Assembly (NCBI GenBank): GCA_019636235.1
Contig: JAHBXW010000019.1
Coordinates: forward strand, 1-64,000
Direction: 5' to 3'
Length of the DNA: 64,000 nt
Source of the DNA: Planctomyces sp.
Lineage (GTDB): Bacteria; Planctomycetota; Planctomycetia; Planctomycetales; Planctomycetaceae
Within the stretch, counting starts at the first letter, position 1; every line of letters begins with the position of its first letter. The notes under the pieces are model-generated. The model saw only the letters and a program-made list of their open reading frames with translations, did not search any database and had not been told where the DNA came from. A program made the position numbers and the translations under genes. This document shows, one piece after another, positions 1 through 64,000 of this stretch.

Positions 1-264
1 ATTAAATTCTCGGGTGACCTGGTGTATCTGGTACTGATCCGGGGCAGCAATCTTGATCGTTCCATTGAAGGCGGGGGGATTGATCTCATCCGGGCTGGTC
101 TGCAACGCCACCGGGTATTGTGGGTGAGAGAGATGAGTGAGGAGGATATCCGCGATACCGGAGAGAACGGTCCGACCATCGACAGCATCGCAATCGCCGA
201 ATTTGAATCGCACTCTGAGTTGAAGAAATGGCTCGATGACGAAGCGTCCTCATTCTCGCTCTAA
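1..264 (+). CDS. 3' end of a hypothetical protein gene, cut by the window edge
   Basis: The reading frame is open from base 1 to a stop at 262-264, so this is probably the C-terminal part of a gene that begins outside the window; a GTG at 22 would be an alternative start. The last 40 residues (…IAIAEFESHSELKKWLDDE…) have the alternating strand-then-helix look of small ferredoxin-fold proteins such as DUF1330 or EthD-type monomers, but that is only a visual impression. The stretch is AT-richer than most of the window, as is the sulfotransferase downstream, which fits accessory DNA. No firm function. Confidence 0.4.
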   Translation: MKFSGDLVYLVLIRGSNLDRSIEGGGIDLIRAGLQRHRVLWVREMSEEDIRDTGENGPTIDSIAIAEFESHSELKKWLDDEASSFSL

Positions 265-477
265 ATGCCCGGTACTCTGCGTCAGGTAATGCACCTGGCA
301 CATTTCGAGGCGCGAGTACGTTTAGTCGTTCAGCCGGTAGGTGCTGAATAGCAGCTTAGAGGAAATGCGACAGACATATACGAAGCCGCAGCTACCCGAC
401 CACTGAATGCCAAGTGTCGGAAGTATTACTATGTCGCATTCGCCATTTTGTCGCATCCCCACGTTTCCCCACGAAGC

Positions 478-495
478 AGTGGTTCACAAACCACT
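478..495. repeat. Perfect 7-bp inverted repeat (hairpin)
   Basis: AGTGGTT at 478-484 and AACCACT at 489-495 are exact complements around a 4-base loop. No T-run follows on either strand, so it is not a classical terminator. It sits between the ATGCGACA repeats and the possible promoter of the sulfotransferase gene and could be an operator or an element end. Confidence 0.45.
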
Positions 496-523
496 TGACT
501 GAACTCCATTTGTGGTGATTTAT
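495..523 (+). promoter_or_regulatory. Possible sigma70-type promoter for the sulfotransferase gene
   Basis: TTGACT at 495-500 matches five of six bases of the -35 consensus. Seventeen bases later, ATTTAT at 518-523 is a weak -10 candidate. It would drive the gene starting at 562, or at 529 with a very short leader. This is a weak call. Confidence 0.25.
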
Positions 524-561
524 GCAGAATGCGACACATCAACATTTCGAACGGATTGCGC

Positions 562-1458
562 ATGACAAACAGAACACAGCGATTCATCTGCATTGGGACT
601 CAAAAGGCCGGTACAAGCTGGCTTCACTGGAATCTCTTCTTTCATCCTGAAACCGACATCATTGAGCAAAAGGAGTTTAACTACTTCTGGCCCGTGTTTG
701 ACTGGCGAGCTTGTTTGCAGAACCGCGTCGATAGCGGTTTCGAGTCCTGGAATGGTGCCCTGCGCACTCTCATCAAGTCAGCTTGTTATTGCAATCCACG
801 GTTCAACTACCGCCAGTACATTCAATGCTTGTGGCCGATACGTACACCGGCACGGTACTTGAGGATCATAACGCCACGCAAAGGCAAGAAGATTGCCGGC
901 GACATCTGCCCCGTGTACGCAAATGCCAGCATCGACCGGCTGCGCGAATACTATTCCGTACTTAGCCAATCCAAGAGAATGATTATTCTGCGAAATCCAA
1001 TTGAGCGTGCATGGTCGCAATTTCGGATGATTACCGTCACGAGGAATCTGGGCGACCTGGACGAGGAGGGCATGAAGCGGGAGATCGACGCTCGTTGCCT
1101 GGCATATTCGCGATATAGCGAGATACTGAACACATGGGACCGTGCCGGCTTGCCGCTTGATGTATTTTTCTATGAAGAGCTGTGCCATGATCCCGCCATG
1201 TTCTTCAAAACAATTTGCGAGTACCTAGGGATCACGCCCCTCGCGGACTTTCCCAACAGCAAAGTGCATGAGCCGATCCATGTGGGAAGGAAAATGTCGA
1301 TGCCGGATTCCATTCGCGCCCATTTGGAGCAACGGCTGGGTGATGAGATCGCTTTTTGCTCGCAGCGGTTTCCGAATCGATGGACGCGCGACTGGGCGAA
1401 TCCGTTAGCGGACCAGCAGGTTCGCGTTGCTTGTGCCGGTGCTGGAACTGGCGAGTGA
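562..1458 (+). CDS. PAPS-dependent sulfotransferase
   Basis: Transfers a sulfuryl group from PAPS to an acceptor, probably a carbohydrate. The 5'-phosphosulfate loop is GTQKAGTSW at residues 12-20 (numbering from the ATG at 562), and the 3'-phosphate-binding strand and helix is LRNPIERAWSQF at 143-154, both in the usual spacing for the Sulfotransfer_1 fold. The length, about 298 residues, is normal. An upstream in-frame ATG at 529 would add 11 residues, but it lies in a repeated octamer, and family members usually begin just before the PAPS loop, so I prefer 562. The gene is AT-richer than the chromosome to its right and stands alone in an accessory region, suggesting transfer. The acceptor cannot be told. 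Confidence 0.85.
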   Translation: MTNRTQRFICIGTQKAGTSWLHWNLFFHPETDIIEQKEFNYFWPVFDWRACLQNRVDSGFESWNGALRTLIKSACYCNPRFNYRQYIQCLWPIRTPARYLRIITPRKGKKIAGDICPVYANASIDRLREYYSVLSQSKRMIILRNPIERAWSQFRMITVTRNLGDLDEEGMKREIDARCLAYSRYSEILNTWDRAGLPLDVFFYEELCHDPAMFFKTICEYLGITPLADFPNSKVHEPIHVGRKMSMPDSIRAHLEQRLGDEIAFCSQRFPNRWTRDWANPLADQQVRVACAGAGTGE

Positions 1459-1576
1459 TCGAGCGTCTCAAAGGTCGGCAGTACGGAACCTCGCCTGGAG
1501 TCGGCCGGGGCTTCCGGTCGCCTTTTTGCAATGACCGGCGACCAGTGGGAGCCTCAATGCTGGCTCTGGTTTGAAA

Positions 1577-1900
1577 TGCCCCCTTACGCGAAACGCGAAT
1601 AGCGTTTTTCGGCGGAAGGGGGGCGAAAGCCCAAAGGTACGGGGGGAGTGCAGTCAAGGACGACCGGCGCGGAGGGGCACCCGGTCTGCACAAGCGAGGC
1701 TTTGCGAGCGCGGAAGATTGGGGAGGAAGCCGCAAAGGTCGCCAGGCCCGATCCTTGACGGCACGGGGGATTCACCCCCTGTTTTGCGCACGAGAGGGCG
1801 AGAGGGGGCGATAGCCGTCCCTCGAAGAGGACCGGAGCGAAGCGAAGCCCGGAAGCACTCGACCGCCCGGATGGCGGACGTGCCCAACTAATGCAGTCCG
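1577..1900 (+). ncRNA. Candidate structured non-coding RNA, class unknown
   Basis: No convincing protein is encoded here, but complementary segments are dense. An outer stem pairs CCCCCTT (about 1580-1586) with AAGGGGG (from about 1616) and contains an inner AAACGC/GCGTTT hairpin. GGGCGAAAGCCC at 1621-1632 is a GNRA-tetraloop hairpin. GTGCA (1649-1653) pairs with TGCAC (about 1687-1691) and encloses GACCGG/CCGGTC. TCAAGGA in that internal loop is complementary to TCCTTGA near 1752-1758, which would make a pseudoknot. CTTTGCG pairs with CGCAAAG, GGGGG with CCCCC around 1764-1778, GAGGG with CCCTC, and CCGCC with GGCGG inside GCAC/GTGC near 1855-1882. The GNRA loops form only in plus-strand RNA. 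I cannot assign a family; HEARO/omega-type RNA or an intron remnant are possibilities, but no IscB, TnpB or maturase gene is nearby. Confidence 0.4.
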
Positions 1901-2002
1901 ACAGGAATGAGTAGACCGTGCGGAACGGAACTTTTTGGGGCTGGCGGCATGCTGCTGCTGTCTGTTCCATCAGGTCTACGAAGTGCGCGATGCGGACTCC
2001 GT

Positions 2003-2218
2003 CTAGCCGGGTCGGCGGACATTCGTCGGATCGGGTTGGCGATTCGCCTTGATTCGGTCCGCGTGTGCTCCCTGGGCTTCGGAGAGCACCTCAACTGATA
2101 GAACGCCGAGTTCAGCCAGTTTTCCGTCATTGAACGCCTGGATGAGTCTTTCTGCGTCCTCAGCGGACATTTGAAGCGTGAGTTTCGTCTTTGGTGTGTG
2201 TGAATCCTGGTCAGACAT
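2003..2218 (-). CDS. Small protein sharing a domain with the adjacent XRE regulator
   Basis: A 71-residue protein. The ATG at 2218 follows GGAGG with a 4-base gap; a longer frame to 2257 lacks such a site. Residues 12-46 (LTLQMSAEDAERLIQAF…) align without gaps to residues about 130-164 of the neighbouring regulator (LTLKMCEEDARSLVVAAF…), with identical LTL, EDA, LEL/LEE and VL positions. The rest is short and polar. It lies about 115 bases downstream of the regulator on the same strand, so the two may be co-transcribed. I do not recognise the domain. A free copy of a regulator's domain could be a partner, a competitor or a sensor subunit; that is inference. Confidence 0.65.
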   Translation of the reverse strand: MSDQDSHTPKTKLTLQMSAEDAERLIQAFNDGKLAELGVLSVEVLSEAQGAHADRIKANRQPDPTNVRRPG

Positions 2219-2333
2219 AGTTCCTCCATGACACTTTGCCTGACATTCTCCCACCAAATGGTTAACAAACAGTTACGAATGCGCTGAGCCGGACGTGGGC
2301 GCGGAAGTCCGAATGGTGCAGCAAAAGCGAGTG

Positions 2334-3092
2334 CTACGAGTCGCCTGTCGCGTTGGGCTTTCTCTTTGCCTTGGTGTCCAGTTCTTCGCCCTCGCTAAGC
2401 TTGCGTAGGGTTTCTCTCAGTCGCTTCTCGGATTCGGCCGCTTTCTTGATTTTGTCGAACGGGTCGTTTTCGGAATCGGCTTGTTTCGTTTTGCGCTTCC
2501 CTGGCTTCTTGCGCATCATTCTGCGTATGTACGCTTTCTTCTCTTCGATGATCTCTAAGTCGATGGCGTGAGGCAGTGTAAGTGGCATCTCGAAGTCTTC
2601 ATCTAAAACGGTGAGCGAAATGAACGCAAGCTCTTCCAGATGACCGTTAAATGCGGCTACGACAAGAGAACGCGCGTCTTCTTCGCACATCTTGAGGGTG
2701 AGTTTGATGCTTCCCTCCTCCAAGCCAGAAACGCTGAGCGTTCCTATCGCGTGCATAAGCGTCGAGACTTGCGAGAGCAAGTTTGACACACCTTCGGATG
2801 TTTCTGCCATCTCGATAGGCAGTCCGAGCACAACCTGAATTGTGATTTGGCGACTAGCGGCGGTGGCTGCGGACGGCGTAGAACCTTCGAGAAGGTCGTC
2901 GGGTTCAACGTTCAAAACTTCAGCGATTAGCGCCAGCGTATCGCGCCGATAGGAGTTTCCGTTCAGAACGTTGGTGAGTGTCTTGGGTGTAATCCCAGCC
3001 AATTTCGCCAGTCTGGCTTGGCTCAATGCTTTGGCTTCGAGGAGTTGCTCTACCGCTTCTCGACTTACTTTGCGCATCGTGGTGCGGCTCAT
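2334..3092 (-). CDS. XRE-family transcriptional regulator with a C-terminal domain of unknown function
   Basis: A 252-residue protein. Residues 12-62 form a Cro/CI-type helix-turn-helix (LSQARLAKLAGITPKTLTNV followed by an LNGN turn). Residues 83-170 form an alpha/beta region holding the 35-residue motif shared with the small downstream protein. Residues 180-252 are highly charged and probably helical or disordered. It is transcribed divergently from the ParB-like gene across a 186-base gap rich in inverted repeats, the usual place for an element's own repressor. I infer that it controls the integrative element. Base composition is more AT-rich than the transfer genes to the right, so it may have a separate origin. 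Confidence 0.85.
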   Translation of the reverse strand: MSRTTMRKVSREAVEQLLEAKALSQARLAKLAGITPKTLTNVLNGNSYRRDTLALIAEVLNVEPDDLLEGSTPSAATAASRQITIQVVLGLPIEMAETSEGVSNLLSQVSTLMHAIGTLSVSGLEEGSIKLTLKMCEEDARSLVVAAFNGHLEELAFISLTVLDEDFEMPLTLPHAIDLEIIEEKKAYIRRMMRKKPGKRKTKQADSENDPFDKIKKAAESEKRLRETLRKLSEGEELDTKAKRKPNATGDS

Positions 3093-3187
3093 TTCTATTT
3101 TTCCAGTCTGCTTCCACGAACTTTCTGGTCTGTTACACGCTTACGGGAATGCTGTGATTTTGGATTGTCTTTAGGATTTTCGGTGAA

Positions 3188-3235
3188 GAGCACGCCTGCC
3201 GGAAACGGCCGGTGCAACACGGGTTGCGAGTGCTC
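3188..3235. promoter_or_regulatory. Inverted-repeat cluster between divergent genes
   Basis: GAGCAC at 3188-3193 is complementary to GTGCTC at 3230-3235. Inside this, GCCG GAAA CGGC at 3198-3209 is a tetraloop hairpin, and GTGC at 3212-3215 is an alternative partner for GCAC at 3190-3193. The two mutually exclusive pairings could be an attenuator or a leader structure of the ParB-like gene. In DNA, the same repeats could be operators for the divergent XRE regulator or part of an origin of transfer. Confidence 0.35.
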
Positions 3236-3278
3236 GATTGGTCAAAGTCACCGGACATTTTCCTGAAAAAGGCATCCA

Positions 3279-4097
3279 ATGGCAACCCTCGCATCCAAGC
3301 CGCTCAACTGGTTCAAGGTCAGGTCTCAGGCCCGCCGCTGCTTCGATGAAGCCGAACTCCAGCCACTCGGCGAGTCGCTCAAAGTCAAACAACTCCAGCC
3401 GGTACTGGCCCGTGATGATGGAACGCTGATCGCGGGGGAGCGCCGCCTGCGGGCGGCAAGGCTCGTGGGACTCAAGGAACTGCTGGTCGTGGTCTCGGAT
3501 GAGCCGATGAGCGAATCCGAGCTTCGCATCTTCCAGCTCACCGAAAACGTCCATCGGGCCGACCTTACCGACGCCGAGAAGTGGCACGCCTGCGATGAAC
3601 TTCTGCGGCTCAATCCGGACTGGAACAACAAGGATCTGGCGGCTCATTTGAAACTGGCCGAGTCCACCGTCACCAAGTACCTGGCTGCCTCGCGCTGCGT
3701 GCCCGAAGTGCAGCAGGCGCTGGAGGCGGGCGAGATCGGCATCACAACGGTTTATGAAATCAGCCGGGCCGATGCCGGACAGCAGGCGGAATTGCTGGCT
3801 CTCAAACGCTCCGGCACGTCCCGCGACGGACTGGCCCGGCGGGTGCGGCAGGCGAAGGACAAGGAGGCGTCGCCGTCCCAAAAGAAACCGGCGGGGCGGG
3901 GGCAGGTCAGACGCATCCTGTGCCCACTGGCCTCCGGCGTATCCATCTCGGCCTCGGGCAATGAGCTTTCGCTCGATGACCTGATCGAAGCCCTTGGAGA
4001 CGCCCAGAAAGAAGCCCGCAAGGCTCGCGAGCAGGGCCTGGACGCCAAGACCTTCAGCGCCGTGATGAGAGACAAGGCGCGGAAAGGCGGTGCCTGA
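3279..4097 (+). CDS. ParB/Srx-type nuclease-fold protein with HTH
   Basis: A 272-residue protein of the ParB/RepB/Spo0J superfamily. The N-terminal ParB nuclease-like fold shows GERRLRAA at 53-60 and ENVHRADLT at 89-97, the nucleotide- and DNA-contacting boxes of the family. A helix-turn-helix follows at about 117-140, and the C-terminal 80 residues are charged. No ParA is nearby, so a standard partition system is not supported; in integrative elements such proteins often act as regulators or with the transfer machinery. It starts at an ATG after an AAAAAGG ribosome site and its stop overlaps the next start by one base (TGATG), so the two genes are translationally coupled. Confidence 0.88.
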   Translation: MATLASKPLNWFKVRSQARRCFDEAELQPLGESLKVKQLQPVLARDDGTLIAGERRLRAARLVGLKELLVVVSDEPMSESELRIFQLTENVHRADLTDAEKWHACDELLRLNPDWNNKDLAAHLKLAESTVTKYLAASRCVPEVQQALEAGEIGITTVYEISRADAGQQAELLALKRSGTSRDGLARRVRQAKDKEASPSQKKPAGRGQVRRILCPLASGVSISASGNELSLDDLIEALGDAQKEARKAREQGLDAKTFSAVMRDKARKGGA

Positions 4098-5725
4098 TGG
4101 ATCGCAGCACGTCTTTCGCACAAGTCTTTCAGACCTTTGCCGGGATCGGTTGCCTTGGCACTGCGGCCCTGCTGGGCGAGCGCGGCCTTCCAGGTGATGA
4201 ACCGCTGGTCGCTGCCCTCGGGCTGGGCGGGTTCGCCTGCATGGCGCACGCGGCTTATCGGAACCTGACCGGAGGGTCCGGCCCTCAACCGTCCGTATCG
4301 GGCGACGGGCTGGAGCGCACGCTGCTGCGCTGGACGCAGGATGATGCGTTCAGCGTTCGCGAACTGCTCAATGGCGGGGTGGCTATTTTCGGGCGCACCG
4401 GATCGGGCAAGACCTCTTCAAGCGGCAAGGCCCTCGGCAATGCCATTGTCCGCCTGCCGGGCAGCGGCGGGCTGATCCTGGCTGCCAAGCCGGGTGAGGA
4501 CCGCGAGATGTGGGAACGTATCTTTGCGGCAGCAGGCCGCCGGGATGATCTGTTCATCTTCTCACCCGATTCACCGCTTCGGTTCAACTTCCTCGATTAC
4601 GAGATGCAACGCGGCGGCCATACGCGCGCCATCACGAAGTGCATCACCGTCATCGGGGAGACGCTCCGTTCCAGCGACACCGACAACCGGGAATCGGCGG
4701 ATTTCTGGCAGAAGGAGCAGGAGCGGATGATCTACAACGCGGTCGAGGTGGTGAAGCTCGCCACCGGCCGCATCACGGCCCCCGACCTCCAGCGATTCAT
4801 CACCGGTGCGGCGATGATGCCGCAGCAATTCACCTCCGAAGAATGGCTGGGTGGATTTCATAACCAATGCCTCAAGGCGGCGTGGGAGAAGCAGAAGTCA
4901 TCGCTGGAATCGCATGACTACGAACTGGCCAAAGAATACTGGCTGAACGAATTCGTCTTCATGGCGGACAAGACCCGCTCGTCAATTCTGACCGGCGTGA
5001 TGGGCATCCTGCACACCTTCAATACCGGGCTGGTGCGCGAACTGGTCAGCACGACGACGAATGTCACGCCCGACGATCTGTTCGCGGGCAAGTGGGTGCT
5101 GATTGATATGGCCCCGTCGGAATGGGGCGACATCGGCCTGTTCGTCGCCGGTGGCTGGAAGTTCCTGGCCGAAAAGGCCGTGCTCCGCCGGATCGCCGAT
5201 AATGCGGCGAACTGCGTCACCATCTGGGCGGACGAGGCGCAGCAATTCGTCAACAGCTTTGATGCCCATTTCATCGCCCAGTGCCGCAGCCATTGCGGCT
5301 GCATGATCTATCTGACGCAATCGCTTCACGCCTATTACGCGGCGATGCCGGGGCAGGCGGGGCGGCACCAGGCCGACAGCCTGCTGACCAACTTCCACAC
5401 CAAGCTGTTTCACGCATTAGGCGATCTGGAGACGGCGAACTGGGCCAGCGGCCTGATCGGCAAGTCCCTCCAGACCTTCACCGGCGGCACCATGACGCCG
5501 CCCGAGAGCCTGTACGGCGAACTGATGGGCCAGAGCCGCTACAGCGGCAACTTCTCACAGCATTTTGAATCGACCCTGCAAAGCAATGAATTCATGCACG
5601 GGCTTCGCACCGGCGGTGCGGCGAACGGCTTTGTGTGTGACTGCTTCGTGATCCGAAGCGGCGAGCCTTTCACAAACGGCCAGAACTGGACGCGGGCCAG
5701 CTTCGACCAGCGTAGCGGCGGCTGA
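4097..5725 (+). CDS. VirD4/TraG-type conjugative coupling ATPase
   Basis: A 542-residue membrane-anchored ATPase of the type IV coupling protein family, which delivers DNA-protein substrates to a secretion channel. Two weak hydrophobic stretches lie near residues 10-25 and 38-53. Walker A is GRTGSGKTSS at 99-108 and the Walker B-like strand with downstream acidic pair is VTIWADEAQQF at 374-384. LTQS at 407-410 matches the position of the sensor motif of TraG/TraD proteins. It is translationally coupled to the ParB-like gene. No relaxase, VirB4 or pilus gene is visible, so the DNA substrate must be prepared by another protein or element. The gene clearly belongs with the module ending in the serine recombinase. 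Confidence 0.9.
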   Translation: MDRSTSFAQVFQTFAGIGCLGTAALLGERGLPGDEPLVAALGLGGFACMAHAAYRNLTGGSGPQPSVSGDGLERTLLRWTQDDAFSVRELLNGGVAIFGRTGSGKTSSSGKALGNAIVRLPGSGGLILAAKPGEDREMWERIFAAAGRRDDLFIFSPDSPLRFNFLDYEMQRGGHTRAITKCITVIGETLRSSDTDNRESADFWQKEQERMIYNAVEVVKLATGRITAPDLQRFITGAAMMPQQFTSEEWLGGFHNQCLKAAWEKQKSSLESHDYELAKEYWLNEFVFMADKTRSSILTGVMGILHTFNTGLVRELVSTTTNVTPDDLFAGKWVLIDMAPSEWGDIGLFVAGGWKFLAEKAVLRRIADNAANCVTIWADEAQQFVNSFDAHFIAQCRSHCGCMIYLTQSLHAYYAAMPGQAGRHQADSLLTNFHTKLFHALGDLETANWASGLIGKSLQTFTGGTMTPPESLYGELMGQSRYSGNFSQHFESTLQSNEFMHGLRTGGAANGFVCDCFVIRSGEPFTNGQNWTRASFDQRSGG

Positions 5726-5770
5726 TACACGCCTACCTGTTTCCTTTTTTTCAACCTGACGGGGGTACTC

Positions 5771-6343
5771 ATGCAACAGCAACAAAGTGGCGGTCCCGGT
5801 GACCGCCTGACGATGGCGGGGAGTTTCAACGGGCTGCATGTCCTGGCCAATGCCCATGCCCTGACCTGCACGGTCTTCCTTAGATGCGACTATGGTCGTG
5901 ATGGCATCGGATTGTACGGGCTGATCTCGCCCCTGCTGATCCTCGGCTATGGCAGCTTCGCCAATTGCGGCCCGATGTTCGTCTATTTCGTGCTCTGGGT
6001 GGCAGCCGTCCTCTGCCAACGGATGCGCCAGTTCAGGAACTGGCGGCGCGGGGCGATCATCCACAGCCGCTACAACGGCTATCCCTTCGTCTCCAAGCGG
6101 CTCTTCCCGCGCCTGACGGAACTGAACGCACGCGGCGTGGATGCGTTCCTGTGCCTGGTCATCGGCGGGGTGCTCGCGCAGTTCAGCCAGCCGCTCGGCT
6201 TCTTCGTGATGGCTGGCTTTCTCTCGATCCTGTTTTCCGAAGCGGTGATGGTCGAGGCGACGAAGCGGCGGCTGCGAACGATGCGGGACGCGGAGATTGA
6301 GCAGCGGTACCTGGCTGAGCAGTACAAGTCGGGCCGTTTCTGA
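5771..6343 (+). CDS. Hypothetical multi-span membrane protein of the element
   Basis: A 190-residue protein with a soluble N-terminus followed by hydrophobic stretches around residues 47-62, 66-81 and 124-148, then a charged helical tail. The run of basic residues near 84-97 suggests that the loop after the second span is cytoplasmic. It lies 45 bases after the coupling ATPase gene in the same direction and is probably in one operon. Position suggests a membrane partner of the coupling protein, in the way small inner-membrane proteins accompany VirD4 homologues; no sequence motif proves this. Confidence 0.72.
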   Translation: MQQQQSGGPGDRLTMAGSFNGLHVLANAHALTCTVFLRCDYGRDGIGLYGLISPLLILGYGSFANCGPMFVYFVLWVAAVLCQRMRQFRNWRRGAIIHSRYNGYPFVSKRLFPRLTELNARGVDAFLCLVIGGVLAQFSQPLGFFVMAGFLSILFSEAVMVEATKRRLRTMRDAEIEQRYLAEQYKSGRF

Positions 6344-6347
6344 TCCC

Positions 6348-6376
6348 TCACTTTTTCATGAAAGGACAATGCCATG
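6348..6376 (+). repeat. Leader repeat, copy A, ahead of the 6374 gene
   Basis: The 29 bases ending in the start ATG (TCACTTTTTC, then a TGAAAGGA ribosome site, then TGCCATG) recur almost exactly at 6932-6959 before another gene of the element. A related TTTTCCTGAAAAAGG leader precedes the ParB-like gene at about 3256-3281. Conserved leaders point to duplicated or co-selected translation-initiation regions. Confidence 0.5.
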
Positions 6377-6685
6377 TCAGAAGAACAGGACGGCATCTGG
6401 CAGCAGATGCTTGCCAAACGCGCCGAATGGGCGGCGGAGCAGCCGTCCCTTTCGGCTGAACTCAAAGCAATGGGGCGGGAAGCCATCAAGGACGTGCGCG
6501 GCACGATACACGAGACGTTCTTCGGCCAGCCGGAGCACATGTCGGAGATGGGGACACCCCTCAATCCGACACCGCAGATGACGACCCAGGATTTGGGCAC
6601 GGTTTACGGTTCTTACGAGTCCATGCTCGATGCCTACGCGGAGCGTGGCAGCGAGCAGCAACACCAAGAGGAGATGGAAAGATGA
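6374..6685 (+). CDS. Hypothetical soluble protein of the element
   Basis: A 103-residue acidic protein without membrane spans, cysteine motifs or a recognisable domain. It begins with charged helical sequence and ends in a Glu/Gln-rich tail. The ATG follows AAAGGA at good spacing, and the 3' end overlaps the next gene by four bases (ATGA), so both are almost certainly translated together. No function can be assigned. Confidence 0.68.
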   Translation: MSEEQDGIWQQMLAKRAEWAAEQPSLSAELKAMGREAIKDVRGTIHETFFGQPEHMSEMGTPLNPTPQMTTQDLGTVYGSYESMLDAYAERGSEQQHQEEMER

Positions 6686-6906
6686 TTGAGAGTTTCGTGA
6701 ATGATCTGGCGATGGGACTGGCCCTGATCGGCTTTGCCATCTTCGGCGTCGTGTACGTCGTCGGAGTGCTTCTTTACCTGCTCGCGCGGCATTGCCACCG
6801 CGACTACAAGAAGCAAGGTGGCGCAAGAGTCGTGATTCCCAAAGCCGTGGGCGGCACGGCGGCGAAGATCGTAGGCCATGCGATTCGCAAGCGTTTCCTC
6901 GGATGA
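6682..6906 (+). CDS. Small membrane protein of the element
   Basis: A 74-residue protein with one strong hydrophobic segment at about residues 11-35, followed by a basic cytoplasmic-looking tail (HRDYKKQGGARVVIPK). The start overlaps the stop of the preceding gene by four bases. Single-span small proteins are common in transfer modules, but nothing more specific can be said. Confidence 0.68.
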   Translation: MIESFVNDLAMGLALIGFAIFGVVYVVGVLLYLLARHCHRDYKKQGGARVVIPKAVGGTAAKIVGHAIRKRFLG

Positions 6907-6931
6907 ATCAACCAGTCTGTGTTTTTCAACG

Positions 6932-6959
6932 TCACTTTTTCTGAAAGGAGTGTGCCATG
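6932..6959 (+). repeat. Leader repeat, copy B, ahead of the zinc-ribbon gene
   Basis: TCACTTTTTC followed by TGAAAGGA and TGCCATG repeats the arrangement at 6348-6376 with one deletion and a few substitutions. It contains the ribosome site and start codon of the gene at 6957. Confidence 0.5.
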
Positions 6960-7322
6960 CACACATTGCAGAAGTACCAATGCCCGGATTGCAACCACCA
7001 GTTTCATCTCGATGAGGACTTGATCGGTGTGCCGTTCGATTGCTCGACGTGCGGCACGGAATTGATGATTCCGCCGACAAGCGGGCTGCCGGCAACGGCG
7101 CACGTCCTGGATGAGGACGTGGATTTTGCTCCTGCCGTGCAGCGGCGACATTCGGCAACGACACCGGTGGAGATGCGGCTGCCCGGCCAGCTCGGCAGCC
7201 TCAAGGCGCAAGTGGATCAACCCACCAGCAACGCGATGGCGACCACCTTCCTCGGCGGTCTTCTCGTGGCGCTCGGGGCGTTCCTGTTCGCCGGTTTCAT
7301 GGGCAAAGGCAAGTCGAGTTGA
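6957..7322 (+). CDS. Zinc-ribbon protein with C-terminal membrane anchor
   Basis: A 121-residue protein. CPDC at about 10-13 and CSTC at about 29-32 form a rubredoxin-like or MJ0042-type zinc ribbon. A polar linker follows and then a hydrophobic segment near residues 95-115 at the very C-terminus, which would tail-anchor the ribbon on the cytoplasmic face of the membrane. The start has a strong AAAGGAG site. It lies in the transfer module, so it may hold DNA or a partner protein near the coupling ATPase; this is inference from architecture. Confidence 0.72.
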   Translation: MHTLQKYQCPDCNHQFHLDEDLIGVPFDCSTCGTELMIPPTSGLPATAHVLDEDVDFAPAVQRRHSATTPVEMRLPGQLGSLKAQVDQPTSNAMATTFLGGLLVALGAFLFAGFMGKGKSS

Positions 7323-7395
7323 CGCTTCCCCTGCCGCACGTCTTCACAGCGGGCGGGATAGGTCATCCCGCCCGCTTTCGTCGAGGAAACGAACC

Positions 7396-7671
7396 ATGAG
7401 CCTGGAACAACGGCTGGAGCGTATTGAATCGCTCCTTGTCGCGCTCGTCCGGCGCGAACAAAAGAAGGACTGGTACAGCGTCGAAGAGTTTGCGCGACTG
7501 GTTGGTCGGTCACCGTTTACCTGCCGCGAGTGGTGCAGGCTCGGGCGCATTGAAGCCAGCAAGAAGGCCAGCGGCCGTGGTGCGTTCGCGGCATGGGCAA
7601 TCTCGCACGCTGAGTTGCTCCGTTTCCAGCGGGAAGGGCTTCGGCAGGTTTCCCGCAATTCTTCAACCTAA
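7396..7671 (+). CDS. Excisionase-like HTH protein
   Basis: A 91-residue protein. After an N-terminal helix (LEQRLERIESLLVALV), residues 31-60 (YSVEEFARLVGRSPFTCREW…) match the winged helix-turn-helix of MerR-like excisionases, which bind and bend attachment-site DNA. Frames extending upstream are rejected because the ATG at 7396 starts exactly at the domain and follows a purine-rich site (GAGGAAACGAACC). Its place two genes before the recombinase fits a recombination directionality factor, although the role with a serine recombinase is inferred. Confidence 0.72.
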   Translation: MSLEQRLERIESLLVALVRREQKKDWYSVEEFARLVGRSPFTCREWCRLGRIEASKKASGRGAFAAWAISHAELLRFQREGLRQVSRNSST

Positions 7672-7695
7672 TCCGTCAGTTGGTGGTTTCCCGTC

Positions 7696-7914
7696 ATGGC
7701 CCGGCGCAATCAAGAAACCGATTGCCAATCGCGAGGCGATGCATCCAATTGCATCGTCCCGGCCGGGACACCGGACTGGATCACGCCGGAGTTGATTGAA
7801 GCGACGATTCGCGTCTGGCAACCGTACTACGCGGAGGTTCTTTCCCCGGAAGAAGCCGTTACAATGATCCTTGACGTGGGGAGGTTGTTCGACGCGCTTT
7901 CTTCGGGATCATGA
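7696..7914 (+). CDS. Small conserved-looking protein next to the recombinase
   Basis: A 72-residue protein. The second half (WITPELIEATIRVWQPYYAE…) is a compact helical domain containing an EEAVTMILDVGRL helix. I have the impression that similar short proteins accompany serine recombinases in planctomycete genomes, but that is from memory and unverified. The stop is three bases before the recombinase ATG, so the two are probably coupled. It could be a recombinase accessory factor. Confidence 0.6.
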   Translation: MARRNQETDCQSRGDASNCIVPAGTPDWITPELIEATIRVWQPYYAEVLSPEEAVTMILDVGRLFDALSSGS

Positions 7915-7917
7915 GCC

Positions 7918-9389
7918 ATGAGACAGTTTGCCGCACTGGCACGGGTTTCCAGCCGGGAACAGGAACGCGAGGGCTTCAGCCTGGAGGTGCAGGAGGAAGC
8001 CCTCAGGCGTTATGCGGCGCAGGCCGGCGGCGAGATCGTCAAGTTCTTCAGGATCGCCGAGACGGCCAGCAAGGGCGAAGAGCGCAAGACGTTCCGCGAA
8101 CTGATCGCATACGCCAAGAAGAATGCGGCGTTTCTCGATGGCCTGCTTTTCTACAAGGTGGACCGTGCATCCCGGAACCTGTTCGATTATGTCGAACTGG
8201 AACGGTTGGAGTCGGAATACAACCTGCCGTTCATCTCCGTGTCGCAGCCGACCGAGAACACGCCCGCCGGCCGCATGATGCGCCGCACGCTCGCCAACAT
8301 GGCGAGCTTCTACACCGAGCAACAATCGGTTGATGTCCGCGAGGGGCTTTCCCGCCGTGTCCGCGAAGGCTGGTTCATCGGCCTGGCTCCCTACGGCTAC
8401 CGCAATGTCCGCAAGGACGGGCGGGGCATCATCGAGACGGACCCGGAGCAGGCCGCCAACGTCAAGCGTATCTTCCATCTCTACGCCTACGAAAACCTGA
8501 CACTCGATGGCGTCGTCGAGAGAATCAACGCCGAAGGCCGCATCTGGCGGAAGTCGCAGCCGGCGTTCCCGCGAAGCTCCGTCCACAACATCCTGAAGGA
8601 CCGGGCCTATATCGGCGAGATTTCGCACAAGGGCGAATGGTATCCCGGCAAGCATGAGCCGCTCATCGACCGGGCGACCTGGAACCGGGTGCAGGCTCTC
8701 TTGGGCGGTCACGTGTACCAGTCGCAATCGCACACCTACGCCGGGCAACTCATCCAGTGCGGCCACTGCGGCCATCCCATCACTGGCGAGACCGTGACGA
8801 AGAAGACGAAGAACGGCGAGCGCTACTACACCTACTACCGCTGCACCTATTACAACCGCAAGGGGCATCCCCGCATCCGCGTGCGTGAAGCCGATCTCGA
8901 AACGCAGGTGCTGGCCATCTTCGACAAGATGAAGGTCGAGAACGAAGAGGTGCGGGACTGGTTCCGCCTCGTGCTCGCCTCGCAGACGCGGGACGCCCAG
9001 GCGGAGTCGCTGTCGCAGCGGGCCGAGCTACAGCGGCAGGAGACGCTGCTCGTCCAGCAGCAGGACCGGCTGCTCAACATGCGGCTGTCGGAGGACATCG
9101 ACCAGGAGACATTCGCCCGCAAGCACACGGAATTGCGAGACCGGCTGGCCTCGATCAAGCTGCAACTGGACGTAGTGGACCGCTGTCACGACGAAACGGC
9201 CGAGTTGGCATCGAAAGTTTTTGAACTTTCGCAAACTCTTCGGAATCAATGGCTTACCGCCGATTACGCCGCGAAGCGCCGCATCCTCGAAATCGTGTTT
9301 TTGAACTGCGTGCTCGACGACGTAACTCTTGTCCCCGCAATGAGAAAGCCCTTCGACGTTCTCGCCGAAGGGCTCATTTCTGAAAAAAG

Positions 9390-9408
<19 letters not shown>
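7918..9408 (+). CDS. Large serine recombinase (site-specific integrase)
   Basis: A 496-residue protein. The N-terminal resolvase domain has the catalytic serine at 11 in ARVSSREQ and the conserved arginines of KVDRASRN at 80-87. A Recombinase domain follows (PYGYRNVRKDGRG near 158-170), then a zinc-ribbon pair (CGHCGH near 281 and a Cys/His cluster near 310-320) and a coiled coil at about 350-430, all usual for phage- and ICE-type integrases. It integrates and excises the element. The last seven codons and the TGA stop (9406-9408) lie inside tRNA-Pro, so the attachment site joins the element to the tRNA 3' end. This marks the right end of the element at about 9389; the left end is not obvious. 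Confidence 0.95.
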
Positions 9409-9464
<56 letters not shown>

Positions 9465-10194
9465 ATTGTCCCTCCCGTCCGGTCCTCAGCACCGGCGGAA
9501 CGCATCGCAGGGACACGCTCCGCCGCAGCCGGTTCGCGGAGCAGGCGGGGCTCGGACCGGTCACTATCGCGGCCGGACAGCGGATTTTCAAGGCCGACGC
9601 GCTGACGCGGAAACGACGCTGGCCGCGGGCGATGCGTCGAGCACTTCGCGCCGGGCAGGTTTGACCACCGGCCGCATGCGAATCGGCGAACAGCGATGGA
9701 AGGAACGCGTCCCGGGGCTTCCCACGCTGCGCTCGGTCCAGCCACCGGCCACACAGTCGACCTCGACCTCACATTCTCGTCCTTTGAAGGCGTCCGACTG
9801 CCATCGGAAATGGGCCGCTTCTCTGGTGCGTCTCGAATTCGACCTCACGGTCTCATTCCTCGACACCACCCTGCAAGCCGCAGCCTTCAGCACCGGCCAC
9901 ACACGCATCCACGGCGGCCAGCACGGTCGGCTTGTCCGACCGTGGCGCCCAGTTCCGGCCACACCGGTCCTTCGACAGCAATCGACGAGCCGCCGTCGGC
10001 CGGTCAGCCCATGCCCCTCGCGACCGGCGCCACGTGCGGAACCGGCACAATCCGACTTCGCCGACGCCGGGGCGGGGCGTCCTCAGGGGGGCGAAACGCT
10101 CCGCGACGCGTTCCGGACCGTACGTTTGAGGGACGGTTCCCCGACGCCGACTCGTTCCGCCGCGATCGCCGTCCGCTCCCAAGGATTCCCCGAC
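9465..10194. other. Intergenic stretch, no gene recognised
   Basis: About 730 bases between tRNA-Pro and the first glycosyltransferase. Frames are open in several phases because of high GC, but none gives a plausible protein and none has a convincing ribosome site until AAGGA at 10181. The tRNA promoter must lie just right of 9464; I see no clear consensus. Confidence 0.5.
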
Positions 10195-11040
10195 GTGACC
10201 ACCCTCGCCGCGCACCACCTCCCGCAGCCCGCCATCTCGCCGGATGTCGAGCGACTTCTCGAAGAGATCGCGGCCCACAGCACGCCGTCGTCGAAGACGA
10301 TCGCCGTGATGCCCGCCTACAACGCCGCACGCACGGTGGCCCGGACTGTCGCGGACATCCCCGATGGCGCCGTCGATGAAGTGATCCTGGTCGACGACTG
10401 CAGCCGCGATTCCACCGTGCAGGTCGCCCGCGATCTGGGACTGCGGGTGATCGCCCGCGGCGAGAACGGCGGCTACGGCGCGAACCAGAAGACGTGCTAT
10501 CAGGCGGCGCTCGCCCGCGGGGCCGAGTATGTCGTGATGATCCATCCCGACTACCAGTACGACAGCCGCGTGGTCGGAGCGGCCGTCGAGTTTCTCAAGC
10601 TGGGGATCTGCGACGTCGTGCTCGGATCGCGGATCCGCACGCGGCAGGAGGCGCTGTCGGGAGGCATGCCCCGCTGGAAGTACTTCGCCAACCGCGTGCT
10701 GACGACGACCGAGAACATCGCGCTGGGCCAGAACCTGGGGGACTTCCACAGCGGGTTCCGGGCCTACACGCGGGAGGTCCTGGAGACGATTCCCTGGGAG
10801 CGTAACTCGGACGATTTCGTGTTCGACAGCCAGTTCCTGGCGCAGGCCGTGCACTTCGGATTCAAAGTCGGCGACGTGCCCGTGCCGGTGCGGTATTTCG
10901 ACGAGGCCAGCAGCATCAATTTCCGGCGCAGCGTGCGCTACGGGCTGTCGACGCTGGGCGTGCTGGGAGAGTTCTGGCTGCATCGCAGCGGGTTGCGCTC
11001 GAGTCCGCGGTTCCGGTCGCGGCCGGCGACGGACGAGTGA
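10195..11040 (+). CDS. Family 2 glycosyltransferase, polyprenyl-phosphate type
   Basis: A 281-residue GT-A enzyme. It has [13 protein letters not shown], the diphosphate-binding VDDCS and the metal-binding DYQYD in the place of DxD, as in dolichyl-phosphate-mannose synthase-like GT2 enzymes. No C-terminal membrane spans follow the catalytic domain. I chose the GTG at 10195 because AAGGA lies nine bases upstream and the much longer frame to 9466 is non-protein-like. A second GT2 gene follows after about 110 bases. The sugar and acceptor are unknown; envelope glycan or glycolipid synthesis is likely. Confidence 0.88.
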
Positions 11041-11149
11041 GCGGCGGGCAGCGGCCAGTGGACGCCGACTCGCGTTGACCTCGCGCCGGCGGTTCGCGAT
11101 TCTTCGCCGCACGGAGTGCATCGCGCACGCGATCCAGCGGGAGTGTTCC

Positions 11150-11986
11150 TTGTCGAGCGAAATGACCAGTCTGGCATCCGGCGCCCCGTTCACCGAGGCC
11201 TGGTACGAGTCGCTGCGGGCGCTGCTGGGCGAAGGGGCCTGTCGCCAGCTCGGCTTCTACGCGATTCCGGACGACTATCTGCTGTCGGTGGTGATCCCCG
11301 TCTACAACGAGCGGAACACGCTGCCGGCGCTATTGGCCCGCGTGCGGGCCTTGCCGATCCGCAAGGAAATCGTGCTGGTCGACGACTTCAGCCAGGACGG
11401 AACGCGGGACTTTCTGAAGGAGCTGGAGGCCGAGCCGAACGATGATCCTTTGAACCGGCTGTCGATCCTGTATCACGATCGGAACCGGGGGAAGGGGGCC
11501 GCGGTCCGGACGGGGTTCCTGGCGGCGCAGGGCAGCGCGATGATCATCCAGGACGCCGACCTGGAGTATGACCCAGGCGAGATTCCGCGGCTGCTGCAGC
11601 CGATCGTCGAGGGCCGGGCGGACGTGGTGTTCGGCAGCCGGTTTCTGGGGGATCAGCCGCACCGGGTGCTGTACTACTGGCACTACCTGGGGAACCGCTT
11701 TCTGACGACGCTGTCGAACGCGTTCACGAACCTGAACCTGACCGACATGGAGACGTGCTACAAGCTGTTCTCCCGGAAGGTCATCGAGGACGTGGCGCCG
11801 CGTCTGAAGCAGGATCGGTTCGGGATCGAGCCGGAGATCACGGCGCGAGTCGCGCGGGGCCGCTACAGGGTGTTCGAAATGGCCATCAGCTACCACGGCC
11901 GGACTTACAAGGAAGGCAAGAAGATCGGCTGGAAAGACGGCTTCAAGGCGCTGTACTGCATCGTGCGGTACGGGATCGCCGACTGA
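11150..11986 (+). CDS. Family 2 glycosyltransferase (DPM1/DPG synthase-like)
   Basis: A 278-residue GT2 enzyme with [37 protein letters not shown] and the DADLEYDP metal site, the pattern of dolichol- or undecaprenyl-phosphate glucose/mannose synthases. The TTG at 11150 is preceded by GGGAG at a six-base distance and is preferred over the ATG four codons later. It follows the other GT2 gene in the same direction and could form an operon with it. Confidence 0.9.
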
Positions 11987-11996
11987 ATCCGACCGC

Positions 11997-12030
11997 GAGG
12001 CGGGCCAATCCGCCCGGGCCAATCCGCCTC
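11997..12030. terminator. Hairpin between convergent genes
   Basis: GAGGCGG at 11997-12003 pairs with CCGCCTC at 12024-12030, and GGGC/GCCC segments inside allow further pairing; the sequence is two tandem copies of CGGGCCAATCCGCC. It lies just after the GT2 stop and touches the stop codon of the MOSC gene coming from the other side. No T-run, so termination is only a guess. Confidence 0.35.
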
Positions 12031-12736
12031 AGCCCAGCGCGCGTTCGCCGAGCTCGTCTTTCCACGCCTGCGAGAGTTCCGGCAGCGCGATCAGCGGCCG
12101 AATGTCCTCCGCCGGCAGCCGCTTGGCGTACATCACCCGGTTCGCCGCCGTGATCGTCCAGTCCGGATGCGGCCGCGCGATCCGTTCCACAGGCAGTCCC
12201 GCGCGCAGCACGCCCTCCTGAAGCACCCGGAAGTACCAGCCGGTCCGCCCGCTGGCGATCACCCATTTCGGCAAGTCGCGCTGCCGCCAGCGACGGGCCA
12301 GCTTCGAACAGGGCTGGCGCGGCTGCGTGACCTGCAGCACGACATCGCCGATTCGGCATTCATCGCCGATGCAGACTTGATCCTCGATGAGTCCGGAGAT
12401 CGTCAGATTCTCGCCGAACGCGCCGCCGGTCACCGGTTCGGGTCCCAACCGATCGGACCATTCGGGGAAATGGTCGGCCGAGTAGGCGAGGACAGCCTTG
12501 TCCGGACCGCCGTGAAACCTGGGGTCGGCCTGCCCGTCTCCCTCGAGTCCCAGGCGGTGCACGGCGACATCGCCCGCGACAGACTGTTTGAAGATGCCGG
12601 TGGTCCAGCGCTTCTCGAAGGGGTCAACGGCGTCGTACGCGCCCAGCGTCTGCACCGCGCCGACCTGCACGGACACGAGTCGCGCGGACCGCGCGTCGGG
12701 GGCATCGGGCGATGGAGAGAGTGCGGGCAATGTCAT
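12029..12736 (-). CDS. MOSC domain protein (YiiM-like)
   Basis: A 235-residue protein with RFHGGPDKAV at about 73-82, GENLT at 108-112 and the conserved cysteine in QPRQPCSKLA (Cys143). MOSC domains bind molybdenum-cofactor sulfur and, in YiiM/YuaD-type proteins, reduce N-hydroxylated compounds. The ATG at 12736 overlaps the stop of the upstream gene by four bases (ATGA), so translation is coupled. A longer frame to 12865 is rejected. No molybdoenzyme is nearby, so its substrate or partner is unknown. Confidence 0.85.
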   Translation of the reverse strand: MTLPALSPSPDAPDARSARLVSVQVGAVQTLGAYDAVDPFEKRWTTGIFKQSVAGDVAVHRLGLEGDGQADPRFHGGPDKAVLAYSADHFPEWSDRLGPEPVTGGAFGENLTISGLIEDQVCIGDECRIGDVVLQVTQPRQPCSKLARRWRQRDLPKWVIASGRTGWYFRVLQEGVLRAGLPVERIARPHPDWTITAANRVMYAKRLPAEDIRPLIALPELSQAWKDELGERALG

Positions 12737-13551
12737 GCTGGTCGCGAAGGAGGACCTTCCGGATTGTCGTCGGGTTCGGCCAGCGCCTCCGCGATGGCGC
12801 GAAAATCGGGAGGGGCGTCGGAGGGGATGTCCGCAACCGAAACGCGGCGCCGACGGGTGAACCACAACAGCCCGATCACGGCCGCGCCGACGGCAATCAA
12901 CGCGGCGTTCGTCCAGCCGCGCAGCGGGGATTCGAAGCGGCGGTCGACCAGGGAAACTGTTCCCGCCATAACGAGAGGCGCAAGCCGCGTGTGCTTGTCG
13001 CGGGCGGGATAACTCCAGAGTTTCAGAAACAGCCCTGTGGCATGGACCTCGAACTCGTCGCTCTCGCCCATCGGGAATCCCGGAGGCAGGGAGGTCGCAA
13101 CGACAACCGTCGGATGACTCTGCGAGTCCGGGCTGACGAGCCAGATTTCGTACAGCTCGTCGATGCCATAAGGGTTCTCATCCGCAGCGGATGCGACCGC
13201 GCGTTTCAGGCCTCCCGACACCGCGACCGGGCGACCCCGGATGGCTTCAGGAGCGTTCAGGAAGTCGGCAAACTGGGAATAGGCCGATCGGCGCCCCGCC
13301 TTCCACGCGGCTTCGCGGCTGGAGCGGCCGGCGCGCGCGGCGGCGGACAAGGCTGCGGCGTCCGCGTCCCGCGCGGCCTGCAACAGCCCGTAGTAGGCTG
13401 CATCCTCCTCGGGGTGGAGTTCGGAGCGGTCTTCGACGACGGCCAGCGCCTGCCTGAGGTCCGGCGACAACAGGTCCGTCCCAGCGCTGTCCTGCGCGGA
13501 CGACGCGATCGCCAGCACCGCGGCCAGCCCGAACATTCTGGCTGCGAACAT
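12733..13551 (-). CDS. Hypothetical secreted or membrane protein
   Basis: A 272-residue protein with a signal peptide (MFGLAAVLAIASSAQ region), a soluble extracytoplasmic domain of about 180 residues containing YEIWLVSPDS and a strand-rich stretch, and one membrane span near residues 217-235 followed by an RRRR stop-transfer and a short cytoplasmic tail. It sits between the PpiD-like gene (62 bases upstream) and the MOSC gene (four-base overlap), so the three are likely one operon. No family recognised. Confidence 0.78.
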   Translation of the reverse strand: MFAARMFGLAAVLAIASSAQDSAGTDLLSPDLRQALAVVEDRSELHPEEDAAYYGLLQAARDADAAALSAAARAGRSSREAAWKAGRRSAYSQFADFLNAPEAIRGRPVAVSGGLKRAVASAADENPYGIDELYEIWLVSPDSQSHPTVVVATSLPPGFPMGESDEFEVHATGLFLKLWSYPARDKHTRLAPLVMAGTVSLVDRRFESPLRGWTNAALIAVGAAVIGLLWFTRRRRVSVADIPSDAPPDFRAIAEALAEPDDNPEGPPSRPA

Positions 13552-13613
13552 GTCACTGCCTCGACGCAGCGCTGCGGCCGGCGGCGCTGCGTCTGCGAGG
13601 ATCCGACGGCGCG

Positions 13614-16433
13614 TCAGTCGTACAGGGAGTCGTCCTGCGCCGCCGCCGCGTTCCGGGCCTGATTGACCAGGACTTCGTGCTTGTCCATCAGGATCCGGAA
13701 GGGGTTCTGGCCGTGCTGCCGCATATCGACCTGAACCATGTAGTTGTACTCGGGGATGAAGCCCCGGTTGAGGAACCGCTGCCGCAGGGCGTCCAGGTCC
13801 TCGGGGGTCGACGGAGTGCGCGAGAGCACTTTGACGACATAGACATCGGACTTGTCGGCGCTTTCGGCGATGCCGATCTGTCCGGGTTCGAGGTCATCAA
13901 ACACCGCATGCATGAACTGGTCGCCGAGCGGCTTGAGGCCGGGGATGCTGCCGAGCGTCGGCGGGTCGGGACGCATGCCGGACGGCGGCACGATCGAGGC
14001 CCGGTACCAGGAGAACCGGCCGGAGGGGCGCACCGTGATGTAGCCCGTGCCGGGCTTGCCGGTGACGGACTCCTCGCGGAAGACCTCGCCCAGCGGCGCC
14101 TCCTTGCCCGTGGCCTGGTCGATGAGCGCCTGCGCCCGCTCGCGGGCCCGCTCCCGAGCCTTCAACTCGCGCCACGTCTTGACGACCTGCTCCCGGATGC
14201 CGGGCTCGTCGATCGACTTCGGCGCGTCCGCCGCCTGCTTCTGCGTGACCCAGTACGCGAACAGGCTCAGCGGTTCGATGTTCGTGGCAATCCGCGGCTG
14301 GTACAGCAGCGTCTGTCGGAAGTTCGCCTGAACCTCATCCGCGACAAGCGGCCGGCGCGGGACGTTCAGAAACGCCCGGCCGATCGTGTAGTCCTCGGAA
14401 TCTCGCAGTTCGCCGGCCGAAAGGTACGGCGTCTGGACGTACACCAGGCCGTTGTTCGCGGCGTATTCCTTCAGCCGCTCCGACGCCTGTTCCGCGGTGA
14501 GATGCGAGGGATCGTCGGACATCGTCGTGACCCGGATGCCGATCTCATCCGACATGAAGGCCGACGCCTTCTGGATGCGTTCTTCCATCAGCAGCAACGC
14601 GCGCTCGCGCAGAAGCTCTTCGCGGATCTCTCCCCGAAGCTGATCGTCGAGCGGGCGGACGGTCGGCAGCGGGGCGTCCTCCGCGCCGGGCAGAACGGCG
14701 TCGGGTGCGCCGTCCAGGTCCAGGTCGGGAAGCCCCGTGGCCGGGGTCGCATCCCCTTCGGCGGGCGGCGGGGTTTCGCCATCGGCCGAGTCGCTGGCGG
14801 GCGCATCAGCCGGGGCGGACTCAGCGGTCGTGTCGGACTCAGACGCGTCCGTCGCGGGCAGGTCCGTCGCCGGCGGCTCCGTCTGGGTCGTGTCTTCTTC
14901 CACGATGACTTCCGTCTCGACGGGCGGCGTCTCGGCCGGCGCGTCGTCCGCCGGCGTCTCCTCCTGGAAGGCGACGAGCTTCAGCAAACCGAGCGGACGG
15001 ATTCCCGATTGCTCGCCGTTCGCCGATGGCTCGGGCGTCGCGTCGTCCGAGGAACTCGGGAACTCGGGAAGCGCGGGTGTTTCGGCCGGCGTTTCGATCT
15101 CGGGAGTTTCGATGGCCGGCGGGGCTGCTTCATCGTCCGAAGCCGGTTCATCGTCCGAAGCCGGTTCATCGTCCGAAGCTGGGGGAGCCGTCTCGTTGGC
15201 GGGCGCCTCATCCGGGCTGGTCGTTTCGTCCGTCGCGGGCGGGTTGTCGTCCTGCGTCGGGGGCGACTCGCCGTCGCTGGCGGGAGGCGCAGCATCCCCC
15301 GGGGCCGGCAGTCCCGGCAGCTCAGAGGACGTTTCGCCGTCGGGCTCGTCCCCATCCAGCGTCGTGCCCGGGCTCAGGAAGTCCGGCAGCGACAACTGCC
15401 GGCGGTACGAGTTCTCGTAGCGCTCCTCGATCTCCGCGTCGGTCACGGATTCGACTTGAGAGACGAACTCGTCGTACACGGCCTCGAGGTATGCGATCTG
15501 GACGCGATTGGGCTGGAAGAATCCGGGGCGGCCTTCCTCGACGCGGCCCTCTGGAGTGAAGCCGGCCGGGTTGTCGCGGTATTTGTTGAACAGCTCCTGC
15601 AGTTCGGAACCCGGCGGGTCGGCGCTGCGATCGATGAATTCGCTGACCGGCAGGGCCGCGATCTCGGCTTCCTGCTGGACGTTGAGCTTGCGGAAGTAGT
15701 CCCACAGGGCGCCGGGGGGCACCGAGGCGTCGGCCGTCAGGAGGAAGGCGGCCTGTTTGGCGGTGAGTTCGCCGCGGATCGCGTTGACGATCGCCTCTTC
15801 GCTGACGCGGAGGTTCTGGCGGATCGCGATGAACTGCTCGGAGGTGAGCTGCCGGCCGCCGAGGTGCAGGCCGCGGATGAAATCCCAGACGGCTTCGTCG
15901 GTGACTTTGATGCCCAGCCGATGCGCCTCGCGGCGGAGGATTTCGCCGAGGGCGATGTCCGTGTCCTGATCCACTCCGGGGCCGGAGAAGCCGAACAGGT
16001 ACTGCGAGGCGAACCCGGGGCCGAACCGCGCGGGATCGAAGCCGCTGGTGCGTTCGAAGGCCTGCCGGACGAAGCTGTTGGCGAGATACCGGTCGTGCCG
16101 GAGGTCCTGCATCTTCTGCCCAGAGATGTTGCCGGACTTGGCGAAGACGGCCGTGTTGCCGGTGCGGCCCCAACTGAAGAACAGGCCCAGCGCGGCGCCG
16201 CACAGGACGCCGACGAGTCCGTACTCCGAAGCCTTCTTGTTCCGCAGTCCGGCGATCCAGGCGGCGCCGCCGACCATGGCTGCCACGGCCGTCACCAGCA
16301 GCGGCGCGGGCATGTCGGCCGGATTCATCGACTGGACAGCGCTGAGCACGACGAACGAGATCATCGCCAGCCCGGTGACGATGACCATCAGCACGCGCTG
16401 GTGCTTGCGGAAGACCTTCAGTGGTGATGCCAT
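13614..16433 (-). CDS. PpiD/SurA-like membrane-anchored chaperone with long acidic insert
   Basis: A 939-residue protein. The start is the ATG at 16433 with AAAGG seven bases upstream. N-terminal spans lie near residues 12-30, 42-60 and 68-85. Residues about 100-340 resemble the helical SurA_N/PpiD chaperone region (ERYENSYRRQLSLPDF). Residues about 355-600 are a Pro/Glu/Asp/Ala-rich, probably disordered insert. The C-terminal part (FMHAVFDDLEPGQIGIAE, VYVVKVLSRTP) resembles the end of a parvulin domain without a complete catalytic core. It is probably a periplasmic folding factor. The three-gene order and the strand suggest co-transcription with the two genes downstream. Confidence 0.78.
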   Translation of the reverse strand: MASPLKVFRKHQRVLMVIVTGLAMISFVVLSAVQSMNPADMPAPLLVTAVAAMVGGAAWIAGLRNKKASEYGLVGVLCGAALGLFFSWGRTGNTAVFAKSGNISGQKMQDLRHDRYLANSFVRQAFERTSGFDPARFGPGFASQYLFGFSGPGVDQDTDIALGEILRREAHRLGIKVTDEAVWDFIRGLHLGGRQLTSEQFIAIRQNLRVSEEAIVNAIRGELTAKQAAFLLTADASVPPGALWDYFRKLNVQQEAEIAALPVSEFIDRSADPPGSELQELFNKYRDNPAGFTPEGRVEEGRPGFFQPNRVQIAYLEAVYDEFVSQVESVTDAEIEERYENSYRRQLSLPDFLSPGTTLDGDEPDGETSSELPGLPAPGDAAPPASDGESPPTQDDNPPATDETTSPDEAPANETAPPASDDEPASDDEPASDDEAAPPAIETPEIETPAETPALPEFPSSSDDATPEPSANGEQSGIRPLGLLKLVAFQEETPADDAPAETPPVETEVIVEEDTTQTEPPATDLPATDASESDTTAESAPADAPASDSADGETPPPAEGDATPATGLPDLDLDGAPDAVLPGAEDAPLPTVRPLDDQLRGEIREELLRERALLLMEERIQKASAFMSDEIGIRVTTMSDDPSHLTAEQASERLKEYAANNGLVYVQTPYLSAGELRDSEDYTIGRAFLNVPRRPLVADEVQANFRQTLLYQPRIATNIEPLSLFAYWVTQKQAADAPKSIDEPGIREQVVKTWRELKARERARERAQALIDQATGKEAPLGEVFREESVTGKPGTGYITVRPSGRFSWYRASIVPPSGMRPDPPTLGSIPGLKPLGDQFMHAVFDDLEPGQIGIAESADKSDVYVVKVLSRTPSTPEDLDALRQRFLNRGFIPEYNYMVQVDMRQHGQNPFRILMDKHEVLVNQARNAAAAQDDSLYD
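15130..15180. repeat. 18-bp tandem repeat inside the acidic insert
   Basis: TCATCGTCCGAAGCCGGT is repeated at 15130 and 15148, and partly at 15166. On the coding strand it gives repeats of EPASDD. In-frame 18-bp units can expand or contract without breaking the gene. Confidence 0.8.
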
Positions 16434-16815
16434 CCTGGGACCTTTAAGGGGCGTGTCCGGCAAGGCGCGGACGACAGCCTGCCCGGCTCGCGCCGACCTG
16501 CCGGAACCCCACCCATTGAGGTCCGGCGGCGCACCGGAGACCGTTCCCGTCGCTTGACAATTCAAGGAGCGATGCCGTAAGCAAGTCGCAACTTCAAGCG
16601 GGCGTGGGATCAGCGACGGCATTGTAGCGGTGGCGTCCCGCGGCTCAAGGTCTGTCTGGCGTTCGACGGGCGGCCTCCGGCCTGGCCCGTTCCGTGGTCG
16701 TCCCGCGTCCGGAATTCGCCGGCCGGCGATGGCCCTGCGAACCGTCAGGCAACGGCGGCGCGCGGTCCGCCGTCCGGCCTGACCCGCCCGTCGTCCAGCA
16801 ACTGGTTCAGGATCG
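16434..16815. other. Divergent intergenic region
   Basis: About 380 bases between the PpiD-like gene (minus) and topA (plus), presumably holding both promoters. GC is high throughout and I see no clear consensus boxes, repeats or small gene. Confidence 0.5.
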
Positions 16816-19452
16816 GTGTCCGTGGCCGCAAAACGGAAAAAGGGACTGGTGATCGTCGAATCGCCCGCCAAGGCGAAGAAGATCGGCGGTTTTCTCGGCA
16901 GCGACTACGAAGTCCGCGCCAGCATGGGGCACGTCCGCGACCTCCCCAAGGACGCCTCGGAAATTCCGGAGGAGCTGAAAAAGCAGTCCTGGGCCCGGCT
17001 GGGCGTGAACATCGACGAGGAATTCGCCCCGCTGTACGTCGTCGCGGCCGAAAAGAAGAAGGTCGTCAAGGACCTCCAGACGCTGCTCAAGAATGTCGAC
17101 GAACTCATCCTCGCGACGGACGAAGACCGCGAGGGCGAAAGCATCGGCTGGCATCTGGCGGAACTCCTCAAGCCGAACGTTCCCGTCAAGCGGATGACGT
17201 TCGACGAAATCACCAAGCCCGCGATTCTCAAGGCCATCCAGAACACCCGTGAACTCGACCAGAACCTGGTTCAGGCGCAGGAGACCCGGCGGGTTCTGGA
17301 CCGGCTGTACGGATACACCCTCAGCCCGTTGCTGTGGAAGAAGATCCGCCGGGGCCTGTCGGCCGGCCGCGTGCAGAGCGTCGCCGTCCGGGTGCTGGTG
17401 CGCCGCGAACTGGAACGACTGGCCTTCGTGAAAGGGTCGTACTGGGACCTGAAAGCCACGCTGGAGACGCCGAAGAACGTGAGCTTCCCGGCGCAGTTGG
17501 CGACGGTCGGGGGCCGGCGGGTCGCGCAGGGCAAGGACTTCGACGAATCGACCGGCCGCATCCAGGACGGCGTGGACGTCCTGCTCCTGGAAGAAGCCGC
17601 CGCCCGTGAACTCCGCGAGCGCCTGCAACGGGCGGTCTGGACGGTGACGGACGTCGAGCAGCGGCCGCAGAAGCGCTCCCCCGCTCCACCCTTCACCACC
17701 AGCACCCTGCAACAGGAGGCGAACCGCAAGCTTGGTCTGAGCGCTCGCGAGACCATGCAGGTCGCCCAGCGCCTCTACGAAGACGGCGCCATCACTTACA
17801 TGCGTACCGACAGCGTCTCGCTGTCCCGCGAGGCGGTCACCGCGGCCCGCGGACGCATCGCTGATCGCTACGGCGCGGATTACCTGTTCCCCGGCGAACA
17901 GCGGCAGTACAGCAACCGCACCAAGAACGCACAGGAGGCCCACGAGGCGATCCGCCCCGCGGGCACGGAAATGCAGACCGGCGAGGAACTGGGCCTGTCC
18001 GGACGCGAACTCCGCCTGTACGACCTGATCTGGAAGCGGACGATGGCCTCGCAGATGGCCGACGCCCGGCTGATCTTCACCACGGCCACCATCGCCGCCG
18101 AAAACGCGGAGTTCCGCGCCACCGGCCGGCAGATCGAGTTCCCCGGCTTCTTCCGCGCCTACGTCGAAGGCAGCGACGATCCCGAAGCCGCCCTCGAAGA
18201 CCAGGACTCCACGCTGCCGCCGCTGGAAACCGGACAGACTCTCAACTGCCGCGACGTCGAGGCGCTGGGCCACGAAACCAAGCCCCCCGCCCGCTACACC
18301 GAAGCCACCCTCGTCCGAAAACTCGAGGAGGAAGGGGTCGGCCGGCCCAGCACCTACGCCAGCATCATCGGCACCATCCAGGACCGCGGGTACGTTCGCA
18401 AGGCGAACAACCAGCTGATTCCCACGTTCACGGCGCTGGCCGTCACGCGGCTTCTCGAACAGTACTTCCCCCAGCTCGTCGACCTGCAGTTCACCGCACA
18501 GATGGAGCAGTCGCTGGACGACATTTCCAACGGCCAGGCGGACCGGCTCCCGTATCTCAAGAAGTTCTACAGCGGGGACGAGGGGCTGGAAGGCCAGGTC
18601 AAGGCCAAGGAAGAGCAGATCGATCCGCGCCAGGCCTGCACGATCCAGCTCGATCGGCTGCAGTCGGCGGTGCGCGTCGGCAAGTTCGGCCCGTACCTGG
18701 AACGTCAGTTGAACGGGGACCTGACCACGGCGTCGCTGCCGGACGACATCTCGCCCGCCGATCTCAGCAATGAACTCGCCGAGGAACTGTTCCTCCGCAA
18801 GCAGCAGGGGCCAAAGTCGCTGGGCATGGAGACCGAAACCGGCAAGCCGATCCTGGTGATGAACGGTCCCTTCGGCCCGTACCTCCAACTGGGCGAGATC
18901 GAACCCGAGGGGCCGAAGCCGAAACGGGTCTCGATTCCGAAGACGATGGATCCGGACGCCGTCGAATTTGAAACGGCCGTCGCCCTGCTCAGCCTGCCGC
19001 GCCAGCTCGGCAAACATCCCGAGGACAACAAGGTCGTCAATGCCGGGATCGGACGATTCGGGCCGTACGTGCAGCACGCGGGAAAGTACAAGTCGCTGGG
19101 CAAGGACGACGACGTGCTGACGATCACCCTGGAGCGGGCGGTCGAGTTGTTGAAGGAGGTAAAGGGTCGGGCGGCCGTCACGCCGCTGAAGGAGCTGGGC
19201 GAACACCCCTCCGAAGGGGGGCCGGTGCAGGTCTTCGAGGGGCGGTATGGCCCCTATGTGAAACACCAGAAGACGAACGCGACGATCCCCAAGGACCGCG
19301 ACCCGACGGAGATCACCCTCGACGAGGCGGTGGCGCTGCTGGCCGCCCGGGCCGCATCCGGGAAGAAGAAGCCGGCTCGCGGCGGCCGGAAGTCGACTCC
19401 CAGCACGGCCGCCCGCAAGACGCCCAAACGCGGGAAGAAAAAGGACGACTGA
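16816..19452 (+). CDS. topA: DNA topoisomerase I (type IA)
   Basis: Relaxes negative supercoils through a 5'-phosphotyrosine intermediate. The 878-residue protein has the Toprim motifs ([12 protein letters not shown] at 12-23, TDEDREGE at 101-108) and the catalytic tyrosine at 328 in AITYMRTDS. The C-terminal part lacks the four-cysteine zinc fingers of the E. coli enzyme. Instead it has four FGPY/YGPY-type repeats ([32 protein letters not shown]) and ends in a Lys/Arg-rich tail. The start is GTG at 16816; another GTG two codons on is equally possible. The gene stands alone between a divergent operon and a hypothetical gene. Confidence 0.97.
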
Positions 19453-19565
19453 GCCGTTGCGGGAGGCTGCCCGCTCGATCATTCTGCAGAGACCGGCGAC
19501 TGGCCCGTGCGGTGCTTGCAGACCCGCCGTGACAGGCCTCCGGGTTCTGGCGGAGCAGTCGCCGC

Positions 19566-21665
19566 ATGTCGCAGAGCAGTCACCATCGTCGACGCCCCGT
19601 CGGTCTGCCGTCGGTCCAGAAAAACGGCGGCAAAGGGAAGCGTCGGCGACGCGGATCCTCGCATAGCCTGCCGACCGCCCGGATCGTCGGCGTGGCGCTG
19701 GCGGTCGCCCTGGCGGTCGCGGCGTTCATCGCCATTGCAGAGTTTCGCGCGCGACGCCGCGCGGCCGAACCAGAGTTCCAGGCGCGGCCGCTCGCCTGGG
19801 AAGTGCCCGCCGACGTCGATTCTTACGTGTCGACCGTCCGGCACCCGTCGAAGCCTGACAGCAGCGGCGGCGATTCCCGCGCCCCCGCCAGCTCGCAGCC
19901 CGCGTCCGTGTCCCCGGCGACGGATGCGCCCCCCGCCCCCGAACTGGCATCCGAGCCGCCGCCGGAAGAGATCGAAGAGACCGTCGCCGCGGACGCTCCG
20001 CCAACGTCAGCGCCCGCCGAGACGCCCGTCGTCAGCCGCCGCATCCCGAAGACCGGCGGCCGCCGCTGGACTGTTCAGCCCGATCCGCCGCGCGGCCGCT
20101 GGAACAGCGGGCACGGTCCGATGCCGCAGACCCTGTTCACCGGCATCTCGACCCCCGGCGTCCAGTTCGTGCGCTCCGAAGAGCCGATCGCCCTGCTCGA
20201 GATTCCTGTCGGCGGCGGGGATTACGAGTACGCCGCCTGGGATCTGATCACCGGCAAAGCCCGGGGCAATAAGGTGCATCGGACCGGCGCGGCCCATGCG
20301 CCGACGATCAGCCCGGACGGCACGCTGCTCGCCGTCCGCCGGATTCCGAAGCAGCGTCCCGACCCCGCGGACTCCGAATCGCCCGTCATTGAACTCTGGT
20401 CGCTGGATTCGGGCCGTTTGACGCAGGTCATCCAGGCCGGCGAGCCGGGAGCAACGGTTGCGTACGCGGAGCTGCCCACGGCCGACCGGCTGATCACGTT
20501 CACTTATGCGGGCACGGACCGGCAGCGCGCCAAACATCTGCGGATCTGGGATGCCCGCACCGGCCGACTCATCCGGGAGATCGCCTGGAACTCGCAGTTC
20601 GACGCCACGCGCTGCACGCTCAGCCCGGGGGGACGGTTCCTCGCGAACATCGACGGATTCCGCCCGGCGCCGCTGCAGTTTTATGACCTCGAATCGGGCG
20701 AGCTGGCCGGGGAGGCGGCGCTGCCGCCGCAGAACGCCCGCGGCGAGCACTTCGAATGGGTGGACCTCGACTTCTCGCCGGACGGCCGGGAGTTCGCCGC
20801 GTTGCGCACCTCGCAGGCGGCGACGGAACTGACGGTGTTCGATCTCGCGACCGGCGATGCGGTTCGGTCCCATCGCCTGCCTGGTCAGGTCTTCGCCTCC
20901 GTGCCGTCCAGCGGCGCGTACCAGGGCCGCATGCTGGAATGGCTGCCGGACGGCTCGGGCTGGCTGCTGGTGGGCGGTCTGATTCTCGACGACGTCAGCG
21001 GCCAGGCGGTGTGGATGCTGGACCCGCGATCCAATACGTCGCCGCGACGGATTCTGGGGGAGGAGGTCTGCTGGGTGTCGAAGGAGAAGGCCGGCCCGGC
21101 CGAGTCGCGGTACACGTTTCAGGTTCAATCCATTCCGTGGGCCGAGATTCGGTCGGCGCTCGGGCGGACGGACGAAGCCGGCGCGATGTTTGGCCCGGGG
21201 GCGTTCGTCAGCGTTCAGCTGCACGTCGCCACGGCGGACCCGGAGGATGGCTCCGCGACGGAGACAGCCCTCGCCGAGGCGCTTTCCGCGCGGCTGTCGG
21301 ACGCCGGATTTCGAATCTCGGAAGAGGAACCGCTGGTGTTCGAGGTCCGCTATCAGGAGTCCGAGGGGCTGATGCTGCAGCCGCGTCCGCAGTCGCCGGC
21401 GCCGGTCGGACAAGCGGGGGGCCGAATGATCAAGACGACGCAGATCGAGCTGGAGACGACCTGGCGCTCGGCGGACGGTCGCACAATCTACTGGAAACGG
21501 ACTCAGGAATTTCAGCCGACGCATCTGTCGCCGGACGCTGGTCCGGGAACGGCCCGCGCTGAGGCGCTCCAGTTGGCGCTGCGCCGGATCGCGGCATTGC
21601 CTATTCCGAGATTTCTGGGCGTCGCCGGCGGCGGCACGTTGCCCCTCCAGGCCGCCCTGCCCTGA
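19566..21665 (+). CDS. Membrane-anchored beta-propeller-like protein
   Basis: A 699-residue protein. A basic N-terminus is followed by one membrane span (residues about 39-59), then a Pro/Ala-rich linker to about 165. Repeating blade-like segments such as SPDGTLLAVRR, LRIWDARTGRLIRE and FDLATGDAV suggest a WD40/YVTN-type propeller to about 500. The last 160 residues form a separate alpha/beta domain (ALAEALSARLSDAGFRI). The ATG at 19566 lies just before a run of basic residues. It is a likely periplasmic scaffold or sensor; the partner is unknown. Confidence 0.78.
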   Translation: MSQSSHHRRRPVGLPSVQKNGGKGKRRRRGSSHSLPTARIVGVALAVALAVAAFIAIAEFRARRRAAEPEFQARPLAWEVPADVDSYVSTVRHPSKPDSSGGDSRAPASSQPASVSPATDAPPAPELASEPPPEEIEETVAADAPPTSAPAETPVVSRRIPKTGGRRWTVQPDPPRGRWNSGHGPMPQTLFTGISTPGVQFVRSEEPIALLEIPVGGGDYEYAAWDLITGKARGNKVHRTGAAHAPTISPDGTLLAVRRIPKQRPDPADSESPVIELWSLDSGRLTQVIQAGEPGATVAYAELPTADRLITFTYAGTDRQRAKHLRIWDARTGRLIREIAWNSQFDATRCTLSPGGRFLANIDGFRPAPLQFYDLESGELAGEAALPPQNARGEHFEWVDLDFSPDGREFAALRTSQAATELTVFDLATGDAVRSHRLPGQVFASVPSSGAYQGRMLEWLPDGSGWLLVGGLILDDVSGQAVWMLDPRSNTSPRRILGEEVCWVSKEKAGPAESRYTFQVQSIPWAEIRSALGRTDEAGAMFGPGAFVSVQLHVATADPEDGSATETALAEALSARLSDAGFRISEEEPLVFEVRYQESEGLMLQPRPQSPAPVGQAGGRMIKTTQIELETTWRSADGRTIYWKRTQEFQPTHLSPDAGPGTARAEALQLALRRIAALPIPRFLGVAGGGTLPLQAALP

Positions 21666-21758
21666 TCGCGGTCGCTCCCCTGAACGGGGCGGCGTCACCG
21701 CACCGCCAGCCGCCCGGCCGGAAACGGATTTGACGACGGACTTCTGCCAGGAGCCGCA

Positions 21759-23312
21759 ATGGATGCCATGATCCGGGGGTTGCTCCGACCCGAGGCATTC
21801 GACCATCCGGTCGAGCATCTCGAACTGCTGGAAACCCACATCTCGTGGGTGATCCTGACAGGCTCGTTGGCCTACAAAATCAAGAAGCCGGTCAGTTTCG
21901 GGTTCGTCGATTTCTCGACGCTCGAGCGCCGGCGGACGTTCTGCCACGAGGAAATCCGCCTGAACCGCCGGCTGGCGCCCGATCTGTACCTGTCCGTCGA
22001 GGAAATCCGCGGCAGCGCCGACGCGCCACGGCTGCATGGCGCAGGCCCGCCGTTCGAATATGCGGTCCGGATGCGCGAGTTCCCCCAGGATGCGCTCCTC
22101 ACGCGCGTCCTCGCACGCGGCGAACTGCTGCCGCGGCATGTCGACGGGCTGGCCCGCACGATCGCGAAGTTTCACGCCGCCGCAGATGTCGCCTCCGAGC
22201 GAGACACGTATGGCGATCCCGAATCCGTCCGTCGGCCGGAGACTGAGAACCTCGACATCCTGGCCCGACTGACGCCCGAAGCCCCGATCCTCGCGCGCCT
22301 GCGAACCTGGTGCGACGCCGAGTACGCTCGCAGGCGCGACTGGTTCGCCAGCCGCAAACAGCTCGGACGCGTCCGCGACTGCCACGGCGACATGCACCTC
22401 GGCAACATGCTGCTGCTCGACGACGCCGTGCAGGTGTTCGACTGTCTGGAGTTCAATCCGGGCCTGCGCTGGACGGACGTCATCGCCGAGATCGCGTTTG
22501 TCGTCATGGACCTGCAGGAGCGCGGCAGCCGCCCGCTGGCCTATCGGCTGCTGAACGTCTGGCTGGAGGAGTCGGGCGATTACGCGGCGCTCTCCGGCTG
22601 GCCGTGGTATTTCGTCTACCGGGCGCTCGTGCGAGCCAAAGTGGCGGCGCTGCGGCTCGCGCAATCGGACGTCCCGGACGAGGAGCGCCGGGCAAAGACC
22701 TCCGAGCGCGATCAGTACCTCGCGCTGGCCGAGTCGGCCTCAGCGCCCCGCGGCGGCGCGCTGATCCTGCTGCACGGCGTCTCGGGAACCGGCAAGTCGC
22801 ATGCGGCCCGCCGGCTCTGCGAACAGCTCCCCGCCGTCCGCCTGCGGTCCGATGTCGAACGCAAACGGCTGTTTGGAAAATGGGGCCAGCCTCGCGAACC
22901 CGTCCGAACGGGCGACCTGTATGATCCCGCGGTCGCCGACGAACTGTATGGAGAGACGCTGCCCACGCTGGCCGGCCACGCGCTCGACGGCGGATTCCAC
23001 GTCGTCGTCGACGCCACGTTTCTGATGCGGGATCAGCGAGACCGATTTCGAAGGCTCGCGCGGGAACGCCATGTGCCGTTCGTCCTGCTCGACCTCCAGG
23101 CCAGCCGAGAAACGCTGGCGCGCCGCATCCGTGAACGCGCCGCCGCCGGCCATGACCCTTCCGACGCCGATCTGGCCATTCTTGATCAGCAACTCGCCAG
23201 CCGCCAGCCGCTGGGCGACGACGAACTTTCTGAAACGCTGTCGATCGACGCCGAGTCCGACGGCTGGGCCGACGACCTGCCGAACCGCATCGCCGCCCGA
23301 CTCGCCCACTGA
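21759..23312 (+). CDS. APH-like kinase fused to an AAA-type ATPase/kinase
   Basis: A 517-residue fusion. The N-terminal half is an aminoglycoside-phosphotransferase-like fold with the Brenner-type motif CHGDMHLGNM near 208-217 and metal-binding VFDCLEFNP near 226-234. The C-terminal half, from about residue 330, is a P-loop kinase (HGVSGTGKSHAARRL) of the AAA_33/zeta-toxin-like class, ending near 510. This architecture is found in many bacteria and is not known to me to confer drug resistance; small-molecule kinase activity is the usual guess. It is a single gene converging on the esterase gene. Confidence 0.88.
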   Translation: MDAMIRGLLRPEAFDHPVEHLELLETHISWVILTGSLAYKIKKPVSFGFVDFSTLERRRTFCHEEIRLNRRLAPDLYLSVEEIRGSADAPRLHGAGPPFEYAVRMREFPQDALLTRVLARGELLPRHVDGLARTIAKFHAAADVASERDTYGDPESVRRPETENLDILARLTPEAPILARLRTWCDAEYARRRDWFASRKQLGRVRDCHGDMHLGNMLLLDDAVQVFDCLEFNPGLRWTDVIAEIAFVVMDLQERGSRPLAYRLLNVWLEESGDYAALSGWPWYFVYRALVRAKVAALRLAQSDVPDEERRAKTSERDQYLALAESASAPRGGALILLHGVSGTGKSHAARRLCEQLPAVRLRSDVERKRLFGKWGQPREPVRTGDLYDPAVADELYGETLPTLAGHALDGGFHVVVDATFLMRDQRDRFRRLARERHVPFVLLDLQASRETLARRIRERAAAGHDPSDADLAILDQQLASRQPLGDDELSETLSIDAESDGWADDLPNRIAARLAH

Positions 23313-23347
23313 GCGGCGCGGGCCGGCGCTGCAGCCGACAGCCGCCG

Positions 23348-25255
23348 TCAGTCCCCCGCCCGATTGGCCAGCGCCTCGAGCTCCGGAATGTCGAACTCCT
23401 CGAGCAGCCCGAACGTGAACAGCTCGGGGCCGTTCGGAATCGCCAGATTCTCTGAGATGATCTGTTTGAGGGACGTCAGCCCGCCGTCGCACGTGACCCG
23501 GACGATTGCGCCTTCCCCCGCGGCCGCCGCGCACAGCGCCCCCAGCGACGTCCGACGACCGACGGCGATCGCCTCCAGCGGCAGTCCCGTCTGCGCGGCC
23601 CACCAGTCCGCTGCCGCGTTGGTCTGCGCGGACAGCACCCCCAGTGGGCGCGAACCCACCGCCGACACCAGCAGCCCGAACAGGAAGTCCCGCGACGGAA
23701 TCTTCGATTCGCCCGTGTTGTAGGGATCGATCGCCAGCACCCGCACGCCCTCCCGCAGCAGCCCCTCGATGCGCGCCGCCTGGCTGGCCCGCCCGTCGTC
23801 CGCCAGCAACATGACGCAGCGCGTCGCCCCGTCAGGCACGAACTCCGTCGCCGGAATCGTGAACCGGTCCGAGAGATTCAGCGCCCAGCGGTTCACGTCC
23901 ACGCCGCCGGAATGGCTCGATTCCAGCAGCTCCGCGGACGTCGCTGCGAGCGGCTCGTACCGCAGAATTTCGCGCAGCCGCGACCGGCGTTTCTCCGGCG
24001 CCGCATCGCCGGCGGGCCGGGGCAGGTCTTCAGCCAGCGCCCTCGCCAACGACTGGAACCCCAGGTTCATCGAAGGCAGCGGAACCTGCAGAACGTCGGC
24101 GCTGTACACCTCGGACTGGCAGGGGATTTCGCGGGGATCGAACGGCTGGCCGTCGTAGAAGTGCCGGCCGATCATCCGGTACAGCGCCTCGCGATTGTCC
24201 TGATCGAAATTGTGCGTGCCGGGCAGGTGGTTGATGTGGGCCGTCAGCCGATCCGAGGCGCCATACAGCGCGAACGCCGGACGGGCGGCCTCCAGCAGCG
24301 GCGGCAGCGCGTGGCCCGCCGCGAAGCAGCAGTTGTCGCGGTCGTTGAACGTGAGCAGCGTGGGCCGCGGGGCGCGCATCGCCGTCAGCAGTGCGTAGTC
24401 GGCCGTCGTCGCCAGATCCGTCGGCGTCTGCTCGGAATCCCCCAGGTCCGAGTGAAACAGCGCCCGCGTCCGGAAACTCGAATAGCCCGCCACCGGATCG
24501 CACAGCCTGACCCGCTCGTCCAGCGAGCTGATGAAGATCGTCTGCCAGCCCCCGCCGGACAGCCCCGCCACGGCGACCCGCTCGGGATCCGCATGCTCGT
24601 GATCCAGCAGCAGGTCCAGGCCTCGGCTCATCGCCAGGTAGAAGCAGGCGATCCCGCTCGTCCCGCACAGATCGAGCTGGTTCATCGTGTAATGGTTGAA
24701 CTCGGGGCCGTTGAGCTGGCCCATGCCGAACCATTCCAGGTTCAGGGCCAGCATGCCGCGTTTTGCCTGGTTGATGCAGCGAATCTGCTTGTAGTCGGCG
24801 GCCTTGCCCGCGCTGTCGTGCCCGTTGACGTTCATCACGACCGGCACGCGGCCCTCCAGGTTCCGCGGCTCATACAGCAGGGCCGGCGCCCACATGCCCG
24901 GAACGATCTCGTACCGCAGCTTGCGGATCACGTACTCGGACTGCTCGATCACGTCCAGCCATTCGACGTGCGTCGGGGACTCGCGCCAGCCCCGGGCGGC
25001 CCCGCGAAAGACCACGCGTTCGAACGTCGCGCGCCGCGCCTCCGTCGCGATCCGCTCCCACTCCTCGACCGACTCCGCCCGCGGCAGCGGCGGCATCTTC
25101 GACAGCACGTACTGCTCGATCTGCGACTGGACCACCGCCGTTGGCGTCCCCCGCGCGGACAACGCCGCGGAGATCTCCGGCGCCTCGATCGCCGCGACCG
25201 GATTCGCCGTCAGCCACAGGCCCAGGGCCGCCGCTCCGACAAGCAGTCCTCGCAT
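23348..25255 (-). CDS. Secreted alpha/beta hydrolase, acetyl-xylan-esterase-like
   Basis: A 635-residue exported protein. The ATG at 25255 follows AGGGGGGAG and precedes a signal peptide (GLLVGAAALGLWLTANPVAA); the TTG at 25279 is less likely. The first hydrolase domain has VMNVNGHD as oxyanion strand, GLSGGGW as nucleophile elbow near residues 250-256 and GTHNFDQDNR with the probable catalytic histidine. The C-terminal third looks like a second alpha/beta fold without a clear GxSxG. Such large esterases are common in planctomycetes that degrade sulfated or acetylated polysaccharides. The substrate is not known. Confidence 0.82.
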   Translation of the reverse strand: MRGLLVGAAALGLWLTANPVAAIEAPEISAALSARGTPTAVVQSQIEQYVLSKMPPLPRAESVEEWERIATEARRATFERVVFRGAARGWRESPTHVEWLDVIEQSEYVIRKLRYEIVPGMWAPALLYEPRNLEGRVPVVMNVNGHDSAGKAADYKQIRCINQAKRGMLALNLEWFGMGQLNGPEFNHYTMNQLDLCGTSGIACFYLAMSRGLDLLLDHEHADPERVAVAGLSGGGWQTIFISSLDERVRLCDPVAGYSSFRTRALFHSDLGDSEQTPTDLATTADYALLTAMRAPRPTLLTFNDRDNCCFAAGHALPPLLEAARPAFALYGASDRLTAHINHLPGTHNFDQDNREALYRMIGRHFYDGQPFDPREIPCQSEVYSADVLQVPLPSMNLGFQSLARALAEDLPRPAGDAAPEKRRSRLREILRYEPLAATSAELLESSHSGGVDVNRWALNLSDRFTIPATEFVPDGATRCVMLLADDGRASQAARIEGLLREGVRVLAIDPYNTGESKIPSRDFLFGLLVSAVGSRPLGVLSAQTNAAADWWAAQTGLPLEAIAVGRRTSLGALCAAAAGEGAIVRVTCDGGLTSLKQIISENLAIPNGPELFTFGLLEEFDIPELEALANRAGD

Positions 25256-25297
25256 CGCTCCCCCCTTCGTGTTGGACAATCGCCAGCCGGCGGTCGC

Positions 25298-26869
25298 TCA
25301 CGTGCCTTCCGCCGCCAGCCGCTGCAGCCGGCCCGCGATCATCACGCCTATCGCCAGCACGACGGCCGCGTCGACCACGCACAGCAGCCACAGCACGAAC
25401 TGCGCTGACGCACCCGGCATCGGAAACAGGATCATCGCCAGGCAGGTCCAGATCAACACGTTCGCCGCAATCACCACGCCGGCGGCCAGCGGAACGGCCA
25501 GCGGCCACGCCGCCCACCGCATCGCAATCGAAAACAACATCGTCAATTCCAGGACCAGCAGGACCTGCAGCAGGCCGTACAGCCAGCCCATGACCGTGTC
25601 CGCGTTGAAGAAGATGTCGCGGATCGCCGCTCCCAGAAAATCCGGCGCCAGCAACAGGCCCGCGGCGATCATGGCGATCCCCGGCCACAACCCCAGCAGG
25701 CAGCCCACGATCTTCGAAAAGGCCACGTCCGCCAGGCCCCGCGGCAGCATCATCAGCGACGACCACGTCAGATCATGCACCTCCGCCCGAAACACCCGGG
25801 CCGACGCCAGCACCGCATCCAGGATCAGGAACACGATCCCCCACCAGACGAAGAAGCCGCCCGCGTCCCGACGATCCAGCAGCGCCCCCGTGGACGACGC
25901 CAGCAGGACCGAAACGAACGCGATCAGCGAGTACACGGCCAACCGCAGCATCCCCCCCGCCTGGCCGCCGGTGATCTGCCGGAAATCCTTCCCCACCAGC
26001 GCCATTGTCCACGCCCGACGACTGCGGGGCTTGCCCAGCGACGGAACCAGCTTCCGCCACGTCGGCTGCGCCGATTCCACCGACTCCGCGCTGGTGCACG
26101 GCTCGAACAGGACCCAGGCCAGGAACAGCGCCGCCGCCGATTCCCCCAGCATCCATAACAGATGCATCGGAACCCGCGGCCCGGCGAACATCGGCGACAA
26201 CGCGCCTTCCACCAGCGCGCTGACGCTGGCGCTCCACAGGAAATCCACGACCTGGTTGCCTTCACCCAATTCGACTGTCCGCGAGCCTCCGCCGATCAGC
26301 TCAAACAGCGGCATCAACAGCGGCCCATACGCCCGCGCCAGCAGCAGCATGAACGCCATCACGCAGGCCGCTCCCGTCGTCCGCATCACGACCGACGACA
26401 GCAGCGACACCGCGCCCACCCACGCCAGATACGCCAATAATCCCGCGTACGTCGCCAGCACCTGTTCCAGCGTCACGCCGCCCAGAGTGATCGACAGCAG
26501 CGTGAACGGGATCTGCACGATCAGCAGCGACAGCATGCCCACCATCCGCGGCGCCCACTTCCCCAGCAGGATCGCGGCCCCCCCCACATCCGCCATCTTC
26601 AGCAGGCCCAGCGTCCGCTCCTCCTTCTCCTCCGTCACCGCGGACGAAAAGTAGGTCACCCCGACGAGCGTGATGAACACAATGTTCGCCCACGCGATCG
26701 AACGGAACAGCGCCAGCCCGGGCGCGCCGAAGAAACTGGACACCGAACTGGAAAACCACAGCAGGTACAGAACGATCAGCACCAGTCCGAACCGCATCAG
26801 ATGCGGACGGATGCTCCGGGCGTCCACCCGCAGGGCGCGGATCAGCAGGGCCAGCGACTTGCGGATCAT
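25298..26869 (-). CDS. ABC-2-type transporter permease, no ATPase partner nearby
   Basis: A 523-residue polytopic membrane protein with about 12 hydrophobic spans in two groups. The first half has FFGAPGLALFRSIAWANIVF and the EEKEERTLGLLK loop, which is typical of ABC-2/NatB-type export permeases. The ATP-binding subunit that such permeases need is not adjacent on either side. It lies 42 bases upstream of the esterase gene and 113 bases downstream of the AroD/AroE-like gene, all on the minus strand. The cargo is unknown. Confidence 0.82.
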   Translation of the reverse strand: MIRKSLALLIRALRVDARSIRPHLMRFGLVLIVLYLLWFSSSVSSFFGAPGLALFRSIAWANIVFITLVGVTYFSSAVTEEKEERTLGLLKMADVGGAAILLGKWAPRMVGMLSLLIVQIPFTLLSITLGGVTLEQVLATYAGLLAYLAWVGAVSLLSSVVMRTTGAACVMAFMLLLARAYGPLLMPLFELIGGGSRTVELGEGNQVVDFLWSASVSALVEGALSPMFAGPRVPMHLLWMLGESAAALFLAWVLFEPCTSAESVESAQPTWRKLVPSLGKPRSRRAWTMALVGKDFRQITGGQAGGMLRLAVYSLIAFVSVLLASSTGALLDRRDAGGFFVWWGIVFLILDAVLASARVFRAEVHDLTWSSLMMLPRGLADVAFSKIVGCLLGLWPGIAMIAAGLLLAPDFLGAAIRDIFFNADTVMGWLYGLLQVLLVLELTMLFSIAMRWAAWPLAVPLAAGVVIAANVLIWTCLAMILFPMPGASAQFVLWLLCVVDAAVVLAIGVMIAGRLQRLAAEGT

Positions 26870-26982
26870 GCGCGGGTCGGAATGAGGGGAGTGCGTCGTT
26901 GAACCGCGATTATGCCGGCGCGCCCGACGGCTGGAAACTCAGACCGCGAGCGGAAAGGCGGCGATTCGCCCACAGCCCGGCG

Positions 26983-28452
26983 TCACCCCGCGGCGACGGC
27001 CCCGGCGCCCGCCGCCTGCGCCTTCGCGGACAGTTCCTGCCCCGTGATTCCCTTGAACTGCGCCGCCAGACGATCCGCGGACACCGCCTCCGGCGACACC
27101 AGCTTGCACCCTCGCAGCCGCGCCTCCACGAACAACTCGTGCTGCACCGGCGGATCGCTCACGTCCAGCACCGTCATCTGCGGACGCAGCACGGCCGCGT
27201 TGATGCAGCCATGCGCCGAACCCACTTCCAGCCCGCGGTCGGCGATGATCGCCACATCCGCCAGCGTGTCGTACAGGTTCTGGAACGGCACGAACCGGCA
27301 GCCCAGCTTCGTCGCCGACTGCTGAGACTCCTTGTCCGAAGGGCCGCACAGACTCACCAGCCCTCCCCGCTGCGCCGTCGCCGCCGCCATTCCGTAAGCC
27401 ACAGCCCCGTTCCCCAGCACCAGCACGCTCCGCTGCGCCAGAGGGCCCTTGCCATCCGCGCCCTTCCCCAGCGTCGACTCCAGAGCCTTCAGACCCGACC
27501 GCCACAACGTGCTGTAACCATGCCACCCGTCGTCCCGGCGCAGCAGCAGGTCCACAAAGCCCCACGATCGGTCGAGCGGATCGATCGTGTCCGCCAGCGG
27601 CAACAAGGCCGCCCCGTATTCGCCGCCCACCACGACGGCGCGAATCTTGAGCGCGTCGAGCATCTTCTTCAGCGACGCCACCTCGCCCGGCACGACCGGC
27701 AGGCACCGCACGTTCATTCCCAACTCGCGGAAGCCGCTGTTCAACACGCGGATCGCCGACGTCTGCGAATCCCCGCCACCCGCGACCGCCACGAACCCCG
27801 TGTGCCGATCGATCTCCCGCAGCGCGTAAGTCTCTTCCAGCTCGAACACCGTCGCCTGCCCCTCGAAGGCCTCCATCCCCTTCTCGAGCGCCGCGTAGAT
27901 CCATGGCGAGCCGTACTTGTAGCCCAGCAGGGAGAACGTCAGCTCTGCGCGGCCCAGGCCGATCCCCACGATGGGCGCCGACTTCTTCTGGCTCACGGCT
28001 CTCAACAGCGGCCAGGCGTCGTCGATCGTCGGCGTCGGCCAGGTGAACTTCACCACGTCCGCCTGAGCCTGCGACGCCTCGTCGAACACCGCGTCCAGGT
28101 CCGGCTCCGGGCGGTCCAGGCGCGTGAAGCTGATGACCCGTTGCGTCTTCCCGAACCGCTTGATGTCACCCGCGACCGCGAGGTCCAGCTCGATGTACGC
28201 CGGCCCGGCGACGATCGCCTGCCGCAGCAGCATCAGCCGCTCCTCCTCGGTGCCGTCCCACTGCCCGCCGTCCTCGCGACGCCGGCAGGAGACGATGATC
28301 GGCTTGTCCGTCACCGACAGCAGGTCTTTGATGTCCGGTTCGCGGAGCAGCCGATCGAGGCAGACCTCGATGATGTCCCCCTTCCGGGCCGCGTTCAGGA
28401 TGTCGACCTTGCCGAACTTCCGGGACTCGGGCGTGACAGTGATGCAGATCAT
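26983..28452 (-). CDS. Fused AroD-like/AroE-like protein with degraded active sites
   Basis: A 489-residue two-domain protein. Residues 1-205 resemble type I 3-dehydroquinate dehydratase (ICITVTPES, VSCRRREDGG), and the Schiff-base lysine is probably Lys135 in DVVKFTW. The catalytic histidine position is Thr110 in VISFTRL, and the usual C-terminal GxxSR is GRAEL. Residues 215-489 resemble shikimate dehydrogenase, but SxSxxxHN is replaced at 229-237, the TIPHK lysine motif is GGEYG at 276-280, GNTD is GYSTL at 312-316, and the dinucleotide loop is GNGAVAYG. The fold assignment is good; normal activity of either domain is doubtful. The start is the ATG at 28452. Confidence 0.82.
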   Translation of the reverse strand: MICITVTPESRKFGKVDILNAARKGDIIEVCLDRLLREPDIKDLLSVTDKPIIVSCRRREDGGQWDGTEEERLMLLRQAIVAGPAYIELDLAVAGDIKRFGKTQRVISFTRLDRPEPDLDAVFDEASQAQADVVKFTWPTPTIDDAWPLLRAVSQKKSAPIVGIGLGRAELTFSLLGYKYGSPWIYAALEKGMEAFEGQATVFELEETYALREIDRHTGFVAVAGGGDSQTSAIRVLNSGFRELGMNVRCLPVVPGEVASLKKMLDALKIRAVVVGGEYGAALLPLADTIDPLDRSWGFVDLLLRRDDGWHGYSTLWRSGLKALESTLGKGADGKGPLAQRSVLVLGNGAVAYGMAAATAQRGGLVSLCGPSDKESQQSATKLGCRFVPFQNLYDTLADVAIIADRGLEVGSAHGCINAAVLRPQMTVLDVSDPPVQHELFVEARLRGCKLVSPEAVSADRLAAQFKGITGQELSAKAQAAGAGAVAAG

Positions 28453-28611
28453 GGCGGCCTCGCATTCCCCGCTGCTGGGGCACGGACGCTCCCCGCGTCC
28501 GTCGCTGACGGCCATGATATCCGCGAATCGGCCCGCCGCCTCCATCCGCCGCAAGAATCGCTTCCGGCGGCCAGGCCCGCGCCGATCCGCCGCCCGCCCG
28601 ATCGGCTGGGA

Positions 28612-29838
28612 TCAGCCCCGCAGCGACGGCCGCTTCCCCCGGGTCACGCACACGTCCGCGACCTTGCCCCCCTCCTCCAGGGCGATGTGGAACCGCTGGT
28701 CTCCTTCCAGCCGGTGCAACGATACGTGATACGCCGAGTTGTACGTCGCCAGGTAGGGACGCTGTTCGGGCTCGATGACGGCCCGCAGCTTGCCCCACGA
28801 TCCATCCCCCAGGTACAGCACGCCGTGCTTGTCGTACAGCCCGTTCGTCAGCGGGTGCGTGCGCTTGAACGTGTGATCATGATGCTCGAGCACCGCGTCG
28901 ACCTTGTACCGTTCGAACAGCGGGCACCACAGCGCGCGCTGGTCCTCTCCCGTTCCCGTCTTGCCGTCGACTCCGGCAAACGGCCGGTGCGATGGGTACG
29001 CCGGCACATGGTTCGCCACGATGAGATGCGGCCGGTCCTGCCGCTCGGCCAGCGTCCGTTCCAGCCAGTCGGTCTGCTCCCCTTCGACGGGCTCGAGGTG
29101 CCCCGTATCGAGCAGCACGATGCTCATGTAGTCGCCGATGTCGAGCACGCCCCAGGTCTTCTCGGAAAAGAACCCGTCGAACACGCTGAGGTACTGCGGC
29201 GAGCGGGCGCGGTCCCGCTGGTAGCCGCCATCGACTTCATGATTCCCGATGCAGGTGATCATCGGAATCATCCGGCCTTTGGAATCGACCATGTGCTGGT
29301 GATAGTTCCGAAGGAACAGCAGGAATTTTTCCGGCGAGCGGCCGTTGTCGTAAGCGAGGTCGCCGCCGATAAGCGCGAACCGCGGATCCTGTTTGGCCGC
29401 CAGCCGGTTGGTCGCGACCGCAGCCTCAGCGACGCCGCAATCCCCGCCGGACACGAACTGGACCACGTCGGTCGCCTTCGCGGGCATCGTCCGAAACCGG
29501 TGCGTCTCCGCCGTCATGCCGATTCGGAATTCGTACTCCGTGTCCGGCGTCAGGCCCGTCAGTTCGCAGCGATAGACCCGCAGATCGGTATTCGGAAACG
29601 GCTTCTTCCGAGTCGCCGAGGACATCCAGATCTCGCTGTCTTCCACGGCGTACTCGAGGGACGCGTCGTCAGCGCTGTCCGGCGCGACCCATTGCACCGT
29701 CATCGTCGTCGTCGGATCCCCCTGCCAGGTCAGAAACAACGTCTCGGGAGCCGCGAACGCCATCGGCCGGAACGAGAACACCGCGGCCAGACCGCCCAGC
29801 GAACCGCCCAGAAACAGTCGCCGGTTGAGCGGCTCCAT
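28612..29838 (-). CDS. Exported metallophosphoesterase (purple-acid-phosphatase-like)
   Basis: A 408-residue protein with a Tat-type leader (NRRLFLGGSLGGLAA). A fibronectin-like N-domain (TMTVQWVAPDS, LTGLTPDTEYEFRI) is followed by a calcineurin-like phosphoesterase domain with GGDCG, IGGDLAYDNG, IGNHEVDGG, VANHVPAYPSH and EHHDHTFKR, which supply the two-metal ligands. The ATG at 29838 has GAGGAG six bases upstream; the longer frame to 30030 is rejected. It acts outside the cytoplasm on phosphate esters. It lies about 160 bases upstream of the AroD/AroE-like gene on the same strand. Confidence 0.9.
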   Translation of the reverse strand: MEPLNRRLFLGGSLGGLAAVFSFRPMAFAAPETLFLTWQGDPTTTMTVQWVAPDSADDASLEYAVEDSEIWMSSATRKKPFPNTDLRVYRCELTGLTPDTEYEFRIGMTAETHRFRTMPAKATDVVQFVSGGDCGVAEAAVATNRLAAKQDPRFALIGGDLAYDNGRSPEKFLLFLRNYHQHMVDSKGRMIPMITCIGNHEVDGGYQRDRARSPQYLSVFDGFFSEKTWGVLDIGDYMSIVLLDTGHLEPVEGEQTDWLERTLAERQDRPHLIVANHVPAYPSHRPFAGVDGKTGTGEDQRALWCPLFERYKVDAVLEHHDHTFKRTHPLTNGLYDKHGVLYLGDGSWGKLRAVIEPEQRPYLATYNSAYHVSLHRLEGDQRFHIALEEGGKVADVCVTRGKRPSLRG

Positions 29839-30046
29839 CGCGAACTCCTCGGGAACAGGCCGCAGCGGCGGCGGGGTCGGGACGGGTGTGACCGTAGGGC
29901 TCCCTGAGCGGCCTGTCAAAAGCCCGGCGCGGCACTTCATCCGCATTTCATCCAATCGGCGCGGGGCGCGCGGAATCCCCACCGAGAACTCCGCGGAAAT
30001 TCCCCAAGCCGCGCCCAGGAGCCGCGCCACCGCGCGGCCCGCGCTT

Positions 30047-30778
30047 TCAGTCGAGCAGCGAGGCCATCAATTTCGCCGACTCGCGCAGGCCCTCGCGCGG
30101 AATCGTGTGCGGACCCTGGAACTCCGTGAAACTCACCTCCAGCCCCGCATCCGTCAGCAGGTCCCGCAGCCACACGGCCGCCTCGAACGGCAGGATCGGA
30201 TCCTGACGCCCATGCGACTGGTGGACACGCAGCCCCTTTCGATTCGGCGCCAGCGAACGCCACTCATCCTCGCACAACAGCGTTCCGGACCAGACCACCA
30301 GGCCCCCCGGCGCCTTCGGCATTCGCAGCGCGACGTCCGTCGCCAGCATCGAGCCCTGTGAAAAGCCCCCCAGCACGATCCGCGACGGATCCCAACCCGC
30401 TTCGCCGCACAGCGCGTCGATCGCCGCGACAAGCTGCTCGCGGACGACCGGCAGATGGCCGGGCAGCTGGCGGCGGAGATCGCGGAACTCCCCCATCTGG
30501 ACGGCCCGCTGCAGCGCGAACACGTCCAGCGGCCACCAGGCGCGGCCGCCGAATTCGGCGAACTCGGGGGGCTCCAGCGGAGCCGCGGGAAACACGAACC
30601 GCATCCGGCGAAGCGACGGCTCGATCGTGACCAGTTCTTCGGCCAGCCCGACGAGATCATCTCCGGGAGCGCCGAAACCATGCATCAGAATGGCGGCCGC
30701 CTCCGGAGCGCCGGCGCCCGACGATTCGGCGACGATGCAGTTCAACCCCCCCAGGGAGGCCGTGCGGTAATCCAGCAT
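30047..30778 (-). CDS. Phospholipase/carboxylesterase-family alpha/beta hydrolase
   Basis: A 243-residue cytoplasmic esterase. The triad is visible: Ser140 in GGFSQGSM, Asp193 in GRQDPILP and His224 in QGPHTIP; LMHGFGAPGDD forms the oxyanion region. The length is typical of the YpfH/acyl-protein thioesterase family. Its ATG follows the stop of the endonuclease III-like gene by a single base, so the two are co-transcribed at the end of the nusA-infB-rbfA cluster. The substrate is unknown. Confidence 0.88.
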   Translation of the reverse strand: MLDYRTASLGGLNCIVAESSGAGAPEAAAILMHGFGAPGDDLVGLAEELVTIEPSLRRMRFVFPAAPLEPPEFAEFGGRAWWPLDVFALQRAVQMGEFRDLRRQLPGHLPVVREQLVAAIDALCGEAGWDPSRIVLGGFSQGSMLATDVALRMPKAPGGLVVWSGTLLCEDEWRSLAPNRKGLRVHQSHGRQDPILPFEAAVWLRDLLTDAGLEVSFTEFQGPHTIPREGLRESAKLMASLLD

Positions 30779-30779
30779 G

Positions 30780-31640
30780 TCACTTGCGCTTCGAGGACCG
30801 CGCCGGCTTGGCCTTGGCCACCTTGCGGGCGTTCCCCGAGCCCGACTTCCTCGCGGGACGGCTTTCCGCCGCAGGCTTGGACGGCTTGCGAATCGTCTTG
30901 GCCACGGGCCGCTTGCCGCCGGAGGCCAGCATGGCGTTCAGCCGCTCGACCGCGCTGCCCGGATCGCCGCCGCCTGCCGCCTTTTCCGAAGGCTTCAGCC
31001 GGAACGCTCCGTGAAACGCCGGCTCCGACGCGAGACTATGCACCAGATGAAAGAACGTCGGCACGTCGGCCTTCCGCACGGCCGCCCGCAACTCGTCCGC
31101 CGCCGCCTTGTGGTTGTCCGGAGTCGCCACGCCCAGCCAGCCCAGCAGCTCGTGGCTCGACTGGTCCAGCGGAATCGAGTGCGCGCCCATGCAGTGCAGC
31201 AGCGTGAACTCCCGCGTGAAGTGCGTCAGATGCTTGATCTTGTCCAGCGACTTCTCGACCTGTTCCAGCGTCTTGCGCCGCAGCGGCTCGAGATCGAATG
31301 CGAAGAACTTCTCGAACGAATACTGCAGGATCTCGCGAATCCGGAGGCCCCGCCAGCCGGCCGAGGGCAGCCCGTCGAGCGCCTCCTCGATCTCCGCCAC
31401 TGAACTCACGCGAATCTCATTCAGGTCGAAGAACGACTTTAACAGCCGGTCCAGCGACTTCTCCGCCTGAGCGTACGGCACGTCTTCGAGCAGCACGCCG
31501 AACAGCATCGTCTCCAGCACCGGGCGCGACTGCTTCGGCGGCGACGCCTTGTACTTCTTCTTCAGCACCGCCAGGACCTTCGTCAGGACCTGCTGTCGGT
31601 CGGCGTTCTTCAGCTTCTTCGGGGCGGCGGCTTGCGTCAT
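30780..31640 (-). CDS. Endonuclease III-like (HhH-GPD) protein with basic tail
   Basis: A 286-residue protein. Residues about 10-200 follow the helical arrangement of HhH-GPD glycosylases (PVLETMLFGVLLEDV, FFDLNEIRVSSVAEIEEAL, RGLRIREILQ), but the helix-hairpin-helix lysine/aspartate pair is not clear and no FeS cysteines are seen, so activity is uncertain. The last 60 residues are rich in Lys, Arg, Ala, Ser and Pro, like an H1-type DNA-binding tail. The ATG at 31640 was chosen because upstream sequence is non-protein-like. It lies 67 bases after rbfA and directly before the esterase gene. Confidence 0.72.
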   Translation of the reverse strand: MTQAAAPKKLKNADRQQVLTKVLAVLKKKYKASPPKQSRPVLETMLFGVLLEDVPYAQAEKSLDRLLKSFFDLNEIRVSSVAEIEEALDGLPSAGWRGLRIREILQYSFEKFFAFDLEPLRRKTLEQVEKSLDKIKHLTHFTREFTLLHCMGAHSIPLDQSSHELLGWLGVATPDNHKAAADELRAAVRKADVPTFFHLVHSLASEPAFHGAFRLKPSEKAAGGGDPGSAVERLNAMLASGGKRPVAKTIRKPSKPAAESRPARKSGSGNARKVAKAKPARSSKRK

Positions 31641-31707
31641 CGTGACTTCCAACAGTCGGAAGGGCGGTGTTCGGTGCGGCGGGGGGCGAGGGTCGGAGCC
31701 GGCGGCG

Positions 31708-32172
31708 TCAGCCGGAATCGTCCTCGCGGTCGGGCGGTTCGTCGGCCTCGGCCTCGGCGGAGAGGTCATCGTCCGCGACGTCGTCGTCGTCGAACTCGTC
31801 CCCCTCGTCGTCCGGCGACGGCTGGGCGTCGTCCGGCAGCACGCCGCGCAACAACTGCGAGGCCTGAATGCTTTTCTTAATGCCGTCGTCCAGAATGAAC
31901 GACAGAATCGGCGTGTAACGCAGGTCGAGTTCGTCGGCGATCCGGGATTGCAGCCAGCCACGCGCCGAGTTCAGCCCCTGCAGCGTCAGCCGCGCATCCT
32001 TGTCCTCGCCCAGCACCGAGACGTACACCTTCGCCGAACGCAGGTCGGGCGGCACTTCGACGTTCAGCACCGTCACCTTCTTGACCCGCGGATCGCGCAT
32101 CTCCATCAGGATCGCCGAGGAGACGACCTGGCGAATCGCCTGGGACACTTTCGCGATGCGGCGCTGTGACAT
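31708..32172 (-). CDS. rbfA: Ribosome-binding factor A
   Basis: A 154-residue protein with the KH-like RbfA fold ([49 protein letters not shown]). It matures the 5' end of 16S rRNA on the 30S subunit. An acidic C-terminal tail of about 40 residues (mostly Asp/Glu) exceeds the usual family length. It follows infB by about 50 bases in the conserved nusA-infB-rbfA order. The start is the ATG at 32172. Confidence 0.95.
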
Positions 32173-32223
32173 TCCGGCTCTTACAGTGGCACGCACGCCG
32201 TCCGCCCGACGGACGGCGTCTAC

Positions 32224-35142
32224 TCAGGAATCGAACGAACGCTTCCGTTCCTCGATCTTGAACGCTTCCAGAAGGTCCCCTTCCTTGACGTCGTTGAACC
32301 CCTCCAGGCGGATGCCGCATTCCAGGCCGTCGCGCACCTCGCGCACGTCGTCCTTCTCGCGCTTCAGCGAGGCGATCGCGTAATGGTTCAGAATCTTCTG
32401 GTCCCGGATCACGTGCACCCGGTTCGACCGTTCGATCGTCCCGTTCAGCACCCGGCAGCCGGCGATCGTCCCCGTGCGGCTGATGCTGAACGTCCGCAGC
32501 ACCAGCGCCCGGCCCGTCGGCACTTCCACACGCTCCGGCCGCAGCAGGCCCTCCAACGCCTGGCGGATGTCGTCCGTGACGTTGTAAATGATGTTGTACC
32601 GGCGGATCTCCACCCCTTCCTGCTCCGCCAGCGACGTCGCCCGGTCTTCCGGAATGACGTGGAAGGCGATGATGATCGCCCCCGCCGACGACGCCAGGTA
32701 GACGTCGCTTTCGTTCACCCCGCCGACCGCCTCGTGGATCACCTGCACGCGGACTTCGTCGTGCTGCAGCTTGCCCAGCTCGTGCCGCAGCGCCTCGATC
32801 GATCCGGGCGTGTCCGCCTTGATGATCAGCGGCAGGTCCTTGATCGTGCCCTCGCGCTTCGACAGGAATTCCTCCAGCGTCCGCGGGCCGCCGCGCCGCG
32901 ACAGAATCGCCGCCCGGCCCTGCGTCCGGCGGTGCTTCGCCATCTCCCGGGCCACGTTGATGTCGTCGTCCGCCAGCACCAGGAACGTGTCCCCGGCGTT
33001 CGGCACCTCGTCCAGACCAGCCACCCGCACCGGCGTCGAAGGCGGCGCCTCGTCGATCGGCTCGTCCTTGTCGTTGTACATCGCCCGGATGAAGCCGAAC
33101 GACGGACCGCACAGCACCAGGTCCCCGACCCGCAGCGTCCCGCGCCGCACGATCAACCAGGCCACAGGACCGCGGCCCTCGTCCCGGAACGCCTCCAGGC
33201 ACACGCCGTCCGCCGGCGCGTTCGCCGGGGCCTTCAGCTCGTGCAGTTCGGCCGTCACCAGCAGCGTTTCCAGCAGGTCGTCGATGCCCGTGCCCTGCAG
33301 CGCCGACACCCGCACGACTTCCGTGTCGCCGCCCCATTCCGAGGGCAGCAGGTTCTGGTTGGACAGGTCCGTCAGCACCTTCTGCTCGTTGGCGCCCGGC
33401 AGATCGACTTTGTTCATCGCCACCACGATCGGCGCGCCCGCCGCCCGCGCGTGGCTGATGCATTCGATCGTCTGCGGCATCACGCCGTCGTCCGCCGCCA
33501 CGACCAGCACCACAATGTCCGTCACGTTCGCCCCGCGGGCCCGCATCTCGCCGAACGCCGCGTGCCCCGGAGTATCCACGAACGTCAGCCGGTGATCGTT
33601 GTGCTGCACCTGGTAGGCCGCGATGTGCTGCGTGATGCCGCCCGCCTCTCCCGCCGCGACGTCCGTGCTCCGGATGCGGTCCACCAGCGTCGTCTTGCCG
33701 TGATCGACGTGCCCCAGCACGGTGATGATCGGCGGCCGGTCGGTCAGTTCGCCCAGCTCCTCGTCCGGCATCGCCAGCTGCTGCGCGATGATGTCCTCGA
33801 CCGTCTCGGGCTTCTGGATCGTCAGGTCGACGCCCAGCTCCATGCCGACTTCCATCAGCGTCGGCTCATCGAGCGGATCGTTGATGGTGGCCATCTTCCC
33901 TGAGCGGAACAGGACGCCCAGAATGTCCTTCGCCGGGCGGCCGAGCTCTTCCGAGAAGCTGCGCACGGTGGCCGGCAGCGACACGACGGCTTCGGTGCGA
34001 AACTGGACATGGCTGCCGCCGCTGCGACGGTGCCGCTTCGGGCCGCGGACGATCGTGGTCGACACCGCGTCATCGTCCGAGCGGGTCCGCTGCCGCTTGC
34101 GGCGGCGTTCGTCCCGGGTCTCCTGCAGGCCGACGTGCCCGCCGGCCCGGACAGTCTTCCGGGCGGCCGACTCATCGTCCTCAACGACCTCTCCGGCCGC
34201 CTTCCGAGTCGCGACGTCCTTGTGCTTCTTGATGATCTCCGCCAGAGGACTGCGCTTCTTCAGCATCTCCGCCGTCAGCGGCAGGTCCGGCTTCTGGACC
34301 GGGCCCTCGGTGCGCTTGCTGGGCGCCTGCGGTTTGAAGTTCGGCGTCGCGATGGCCGGCAGCGCGGGACCGCGCTTGCCGCGGTCGGGCGAATCCGGAC
34401 GATCGGGAGCGGTCGGGCCGCCGCCGCCGTCGCGGGTGGGACGCTGCTGCGGATCGCGCACGGACCCCCGGGCGCGCATCTCCCGCATGCCGGCGAACCC
34501 TGGCCGCCCGCCGGGGGCGACGTAGTCCGAACGCGTCATGGGGGCGGACTTGGATTTCTCGGGAGCTTCCGGCGCCGGGGGCGCGGAACGCTTCGGCGTC
34601 TCAGCGGCCGGGGCCGGCGTCGTCCCGGACGGGGGCTCGACCGGAGTTTCGGGCGCCTCCTCGGCGGGCGCTTCCGCGGCCGGAGCCGCCATCACATTCA
34701 TCGGCTGTTCGTCTTCTTCCTCTGGCGGAACTTCCGGCGCCTGGGCGACCGGCTCTCCGGCGGCTTCGGGAGCGAGCGACTGCTCCGGAGCCTCGTCTGC
34801 AACCGCTTCACCCTCAGTTCCGGCCGCCACGTCATCTTCGGCGCGGCCCGTCTTCCCGCGGCGCATCGTTCCGAGCGGACCCATCGTCCGAATCGGGCGG
34901 ACTTTCCCCATCCGATCAGCGACGTCCTCGCGGCTGACCAGCGGCTCCGGCGGCTTCTCCGGCGCGGAACCGCCCGGCTGCTGGCGGCCCTTCATCAGCC
35001 CCAGCACCATGTCGCGCTCCTCCGGCGAAATGCTTGCCAGCGGAGAACTCTTCACGTTCAAACCGGCATCATTGCAGTGCTGAATCAGCTCTTTGCTGTC
35101 CAGCCCGAGCTCTTTCGCCAGCGCGAAGATCCGAATCTTCAA
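32224..35142 (-). CDS. infB: Translation initiation factor IF-2
   Basis: A 972-residue GTPase that places initiator tRNA on the 30S subunit. The N-terminus ([19 protein letters not shown]) is the IF2_N domain, followed by about 400 residues of Pro/Glu/Ala-rich linker. The G domain begins near residue 475 with GHVDHGKTT, followed by DTPGHAAF and NKVD, and then domains II-IV. The start is TTG at 35142: GAGGAG lies six bases upstream and the IF2_N domain begins at once, so the longer frame to 35259 is rejected. It lies 130 bases downstream of nusA. Confidence 0.96.
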
Positions 35143-35272
35143 TCGCCACTCCTCGTTGAACCACTGTCCGCGGCTGCCCCGACTGTCCTCTCGGCCATCC
35201 GCCGGCCCGATCGAGGACGCGCGCCCCCGACCGCCTCCGGGGCCGCACGCCCCGGGCAAGTCGCCTCATGCG

Positions 35273-36853
35273 CTATGCGACACTGCCGACCGATTCGTTC
35301 GTCGACGGCTTCTGCTCCGGATCGTCCCCCGCCCCCTCCGGCACTTCCGCGCCGACCGCCGGAGACTCCAGGTCCGCGGACCCCTCGGCATCCTTCTCAG
35401 CATCCGCTGTTCCGGCAACCGCGGAATTCTCCTCGACGGCTTCCGACTCGTCCGCGGGGGACGACTCTTCCGACACAGCGGCCGTCTCGCCGCTCGCCGC
35501 CTCCGCCGCAGCCGCCTCCGCCACAGCCGGCTCCGATTTCCCGGACGAACGCCCGCCCTTCGCCGACTTCTCCGGCTTTTCCAGCTCCTCGCCGCCCGGA
35601 CCCAGCGACCGGCCCGTCATCCGGTCCAATGCCGCCGCCTGCGCCTCGGCCGCCTTGGCCGCCTTTTCGATCGCCTTCCGACGATCCTCCTCCTGCTCTT
35701 CCCGCAGGCTCTCCTTGTCCGCGTACTCGACGATCTCGTCGCACTGCTCTTCCGTCAGGCCGCTCAGCTCCTGCAACTGGTCCGGCTCAATCACCGACAG
35801 GTCCGCAAAGCTGAAAAAGCCCTGCGACACCAGCATTTCGGCCAGCTCCTCGACCACGTGCGGCACCACCGAAAAGGCCTGCACGCTGCGGTCCAACTGC
35901 TCGTCCAGCTCCTCGCGGGTCATCACCTCGATGTCCCAGCCCACCAGCTTCGAGCCCAGACGCACGTTCTGGCCCCGCTTGCCGATCGCCAGCGACAACT
36001 GATCCTCACGGACCAGCACGATCACCCGGCCCAGCATCGGACACAGAATCACGTCTTCGGTCTCAGCCGGCTGCAGCGCGTTCGGAATCAGCACCTGCAG
36101 GTTGTCGTTCCAGCGGACGATGTCGATCCGCTCGCCCCCCAGCTCGTCGACGATGGTCTTGATTCGCGAGCCCCGGACGCCGACGCAGGCGCCCACCGCG
36201 TCGATGCTGTTGTCGAAGCAGCTGACGGCCACTTTCGACCGGTAGCCGGCCTCCCGGGCCAGCGACCGGACGGCGATGACGCGCTCCGCGACTTCGGGGA
36301 TCTCGACTTCAAACAGCCGGCGGACAAGGTCCGGATGCGTCCGGGACAGGATCACCTTGATGCGCGTGCCGGACTTGCGAACTTCGAGCACGATGCACCG
36401 CACCCGCTCGCCGACCTTGTATGTTTCGCCGGGAATCTGCTCGCTTTTGGGGAGCAGCGCCTCGATCTTGCCAATGTTGACCGACGCGGCGCCCTGGTCG
36501 ACCCGGGTGATGGCCCCGGTGACCATCTGCGAACGCATGTCGTTGAATTCGTCGAACAGCGAGTCCCGTTCGGCCTCGCGGATCTTCTGGATCATCACCT
36601 GCTTGGCGGTCTGCGTCGCGATGCGGCCCAGCAGCTCGCCCAGTTCGTCGCCGGGAAGCGGGGCGCCGTCCACGGAGACAGCCGGTTCGCCCGTCTTGCG
36701 GTCGATGGTGATCGCGACGGCGCGGTCTTCGCCGTAATGCTTGAGGGCCGCCGAGAGGATGGCCTGCTCAATGCCTTCGAACACGACCTCCGAATCGACG
36801 TTCTTGTCGCGCGAAATTGCGTCGACCAGTCGCAGAATCTCGGGTCCGTTCAT
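35273..36853 (-). CDS. nusA: Transcription termination/antitermination factor NusA
   Basis: A 526-residue RNA polymerase-binding factor. The N-terminal domain (residues 1-125) is followed by S1 ([14 protein letters not shown]), KH1 ([21 protein letters not shown]) and KH2 ([19 protein letters not shown]) domains, then helical repeats with [16 protein letters not shown]. The last 110 residues are an acidic Ala/Glu/Ser-rich tail. It starts at the ATG at 36853 and heads the nusA-infB-rbfA cluster; rimP, often found before nusA, is not visible upstream. Confidence 0.96.
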
Positions 36854-37302
36854 GGTTCACTCACCGTCCTCTGGGAACAAAAAAAGTGGGCACCCTGTCC
36901 CACCGACGCCGCACCGGATCGTCGACGGAACGCAATGCAGGAACTCACCGCGCCGGTGGAATTCCAGCAGTCGTGCTCTCGCCGACCGTGTTGATCGGAA
37001 ACGCTTACATCAGCAACCTCGCGGACGACGTCGCTGCCAGGCAGTCTCGACCCGGACTCCCCTGAGACCAGGCTTCCAACCGCGCTTCGAATCCCCCGGC
37101 ACAGGCATCGGGCCCGACTCGCTGGCTTGCACCGGCGAATCAAACCTGTAGTCTCACCGCGAAACGGCAGCGCTCCGCGCGGCAGCCGCAGTGAGATTAC
37201 CCTCGACGCTTGCCTCGGCAGAATACGCAGGCTTTGCCTGACTGTCAAGAAAGACAGGCACGCGGCGGACTTACGCCCGAAAAATCCCGGCCAGATCCCC
37301 CC
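36854..37302. other. Intergenic region upstream of nusA with one hairpin
   Basis: About 450 bases between the lipoprotein gene and nusA, likely holding the nusA promoter and leader. At 37235-37260, TGCCTG/CAGGCA overlaps a competing CTGTC/GACAG hairpin. It is 43-68 bases after the lipoprotein stop and might terminate that gene, though no T-run follows. I see no small gene. Confidence 0.45.
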
Positions 37303-37593
37303 TCAGTCGCCGATTCCCACGTTCCGCTCGATCGACCGCGCCCGCTCCGACATGAAGATTGGCCGCAGGTTCAAGGGATCCGTCACCGTCTCCCGTTCCT
37401 GATCCGGACGCCCCTCCAGCCCCGCCGCTGAAATCCACGGATCACCCGGATCATCCGCCGGGTTGTCCTCCTCCCAGCTCTCCGGCTTCAGCGAACGCAT
37501 CCAGGCCGTCGTCTCCCGGCCCATGCCGGAACCGATGCAGCCCGACAACATTCCGGCGCCCAGCACCAGCGGCAACAGACTGCGGACGGACAT
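37303..37593 (-). CDS. Small lipoprotein
   Basis: A 96-residue protein with a lipoprotein signal: a short basic start, a hydrophobic segment and the lipobox LSGC, so Cys19 would be lipidated. The mature part is polar, with DPGDPWISAAGLEGRP and no recognised domain. The ATG at 37593 has AGGAGG seven bases upstream; the longer frame to 38019 is rejected. I do not know its role. Confidence 0.8.
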   Translation of the reverse strand: MSVRSLLPLVLGAGMLSGCIGSGMGRETTAWMRSLKPESWEEDNPADDPGDPWISAAGLEGRPDQERETVTDPLNLRPIFMSERARSIERNVGIGD

Positions 37594-37906
37594 TCCCGGA
37601 CCTCCTGGCGGACGCGCGACTCGACGGCCGCACACCGCGCGGCCGTCGTTCTCCGCCGGTGTACTGTCAGAATGCCGCCCCCGTGTCGACCCGGGGGCCA
37701 GGCAGGCCGGGTTTTGGCCACCCGGTCCGGCAGATCCTGCGGATTGCCGCAGCCGCATTGGGTCTCGTTCCTCGACCGCGACCTGCAGCCCTCGTTCTCC
37801 GGCCCCTGCACCCCTGCACGCTCGTCGATTGCCGTGCGCATGGCCCGCGGGTACGGTCGCTGAGAATGGAATCCCCTCGCGCCGCAATCCGGCAGGAGCG
37901 CTTCCG

Positions 37907-38830
37907 ATGCGCCTGACTCGTCGACAGTTCCTGCCCGTCGCCTTGTCGGCGTGCGCCCGGCCCTGGCGGCCCATTCGCGCGGCCGATCCCATCGCCCGAA
38001 CGGGTCGACCGCACTTCAAGCTGGCGCTGGCGGCGTATTCGTTTCACAGCCGGCTGCCGAAGAACTGGCCCCGCGCCGGGGAGCGCGCGGGCACGATGTC
38101 GCTGGAGGACGTCATCGACTTCTGCGCGGCCCAGGACCTCGATGGCGTCGAACTGACCAGCTACTACTTCCCTGCCGAGGTGACGCCCCCGTATCTCGCC
38201 GCTCTCAAGGAGCAGACGTTTCGGCTGGGGTTGGACATCTCCGGCACGGCGATTGGCAACGACTTCTGCCTCCCGGACGGCCCGGAGCGGGACGCCCAGC
38301 TCGCGCTGACGAGGCAATGGATCGACTATGCGGCGGCGATGGGCGCGCCCGTGATTCGCATCTTCGCCGGGCAGACGCCGCGCGGCGATTCCGAATCGCA
38401 GGCCGTCGAACGCTGCGTGGCCGGCATCGAAGCTTCCCTGGAGCATGCCGCGGAGAAGGGCGTCGCCCTGGCGCTGGAGAATCACGGCGGCATCACCGCG
38501 ACGGCGGATCAATTGCTGCGGATCGTCCGGGCCGTCCAACCTTCGCCGTGGTTCGGCGTGAATTTCGACAGCGGCAACTTCCACTCCGCCGACCCGTACG
38601 CCGAGTTGGAGCACATCGCCCCGTATGCCCTGAACGCCCAGCTCAAGGCGTCGATCGCGCCGGAGGGGCGCAAGGCAGCCGCCGACCTGGGGCGGATCGT
38701 GGAGATCCTCAAAGCGGCCGGCTACCGCGGCTACCTGGTGCTCGAATACGAGGAGCCGGATGACCCGTTTGAGACGATCCCCGGCCTGCTGGCGACCCTG
38801 AAGTCGCTGATCGGCCGGGGCGCGTCGTGA
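37907..38830 (+). CDS. Exported sugar phosphate isomerase/epimerase-like TIM-barrel protein
   Basis: A 307-residue protein of the xylose isomerase-like AP_endonuc_2 superfamily. An RRQF-containing leader of Tat type is followed by LALAAYSFH, LDGVELTSYYF, LENHGGITATAD, VNFDSGNF and LVLEYEEPD, the strand-end motifs that hold metal and substrate. The start is the ATG at 37907 with AGGAG nine bases upstream. Planctomycetes encode many exported copies of this family, and the substrate is rarely known. Its stop is four bases from the stop of the converging histidine kinase gene. Confidence 0.88.
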   Translation: MRLTRRQFLPVALSACARPWRPIRAADPIARTGRPHFKLALAAYSFHSRLPKNWPRAGERAGTMSLEDVIDFCAAQDLDGVELTSYYFPAEVTPPYLAALKEQTFRLGLDISGTAIGNDFCLPDGPERDAQLALTRQWIDYAAAMGAPVIRIFAGQTPRGDSESQAVERCVAGIEASLEHAAEKGVALALENHGGITATADQLLRIVRAVQPSPWFGVNFDSGNFHSADPYAELEHIAPYALNAQLKASIAPEGRKAAADLGRIVEILKAAGYRGYLVLEYEEPDDPFETIPGLLATLKSLIGRGAS

Positions 38831-38834
38831 GGGC

Positions 38835-39677
38835 TCAGCCCGCCCGCTGCGCGACGGGAGAGACGGCGGCCGGCGCGGCCGTTGACCGGGTCGCTGCGGC
38901 GGCGGCCGGCGCCGGAATGGACGGCAACTTCAGCGTGAAGGCCGTTCCCTTGCCAATGACGCTCTCGACGCGGATGCGGCCCTGATGGGAGTCGATCACG
39001 TCTTTGCATAGCGCGAGGCCTAACCCGGTCCCTCCCTGTCCCTGATCGTCGGCTGTCTTCGTCGTGTAGAACCGATCGAAGATTCTCGGCAGCCTGTCGG
39101 CGGGGATTCCGCAGCCCGTGTCGCGGATCGAAATCTCAACGACGTCAGGTTCCGTGGCCGAGGGGCCGACGGAGACATACAGCACGCCCCCCTGCTCCAT
39201 CGCCTGGCGGGCGTTGATGATCAGGTTGAGCAGCACCTGCTGGAGTTGGCCGGCATTGACGAGCGCATACGGCTCGCCATGAAAGCGGGTCTCGAGGCGG
39301 ACGCGGTGAACCTGCAAATCCTTTTCGACGAGGACCAGGACGTCGTGAACCACTTGCCGGAGGCTGAGCGCGTCCTTGCGTTCGCTGCGGTTGCGGGCGT
39401 ACGAGAGCAGCCCGGTGGTGATTTTCGCCGCGCGCTGACCGGAGGCGAGGATGCGATCAAAGGCCTTGTCGCGGATTGCGGCCTGCTTGTGCCGCAGCCC
39501 CATCTTCGCGTAGTTGATGACCGTCGTCAGGATGTTGTTGAATTCGTGGGTGATCGACGACGCCAGCGCGCCGACGGAACTCAGCTTTTCAGCCTGCATC
39601 AGGCGCTGCTGCAGATCCGTGAGGCGGGCAGACAGTTCCGCATTCTCCGCCTTGATCCGTTCGAGTTCTGAAGACAT
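38835..39677 (-). CDS. Soluble sensor histidine kinase without sensor domain
   Basis: A 280-residue protein. A short coiled coil (residues about 3-30) leads to the HisKA H-box SSITHEFNNIL (His44), the N-box LLNLIINARQAM, DTGCGI (G1), GGTGLGLALCKD (G2) and an Ala/Pro-rich tail. There is no membrane span, PAS or GAF domain, and no response regulator next to it. It is of the NtrB/HisKA type. The start is uncertain: the ATG at 39677 begins at the coiled coil, while an ATG at 39719 would add 14 residues; neither has a good ribosome site. Confidence 0.88.
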   Translation of the reverse strand: MSSELERIKAENAELSARLTDLQQRLMQAEKLSSVGALASSITHEFNNILTTVINYAKMGLRHKQAAIRDKAFDRILASGQRAAKITTGLLSYARNRSERKDALSLRQVVHDVLVLVEKDLQVHRVRLETRFHGEPYALVNAGQLQQVLLNLIINARQAMEQGGVLYVSVGPSATEPDVVEISIRDTGCGIPADRLPRIFDRFYTTKTADDQGQGGTGLGLALCKDVIDSHQGRIRVESVIGKGTAFTLKLPSIPAPAAAAATRSTAAPAAVSPVAQRAG

Positions 39678-39978
39678 GGCTGGCTCGAGATATTCCTTTC
39701 CCGACGCGTTGCTCCGCATGCTGGATGTATCGGAGTGCGCGGCGCGCCGGCTGGACGCGAACGGCGACCGCCGGGGGGATCAGCCGCCGACGCCCGCACA
39801 GGACGAAGACTGTTCGGGGAATTGAAGGGGCGCAGACGGGGCAATTCGCGGCGACTGTGCCGCTCCGTCCCCCGGAAATCCGCACTGCACTCCCGCCCGG
39901 CAGCGAGCAAATCGGGTTCCGAACCCCGCCGATCCAGCGGTCTCGGCGATCAGCGCCGTCAGTTGAGTCGGCGTCCCG
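39678..39978. other. Intergenic stretch, nothing recognised
   Basis: About 300 bases between the histidine kinase start and the methyltransferase stop, both minus strand. Short overlapping frames are present but none is protein-like. It probably contains the kinase promoter; no clear boxes. Confidence 0.4.
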
Positions 39979-40911
39979 TTACTTGGGAGGCGCGACCCGC
40001 TTTTTGACATACACGCGGCGCTTCGGCTTCGCCTCGAGTTCATCCAGCCGTCGCCCTTCCTCCGTCGTAGGCGCGCTGATGAGCGGTTCTGGCGCGCCAT
40101 CCAGCACATCTCCCTCCGCGGTCGCGGCCAGCCGCGCCCGACCCCGCTCGACGTATTCGGCCGACAGGTCGAATCCCAGATGCCGGCGGCCCAACTTCTT
40201 TGCGACGGCCAGCGTCGTCGCGCTGCCGGCGAACGGATCGAGCACCAGGTCCCCCGGATTGGAGCTGGCCCGGATGATCCGCCCCAGCAACTGCTCCGGC
40301 ATCTGGCAGCCGTGGAAGCCCGCCCGCTCCTTGAACGTGCCGGCCACGCGCGGGAAGTACCAGGTGTCCTCGTCCGCCTGGAACCCCTGGGGCAGGTCCT
40401 GCGGCCGCAGGATCCAGGTGTCGTCCGGCAGCCGCCCGCGGGGATTGGCCCGGACGTCGGCGTAGACGAGCTGCCGCGCGGACGGAACGCGGATCGCCTC
40501 CGTATTGAACGTGAAGTTCTCGGCGTCCTTCACAAACTGAAAAATGTGCGCGTGCGAACGGCTGAACTTCCGCGTGCAGTTCACTCCGAAGGTGTAGTAC
40601 CACACGACCCAGCTCCGACAATGAAAGCCCAGCCGCTGGGAGGCGACTTTCAGCTCAGCCGCGTATTCATCTCCGATGGCCAGCCAGAACGTGCCCGTCG
40701 GCTTGAGGACCCGGTGCAGTTCGCCGATCCAGCGATCGCACCACTGCAGGTAGGCCTCGGCTTCCTGACGGTCGTCGTAGACGTCGTAGTCGTAACCGAT
40801 GTTGAACGGCGGGTCGGCAAATGCGAGGTCGACCGCGCCGGAGTCCAGTTGCTTCAGCAGATTGACGCAATCGCCGTTGTGGATCTCGTTGACGGTCAGT
40901 GACACGGGCAT
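39979..40911 (-). CDS. DNA methyltransferase of the beta class (N6-adenine or N4-cytosine)
   Basis: A 310-residue SAM-dependent enzyme. The catalytic motif [13 protein letters not shown] (33-43) precedes the SAM-binding motif [10 protein letters not shown] (225-233), the order that defines the beta class. DPPF is compatible with adenine-N6 or cytosine-N4 targets. The C-terminal 60 residues are charged, ending in [10 protein letters not shown]. No restriction endonuclease or specificity subunit is nearby, so it looks like an orphan methyltransferase, possibly regulatory. The recognition site cannot be read from the sequence. Confidence 0.9.
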
Positions 40912-41111
40912 ACTCCGTTTCGGCGGATCGAATCAGATCTCGAAAGTCTGAAGCATTTCGAGGCGGGGCTAAACTAGCGCCAGCGCGCGCGCTCCGCAAG
41001 GAGCGCGCCGAGAATTCGCCAGCAGGCGGCGCGCGGGCGCCGGCCGTTGGCCCGAATCAATCCGATCCGCGTTACTTGCGGCCCGTCCGCCCGTTGCTGG
41101 AGTCCGGTCCC

Positions 41112-42119
41112 ATGGCGAACCCGCCGCAGGATTTCGAGTGTTTCCTGGTCCGCAAGACGGGCGAATCGATTGCTTCTGGCGTCGACCGTCGGCCGTTGCG
41201 GGAGCTGCCCGCGGGGGACGTGCTGATCCGCGTCCAGTGGTCATCGCTGAATTACAAGGACGCGCTGGCGGCCACGGGGCATTCCGGAATCGTGCGTCGG
41301 TTTCCGCACGTGCCGGGGATCGACGCCGCGGGGATCGTCGCGGAGAGTTCCTCGCCGTTGTACCGCGCCGGTGATGAAGTGTTGTCGACCGGTCACGAGC
41401 TGGGCGTTGAACGCTGGGGGGGCTGGGCGGAGTATGTTCGCGTGCCGGCGGAGTGGGTCATCCCCCGTCCTCAGGGGCTGACGCTCGAAGAGACGATGAT
41501 GCTCGGGACGGCGGGATTCACGGCGGCGCAGTGCGTCGCCGCGCTGGCGGAGCGGAACATCGTGCCGGAGTCCGGGCCGGTAGTGGTCACCGGCGCCACC
41601 GGCGGCGTGGGGACCATCGCGCTCAAACTGCTGTCGAAGCTGGGCTATGAGGTCGCCGCCGTGACGGGCAAGCCCGGCGAGCGGGACTGGCTGCTAAGGC
41701 AGGGGGCGGCGGAAACGCTGACGCGGGAGGAGTTCCTGGACACGACGACCCGTCCGCTGCTCGCGACTCGCTGGGCGGGGGGCGTAGACGCCGTGGGAGG
41801 CGCGGCGCTGACGACGCTGGTGCGTTCGTTGAAGCAGCGCGGCTGCGTCGCGGCGTGTGGCGTGGCGGGGGGCGCCGACCTGCCGTTGACGGTGTACCCG
41901 TTCATTCTGCGGGGCGTCGCGCTGCAGGGGATCGATTCCGCATGGTGCCCGGAGGATCGCCGCCGGGAGATCTGGCGTCGGCTGTCGGAGGAGTGGCGGC
42001 TCGACGGACTCTCGGAGCTGGCGACGACGATCCGGCTGGCGGACGTTCCGGGATCGGTGCGGGAGATTCTCGAGGGGCGGGTCCGGGGCCGGCGGGTGGT
42101 GCGCATCCAGCCGGGCTGA
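41112..42119 (+). CDS. Acrylyl-CoA reductase-like MDR oxidoreductase (AcuI/YhdH family)
   Basis: A 335-residue NADPH-dependent reductase. SSLNYKDALA, VPGIDAAGIV and the dinucleotide motif VTGATGGVGTIALKLL are typical of the YhdH/AcuI branch of medium-chain dehydrogenases without zinc. The length matches the family. The ATG at 41112 follows GGAG; the longer frame to 40899 runs into the divergent methyltransferase promoter region. AcuI proteins remove acrylyl-CoA, for example from DMSP breakdown, but the true substrate here is unknown. Confidence 0.88.
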   Translation: MANPPQDFECFLVRKTGESIASGVDRRPLRELPAGDVLIRVQWSSLNYKDALAATGHSGIVRRFPHVPGIDAAGIVAESSSPLYRAGDEVLSTGHELGVERWGGWAEYVRVPAEWVIPRPQGLTLEETMMLGTAGFTAAQCVAALAERNIVPESGPVVVTGATGGVGTIALKLLSKLGYEVAAVTGKPGERDWLLRQGAAETLTREEFLDTTTRPLLATRWAGGVDAVGGAALTTLVRSLKQRGCVAACGVAGGADLPLTVYPFILRGVALQGIDSAWCPEDRRREIWRRLSEEWRLDGLSELATTIRLADVPGSVREILEGRVRGRRVVRIQPG

Positions 42120-42329
42120 AGGACGGGACCGGGGGGCCGGTGCGGGCCTGTCGCGGTCGGCGGAATCGGCACAGTCACGCAGAGCGGCATTTCCTGCGGC
42201 TGAGTTGCCATTCCCGCGGTCCGACCCCGCCTCAGTCGGCAAGCCGGTCAAGCTATGGTTCGATCGATTGAGGTCGACTGCGGCATTGTCGTCGGCATTG
42301 TGCTGCGCGTTGTCCGGCTGGGGGACAGA

Positions 42330-43181
42330 ATGTTCGTCATAATCGGCTGTGTGATTGTCATCGGCTCGGTGCTGGGCGGCTTTACGATGGCCGGCGGGCA
42401 CATGATGGCGCTGGTGCACCCTTCAGAAATCGTGACGATCGGCGGCTCGGCGCTGGGGGCGATGATCGTCATGACGCCGACGAAGGTCCTCGTCGACATG
42501 ATGAAAGGCCTGATCGGCTCGCTGAAGGGCAGTCCGTTCAACAAGCCGCTGTATGTCGAGACGTTCCGCTGCCTTTACGAGCTGTTCAAGATGGGCCGCC
42601 GCGACGGCCTGCTGGCCTGGGACGCGCATCTCAACGACCCGCATGAATCGGCGGTTTTCTCCAAGTACCCGCGGATCGCCCACAACCACCATGTGCTGGA
42701 CTTCATGACGGGCGCCCTGACCGCCGTGACCGACGGCAGCGCCACGCCCGAGCAGATCAACGATCAGCTGCAGCAGGAGATCAAGATCATGGATGACGAG
42801 CACCACGCCGCGGTGCTGGCCCTGTCCAAGACGGCCGACGCGCTGCCGGGATTCGGGATCGTGGCGGCCGTGCTGGGCATCGTCATCACGATGGAAGCGG
42901 TGTCCGGCCCGGTCGAGGAAATCGGCCATAAGGTGGGCGCCGCGCTCGTCGGAACGTTTCTGGGGATTCTGCTGTCGTACGGATTCCTGGGGCCGCTGGC
43001 CGGCCGCCTGGAGTTCCTGGGCATGGCGGAGTCGGCCTACTTCCGGACGATCACGAACGCCGTGCTGGGCTTCCACGCGGGGGGATCGCCGAAGGCCATC
43101 ATCACGCAGTTGCGGCGGGGCGTGGTGACGGAGTGCCGGCCGTCGCGCGATGAAATGGAAGAAATCTTCCGGGACGGCTGA
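42330..43181 (+). CDS. motA: MotA-type stator proton channel subunit
   Basis: A 283-residue membrane protein with four spans (residues about 1-20, 30-50, 165-190 and 200-222) and the MotA pattern HPSEIVTIGGSALGAMIV, FKMGRRDGLLAWD, DALPGFGIVAAVLGIV and KVGAALVGTFLGILLSYG. It forms the ion channel with MotB. The ATG at 42330 follows GGGGGA. The length and spacing are normal. The partner-like gene follows after 32 bases. No other flagellar gene is in the window. Confidence 0.93.
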   Translation: MFVIIGCVIVIGSVLGGFTMAGGHMMALVHPSEIVTIGGSALGAMIVMTPTKVLVDMMKGLIGSLKGSPFNKPLYVETFRCLYELFKMGRRDGLLAWDAHLNDPHESAVFSKYPRIAHNHHVLDFMTGALTAVTDGSATPEQINDQLQQEIKIMDDEHHAAVLALSKTADALPGFGIVAAVLGIVITMEAVSGPVEEIGHKVGAALVGTFLGILLSYGFLGPLAGRLEFLGMAESAYFRTITNAVLGFHAGGSPKAIITQLRRGVVTECRPSRDEMEEIFRDG

Positions 43182-43213
43182 TCGTCGACCGCTGAGACCA
43201 GGGAGCACCGGAG

Positions 43214-43792
43214 ATGGCCGGCAAGGGAGGAGGAGCCTGGAAAGTCGCCTACGCGGACTTCGTCACCGCGATGATGGCGTTCTTTCTGGTGATGTGGCTG
43301 GTGAGTCAGGACCGGAAGGTCCGCGACGCCGTGTCGCGGTACTTCATGGACCCGGTCGGCTTCTACCAGGTCGGCACGAACAAGAGGCCCGGCGAGGCGG
43401 GAGCGCTGTTCGATCACGAGCGGCAGGGACTCGTGCCGGGCAAGAATTATCACACGGCCGGCCGCGGCCGCGGCTCGCACGTCGACTACGGACAGGGCGA
43501 GCAGGAAACCAAGTCCGTCGCGGATCACCTCAAAGGGGATCCTGATCTCGCCGCCTACTGGGCCGATCAGTTCAAGCGGCAGCGCGAAGCCGCCGCGCAA
43601 TCCGAGGTCGTCCGCGAAAAAGCCGTCTCCCTCGAAGACGCCACGCGGATCCAGCTCGCCATGGAAATCGAGCGGCAGATGCTGGAAAGCATCCCGCACG
43701 ATCTCGACCCCGTTTATCGCGAGCTGCTGATCTCCGCGCTGGCCAACGTCGACTGGAGCGGCGTCGCCGACGAGTGCGCCGGCGACGATTGA
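43214..43792 (+). CDS. MotB-like stator subunit lacking the OmpA-like domain
   Basis: A 192-residue protein. Residues 8-32 (WKVAYADFVTAMMAFFLVMW) are the MotB membrane helix with the proton-carrying aspartate, Asp15. The segment after it could be the plug and linker. The remaining residues are polar and helical, with no sign of the OmpA-like peptidoglycan-binding domain (about 120 residues) that anchors MotB to the wall. The frame ends cleanly and the DNA that follows encodes an unrelated gene on the other strand. It may anchor through another protein, or have a non-flagellar role, such as an ExbD-like one. Confidence 0.88.
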   Translation: MAGKGGGAWKVAYADFVTAMMAFFLVMWLVSQDRKVRDAVSRYFMDPVGFYQVGTNKRPGEAGALFDHERQGLVPGKNYHTAGRGRGSHVDYGQGEQETKSVADHLKGDPDLAAYWADQFKRQREAAAQSEVVREKAVSLEDATRIQLAMEIERQMLESIPHDLDPVYRELLISALANVDWSGVADECAGDD

Positions 43793-43904
43793 CGCGCTGC
43801 GACGATTGGCGGGCTGTTCGACGCGGCCCGGCCCGGCGATGTCAGCCCATGTCACGGGCCGAGCGGCCGCGGTTCGCACCCATTCCAGCAGCGAGACGTC
43901 CGAC

Positions 43905-44210
43905 TCACGGGGCCGCGAACTCGTCCCCGATGCGCCGCAGCACGTCCCAGGCGTACAGGCCCGTGTTGTGGCCGTCGCTCCAATGGATCTTCAGCGCGTA
44001 GTTGCCGGTGAGGCTCAGCGACGTCGGCGCGACGTCGTCCGGCACCGAGTCCATCCGCAGCATTCGCTCGCCCGTCATCTCGTTGACGCAGCCGGCGCAC
44101 GGGCATTCGAAACGCACCCGCTTGAACGGCAGACGCTGCGTGACCCCATCGGGCCACGTCAGCTCCAGCACCTGGTCCTGGCGATGGGCACGAATGTTCG
44201 TCGGCGGCAT
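43905..44210 (-). CDS. DUF971 family protein
   Basis: A 101-residue protein with VLELTWPDGVTQRLPF, CPCAGCVNEMTGE and YALKIHWSDGHNTGLYAWDVLR, the pattern of DUF971, which also forms the N-terminal domain of gamma-butyrobetaine hydroxylase and occurs in iron-sulfur cluster assembly proteins. Cysteines about 36, 38 and 41 may bind metal. The role of standalone DUF971 is not established. It converges on the motB-like gene with a gap of about 110 bases. Confidence 0.9.
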   Translation of the reverse strand: MPPTNIRAHRQDQVLELTWPDGVTQRLPFKRVRFECPCAGCVNEMTGERMLRMDSVPDDVAPTSLSLTGNYALKIHWSDGHNTGLYAWDVLRRIGDEFAAP

Positions 44211-44290
44211 GGGGACATTAAGAACGCGGACACGGATCGACGCCGCGAACTATAGTCCCTGCCGTGCGCAGCGGCGATGCCCCTGCGGGC

Positions 44291-45415
44291 TCATTTCGCG
44301 GCCAGCGACTTCCAGCGAGCCGCCTTCAGGCTGCCGTCCGCTTCGCGGTCGCGATGCTCGACCAGGCAGGCGATGTCCGGGCGGACCCACACCCCTTCGA
44401 CTGAACACCGCACCGCCGGCCGCCGGATCGGCCGCTCCCGAAGCTGGCGGGCCAGCGTCTGCCGCTCCGACAGCGGGATGCCGACCGTTTCCAGCGGGCC
44501 GGCATACGTCCAGGGGCCGTCCGCTTCACGGGCGGCGAGCAGCAGCGTCTTGATGCGCCCCTCCTCGTCCGGAAGGTATCCGAAGACGACGCATTCCAAG
44601 GTCGTGTACGGGCGGACTTCCTCGGCCTCCGCGCCGGGCGCCAGGCCATTCGCGGCCCCGGCCGCCAGGCCCGCCGCCTGCGAGCCTTCGCCCGCGAACT
44701 GCGTCACCGCCTCGTCAATGCTCTCGACTTCTTCTCCCTGAGCGTTCTTGGCCAGCGACGCGCCGGGATTCGCCACCACGAGCTTCTTCTTCGGCTTGTT
44801 GTCGACCTCGAAGATGCGGCCGAAGTCCCGGCCGATCATCGCCATCCCGCCCAGCCAAACGATCAGCCCCACGCATGCGACCTGCAGCATCCGCTGCGTC
44901 TCCGGCAGCGCCAGCAGGGCCGGCCGCCAGATCGCCACGGGATTCACGAAGGCGTCCAGCGGACCCATCTTGTCGGTCGTCGCCGCTCCGAAGAAGTACG
45001 CCAGCGCATGTCCGGTCCCCGCCGCCGCCAGACCGAGCAGAATGTGCGCGGCCCCGGCCGGCAGCCGCCACGCCGAATCCGCCAGCAGAACGTTTGCAGC
45101 GACCACCTCCGCCAGACTCAGCAGGCACACGCCGCCGAGCGCCTTCGACCACGGGGGCAGCAGTTCCCAGATGTTCCGCGGATCGTCATCCGATTCGCTC
45201 GCGGTCTCCTGGTCGACGTCGACCTTCCGGTTCAACCGCGGATGGAATCCGCACTGCGGGCACCAGGATGTCGAGCCCCAGGCCGTCGTGACGCGGCATT
45301 CGGCGCACGTTTGCACGTTGCCCTGCAGGGGGGCGGTCTTGGGAGCGGCGGCAGGCGGCGCGGCAGGCGCCGCGACCGAAGGCTCGAGTTCCGGTTCAGC
45401 GGTCGCTGCACTCAT
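44291..45415 (-). CDS. Membrane protein with N-terminal zinc ribbon
   Basis: A 374-residue protein. An Ala/Pro-rich start is followed by CAEC near 37-40 and CPQC near 53-56, a zinc ribbon. Four hydrophobic spans lie between residues about 90 and 200. The C-terminal 150 residues form a soluble domain (ECVVFGYLPDEEGRIKTLL, VGIPLSERQTLARQLRERP) and a variable linker. The start is ATG at 45415. It is transcribed divergently from the DUF1501 gene. No family recognised; a planctomycete-specific protein is likely. Confidence 0.78.
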   Translation of the reverse strand: MSAATAEPELEPSVAAPAAPPAAAPKTAPLQGNVQTCAECRVTTAWGSTSWCPQCGFHPRLNRKVDVDQETASESDDDPRNIWELLPPWSKALGGVCLLSLAEVVAANVLLADSAWRLPAGAAHILLGLAAAGTGHALAYFFGAATTDKMGPLDAFVNPVAIWRPALLALPETQRMLQVACVGLIVWLGGMAMIGRDFGRIFEVDNKPKKKLVVANPGASLAKNAQGEEVESIDEAVTQFAGEGSQAAGLAAGAANGLAPGAEAEEVRPYTTLECVVFGYLPDEEGRIKTLLLAAREADGPWTYAGPLETVGIPLSERQTLARQLRERPIRRPAVRCSVEGVWVRPDIACLVEHRDREADGSLKAARWKSLAAK

Positions 45416-45645
45416 CGCAGACCTGCCCTCGGGGATGAAGACTTTGCCAGAACTCCGCGATCGTCGCGGAACGTCGGCCATCCCAACCCTAGCTCCCAAA
45501 CGATCGCACTGTTGCGAATTCGCCACGTTCACGGGGCTTGCGGGCCGGCTGTCGCTGTTGTGCGGGATGCGCGACCGGCGTACGATCACGAATCAGTCGT
45601 CGCTGATGCGAAAGCGCGCCACGGGCGCGAATCCGGGAGTGGCCG

Positions 45646-47085
45646 ATGCTGTCGATTCTTGGACGTTCTCAGTCCGCGTGCGACCGGGTGTCGCGGCGGC
45701 AGTTGCTGCAGGCCGGCGGCGCGGGTCTGCTGGGCCTGTCCGTCCCCAGGCTCCTCGCCGCGGAGTCGGTGTCCCGGGCCGATCGCCCCGCGCGGGCCAG
45801 GTCCGTCATCTTCCTGTTTCTGTATGGCGGGCCCAGCCAGCTGGAAACGTTCGACATGAAGCCGGACGCCGCGGACACCGTGCGCGGTCCGTTTCGCCCG
45901 ATCGCCTGCCGCACCCCGGAACTCCGCATCTGCGAGAAGCTGCCGCAACTGGCGAAGCTCTCGGACAAATACAGCGTCATCCGCACGATGTCGCACGACT
46001 ACAACGACCACAGCGGCGGCGGGCATTACCTGCAGACGGGACGCCGCTGGCACGTGCCGATCGGCGGCGGCTTCAATCACACGCCGCGCGACTGGCCGTC
46101 GATGGGGTCGGTCACCGAATACCTGGCGCAGCACGCGCCCGGCGGCCTCGCGCGGGACCTGCCGGCGTATGCCGTCCTGCCGAACATGCTGGGCCGCATC
46201 GAGCAGGAAGGGCAGTATCACCGGCCGGGGGAACACGCGGGCTGGCTGGGCCGCGCCTACAACCCGCTGACGACGCGGATCGATCGCCGCAACCTGGAGG
46301 ACAATCCCTACTGGCGGGACTGCACCGACGAAGAGTTGACGTTCGCCATCGACGGGCTGGCCGCGGCGCCGGAATTGACGCTGGACCGCAACCGTCGACG
46401 GATGTCGCTGGTCGAGGAGTTCGATGCCGGTCTGCGGCGGTTCGAATCGCGCCGGGTGGGCGAGTACTCACGATTTCAGGAGCGGGCGCTGTCGCTGGTG
46501 ACGTCCGACCGGACCCGCGCCGCGCTCGACATCCGCCGCGAGCCGGACGCGCTCCGCGACCGCTACGGCCGGCACCTGTTCGGCCAGTCGGTCCTCATGG
46601 CGCGTCGTCTGGTCGAAGCCGGCATGCGATTCGTCACCGTGCATTACGACTGCTGCGACGGATACAGCTGGGACTCGCATCGGAACAGCGCGGACGTCGA
46701 CAAGCACCTGCTGCCGACGACCGACCAGGCGACAGCGGCGCTGCTGGAAGACCTTGAGCAGCGGGGCCTGCTGGACGAGACGCTGGTCGTCTGCCTGGGC
46801 GAGATGGGCCGCACGCCGAAGGCGAACTCGGACTGGGGCCGGGACCATTGGAGCACGCTGTTCTGCTGCCTGCTGGCGGGCGCTGGCATCCGCGGCGGCA
46901 CGGTGTATGGGACGACGGATGGAGATGCGGCGTATGCGCTGGATCGTCCGGTGTCGCCGGAGGACCTGGCGGCGACGATCTACACCGCGCTGGGCATCGA
47001 TCCCGAGGTCCGGCTGCCCGATGCGCAGGGTCGTCCCTCGCCGATCGTCGAAGGAGGCGAGGCGGTGGAGGCGCTCTTCGGGTGA
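45646..47085 (+). CDS. DUF1501 Tat-exported protein
   Basis: A 479-residue protein of the planctomycete DUF1501 family, related to the alkaline-phosphatase/sulfatase fold. The Tat leader contains SRRQLLQAGGAGLLGL. Typical segments are FLYGGPSQLETFDMKP, MSHDYNDHSGGGHYLQTG and CLGEMGRTP followed by GRDHWST, which supply metal ligands in the fold. DUF1501 genes are usually paired with DUF1549/DUF1553 cytochrome-like genes; that partner is missing here. The function of the family is not settled. It converges on the kinase gene. Confidence 0.92.
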   Translation: MLSILGRSQSACDRVSRRQLLQAGGAGLLGLSVPRLLAAESVSRADRPARARSVIFLFLYGGPSQLETFDMKPDAADTVRGPFRPIACRTPELRICEKLPQLAKLSDKYSVIRTMSHDYNDHSGGGHYLQTGRRWHVPIGGGFNHTPRDWPSMGSVTEYLAQHAPGGLARDLPAYAVLPNMLGRIEQEGQYHRPGEHAGWLGRAYNPLTTRIDRRNLEDNPYWRDCTDEELTFAIDGLAAAPELTLDRNRRRMSLVEEFDAGLRRFESRRVGEYSRFQERALSLVTSDRTRAALDIRREPDALRDRYGRHLFGQSVLMARRLVEAGMRFVTVHYDCCDGYSWDSHRNSADVDKHLLPTTDQATAALLEDLEQRGLLDETLVVCLGEMGRTPKANSDWGRDHWSTLFCCLLAGAGIRGGTVYGTTDGDAAYALDRPVSPEDLAATIYTALGIDPEVRLPDAQGRPSPIVEGGEAVEALFG

Positions 47086-47140
47086 TGCGTCGCCGGGCGG
47101 GCGCGGCGGACTGGCATGCCGCCTGAGCGCCGACCAGGTC

Positions 47141-49438
47141 CTAATTCATATCGCCCAGAATCGTTTTTTCCGCCGCCGCGGTCACCGTGCTGCTTCGCCC
47201 CACCGCACGCGGCCCCTGCCCCTGCCCCTGCCCTGGCCCCTGGCCGCGATCGTGACGTCCCCACCAGTCGTCCGCGTCCTCCAGAGACCAACCCCCCGCG
47301 GCCGGCGAACGCGCGATCAGTTGCGCCAGATCCCGCGCCGTCTGCGGTCGGCGAGCCCGGTTCTTGTCCAGGCAGGCCAACAGCGCGCTCTCCAGTTCCC
47401 CGCTCACCGGCTGACTGGTCCGTTCCGAGGGAGGGATCGGCAGTTCGGACACATGCTGCTGGCAGAGCCGCACCAGGCTGTCGGCGTCGAACACCGGCCG
47501 GCCGGTCAGCAGGAAGTAGCCCACCGCGCCGACGGCGTACAGGTCGCTGCGCGGATCGATGAGCGCCGGCGTCTGGATCGCTTCGGGCGACATGTACAGC
47601 GGCGTGCCGGCCATGGAATTGGCGCCCGTCAGCGCCGACTGCTTCTCCTCGTCGAGCGCCTTCACCAGTCCGAAGTCGAGGATTTTGACGACGTCCGCCT
47701 CGCCCCCCCGGCGGTTGATCATGATGTTCGCCGGCTTGATGTCGCGGTGCACCAGCCCCAGGCTGTGCGCCTCGTACAACGAACCGCAGACCTGGCTGAG
47801 AATGCGGACGATGCGCCCCTCGGGCTGCGGTCCGTACTGATCGACGAGCGTCTGCAGGGTGATGCCGTCGAGGTATTCCATGGCGTAGTAGAAGACCCCC
47901 TCGGGCGTGCGGCCGTAGTCGTAGATCGCGACCGTGTTCGGGTGGTTCAACTGACAGGTGATCTGCACCTCGCGTTCAAACCGCTGGATCGTCTCGTCCG
48001 TCACCTTGTCGACATCCAGCAGCTTGACGGCCGTCGGCCGCCGGAGCATCGCATGATGCCCGCGGTACACGACACCCATCGCCCCAGAGCCCACTTTCTC
48101 CTCCAGCGTGTACTGACCCAGTTGCCGGGCCTCGACCGCCGCCTCCCGCGCCTGACGCTGGACCTTCGACATGTGCACAGTGAACGCCAGGATGGCCAGC
48201 GATGAGGCGATCAACAGTCCGAACAGGCTGAAGAATGTCGTCCTCAGGATCGTCAACGGCCGGAACGCCTCGGCAGCGTCGATGCTCGTCAGCACGCCGA
48301 CGTCATAGTCCGGCAACCAGGTCCACGCGGCCACCACCGGCACGCCGCGATAGTCCCGCGAGCCGTCCACGTCGGACCCCGGCCGTCCGGCGATCGCCTC
48401 CGCGACGCACTTCATCAGCGGCAGTTCCGACCGGCGCACCTGTGGCCGGTGTCCGGATGTCAGGTCCCCCTGCGGGTCGCGCAGCGAGATGTTCAGGATG
48501 GACTGCGAGTCGTCCCGGTCCGGCAGCAGCCCCAGCAGGATGAGGTCATTGTCGAACCGGCTGTTCGAGACGAGCCGTCCCGTCCGGTCGAACGCGTAGG
48601 TTTCACCGGTCCGTCCGCTCGAACCAAGCGACAGGATGCGGGTGAATTCCCGTTCGGGCCGGATGCGGAGCGCGAGCGCGGCCACGACCTGAAAGTCCTC
48701 GTTGCGGATCGGCGCGCAGACGAACATCGTGGGGATGTCGGTTTCCAGCCGTCCCTGCGCGTCCCGCATCACCACGACGCTGGGGAACGGAGGGGAGACG
48801 GTCGACTGGCCGTCGAGCGTCCGGGTCAGAAATGTTTCATACTCCGGGATGCCGATCTGCCCCAGGAGTTCCGGATTGGTCGCCGCGACGATCCGCTTCG
48901 TCCGGTCCGCGACGAAGTAACCGGCGTAGTCGTAGGCCGTCATCGAGGGGGCCAGTTCCCGCTGCAGTTCGAGCGAATCGTTCCGGACGCTGGCGGCGTC
49001 GGTTGCCGCCTCCGGGGCGGAATCCTGCAGCAGCCGCGCCGTCGACTCGCGGATCGGCCGGGCGTTCGCCAGCAGCTCGGCCTGCGACTGCTGGACGCGG
49101 TACCAGGTCTCGATCATCGCCGTTTCGACGCGCAGCAGCGTGTCGAGTTCGCCCCGCAGCCGCTCCTTCATCGTCGATTCAATGACATGCCGCAGTCCAA
49201 GTCCGATCGTCGCCAGGACCACCACGGCGATGATTGGCCACAGCCACATTTGCTTGCGAAGGAACACGCCGGTCCGCGCGACGCTGCGGGACACGCTGCC
49301 CGAAGCCCAGGTCATGTGAGCGGCCGGCTGGGAGGCGTCGGCGCTGGCTCGGCGGAGCCGTCGGACGAGACTCTTCAAGAAACTGCCTGCGGAAATGGAC
49401 GTGAGGACGTTCGCCCCCCTGGGGAGGGTGTGGCGCAC
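47141..49438 (-). CDS. Receptor Ser/Thr protein kinase with extracytoplasmic Cache-like sensor
   Basis: A 765-residue receptor kinase. The first membrane span is near residues 65-87, then an extracytoplasmic region of about 300 residues with FVADRTKRIVAATNPELLG and ETYAFDRTGRLVSNS, typical of double Cache sensors. The second span is near 400-425. The Hanks-type kinase domain runs from about 441 (VGSGAMGVVYRG, AVKLLD, HRDIKPANI near 560, DFGLVKA, GTPLYMSPE). The C-terminus ends in Gly/Gln/Pro repeats and a short tail. The start is uncertain: GTG at 49438 is the longest; the first 40 residues may not be translated. Confidence 0.92.
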   Translation of the reverse strand: MRHTLPRGANVLTSISAGSFLKSLVRRLRRASADASQPAAHMTWASGSVSRSVARTGVFLRKQMWLWPIIAVVVLATIGLGLRHVIESTMKERLRGELDTLLRVETAMIETWYRVQQSQAELLANARPIRESTARLLQDSAPEAATDAASVRNDSLELQRELAPSMTAYDYAGYFVADRTKRIVAATNPELLGQIGIPEYETFLTRTLDGQSTVSPPFPSVVVMRDAQGRLETDIPTMFVCAPIRNEDFQVVAALALRIRPEREFTRILSLGSSGRTGETYAFDRTGRLVSNSRFDNDLILLGLLPDRDDSQSILNISLRDPQGDLTSGHRPQVRRSELPLMKCVAEAIAGRPGSDVDGSRDYRGVPVVAAWTWLPDYDVGVLTSIDAAEAFRPLTILRTTFFSLFGLLIASSLAILAFTVHMSKVQRQAREAAVEARQLGQYTLEEKVGSGAMGVVYRGHHAMLRRPTAVKLLDVDKVTDETIQRFEREVQITCQLNHPNTVAIYDYGRTPEGVFYYAMEYLDGITLQTLVDQYGPQPEGRIVRILSQVCGSLYEAHSLGLVHRDIKPANIMINRRGGEADVVKILDFGLVKALDEEKQSALTGANSMAGTPLYMSPEAIQTPALIDPRSDLYAVGAVGYFLLTGRPVFDADSLVRLCQQHVSELPIPPSERTSQPVSGELESALLACLDKNRARRPQTARDLAQLIARSPAAGGWSLEDADDWWGRHDRGQGPGQGQGQGPRAVGRSSTVTAAAEKTILGDMN
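47213..47243. repeat. CCCCTG hexamer repeats in the kinase C-terminus
   Basis: About five imperfect copies of CCCCTG lie in a row. On the coding strand they encode the Gly/Gln/Pro-rich tail of the kinase. The unit is six bases, so changes in copy number keep the frame. Confidence 0.7.
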
Positions 49439-49564
49439 GGGAGGCTGAGGGGACTTCAGTATGGCCGGCCGACAAAACCCCTGTCCATGAGGTGTTTTGA
49501 GCCGCCTCGCAAGACCAGACCTCGCAGAGCCCGTCGAAAGCGCCCGCGTTTCGGCGGCCCGTCC

Positions 49565-50959
49565 TCACGCCGCCCGGCGCGTCGCCCCGGCCGCGGCCCC
49601 GCTCAGACTCTCCAGCACCAGGCCGACGACGCGGGCCGTCGCCCCTTGCTGGGCCAGCACCAGATTCCGCGCCCGCTGACCCTGCCCGCGGCGCGCCTCC
49701 GGATTCCGCAGCAACTCCCGAATCGCCGCGGCGAGCGCCGCGCCGTCGGGAATGATCGTGAGGGCCTCGCGCCCCCGCAGCAGCTCGACATCATGCCGAA
49801 AGTTCCAGGTGTTGGGACCGACGATGACGGCCGCCCCGTACGCCGCCGGCTCGAGCATGTTCTGACCGCCCCGGGACGTCAGGCTGCCGCCCACGAACGC
49901 GATGTCCGCCAGCCCCCAGCACGCGCCCAGTTCGCCCAGCGTATCGAGCAACAGCACGGACGACTTCGAGGGTTCCGAAACCGCAGACCGGCCGCGCCCC
50001 GTGCTCGAAGACTCGCCCGCATTGTGTCCGCTCGATCGGCGGTGCACCAAATGCCCGCGCCGCTCGATCATCCGGGCCGCATCGTCGAATCGCTCCGCGT
50101 GCCGGGGGACAATCACCAGCCGCAGGTTCGGAAACTCCGGCCGCAGCGACTCCCAGGCGTCCAGCGCCGCCGCTTCCTCGATCGCCTGCGTGCTGCCGGC
50201 AATGAACACGGCGTCGCCTGCCGATAGCCCGAAGGCGCTGCGCAGCTCCAGCGTCCGCGGCTGCTGGCGATCGACTTCGAGGCCGTCGTACTTCACCGAG
50301 CCGGTGACGACGATGCGGTCTCGCGGCGCGCCGAGCGCTGCGAACCGGTCCGCGTACTCAATGGTCTGCGCGGTGATCGCCTCGAAGCGGGCCAGAATCC
50401 GCCCGATCCAGATTCGGGCCCGGCGATATCCCCGGAAGCTCCGCTCGCCCATCCGGCCGTTCAGCAGCAGCAACGGACATCCCGAGGCGTGCACGGCCGC
50501 GATCAGATTCGGCCACAGCTCCAGTTCCGCCAGCGCGACGACGTCCGGCCGCACGCGACGGATCGCGCGCCGCACGGCCCATGTGAAGTCGAGCGGGCAG
50601 TAGAACACGACCGCGTTCGGAAACTTCTCCTGCGCCACGGCCCGGCCGGTCGGCGTCGTCGTCGAAATCCAGATTCCAATGTCCGGCCGCGCCGCGCGAA
50701 TCGCTGAGATGATCGGTCGCAGCAGCAGCACCTCGCCCACGCTGACCGCGTGCAACCACAGACAGGGCTCCGCCGAGCGCCGAATGGGAACGGCGCCGAG
50801 AAACTTCTCCCGCCACCCAGCGCGGTACTTCCCGTAGCGCAGGCGGCGATAAACCAGCAGCGGCGCGGCCGCCGTCAGCAGCAGCAGGTACGCGGCGTTC
50901 AGCAGCCAGCCGGCGACGGGCGGCGCACACCGGACGGCGGAAGATCCTCGCGGCGACAT
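49565..50959 (-). CDS. waaA: 3-deoxy-D-manno-octulosonic acid (Kdo) transferase
   Basis: A 464-residue GT30 enzyme that adds Kdo to lipid A precursors at the inner face of the membrane. LWLHAVSVGEVLLLRPII, LAELELWPNLI, LLNGRMGERSFRGYRR, GSVKYDG and the C-terminal FVGGSLTSRGGQNMLEPAAYG are family signatures. An N-terminal hydrophobic anchor lies near 17-35. A serine-rich low-complexity insert is present around residues 320-350. The start overlaps the stop of the sugar transferase gene by one base (TGATG). It indicates a Kdo-containing LPS. Confidence 0.93.
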   Translation of the reverse strand: MSPRGSSAVRCAPPVAGWLLNAAYLLLLTAAAPLLVYRRLRYGKYRAGWREKFLGAVPIRRSAEPCLWLHAVSVGEVLLLRPIISAIRAARPDIGIWISTTTPTGRAVAQEKFPNAVVFYCPLDFTWAVRRAIRRVRPDVVALAELELWPNLIAAVHASGCPLLLLNGRMGERSFRGYRRARIWIGRILARFEAITAQTIEYADRFAALGAPRDRIVVTGSVKYDGLEVDRQQPRTLELRSAFGLSAGDAVFIAGSTQAIEEAAALDAWESLRPEFPNLRLVIVPRHAERFDDAARMIERRGHLVHRRSSGHNAGESSSTGRGRSAVSEPSKSSVLLLDTLGELGACWGLADIAFVGGSLTSRGGQNMLEPAAYGAAVIVGPNTWNFRHDVELLRGREALTIIPDGAALAAAIRELLRNPEARRGQGQRARNLVLAQQGATARVVGLVLESLSGAAAGATRRAA

Positions 50960-51591
50960 CAGGCGGCCCGCCTCGCCGCCGCTGCCGGAGGCGTTCCCTG
51001 AAACCGGGGCATCGTCGCATGGCCGTCCGCGGACACGCCCGTGCGCAGCAACACCCGCGCCACCGTCCGCCACAGGATCAGGGCATCGAGTCGAAACGAC
51101 AGCCGCTCGACGTATTCGACGTCCTGGCGCAGGCGGTCCTCCCAGGTGGTCTGATTGCGACCCTGCACCTGCGCCCAGCCGGTGACGCCGGGAAGGACTT
51201 CGTGACGTCGCCGCTGGTCCTCGGAGTACAGGGGCAGATACTCCATCAGCAGCGGGCGCGGGCCGACGAGGCTCATCTCGCCGCGGAGGACGTTCCAGAG
51301 TTCGGGCAGCTCGTCAAGGCTGGTGGAGCGCAGCCACCGGCCGAACGCGGGCAGCCGCTGGTCGTCGGGCAGCAGTTCGCCGTCCGGCCCGCGGGCGTCA
51401 GTCATCGAACGGAACTTCCACATGCGGAACGGGCGGCCGTCGCGCCCGGGCCGAATCTGCGAGAACAGCACCGGCGACCCCAGCCGCACGCGGACCAGCA
51501 GGGCGATCGCCGCCAGCACGGGCGCCAGCAGCAGCAACCCCGCGGCGGCTGCCGTGCGATCCAGCAATGATTTCAGGACCAGGCGGTACAT
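50959..51591 (-). CDS. Undecaprenyl-phosphate sugar-phosphate transferase (WcaJ/PglC type)
   Basis: A 210-residue monotopic phosphoglycosyl transferase. An N-terminal hydrophobic re-entrant segment (residues about 15-36) is followed by PVLFSQIRPGRDGRPFRMWKFRSM, LDELPELWNVLRGEMSLVGPRP and PGVTGWAQVQGRN, the conserved core. It loads the first sugar phosphate on the lipid carrier for exopolysaccharide or O-antigen. It is the minimal catalytic domain without the WbaP-type N-terminal spans. It lies 13 bases after a GT4 gene and overlaps waaA. Confidence 0.94.
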   Translation of the reverse strand: MYRLVLKSLLDRTAAAAGLLLLAPVLAAIALLVRVRLGSPVLFSQIRPGRDGRPFRMWKFRSMTDARGPDGELLPDDQRLPAFGRWLRSTSLDELPELWNVLRGEMSLVGPRPLLMEYLPLYSEDQRRRHEVLPGVTGWAQVQGRNQTTWEDRLRQDVEYVERLSFRLDALILWRTVARVLLRTGVSADGHATMPRFQGTPPAAAARRAA

Positions 51592-51604
51592 GGGGCGATC
51601 GGTC

Positions 51605-52741
51605 TCAGGCGGCGGCGCGCTCGGCGTCGGCAGGGATGAGCTGGCGAATCATCTCGTCGTTGATCCGGTCGACGTCGAAGCGCTCGCAGGCCAGGCGGCG
51701 GCTCTCGCGCCCCATGTGCTCGCGGACTTCCGCCGATGCGGCGAGTTCGAGCATCGCCCGGGCCAGCGAGGGCGCGCTGCGCGGCGGCGTCTTGAAGCCG
51801 TTCACGCCCTCGACGACCGTCTCGCGACAGCCCGGGACGTCCGTCGTGATGATCGGCCGCCCGAGCGCCATCGCCTCCTGAATCGAACGCGGCGCGCCTT
51901 CCCGATAGTACGAGGGCAGCACGAACACATTCGCCTGCTGGAGAAACGGCCGCACGTCCGAGGCGGAGCCAAGATACTCGACCCCCGTCTCGCGCAGGCA
52001 GGCGTTCAACTCCTCCGGAACGATGCCCGAAGGACCGGGGTCGAACGGGCCCAGAATCTGTGCGACGGCGTCCGGATGCGACTGCCGGACGATCGCGGCC
52101 GCCTCCGAGAACTCGCGGATGCCCTTCTCCCGCAACAGCCGGGCGATGAGCAGGAATCGCGGCGCATCGGTCGGGAGAGGCGCCGGAGCGAACTCCGACA
52201 GATCGACGCCCGTCCCCCACACGCGGACCGTCCGCTCCCGCCGCGCGAGGCCCAGCGACACAAACTCCTGCAGGTCGTCCGGATTCTGAAAGATGGTCTT
52301 GTGATAGCCCGCCAGCGCCGAGCGATACAGCCGCTCGACGGCGATCCGCAACAGCCGGCGCTTCCAGCCCCCCGGGTTGAACGCGGCGCCGCCGCCCGTC
52401 ATCAGCGCGACGCGATGCGGAACTCCAGCGCGAACAGCCGCCCATCCGCCGAAGATCACAGGCTTGATCGTGTAGGCCATCCACACGTCCGGCCGAATCG
52501 CCTTCAGGCTGCGCGCCAATCGCCCGGCCAGCCGCCAGTCGGCCACCGGATTCTGTCCGCGACGCACGAACGGCACGGCCTGAAACTCGATCCCCCAGGC
52601 CGCCAGCTCCGACGCCACCGACGCGTCCTCTTCCCCGGCGATCGCGACGACGTCATGCCCGCCATCTTTCAGCCGCCGCAGCAGCGGTCCCCGAAAATTG
52701 ACAAGCGATCGCGCCAGGCTGCCCATGATGGCGATCTTCAT
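51605..52741 (-). CDS. Family 4 glycosyltransferase
   Basis: A 378-residue GT-B enzyme. The N-domain starts with MKIAIMGSLARSLVNFRGPLL, and the C-domain has ARLLREKGIREFSEAA, FVLPSYYREGAPRSIQEAMALGRP and the EX7E-type motif of GT4 enzymes. The start is ATG at 52741; the longer frame to 52963 overlaps the upstream gene. It adds a sugar to the lipid-linked glycan started by the neighbouring transferase. Donor and linkage are unknown. Confidence 0.92.
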   Translation of the reverse strand: MKIAIMGSLARSLVNFRGPLLRRLKDGGHDVVAIAGEEDASVASELAAWGIEFQAVPFVRRGQNPVADWRLAGRLARSLKAIRPDVWMAYTIKPVIFGGWAAVRAGVPHRVALMTGGGAAFNPGGWKRRLLRIAVERLYRSALAGYHKTIFQNPDDLQEFVSLGLARRERTVRVWGTGVDLSEFAPAPLPTDAPRFLLIARLLREKGIREFSEAAAIVRQSHPDAVAQILGPFDPGPSGIVPEELNACLRETGVEYLGSASDVRPFLQQANVFVLPSYYREGAPRSIQEAMALGRPIITTDVPGCRETVVEGVNGFKTPPRSAPSLARAMLELAASAEVREHMGRESRRLACERFDVDRINDEMIRQLIPADAERAAA

Positions 52742-52803
52742 CGGTCTCCTCGCTGGCAAAGGCGTTGGTCCGGGCCCGTCGACGCATCTCCCGCTGGCGG
52801 CCT

Positions 52804-53949
52804 TCACGCGGCGGCCCGCGCTGCCGCGCCTCCCACCTCCCGCCAGACCGACAGGTACTGCTCCGCCGCCGCGTCGATGGAGTACAGCCGCTCGATCCGC
52901 TGACGGCCGCGCTCCCCCAGCCGCCGACGGTGTTCCGCGGGACGCTGCAGCAGATCGAAGCACGCGTCAGCCAGCGCGTCGGCGTCGTTGATCGGCACGA
53001 CGAACCCCGCCTCGCCCACGAGATCGGCCGAGTCCCCCGCGTCGGTCGTCACCACCGGCACGCCGCAGGCCAGCGCCTCCCCCAGCGAATTCGAGAACGC
53101 CTCGCTGACGGAGGCGCTGACGGCGATGTCCAGGGCGGCTTGAACCCGCGGCATGTCCGTCCGCTCGCCGAGCAGCAGGAACCTGTCGGAAGCGGACTCC
53201 CGCAGCGCCGCGCGGAGCGGCGCGTTGTCGGAATGAATGTTGTCTCCGCACATCACGAACCGCGCATCGGGACGGCTCTGGCTTAGTCGCTGCATGGCCC
53301 GGATGAAAATGTCGCTGCCCTTCAACCGGGAGTACCGGGCGGCCAGCCCGATCAGCGGAGTCTGCTCGCCGACGCCCAGCTCGCCGCGGATCTCCGCCCG
53401 CGCCAGCGGGTCCGGCCGGAACCGCGTCGTGTCGAAGCCGTTGGGAATCAGCCGCATCCGCGCGCCGTCATAGCCGGCGTCGACGTGCGTCTGCAGCCCC
53501 GTGCGGGAGTTCGCAAGAATCAGCCGCGGGGCGGACCGCGACAGCCGCGCGCACGCCCGGGCCGCCAGCAGCGTCGAACGGCTGTCAACGCCCGGCTGCA
53601 GCGTCGCGTGCCGCAGGTTCCAGATCAGCGGCGGGCGGCCGCACAGCGGACCGGCAAGCGCCCCCAGCAGGTCCGCATGGTACAGCCACGTCTGCAGCAC
53701 ATCCGGCTTCAATGCGCGAAGCAGCTTCGTGACGCGCCACAGGCCGCGCGGGTCCGGCACCCCGGGCGACAGCCGCAGATGGTGGACTTCGATGCCCATC
53801 CATTCCAGCTGCTCGGCCGCCGGCCCGATGTGCGTCATGTTGATCACCGAGAACGTCAGGCCTCGCGTCCGCAGCGACGCGAGCACGTTCCGGAGCATCA
53901 CCGGCGTGCCGCCGGGCCCCAGGCCGGTGATCAGATGACAGACGTGCAT
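52804..53949 (-). CDS. Family 4 glycosyltransferase
   Basis: A 381-residue GT4 enzyme. MHVCHLITGLGPGGTPVML, LQTWLYHADLLGAL, NGFDTTRFRPD, ARYSRLKGSDIFIRAM and SEAFSNSLGEALACGVPVVTTD mark the donor- and acceptor-side motifs, the last being EX7E. The start is ATG at 53949; the much longer frame to 54726 is a high-GC artefact overlapping asnB. It lies 32 bases after asnB and 62 bases before the other GT4 gene, in one operon. Confidence 0.93.
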   Translation of the reverse strand: MHVCHLITGLGPGGTPVMLRNVLASLRTRGLTFSVINMTHIGPAAEQLEWMGIEVHHLRLSPGVPDPRGLWRVTKLLRALKPDVLQTWLYHADLLGALAGPLCGRPPLIWNLRHATLQPGVDSRSTLLAARACARLSRSAPRLILANSRTGLQTHVDAGYDGARMRLIPNGFDTTRFRPDPLARAEIRGELGVGEQTPLIGLAARYSRLKGSDIFIRAMQRLSQSRPDARFVMCGDNIHSDNAPLRAALRESASDRFLLLGERTDMPRVQAALDIAVSASVSEAFSNSLGEALACGVPVVTTDAGDSADLVGEAGFVVPINDADALADACFDLLQRPAEHRRRLGERGRQRIERLYSIDAAAEQYLSVWREVGGAAARAAA

Positions 53950-53981
53950 GGTCCTGTTCGGTTCGGTGGGTTCGATGGACG

Positions 53982-55931
53982 TCACGCGACCTGCCGCCGC
54001 GATGCCGCCGACTGTTGCCGCTCCTGCCAGGCCTGAAACATCAAAATCGGCCACAGCCTCGCCGAGGCGTCGCATTCCTCCAGCAGGTGCGCGCCCCACG
54101 CCGCCTGCACCGCGACAGGATTCCAGAATCCCTCGTCCGCCAGCCGCCGCCGCGACAGCAGCGCCTCCGCCCAGTCCCGCAGCGGTCCCCGCAGCCATTC
54201 GCCCAGCGGCACGCCGAAGCCTTGCTTGGGGCGGTCGAACAGAGCCCGCGGGACGAACCGCTCGAGCGCCTGCCGCAGCACCACCTTGCCCTGGCCCCGC
54301 TGCTGCAGCATCGCCGCCGGCAGCTTCGACGCGAACTCCGCGATCCGGTGATCCAGCAGCGGCGCGCGCGATTCCAGGCCGACCGCCATCGTCGCCCGGT
54401 CGACCTTCGCCAGGATGTCGTCCGGCAGATACGTCGCCGCATCCATCAGCATCATTCGCCGCAGCCGCGACAGCGTCCCCCCCTCCGGCGCCTGAAAGGC
54501 GCGACAGGCGACGCTGCCCTGGGCGACGACCTCCGAGGGATCCGCCCAGACCGACAACAGCGCGCGGTACGCGTGGTCGAACGTCGGCTGGCCGACGATC
54601 CGCGCGGCGTGCAGCAGCTTTCGGCCCGGCGAGCCGCGCCGAGACCGTTCCAGAACTCCACCCGTGCGCAGCACGGCCGCCGCCGCCTGACGGAACACGC
54701 GCGGACACCAGCGGGCCGCGCCCCACAGCCGATCCAGCGCCGCGTAACGGGCGTACCCGCCGAAGATTTCGTCTCCCCCGTCCCCCGACAGGCTGACCGT
54801 GACGTGCCGCCGCGCCAGCGCCGCCACCAGGCAGGTCGGGATCTGCGACGCGTCGGCGAACGGCTCGTCGTAGATCTCCGGCAGCCGCGGCACGACGTCC
54901 AGCGTCTCCCGGGCCGTCACGTACAGCTCCGTGTGATCGGTTCGCAGATGCCGGGCGACCGCCTCGGCATAGGGCGCTTCGTCGTACGTCGCCGATTCGA
55001 ATCCAATCGTGAATGTGCGCACCGGCCGCAGGCTTTCCGCCTGCATCAGCGCCACGATCAGCGAGGAATCGATGCCACCGGACAGAAACGCCCCCAGCGG
55101 CACGTCGGCGACCATCTGTTCGCGAATCGTGCGGCGCAGCAGGCGTTCGAGCTGCGCGGCGGCCTCGTCGAGCGTTCCGCGGAATGGTTCGCGGCCGCCG
55201 GCCTGCGCCAGGCCCGGCAGGTCCCAGTACGGCTGCGGGCGGGGAATCCGGCTGAACGGGATGTCCCGCTCGCGGAACGTGAGAAACGTTCCCGGGACAA
55301 GCTTCTCCGTCCCGCGATAGATCGTGTCAGGCCCCGGGACGCAACCGAACCGCGCGAACTGACTGAGCGCCTCGCGATGCATGTCCGTCCGCATCGCCGG
55401 ATGCTGCCGGAGCGCCCGAAGCTCCGATCCGAACAGCAGCACGCCGTTGTGAATGCCATAGTACAGCGGCTTTTCGCCGAAACGGTCCCGCGCCAGCGAC
55501 AACGTCCGCGTCCGCCGGTCCCACACCGCCAGCGCGAACATCCCCACGCTTTTCTTGAGCGCCGTCTCGAGCCCCCAGGCCTCGATGGCCTCCAGCAGGA
55601 TTTCCGTGTCAGAGCCGCCGCGGGGCTGGAAGCGATGGCTGGCGTCGAGCCCCGCGCGCAGTTCGGCGGCGTTATAGATTTCGCCGTTGAACGCGATGAC
55701 TGACTGGCCCGACGCGGACGTCATGGGCTGCCGGCCGGCGGGCGACAGGTCGCGGATGGCCAGCCGGCGGAAGCCGAGCGCGAGGCCGGCGGGGGCCTCG
55801 ACGAACACGTCGTCGTCATCGGGACCGCGGTGCGCGAGCTGTTGATTCATGCGGGCGGCGCGGTCGCCGAGCGCCGCCGCTGAGAGCGGCCGCGCCGCGA
55901 CGGGCTGCCAGAATCCCGCGAATCCACACAT
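53982..55931 (-). CDS. asnB: Asparagine synthase (glutamine-hydrolysing)
   Basis: A 649-residue amidotransferase. Cys2 after the initiator Met (MCGFAGFW) is the glutaminase nucleophile; HRGPDDDD, FNGEIYN and GSDTEI follow. The synthetase domain has the PPi loop LSGGIDSS near residue 282, SGDGGDEIFGGY and DHRIAEFA. Genes of this type inside polysaccharide clusters often amidate sugars (uronic acids) rather than make free asparagine, and the position at the head of a five-gene glycan operon suggests the same here. The start is ATG at 55931, required for Cys2. Confidence 0.94.
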   Translation of the reverse strand: MCGFAGFWQPVAARPLSAAALGDRAARMNQQLAHRGPDDDDVFVEAPAGLALGFRRLAIRDLSPAGRQPMTSASGQSVIAFNGEIYNAAELRAGLDASHRFQPRGGSDTEILLEAIEAWGLETALKKSVGMFALAVWDRRTRTLSLARDRFGEKPLYYGIHNGVLLFGSELRALRQHPAMRTDMHREALSQFARFGCVPGPDTIYRGTEKLVPGTFLTFRERDIPFSRIPRPQPYWDLPGLAQAGGREPFRGTLDEAAAQLERLLRRTIREQMVADVPLGAFLSGGIDSSLIVALMQAESLRPVRTFTIGFESATYDEAPYAEAVARHLRTDHTELYVTARETLDVVPRLPEIYDEPFADASQIPTCLVAALARRHVTVSLSGDGGDEIFGGYARYAALDRLWGAARWCPRVFRQAAAAVLRTGGVLERSRRGSPGRKLLHAARIVGQPTFDHAYRALLSVWADPSEVVAQGSVACRAFQAPEGGTLSRLRRMMLMDAATYLPDDILAKVDRATMAVGLESRAPLLDHRIAEFASKLPAAMLQQRGQGKVVLRQALERFVPRALFDRPKQGFGVPLGEWLRGPLRDWAEALLSRRRLADEGFWNPVAVQAAWGAHLLEECDASARLWPILMFQAWQERQQSAASRRQVA

Positions 55932-56284
55932 GGCCGTAATCTCGAAATCGCTCGGCGAAGGGGGCGACCGGGGATCCGGTCGTCCCGCGGCTTGGGGGCG
56001 GCCTCCCGGATGCGGCGTTCGATCCGCCCCCTTGCGGCTGCGGCGACTTCCCCCCCGGGACGGCGCAGCGGCCAGCCGCGCGGGCGGTTCTTCCCACAGA
56101 TCAACGATTTGAGTCAAGCGGAATCTGCCGGAGGAACCGTCCGCAAGCCCGCCGACGGGGGAACCGGCGGGATGCGGAGCCCGTGGCTGGCGGAACGCAC
56201 AACCATGCCGATGTCGCTCGCCGCCAGCCAAGCCGCCAGCACCTCAGGCGCCGGTTCCGGGCGTCCATCCACGGCAGCTCGCCG
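55932..56284. other. Intergenic region upstream of asnB
   Basis: About 350 bases that probably carry the promoter of the glycan operon. Several short GC-rich frames exist; none is convincing, and I see no repeat or RNA structure that stands out. Confidence 0.4.
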
Positions 56285-56704
56285 TCAAGAACCGGCCTGC
56301 GGATCTGAGACGGCCGCAATTTGATCCGACTTGCCCCGCTTCTCGAATCGCTCGCCAATCAACAGCGGAACTGTCAGAACCAGAATGCATACGGAAGTCA
56401 GATTTGCGGGGAAGGTTCCCACCGGATCAGCGATGATGGATTCCAATCTCCGCTGACGACTCATGCCGGTCTGAGGCAGCAGGAGTACCGAGAGCACGAC
56501 GCCGAGAACAACCACACCGACGAACGCCGCACGCCTGTTGCCCGCCACGAACAGCAACCCCCACATCGCGGTCGGCAGTGCTGACAGACCCGCGTACAGA
56601 ACCAGGAAGGGGAGCGAGGACTGCTTGGCGCAGCTCCATGCCAGGAAACCCAATAACCAGCCGGCGGAGACAGTTGCCGCGACGGCAGAGACGCGCCGGA
56701 ACAT
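56285..56704 (-). CDS. Small hypothetical membrane protein
   Basis: A 139-residue protein with four hydrophobic spans (residues about 8-26, 31-52, 58-77 and 100-117) and a charged C-terminus (ERFEKRGKSDQ). The ATG at 56704 follows GGGAGG at seven bases; the longer frame to 56893 is rejected. Composition is less GC-biased than the neighbours. No family recognised. Confidence 0.75.
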   Translation of the reverse strand: MFRRVSAVAATVSAGWLLGFLAWSCAKQSSLPFLVLYAGLSALPTAMWGLLFVAGNRRAAFVGVVVLGVVLSVLLLPQTGMSRQRRLESIIADPVGTFPANLTSVCILVLTVPLLIGERFEKRGKSDQIAAVSDPQAGS

Positions 56705-57146
56705 CGGATGCACCTCCCGTTCAGGGCTCCAGCGATCAGCCCTTGCCGGAGTTGCCGAGGATCGACCGGGAACTACACGAAGATACGTCGTGCGTCGTCC
56801 AAGTTCACTCCCTATGCGAGCGTCCGCCGTTTCGGGCGCAACCCAGGTGGGTTGTCCGGGTTGGCGGGGGCTTCTCCATCTGGCTCCCGGCAATCTACCG
56901 GAGGATGTGATCTCGCCTGGCAGAGCCTATGTGGCACGCGAGCTCTCCCCCGCGTCGTTCTCGGCGTGCGGCGAATGGCCGTCATTCGCGTCGCTTCCTT
57001 CGGAACCTCGGCTGGTCGCAGCCTGCTCCAGCCGGGGCCGCGCACGAGGGGCGCGATTCCGAGGGGATGAGCGCCACGGCTCGGGCACGGCCGGACAATT
57101 CGGCCGCGGCACGCAAACCCGGCGCGGTCCCTCTTCCGCGTGACCG
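56705..57146. other. Intergenic stretch, nothing recognised
   Basis: About 440 bases between two minus-strand genes. Frames on both strands are short and not protein-like, and no tRNA or obvious repeat is present. Confidence 0.4.
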
Positions 57147-59922
<2,776 letters not shown>

Positions 59923-60011
59923 TCAACCGGGCGCGCGGGAATCCGCGGAAGCCCACAGACGCTGGGCCCAATGACGCCCTCCCCGGCACGCCAGCCGCCG
60001 GGGCACGCCGC

Positions 60012-60854
60012 TCAGTCCGATTCCGGACGCGGCGTGTTCGCCCAGTGCCCTGACGGATCCGAGCCCGCCACCCACACACCCTTCCCGTTCCAGCCCAGGT
60101 GCGCCCGCACGTCCGCCGCCGCGTATCGCAGCGTCAGACCGCAGCGCCGGCGGTCCGATTCGTTCGCCTCCGAACCGTGCAATAGAAGGTCCGAATGGAT
60201 CGAACACTCCCCCGCCTTCAGGCAGTCGTCGACCGGCTGACCGAATTGCTCGGGATTCTCGATCGTCTGGTTCAGCACGTTGTGCTCGCCCGGGTTGCTT
60301 TCCCGGAACGTCATGTGGCCGAAGTGGTGCGACCCCTGAATGAACCGCATGCACGCGTTTTCGACGTCGGCGTCGTCGATCGCCAGCCAGACCGTCAGGG
60401 CGCGGGTCGGCGTCAGCGGCCAGTAGCTGGCGTCCTGGTGCCAGGCGACCTGCTTGCCGTCGCGCGGCATCTTGCAGAAGAAATGCGAGCCCCAGCCGAC
60501 GACGTTCGGTCCCAGAATGTCCTTCACGACGGCCACGATCCGCGGCTCGGTCAGAATGTCCCACACGCGACCGTACTTGAGGTGCGCGGAGCTGATCGAA
60601 TAGCTGTCGCCGCCGGCGGCCGTCACACGGGCCAGCAGGTCATCGAAGTAGGCGCGAATGCCAGTGATCTCTTCCGCCGAGAAGATCGGGATTGGCCGGA
60701 CGAAGCCGTTCTGGTTGAAGGCCTCGACCTGTTCGGGCGTCAGAATCTGCGGGTCAGTGACCGTGCTGGGGTAGAACCGGAGGTCGCGTTCGATCCGTTT
60801 CAAGTCGTCTTGATCGGGAACGATTTTGTATTGCGGCGTGGTCGCGGAGGTCAT
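60012..60854 (-). CDS. Phytanoyl-CoA dioxygenase (PhyH) family protein
   Basis: A 280-residue Fe(II)/2-oxoglutarate oxygenase. The metal triad is His139 and Asp141 in WHQDASYW and the distal His226 in LLLHGSEANESDRRR, with the 2-oxoglutarate arginine in the RRR/RCG stretch. The substrate could be a small molecule, lipid or peptide; bacterial PhyH members are diverse. It lies 39 bases after yidC on the same strand and could be co-transcribed. Confidence 0.9.
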   Translation of the reverse strand: MTSATTPQYKIVPDQDDLKRIERDLRFYPSTVTDPQILTPEQVEAFNQNGFVRPIPIFSAEEITGIRAYFDDLLARVTAAGGDSYSISSAHLKYGRVWDILTEPRIVAVVKDILGPNVVGWGSHFFCKMPRDGKQVAWHQDASYWPLTPTRALTVWLAIDDADVENACMRFIQGSHHFGHMTFRESNPGEHNVLNQTIENPEQFGQPVDDCLKAGECSIHSDLLLHGSEANESDRRRCGLTLRYAAADVRAHLGWNGKGVWVAGSDPSGHWANTPRPESD

Positions 60855-60893
60855 GACAGTCTCGAAGTCGGACGTCGGACGAGGTCGGGGAAA

Positions 60894-62996
60894 TCAGGTC
60901 GATGAGCCGGAACGGTTCTGCACGGAAAGGCCCAGCCAGGCGCGGAGGCGATCCCACAGCGACGGCGCGGGGGCCGAGAACCGGGCCGTGCGATCTCGGG
61001 ACGCGGCGCCATTCCGGGGCGCCGGAGGCTTGCCGTTGGTCTGCTTCTTGGCCTCGTCGGCCGCCTCCAGCAGCTTGTCGAACAGCGTCTTCTTGCGCGG
61101 TTTCGATTCGTCCCGCTTCCGCTTCTCCGCCTGACGCGCCTCGATCCGCGGCTTCAACCGGTCCAGCAGCTTCCGCTCCGCAATCCCCCACAGGCTCGAC
61201 GCGATGAAGTAAATGCACAGCCCGGCCGGCGACTTGTAGAACAGGAAGCCCATGAACACCGTCATGAACGTCATCAGCCGGTTGCTCAGCTTCTGCTCTT
61301 CGTTCATCGCCGGCGGCATGAACAGCTTCTGCTGCACCAGGAACAACCCGACTGTAATCAGCGGCAGCAGGTTGAAATCCCGCGTATTCAGCAGCGGCAG
61401 CGCGAACGGCAACCGGAACAGCGCGTCCGGACCCGCCAGATTGTCGATCCACAGGAACCGCGCCAGGCGCAGGTCGACCGCGTAGAACAATGCGTTGTAC
61501 AGCCCGATGAAGATCGGCAGCTGCAGAAAGATCGGCAGGCAGCCCGACAGCGGGTTGTAGTTGTGCTTGCGGAACAGGTCCCGCTGCGCGATCGCAAATT
61601 TCTCCGGCTCCTTGGTGTATTTCTTCCGCAGCTCCTGCAGCTCGGGCTGAATCTCCTTCATCTTCTGCGCGCCTGCCGTCTGCCGCAGCGAAATCGGGAA
61701 CATCAGTCCCCGCACGCAGGCCGTCAACAGGATGATCGCCAGCCAGTAGGGCGCTCCCAGCCGGTGGTGGAAGAAGTTCATGATGGCCAGCAGGCTGCGG
61801 CTGATGACCCGCCACCAGCCGTAGTTCATGACCGGCTCGGCGCCGATCGCCTCCAGCAGATCGGACCGCTTGGGCCCCAGGTACAGATCGAACGAGTGCG
61901 TCGTCGACTCGCCGGCCGCCAGATTCAGATCAACCGACGTGAACTCGAGCGCCACATCGCTGCGCTCGACCGGCGTCGCCTCGTGCACCAGGAACGGCCG
62001 CGCCTCGGTGAAGTACGGGTCCGGGCGGCCGTCGCCATCCGCATCCCGCAACTGGCTCTCCCGGGGGGCCAACAGCGCCGTGAAGAATTGCACATCTCCG
62101 CCGGCGTACCGCAGCGGCAGCCGCCAGGCCGTCACCAGGCCGGGGTTGTTCTGATCCCGCGCCTTCTGGAGCTGGTCGACCACCTTGCTGGCGGTCAGCG
62201 AAACCGGCGTGACGTCCTGCTCCGTGGCGGAGCTGTCCAGCGTGCCGGCTTTCAGCTCGATGAACGTGCGCGCGTTGTCCGGATCCTCAAGCGGCAGCCC
62301 GACCGGACCCGTCATGCGATAGCGGGTCTGGCGAGGCGCGTCGCCGCGGTTCTCGATCGTCAGGTCGACGCCCAGCAGGTAGCCCGTCGCTTCGCTGTCG
62401 CGAACGGCGACGTTGCCCTTCTTCAGTTCATACTTCTTGCGGACTTCCAGGGAGCCGTCCGGCGAAGCGTAGCGGTACGTGACCCCGCCCTCGCTGACCG
62501 AATCCGGCACGACTTCCCAGTCGACGTCGCTCAGCGACAGCCCGGCCGCCTTCAACTGGGCGTCGATCAGGGGAACCGACGTCGCCAGCGTCCGCCGCAC
62601 CTCGTCTTCGCCCTTGCCGCCGTGGTTGTTGCCGACGACCTTCAGCGGGGCCTGGCGGTCCAGCGTGGTGTAATGGGGATCGAGCAGTTCGGCCGCGACG
62701 ACCGCGGCGCCGCGGGACGTCGTCGTCACGCGAAGGAAATACTCGAGGGCGCCGTCGCCCATGGGCCCCGGCGGGCCAAGCACGACGACCCGCCGCGGAT
62801 GCTCGACGATATTCCCGGTGGCCTCGGGGCCCGCTGGCTGTGCTTCGGCGATGGCGGCCTGCGGATCGCGATCCTGTTGAGCCAGGTTGGCGGGCCGTTT
62901 GGGCTTGGGAAACAGATCGGGGAACAGCCGGGGCGCGAGGAGCACCCAGACGGCGGTGAACAGCAGGAACAGCGTGAAATAGCGACGGTTATCCAT
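60894..62996 (-). CDS. yidC: Membrane protein insertase YidC
   Basis: A 700-residue YidC of the Gram-negative type. An N-terminal anchor (DNRRYFTLFLLFTAVWVLL) precedes a large periplasmic domain (about residues 60-400). The conserved core has RGLMFPISLRQTAGAQKMKEIQPELQEL (given in the usual order), NPLSGCLPIFLQLPIFIGLYNAL and the last spans with YKSPAGLCIYFIASSLWG. The C-terminus is basic, binding ribosomes. The start is ATG at 62996. It inserts and folds inner-membrane proteins, alone or with SecYEG. Confidence 0.97.
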   Translation of the reverse strand: MDNRRYFTLFLLFTAVWVLLAPRLFPDLFPKPKRPANLAQQDRDPQAAIAEAQPAGPEATGNIVEHPRRVVVLGPPGPMGDGALEYFLRVTTTSRGAAVVAAELLDPHYTTLDRQAPLKVVGNNHGGKGEDEVRRTLATSVPLIDAQLKAAGLSLSDVDWEVVPDSVSEGGVTYRYASPDGSLEVRKKYELKKGNVAVRDSEATGYLLGVDLTIENRGDAPRQTRYRMTGPVGLPLEDPDNARTFIELKAGTLDSSATEQDVTPVSLTASKVVDQLQKARDQNNPGLVTAWRLPLRYAGGDVQFFTALLAPRESQLRDADGDGRPDPYFTEARPFLVHEATPVERSDVALEFTSVDLNLAAGESTTHSFDLYLGPKRSDLLEAIGAEPVMNYGWWRVISRSLLAIMNFFHHRLGAPYWLAIILLTACVRGLMFPISLRQTAGAQKMKEIQPELQELRKKYTKEPEKFAIAQRDLFRKHNYNPLSGCLPIFLQLPIFIGLYNALFYAVDLRLARFLWIDNLAGPDALFRLPFALPLLNTRDFNLLPLITVGLFLVQQKLFMPPAMNEEQKLSNRLMTFMTVFMGFLFYKSPAGLCIYFIASSLWGIAERKLLDRLKPRIEARQAEKRKRDESKPRKKTLFDKLLEAADEAKKQTNGKPPAPRNGAASRDRTARFSAPAPSLWDRLRAWLGLSVQNRSGSST

Positions 62997-63261
62997 GTGA
63001 CTCACTCGGGCGCCGGCGTGGCGCCGCAATCGCGGCCGGTGGTCGCAGACCGACAAGGCGGACGGCTCCTCCGACCCGCTTTGGCAGCGGAGGGTCGCCG
63101 TGCGGGGCCGACCGCCGTGGCATCCGGCGGGCCGCGGGTGATGCGCGGGGAACCGGAGGCGTTGGCGGCCGGGGCGTGTCGCGGCAGGCGACGGCGCACG
63201 GCGTCCCCAGTGTAGGTAAACCGGGCCCGGAATTTCTCGGGGAAACGGGGGCTTCCGTCCC

Positions 63262-63289
63262 TTTTCAGGGGAACTCGTCCCGGTAGACT
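63262..63289 (+). promoter_or_regulatory. Possible promoter of tRNA-Gly
   Basis: TTTTCA at 63262-63267 and TAGACT at 63284-63289, separated by 16 bases, each match four of six consensus bases. The -10 box is about 15 bases before the tRNA. The sequence just downstream is GC-rich (CGGGAACCGCCC). Confidence 0.35.
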
Positions 63290-63303
63290 AACGGGAACCG
63301 CCC

Positions 63304-63376
63304 GCGGGCGTAACTCAGTTGGTAGAGTGTCAGCTTCCCAAGCTGAATGTCGAGGGTTCGAGTCCCTTCGCCCGCT
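63304..63376 (+). tRNA. tRNA-Gly(CCC)
   Basis: Acceptor stem GCGGGCG/CGCCCGC with discriminator T, a D-arm (CTCAGTTGGTAGAG), anticodon arm TCAGC TTCCCAA GCTGA giving anticodon CCC, and T-arm GAGGGTTCGAGTCCCTT. CCA is not encoded. A run of Ts at 63376-63381 follows at once and probably terminates transcription. Confidence 0.96.
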
Positions 63377-63390
63377 TTTTTCCATGTCGC

Positions 63391-63445
63391 CGGACGGCCG
63401 AAGATTGCTAGCCAGTTAGGCTAACGAGCAAAAAGCGGACGGCCG
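63391..63445. repeat. Direct repeats flanking a partial palindrome after tRNA-Gly
   Basis: CGGACGGCCG occurs at 63391-63400 and 63436-63445. Between them, TGCTAGCC and GGCTAACGAGCA form an interrupted inverted repeat around AGTTA. The position, right after a tRNA and before regulator genes, is where attachment or operator sites of tRNA-anchored islands lie. Confidence 0.45.
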
Positions 63446-63506
63446 GATTCCTTGGAACACCCTGATCGAATTCGCGCGAGCTGGGTGCAATCCGGAGGCC
63501 ATGAAC

Positions 63507-63731
63507 GTGATTCTTCAGGATGAATTCCGCCGGCCCGTCACGGAGGAGCTGGAGAAGCAGCACCTCTCGAAGCGCGAACTCGCGCGACGCATGGGCGTCG
63601 ACCCACCGTACGTCTTGCAGTACCTCAGTGGCCGCGTTTCTCCCGGACCCGACGTGATGGAACGCTTCTTCCGCGCGCTCGGTAAGACGCCGCAACTCAT
63701 TCTCCACGATGCCGTGGCAGTAACGATTTGA
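63507..63731 (+). CDS. Small XRE-type HTH protein
   Basis: A 74-residue single-domain regulator. Residues 18-50 (QHLSKRELARRMGVDPPYVLQY…) form a Cro/CI or HigA-like helix-turn-helix. GGAGG at 63494-63498 is only two bases from the ATG at 63501 but eight from the GTG at 63507, so GTG is the likely start. A second XRE gene follows after about 65 bases. It may be an antitoxin or element regulator; no toxin gene is adjacent. Confidence 0.8.
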   Translation: MILQDEFRRPVTEELEKQHLSKRELARRMGVDPPYVLQYLSGRVSPGPDVMERFFRALGKTPQLILHDAVAVTI

Positions 63732-63797
63732 CGTCGTCCTGCCAGCCAAAGCCTGCCGACACGAAGAACGAGCAGCTACAATCCCGGAGGTATGGAA

Positions 63798-64000
63798 GTG
63801 ACGGCTAAACAGCTCCGAGCGATCGTCGGCGACAACATCCGCGTGCGCCGGCAGGAACTTGGCCTGACGCAGGTCGCGTTGGGCGAGGCGTGCGGCTGCA
63901 GTCACGTGCATGTTTCGATGATGGAACGCGGCAAGACAGAGCCTTCTCTCACCCTGCTTGCCGCGCTGGCGGAGGCGCTTTCCACCAACCCGCAGGCCCT
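63798..64000 (+). CDS. XRE-family HTH protein, cut by the window edge
   Basis: Open to the end of the window (67 codons visible). LRAIVGDNIRVRRQELGLTQ, ALGEACGCSHVHVSMMERGK and PSLTLLAALAEAL form a classic XRE helix-turn-helix. GGAGG at 63786-63790 is one base from an ATG at 63792 and seven from GTG at 63798, so GTG is preferred, the same arrangement as in the preceding gene. The C-terminal part, which would tell the class, is outside. Confidence 0.82.
   Translation, partial: MTAKQLRAIVGDNIRVRRQELGLTQVALGEACGCSHVHVSMMERGKTEPSLTLLAALAEALSTNPQA

Follow-up and report, generated by a model that had tools for sequence, protein, structure and literature searches.

A conserved folded element adjoining ardC on mobile DNA of Planctomycetes and its possible action as single-stranded DNA

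In the DNA analysed here (Planctomyces sp., assembly GCA_019636235.1, contig JAHBXW010000019.1; the whole stretch of 64,000 nucleotides is called the window), a comparison of homologous sequences confirms positions 1577-1886 as a real conserved folded element, which planctomycete plasmids and mobile islands carry and which in most of its copies immediately adjoins a divergent ardC gene. We propose, with about even confidence, that it is a control element of MOBF plasmids and islands, similar to Frpo/ssi, which would work as single-stranded DNA and represent a new family tied to ardC. A further suggestion, that Planctomycetes possess an undescribed class of folded single-stranded control elements with a loop grammar specific to DNA (C-GNA-G and C-GNNA-G, free of the purine rule of RNA) providing for immediate antirestriction expression at plasmid entry, falls in our judgement slightly short of even.

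The preliminary description of this region, made from the letters alone, presented it as a large structured RNA with GNRA loops and a possible pseudoknot. The sequence check found the GGGC-GAAA-GCCC stem at 1621-1632, TCAAGGA at 1654-1660 and TCCTTGA at 1752-1758, and the other stems that it named were also found where it had placed them. Folding of the single sequence gave a modest signal (z of -2.2 for the plus and -2.0 for the minus strand); as this is weak when taken alone, the reality of the element was settled by the comparison of copies (Table 1).

Table 1. Parts of the element in the window copy, and the gene fragment at the contig start
Feature	Position in window	Strand	Basis or remark
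Whole structured element, window copy	1577..1886	+	homology to about 59 copies; blastn span 1570-1888
5' hairpin P1	1577..1624	+	fold; comparison of copies
Hairpin GGGC-GAAA-GCCC	1621..1632	+	other copies GGAC-GAA-GTCC, GGTC-GCAA-GACC
Conserved core, modelled as R1	1633..1781	+	135 bits in window copy
Helix A 5' arm, GTGC-A-GTCAAGGA	1648..1660	+	covariation helix 1
Helix A 3' arm, TCCTTGAC-G-GCAC	1752..1764	+	covariation helix 1
Helix C CCGGTCT:AGATTGG, conserved internal loop CTGCAC / GGAAG, hairpin tip	1681..1721	+	covariation helices 6-8
Hairpin GGGGG-ATTCA-CCCCC	1765..1779	+	covariation helix 9
3' domain, covarying long-range pairs	1788..1883	+	conserved in 44 copies
CCTC-GAA-GAGG hairpin within 3' domain	1820-1830	+	
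C-terminal part of gene following TrwC-type relaxase gene in related loci	1..264	+	

For the core, covariation was evaluated on 61 distinct sequences and 35 pairs, with 94% of the cells being paired, and its score was 0.322 against 0.025-0.062 in controls with the partners slid. Changes on both sides occur in 23 of the 35 pairs, and the number of cells with such two-sided changes (233, compared to 61 in shuffles) was not reached in any of 500 shuffles, so that the large structured element proposed at first, and the covariation that was to be sought among its homologues, are both borne out. The long-range pairing of TCAAGGA with TCCTTGA is kept in almost every sequence, its last pair varying between AU, CG and GC; it is nested and represents the closing helix of the core, not the pseudoknot suggested earlier. 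The core is compact and multi-helix, with conserved unpaired purines, and in the 3' domain further long-range pairs covary among 44 copies. In P1, which adjoins the ardC start in the ardC-linked copies, the sequence is swapped wholesale between copies and the hairpin is retained; the hairpin at 1621-1632 overlaps the 3' arm of P1, which implies a partial competition between both.

The plus strand is identified as the folded one by its G-U pairs, which outnumber A-C by 125 to 18, in agreement with the direction initially proposed. The difference in minimal folding energy between plus and minus strands was as large in shuffled sequences, with RNA or DNA parameters, and is uninformative. Covarying pairs that admit G-U on the sense strand, a general mark of structured RNAs, are found here. 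A protein-coding reading was rejected, since open reading frames across the element have no Pfam match, as the preliminary description had supposed, and indels between copies are not multiples of three.

To collect the copies, the core was turned into a covariance model (R1), and genome contigs were scanned with a pattern; both together gave about 59 of them, most with strong scores and nearly all from Planctomycetes. A second copy with 74% identity is present in the same genome, and 17 of 99 related genomes gave a DNA match. Because its first filter is strict, the scan of the phylum with R1 under-counts, and prevalence was not taken from it. PALBO2, a closed plasmid of Paludisphaera borealis, bears one copy, and a Defluviicoccus vanus plasmid gave a short match, correctly placed upstream of ardC. 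Searches of Rfam and of plasmid and phage DNA collections (at the nucleotide level) returned no match to the element, the former in line with the initial impression that no known RNA family explains it. As separate observations, PALBO2 is typed by MOB-suite as non-mobilizable, yet a MobF relaxase gene is annotated on it, and strong copies were seen in metagenome-assembled genomes labelled Porticoccaceae and Bacteroidales, where they are possibly misbinned planctomycete contigs or a result of transfer.

Several copies per genome, as well as truncated and solo copies, may be taken for a mobile hairpin repeat, REP- or MITE-like, hitch-hiking on plasmids; we find this very improbable, because compensatory changes across deep divergence and the consistent position at ardC imply a function.

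According to our analysis ardC is divergent and immediately adjoining in 41 of the 59 copies: it is encoded on the opposite strand with its start 60-165 nt away from the core, and ardC thus has the folding strand as its template. Viewed from the side of the gene, the element is found upstream of 17 of 21 close ardC genes (at least 60% identity to the reference ardC), its diverged versions at 3 of 4 intermediate ones, and none at 35 distant ones. The ArdcN and zincin domains of ArdC, and a TrwC relaxase, were confirmed with Pfam. Most copies stand immediately before ardC, which would also suit a structured 5' UTR leader of the ardC messenger, regulating it as minus-strand RNA. This reading is already disfavoured and in our opinion has hardly any probability, since the G-U pairs kept on the plus strand are A-C mismatches on the minus one (125 vs 18), and the GNA-type loops described below belong to the plus strand, not to the minus.

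In all 15 loci where a relaxase was found, its TrwC-type gene lies on the strand of the element, and MOBF plasmids carrying the element also have RepA and ParA. Together with the persistence of solo copies without ardC, it may indicate a single-strand initiation or replication site, used in second-strand priming, or a part of oriT, to which the adjacency of ardC is secondary. We regard this explanation as rather improbable, as the element is linked to ardC, at 60-165 nt, and not to the relaxase gene, from which its distance varies by kilobases and on either side. Conserved motifs upstream of the relaxase gene were inspected as oriT candidates. The relaxase gene and ardC point in opposite directions in planctomycete loci, whereas the leading genes or ardC of F, R388 and Skermanella pSR-4 are co-directional with transfer or relaxase genes. 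With an oriT polarity like that of F, transfer would involve the other strand and not the plus strand.

The question of DNA or RNA was approached through hairpin loops, counted in stems of at least 4 bp, with RNase P counted in the same way. In these counts, which like the G-U shares given below rest on related sequences and one RNA control family, the plus strand has 55 GNA (50 of them closed by C-G), 36 GNRA, 31 GNYA (29 closed by C-G) and 2 UNCG loops, the minus strand 12, 7, 1 and 2, shuffles about 12, 7, 5 and 2, and RNase P of 30 related genomes 56 GNRA, 1 GNYA, 0 GNA and 17 UNCG. Purine-rich hairpin loops are therefore present, as was claimed, but GNA and GNYA are as common as GNRA, and in tetraloops of the element the third position is a pyrimidine about as often as a purine, unlike in RNase P. 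SSU rRNA as a loop control had too few hairpins, and the F region upstream of ssb too few of them to judge. Of the core pairs 6.4% are G-U, or 3.6% once two wobble columns are left out, and in the 3' domain the figure is 1.7%; the share in RNase P, 12.8%, is about twice that of the core. The pattern typical of RNA, with GNRA prevailing over GNYA, UNCG loops and an RNA-like G-U share, is not the one displayed by the element.

Hairpin loops of C(GNA)G and C(GNNA)G types are unusually stable in DNA, which was reportedly established in the work of Hirao, Yoshizawa, Nakano and Bevilacqua. The N4 promoters, which are of the single-strand type, are DNA hairpins whose loop has a sheared G:A pair (PMC4496689). 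The loop types and the low G-U share point to single-stranded DNA rather than RNA, and these two tests suggest that the structure, which as such stands, is a fold of DNA and that the initial label of RNA is probably wrong.

The main rival of our proposal is nevertheless a structured noncoding RNA of the plus strand, acting in trans or in cis and transcribed divergently from ardC, to which we give a minor yet appreciable probability. The plus-strand fold, the compact multi-helix core with its conserved unpaired purines and some GAAA loops are compatible with it, and so is helix C, where a tandem G-U is conserved: one position has G-U as its most frequent pair, and at the adjoining position G-U shares the first rank, so that these wobble columns suit RNA better than DNA. 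Its terminator-like hairpin at 1765-1779 can be counted in the same direction, but the T-run after it is not conserved between copies, no sigma-70 promoter or -10 hexamer was found by a promoter scan of the element, and the frequency of GNA and GNYA loops, the lack of UNCG enrichment and a G-U share half of that in RNase P speak against this reading.

Returning to a single-stranded DNA switch as the preferred reading, we can suggest the following order of events. In conjugation the element would become single-stranded, and its plus strand, presumably the transferred one, would fold into a series of stable hairpins with C(GNA)G and C(GNNA)G loops; the folded DNA would then most likely recruit RNA polymerase, or else a primase, so that ArdC may be made, or the second strand primed, once the strand enters the recipient. 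ArdC of R388 binds single-stranded DNA, and the recipient requires it (PMC7213743). Frpo folds as single-stranded DNA and drives genes of the leading region (PMC11541004), and ArdA of ColIb-P9 is expressed from a Frpo-like promoter (PMC8744291). A TTGAC is present in helix A; it is suggestive of a -35 box, but we did not build on it, because no -10 accompanies it and the comparable stem of R388 has TTGAC on its other arm. Against the preferred reading speak the negative promoter scan, the wobble columns of helix C and the fact that solo copies stay structured when ardC is missing; its main difficulty is that ardC and the relaxase gene run in opposite directions in the planctomycete loci.

The likeness to Frpo/ssi of F and ColIb-P9, which is one of description and not of sequence alignment, consists in a length of about 330 nt, a location upstream of establishment or antirestriction genes, and a structure on the template strand of the gene downstream, all of which the element possesses. 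The folding of Frpo as single-stranded DNA is established, whereas for the element it is our proposal, and the element differs by having no recognisable -10, by its ardC being opposite to the relaxase gene, and by its planctomycete hosts. It is mainly on enterobacterial plasmids that promoters of the Frpo type are known, and the proposal, if true, would add Planctomycetes to the hosts in which antirestriction genes are under single-strand control, through a covarying family of dozens of copies.

In R388 a 656-bp repeat with 95% identity lies at 23485-24216, upstream of ardC, and at 19565-20210, upstream of another gene. On the ardC template strand, 10 hairpins with a C(GNA)G or C(GNNA)G loop have a stem of at least 5 bp, and 6 of them fall within the repeat, where C(GAA)G and C(GATA)G hairpins are abundant on this strand. 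A comparison of the repeat with the element gave no significant sequence similarity, and in the literature consulted we found no description of the repeat's function. As both are located upstream of ardC and share loop types on its template strand, the simplest reading is that both are single-strand elements which serve one and the same gene and are either convergent or very diverged.

The STAXI motif is likewise a structured motif near antirestriction genes and ssb, for which a role of single-stranded DNA has been considered (PMC2864571), but it is built of repeated pseudoknots with UUCG loops, and the element has no match in Rfam. HEARO and omega RNAs resemble it in being element-borne and a few hundred nt long; they are however neighboured by IscB or TnpB. 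The earlier idea of an element-borne RNA holds as far as the mobile element is concerned, the usual neighbour being ardC on MOBF plasmids and not TnpB or IscB, and its variants, an omega/HEARO RNA or an intron remnant, were abandoned, as the Rfam search gave no match to HEARO, to group I or II introns or to any other RNA. If our proposal is true, a test from sequence alone, by loop types and G-U share, could separate folded DNA from RNA and would serve for 'orphan structured RNAs' on mobile elements, the same question having been raised and left open for STAXI; the same loop grammar could help in searching plasmids at large for such elements.

The window copy itself, which sits in a mobile island, is a relic or solo copy without ardC, with a sulfotransferase gene at the place where ardC would be expected. 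The fragment at the contig start (Table 1) belongs to a gene that follows the relaxase gene in related loci, and the relaxase itself would lie beyond that start; ParB-like and VirD4-like genes are also held by the island. On its other side a large serine recombinase gene (7918-9408) abuts a tRNA gene (9390-9464) of the other strand, this junction being the likely right end of an integrated mobile island; a search for an att repeat within the window found none. Two proteins encoded on the minus strand, at 2003-2257 and 2334-3092, match Pfam TRADD-like_N, the latter below the curated cut-off and with an HTH domain, and may be paralogous regulators.

Two further conserved elements were observed in the same loci. 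The second one, distinct from the first and intergenic, stands in the same orientation upstream of minus-strand genes (gene family C3/C11), at -2414..-1990 relative to the element in locus L122, 3283..3832 in L120 and 4312..4693 in L110, and also in L115 and L117; it has no match in Rfam, shows apparent compensatory changes, such as AAGC..GCTT to AACC..GGTT, and a start motif similar to its own occurs upstream of ardC on Rhizobium etli p42a. The third, short element, GGCCTATGCANNGCATAGGGAAGACGCCTGTC, is located upstream of minus-strand genes such as parA (C10/C4/C25), at -2534..-1986 in L111, from -565 in L112, from -3689 in L122, from -4030 in L125 and from -7895 in L116.
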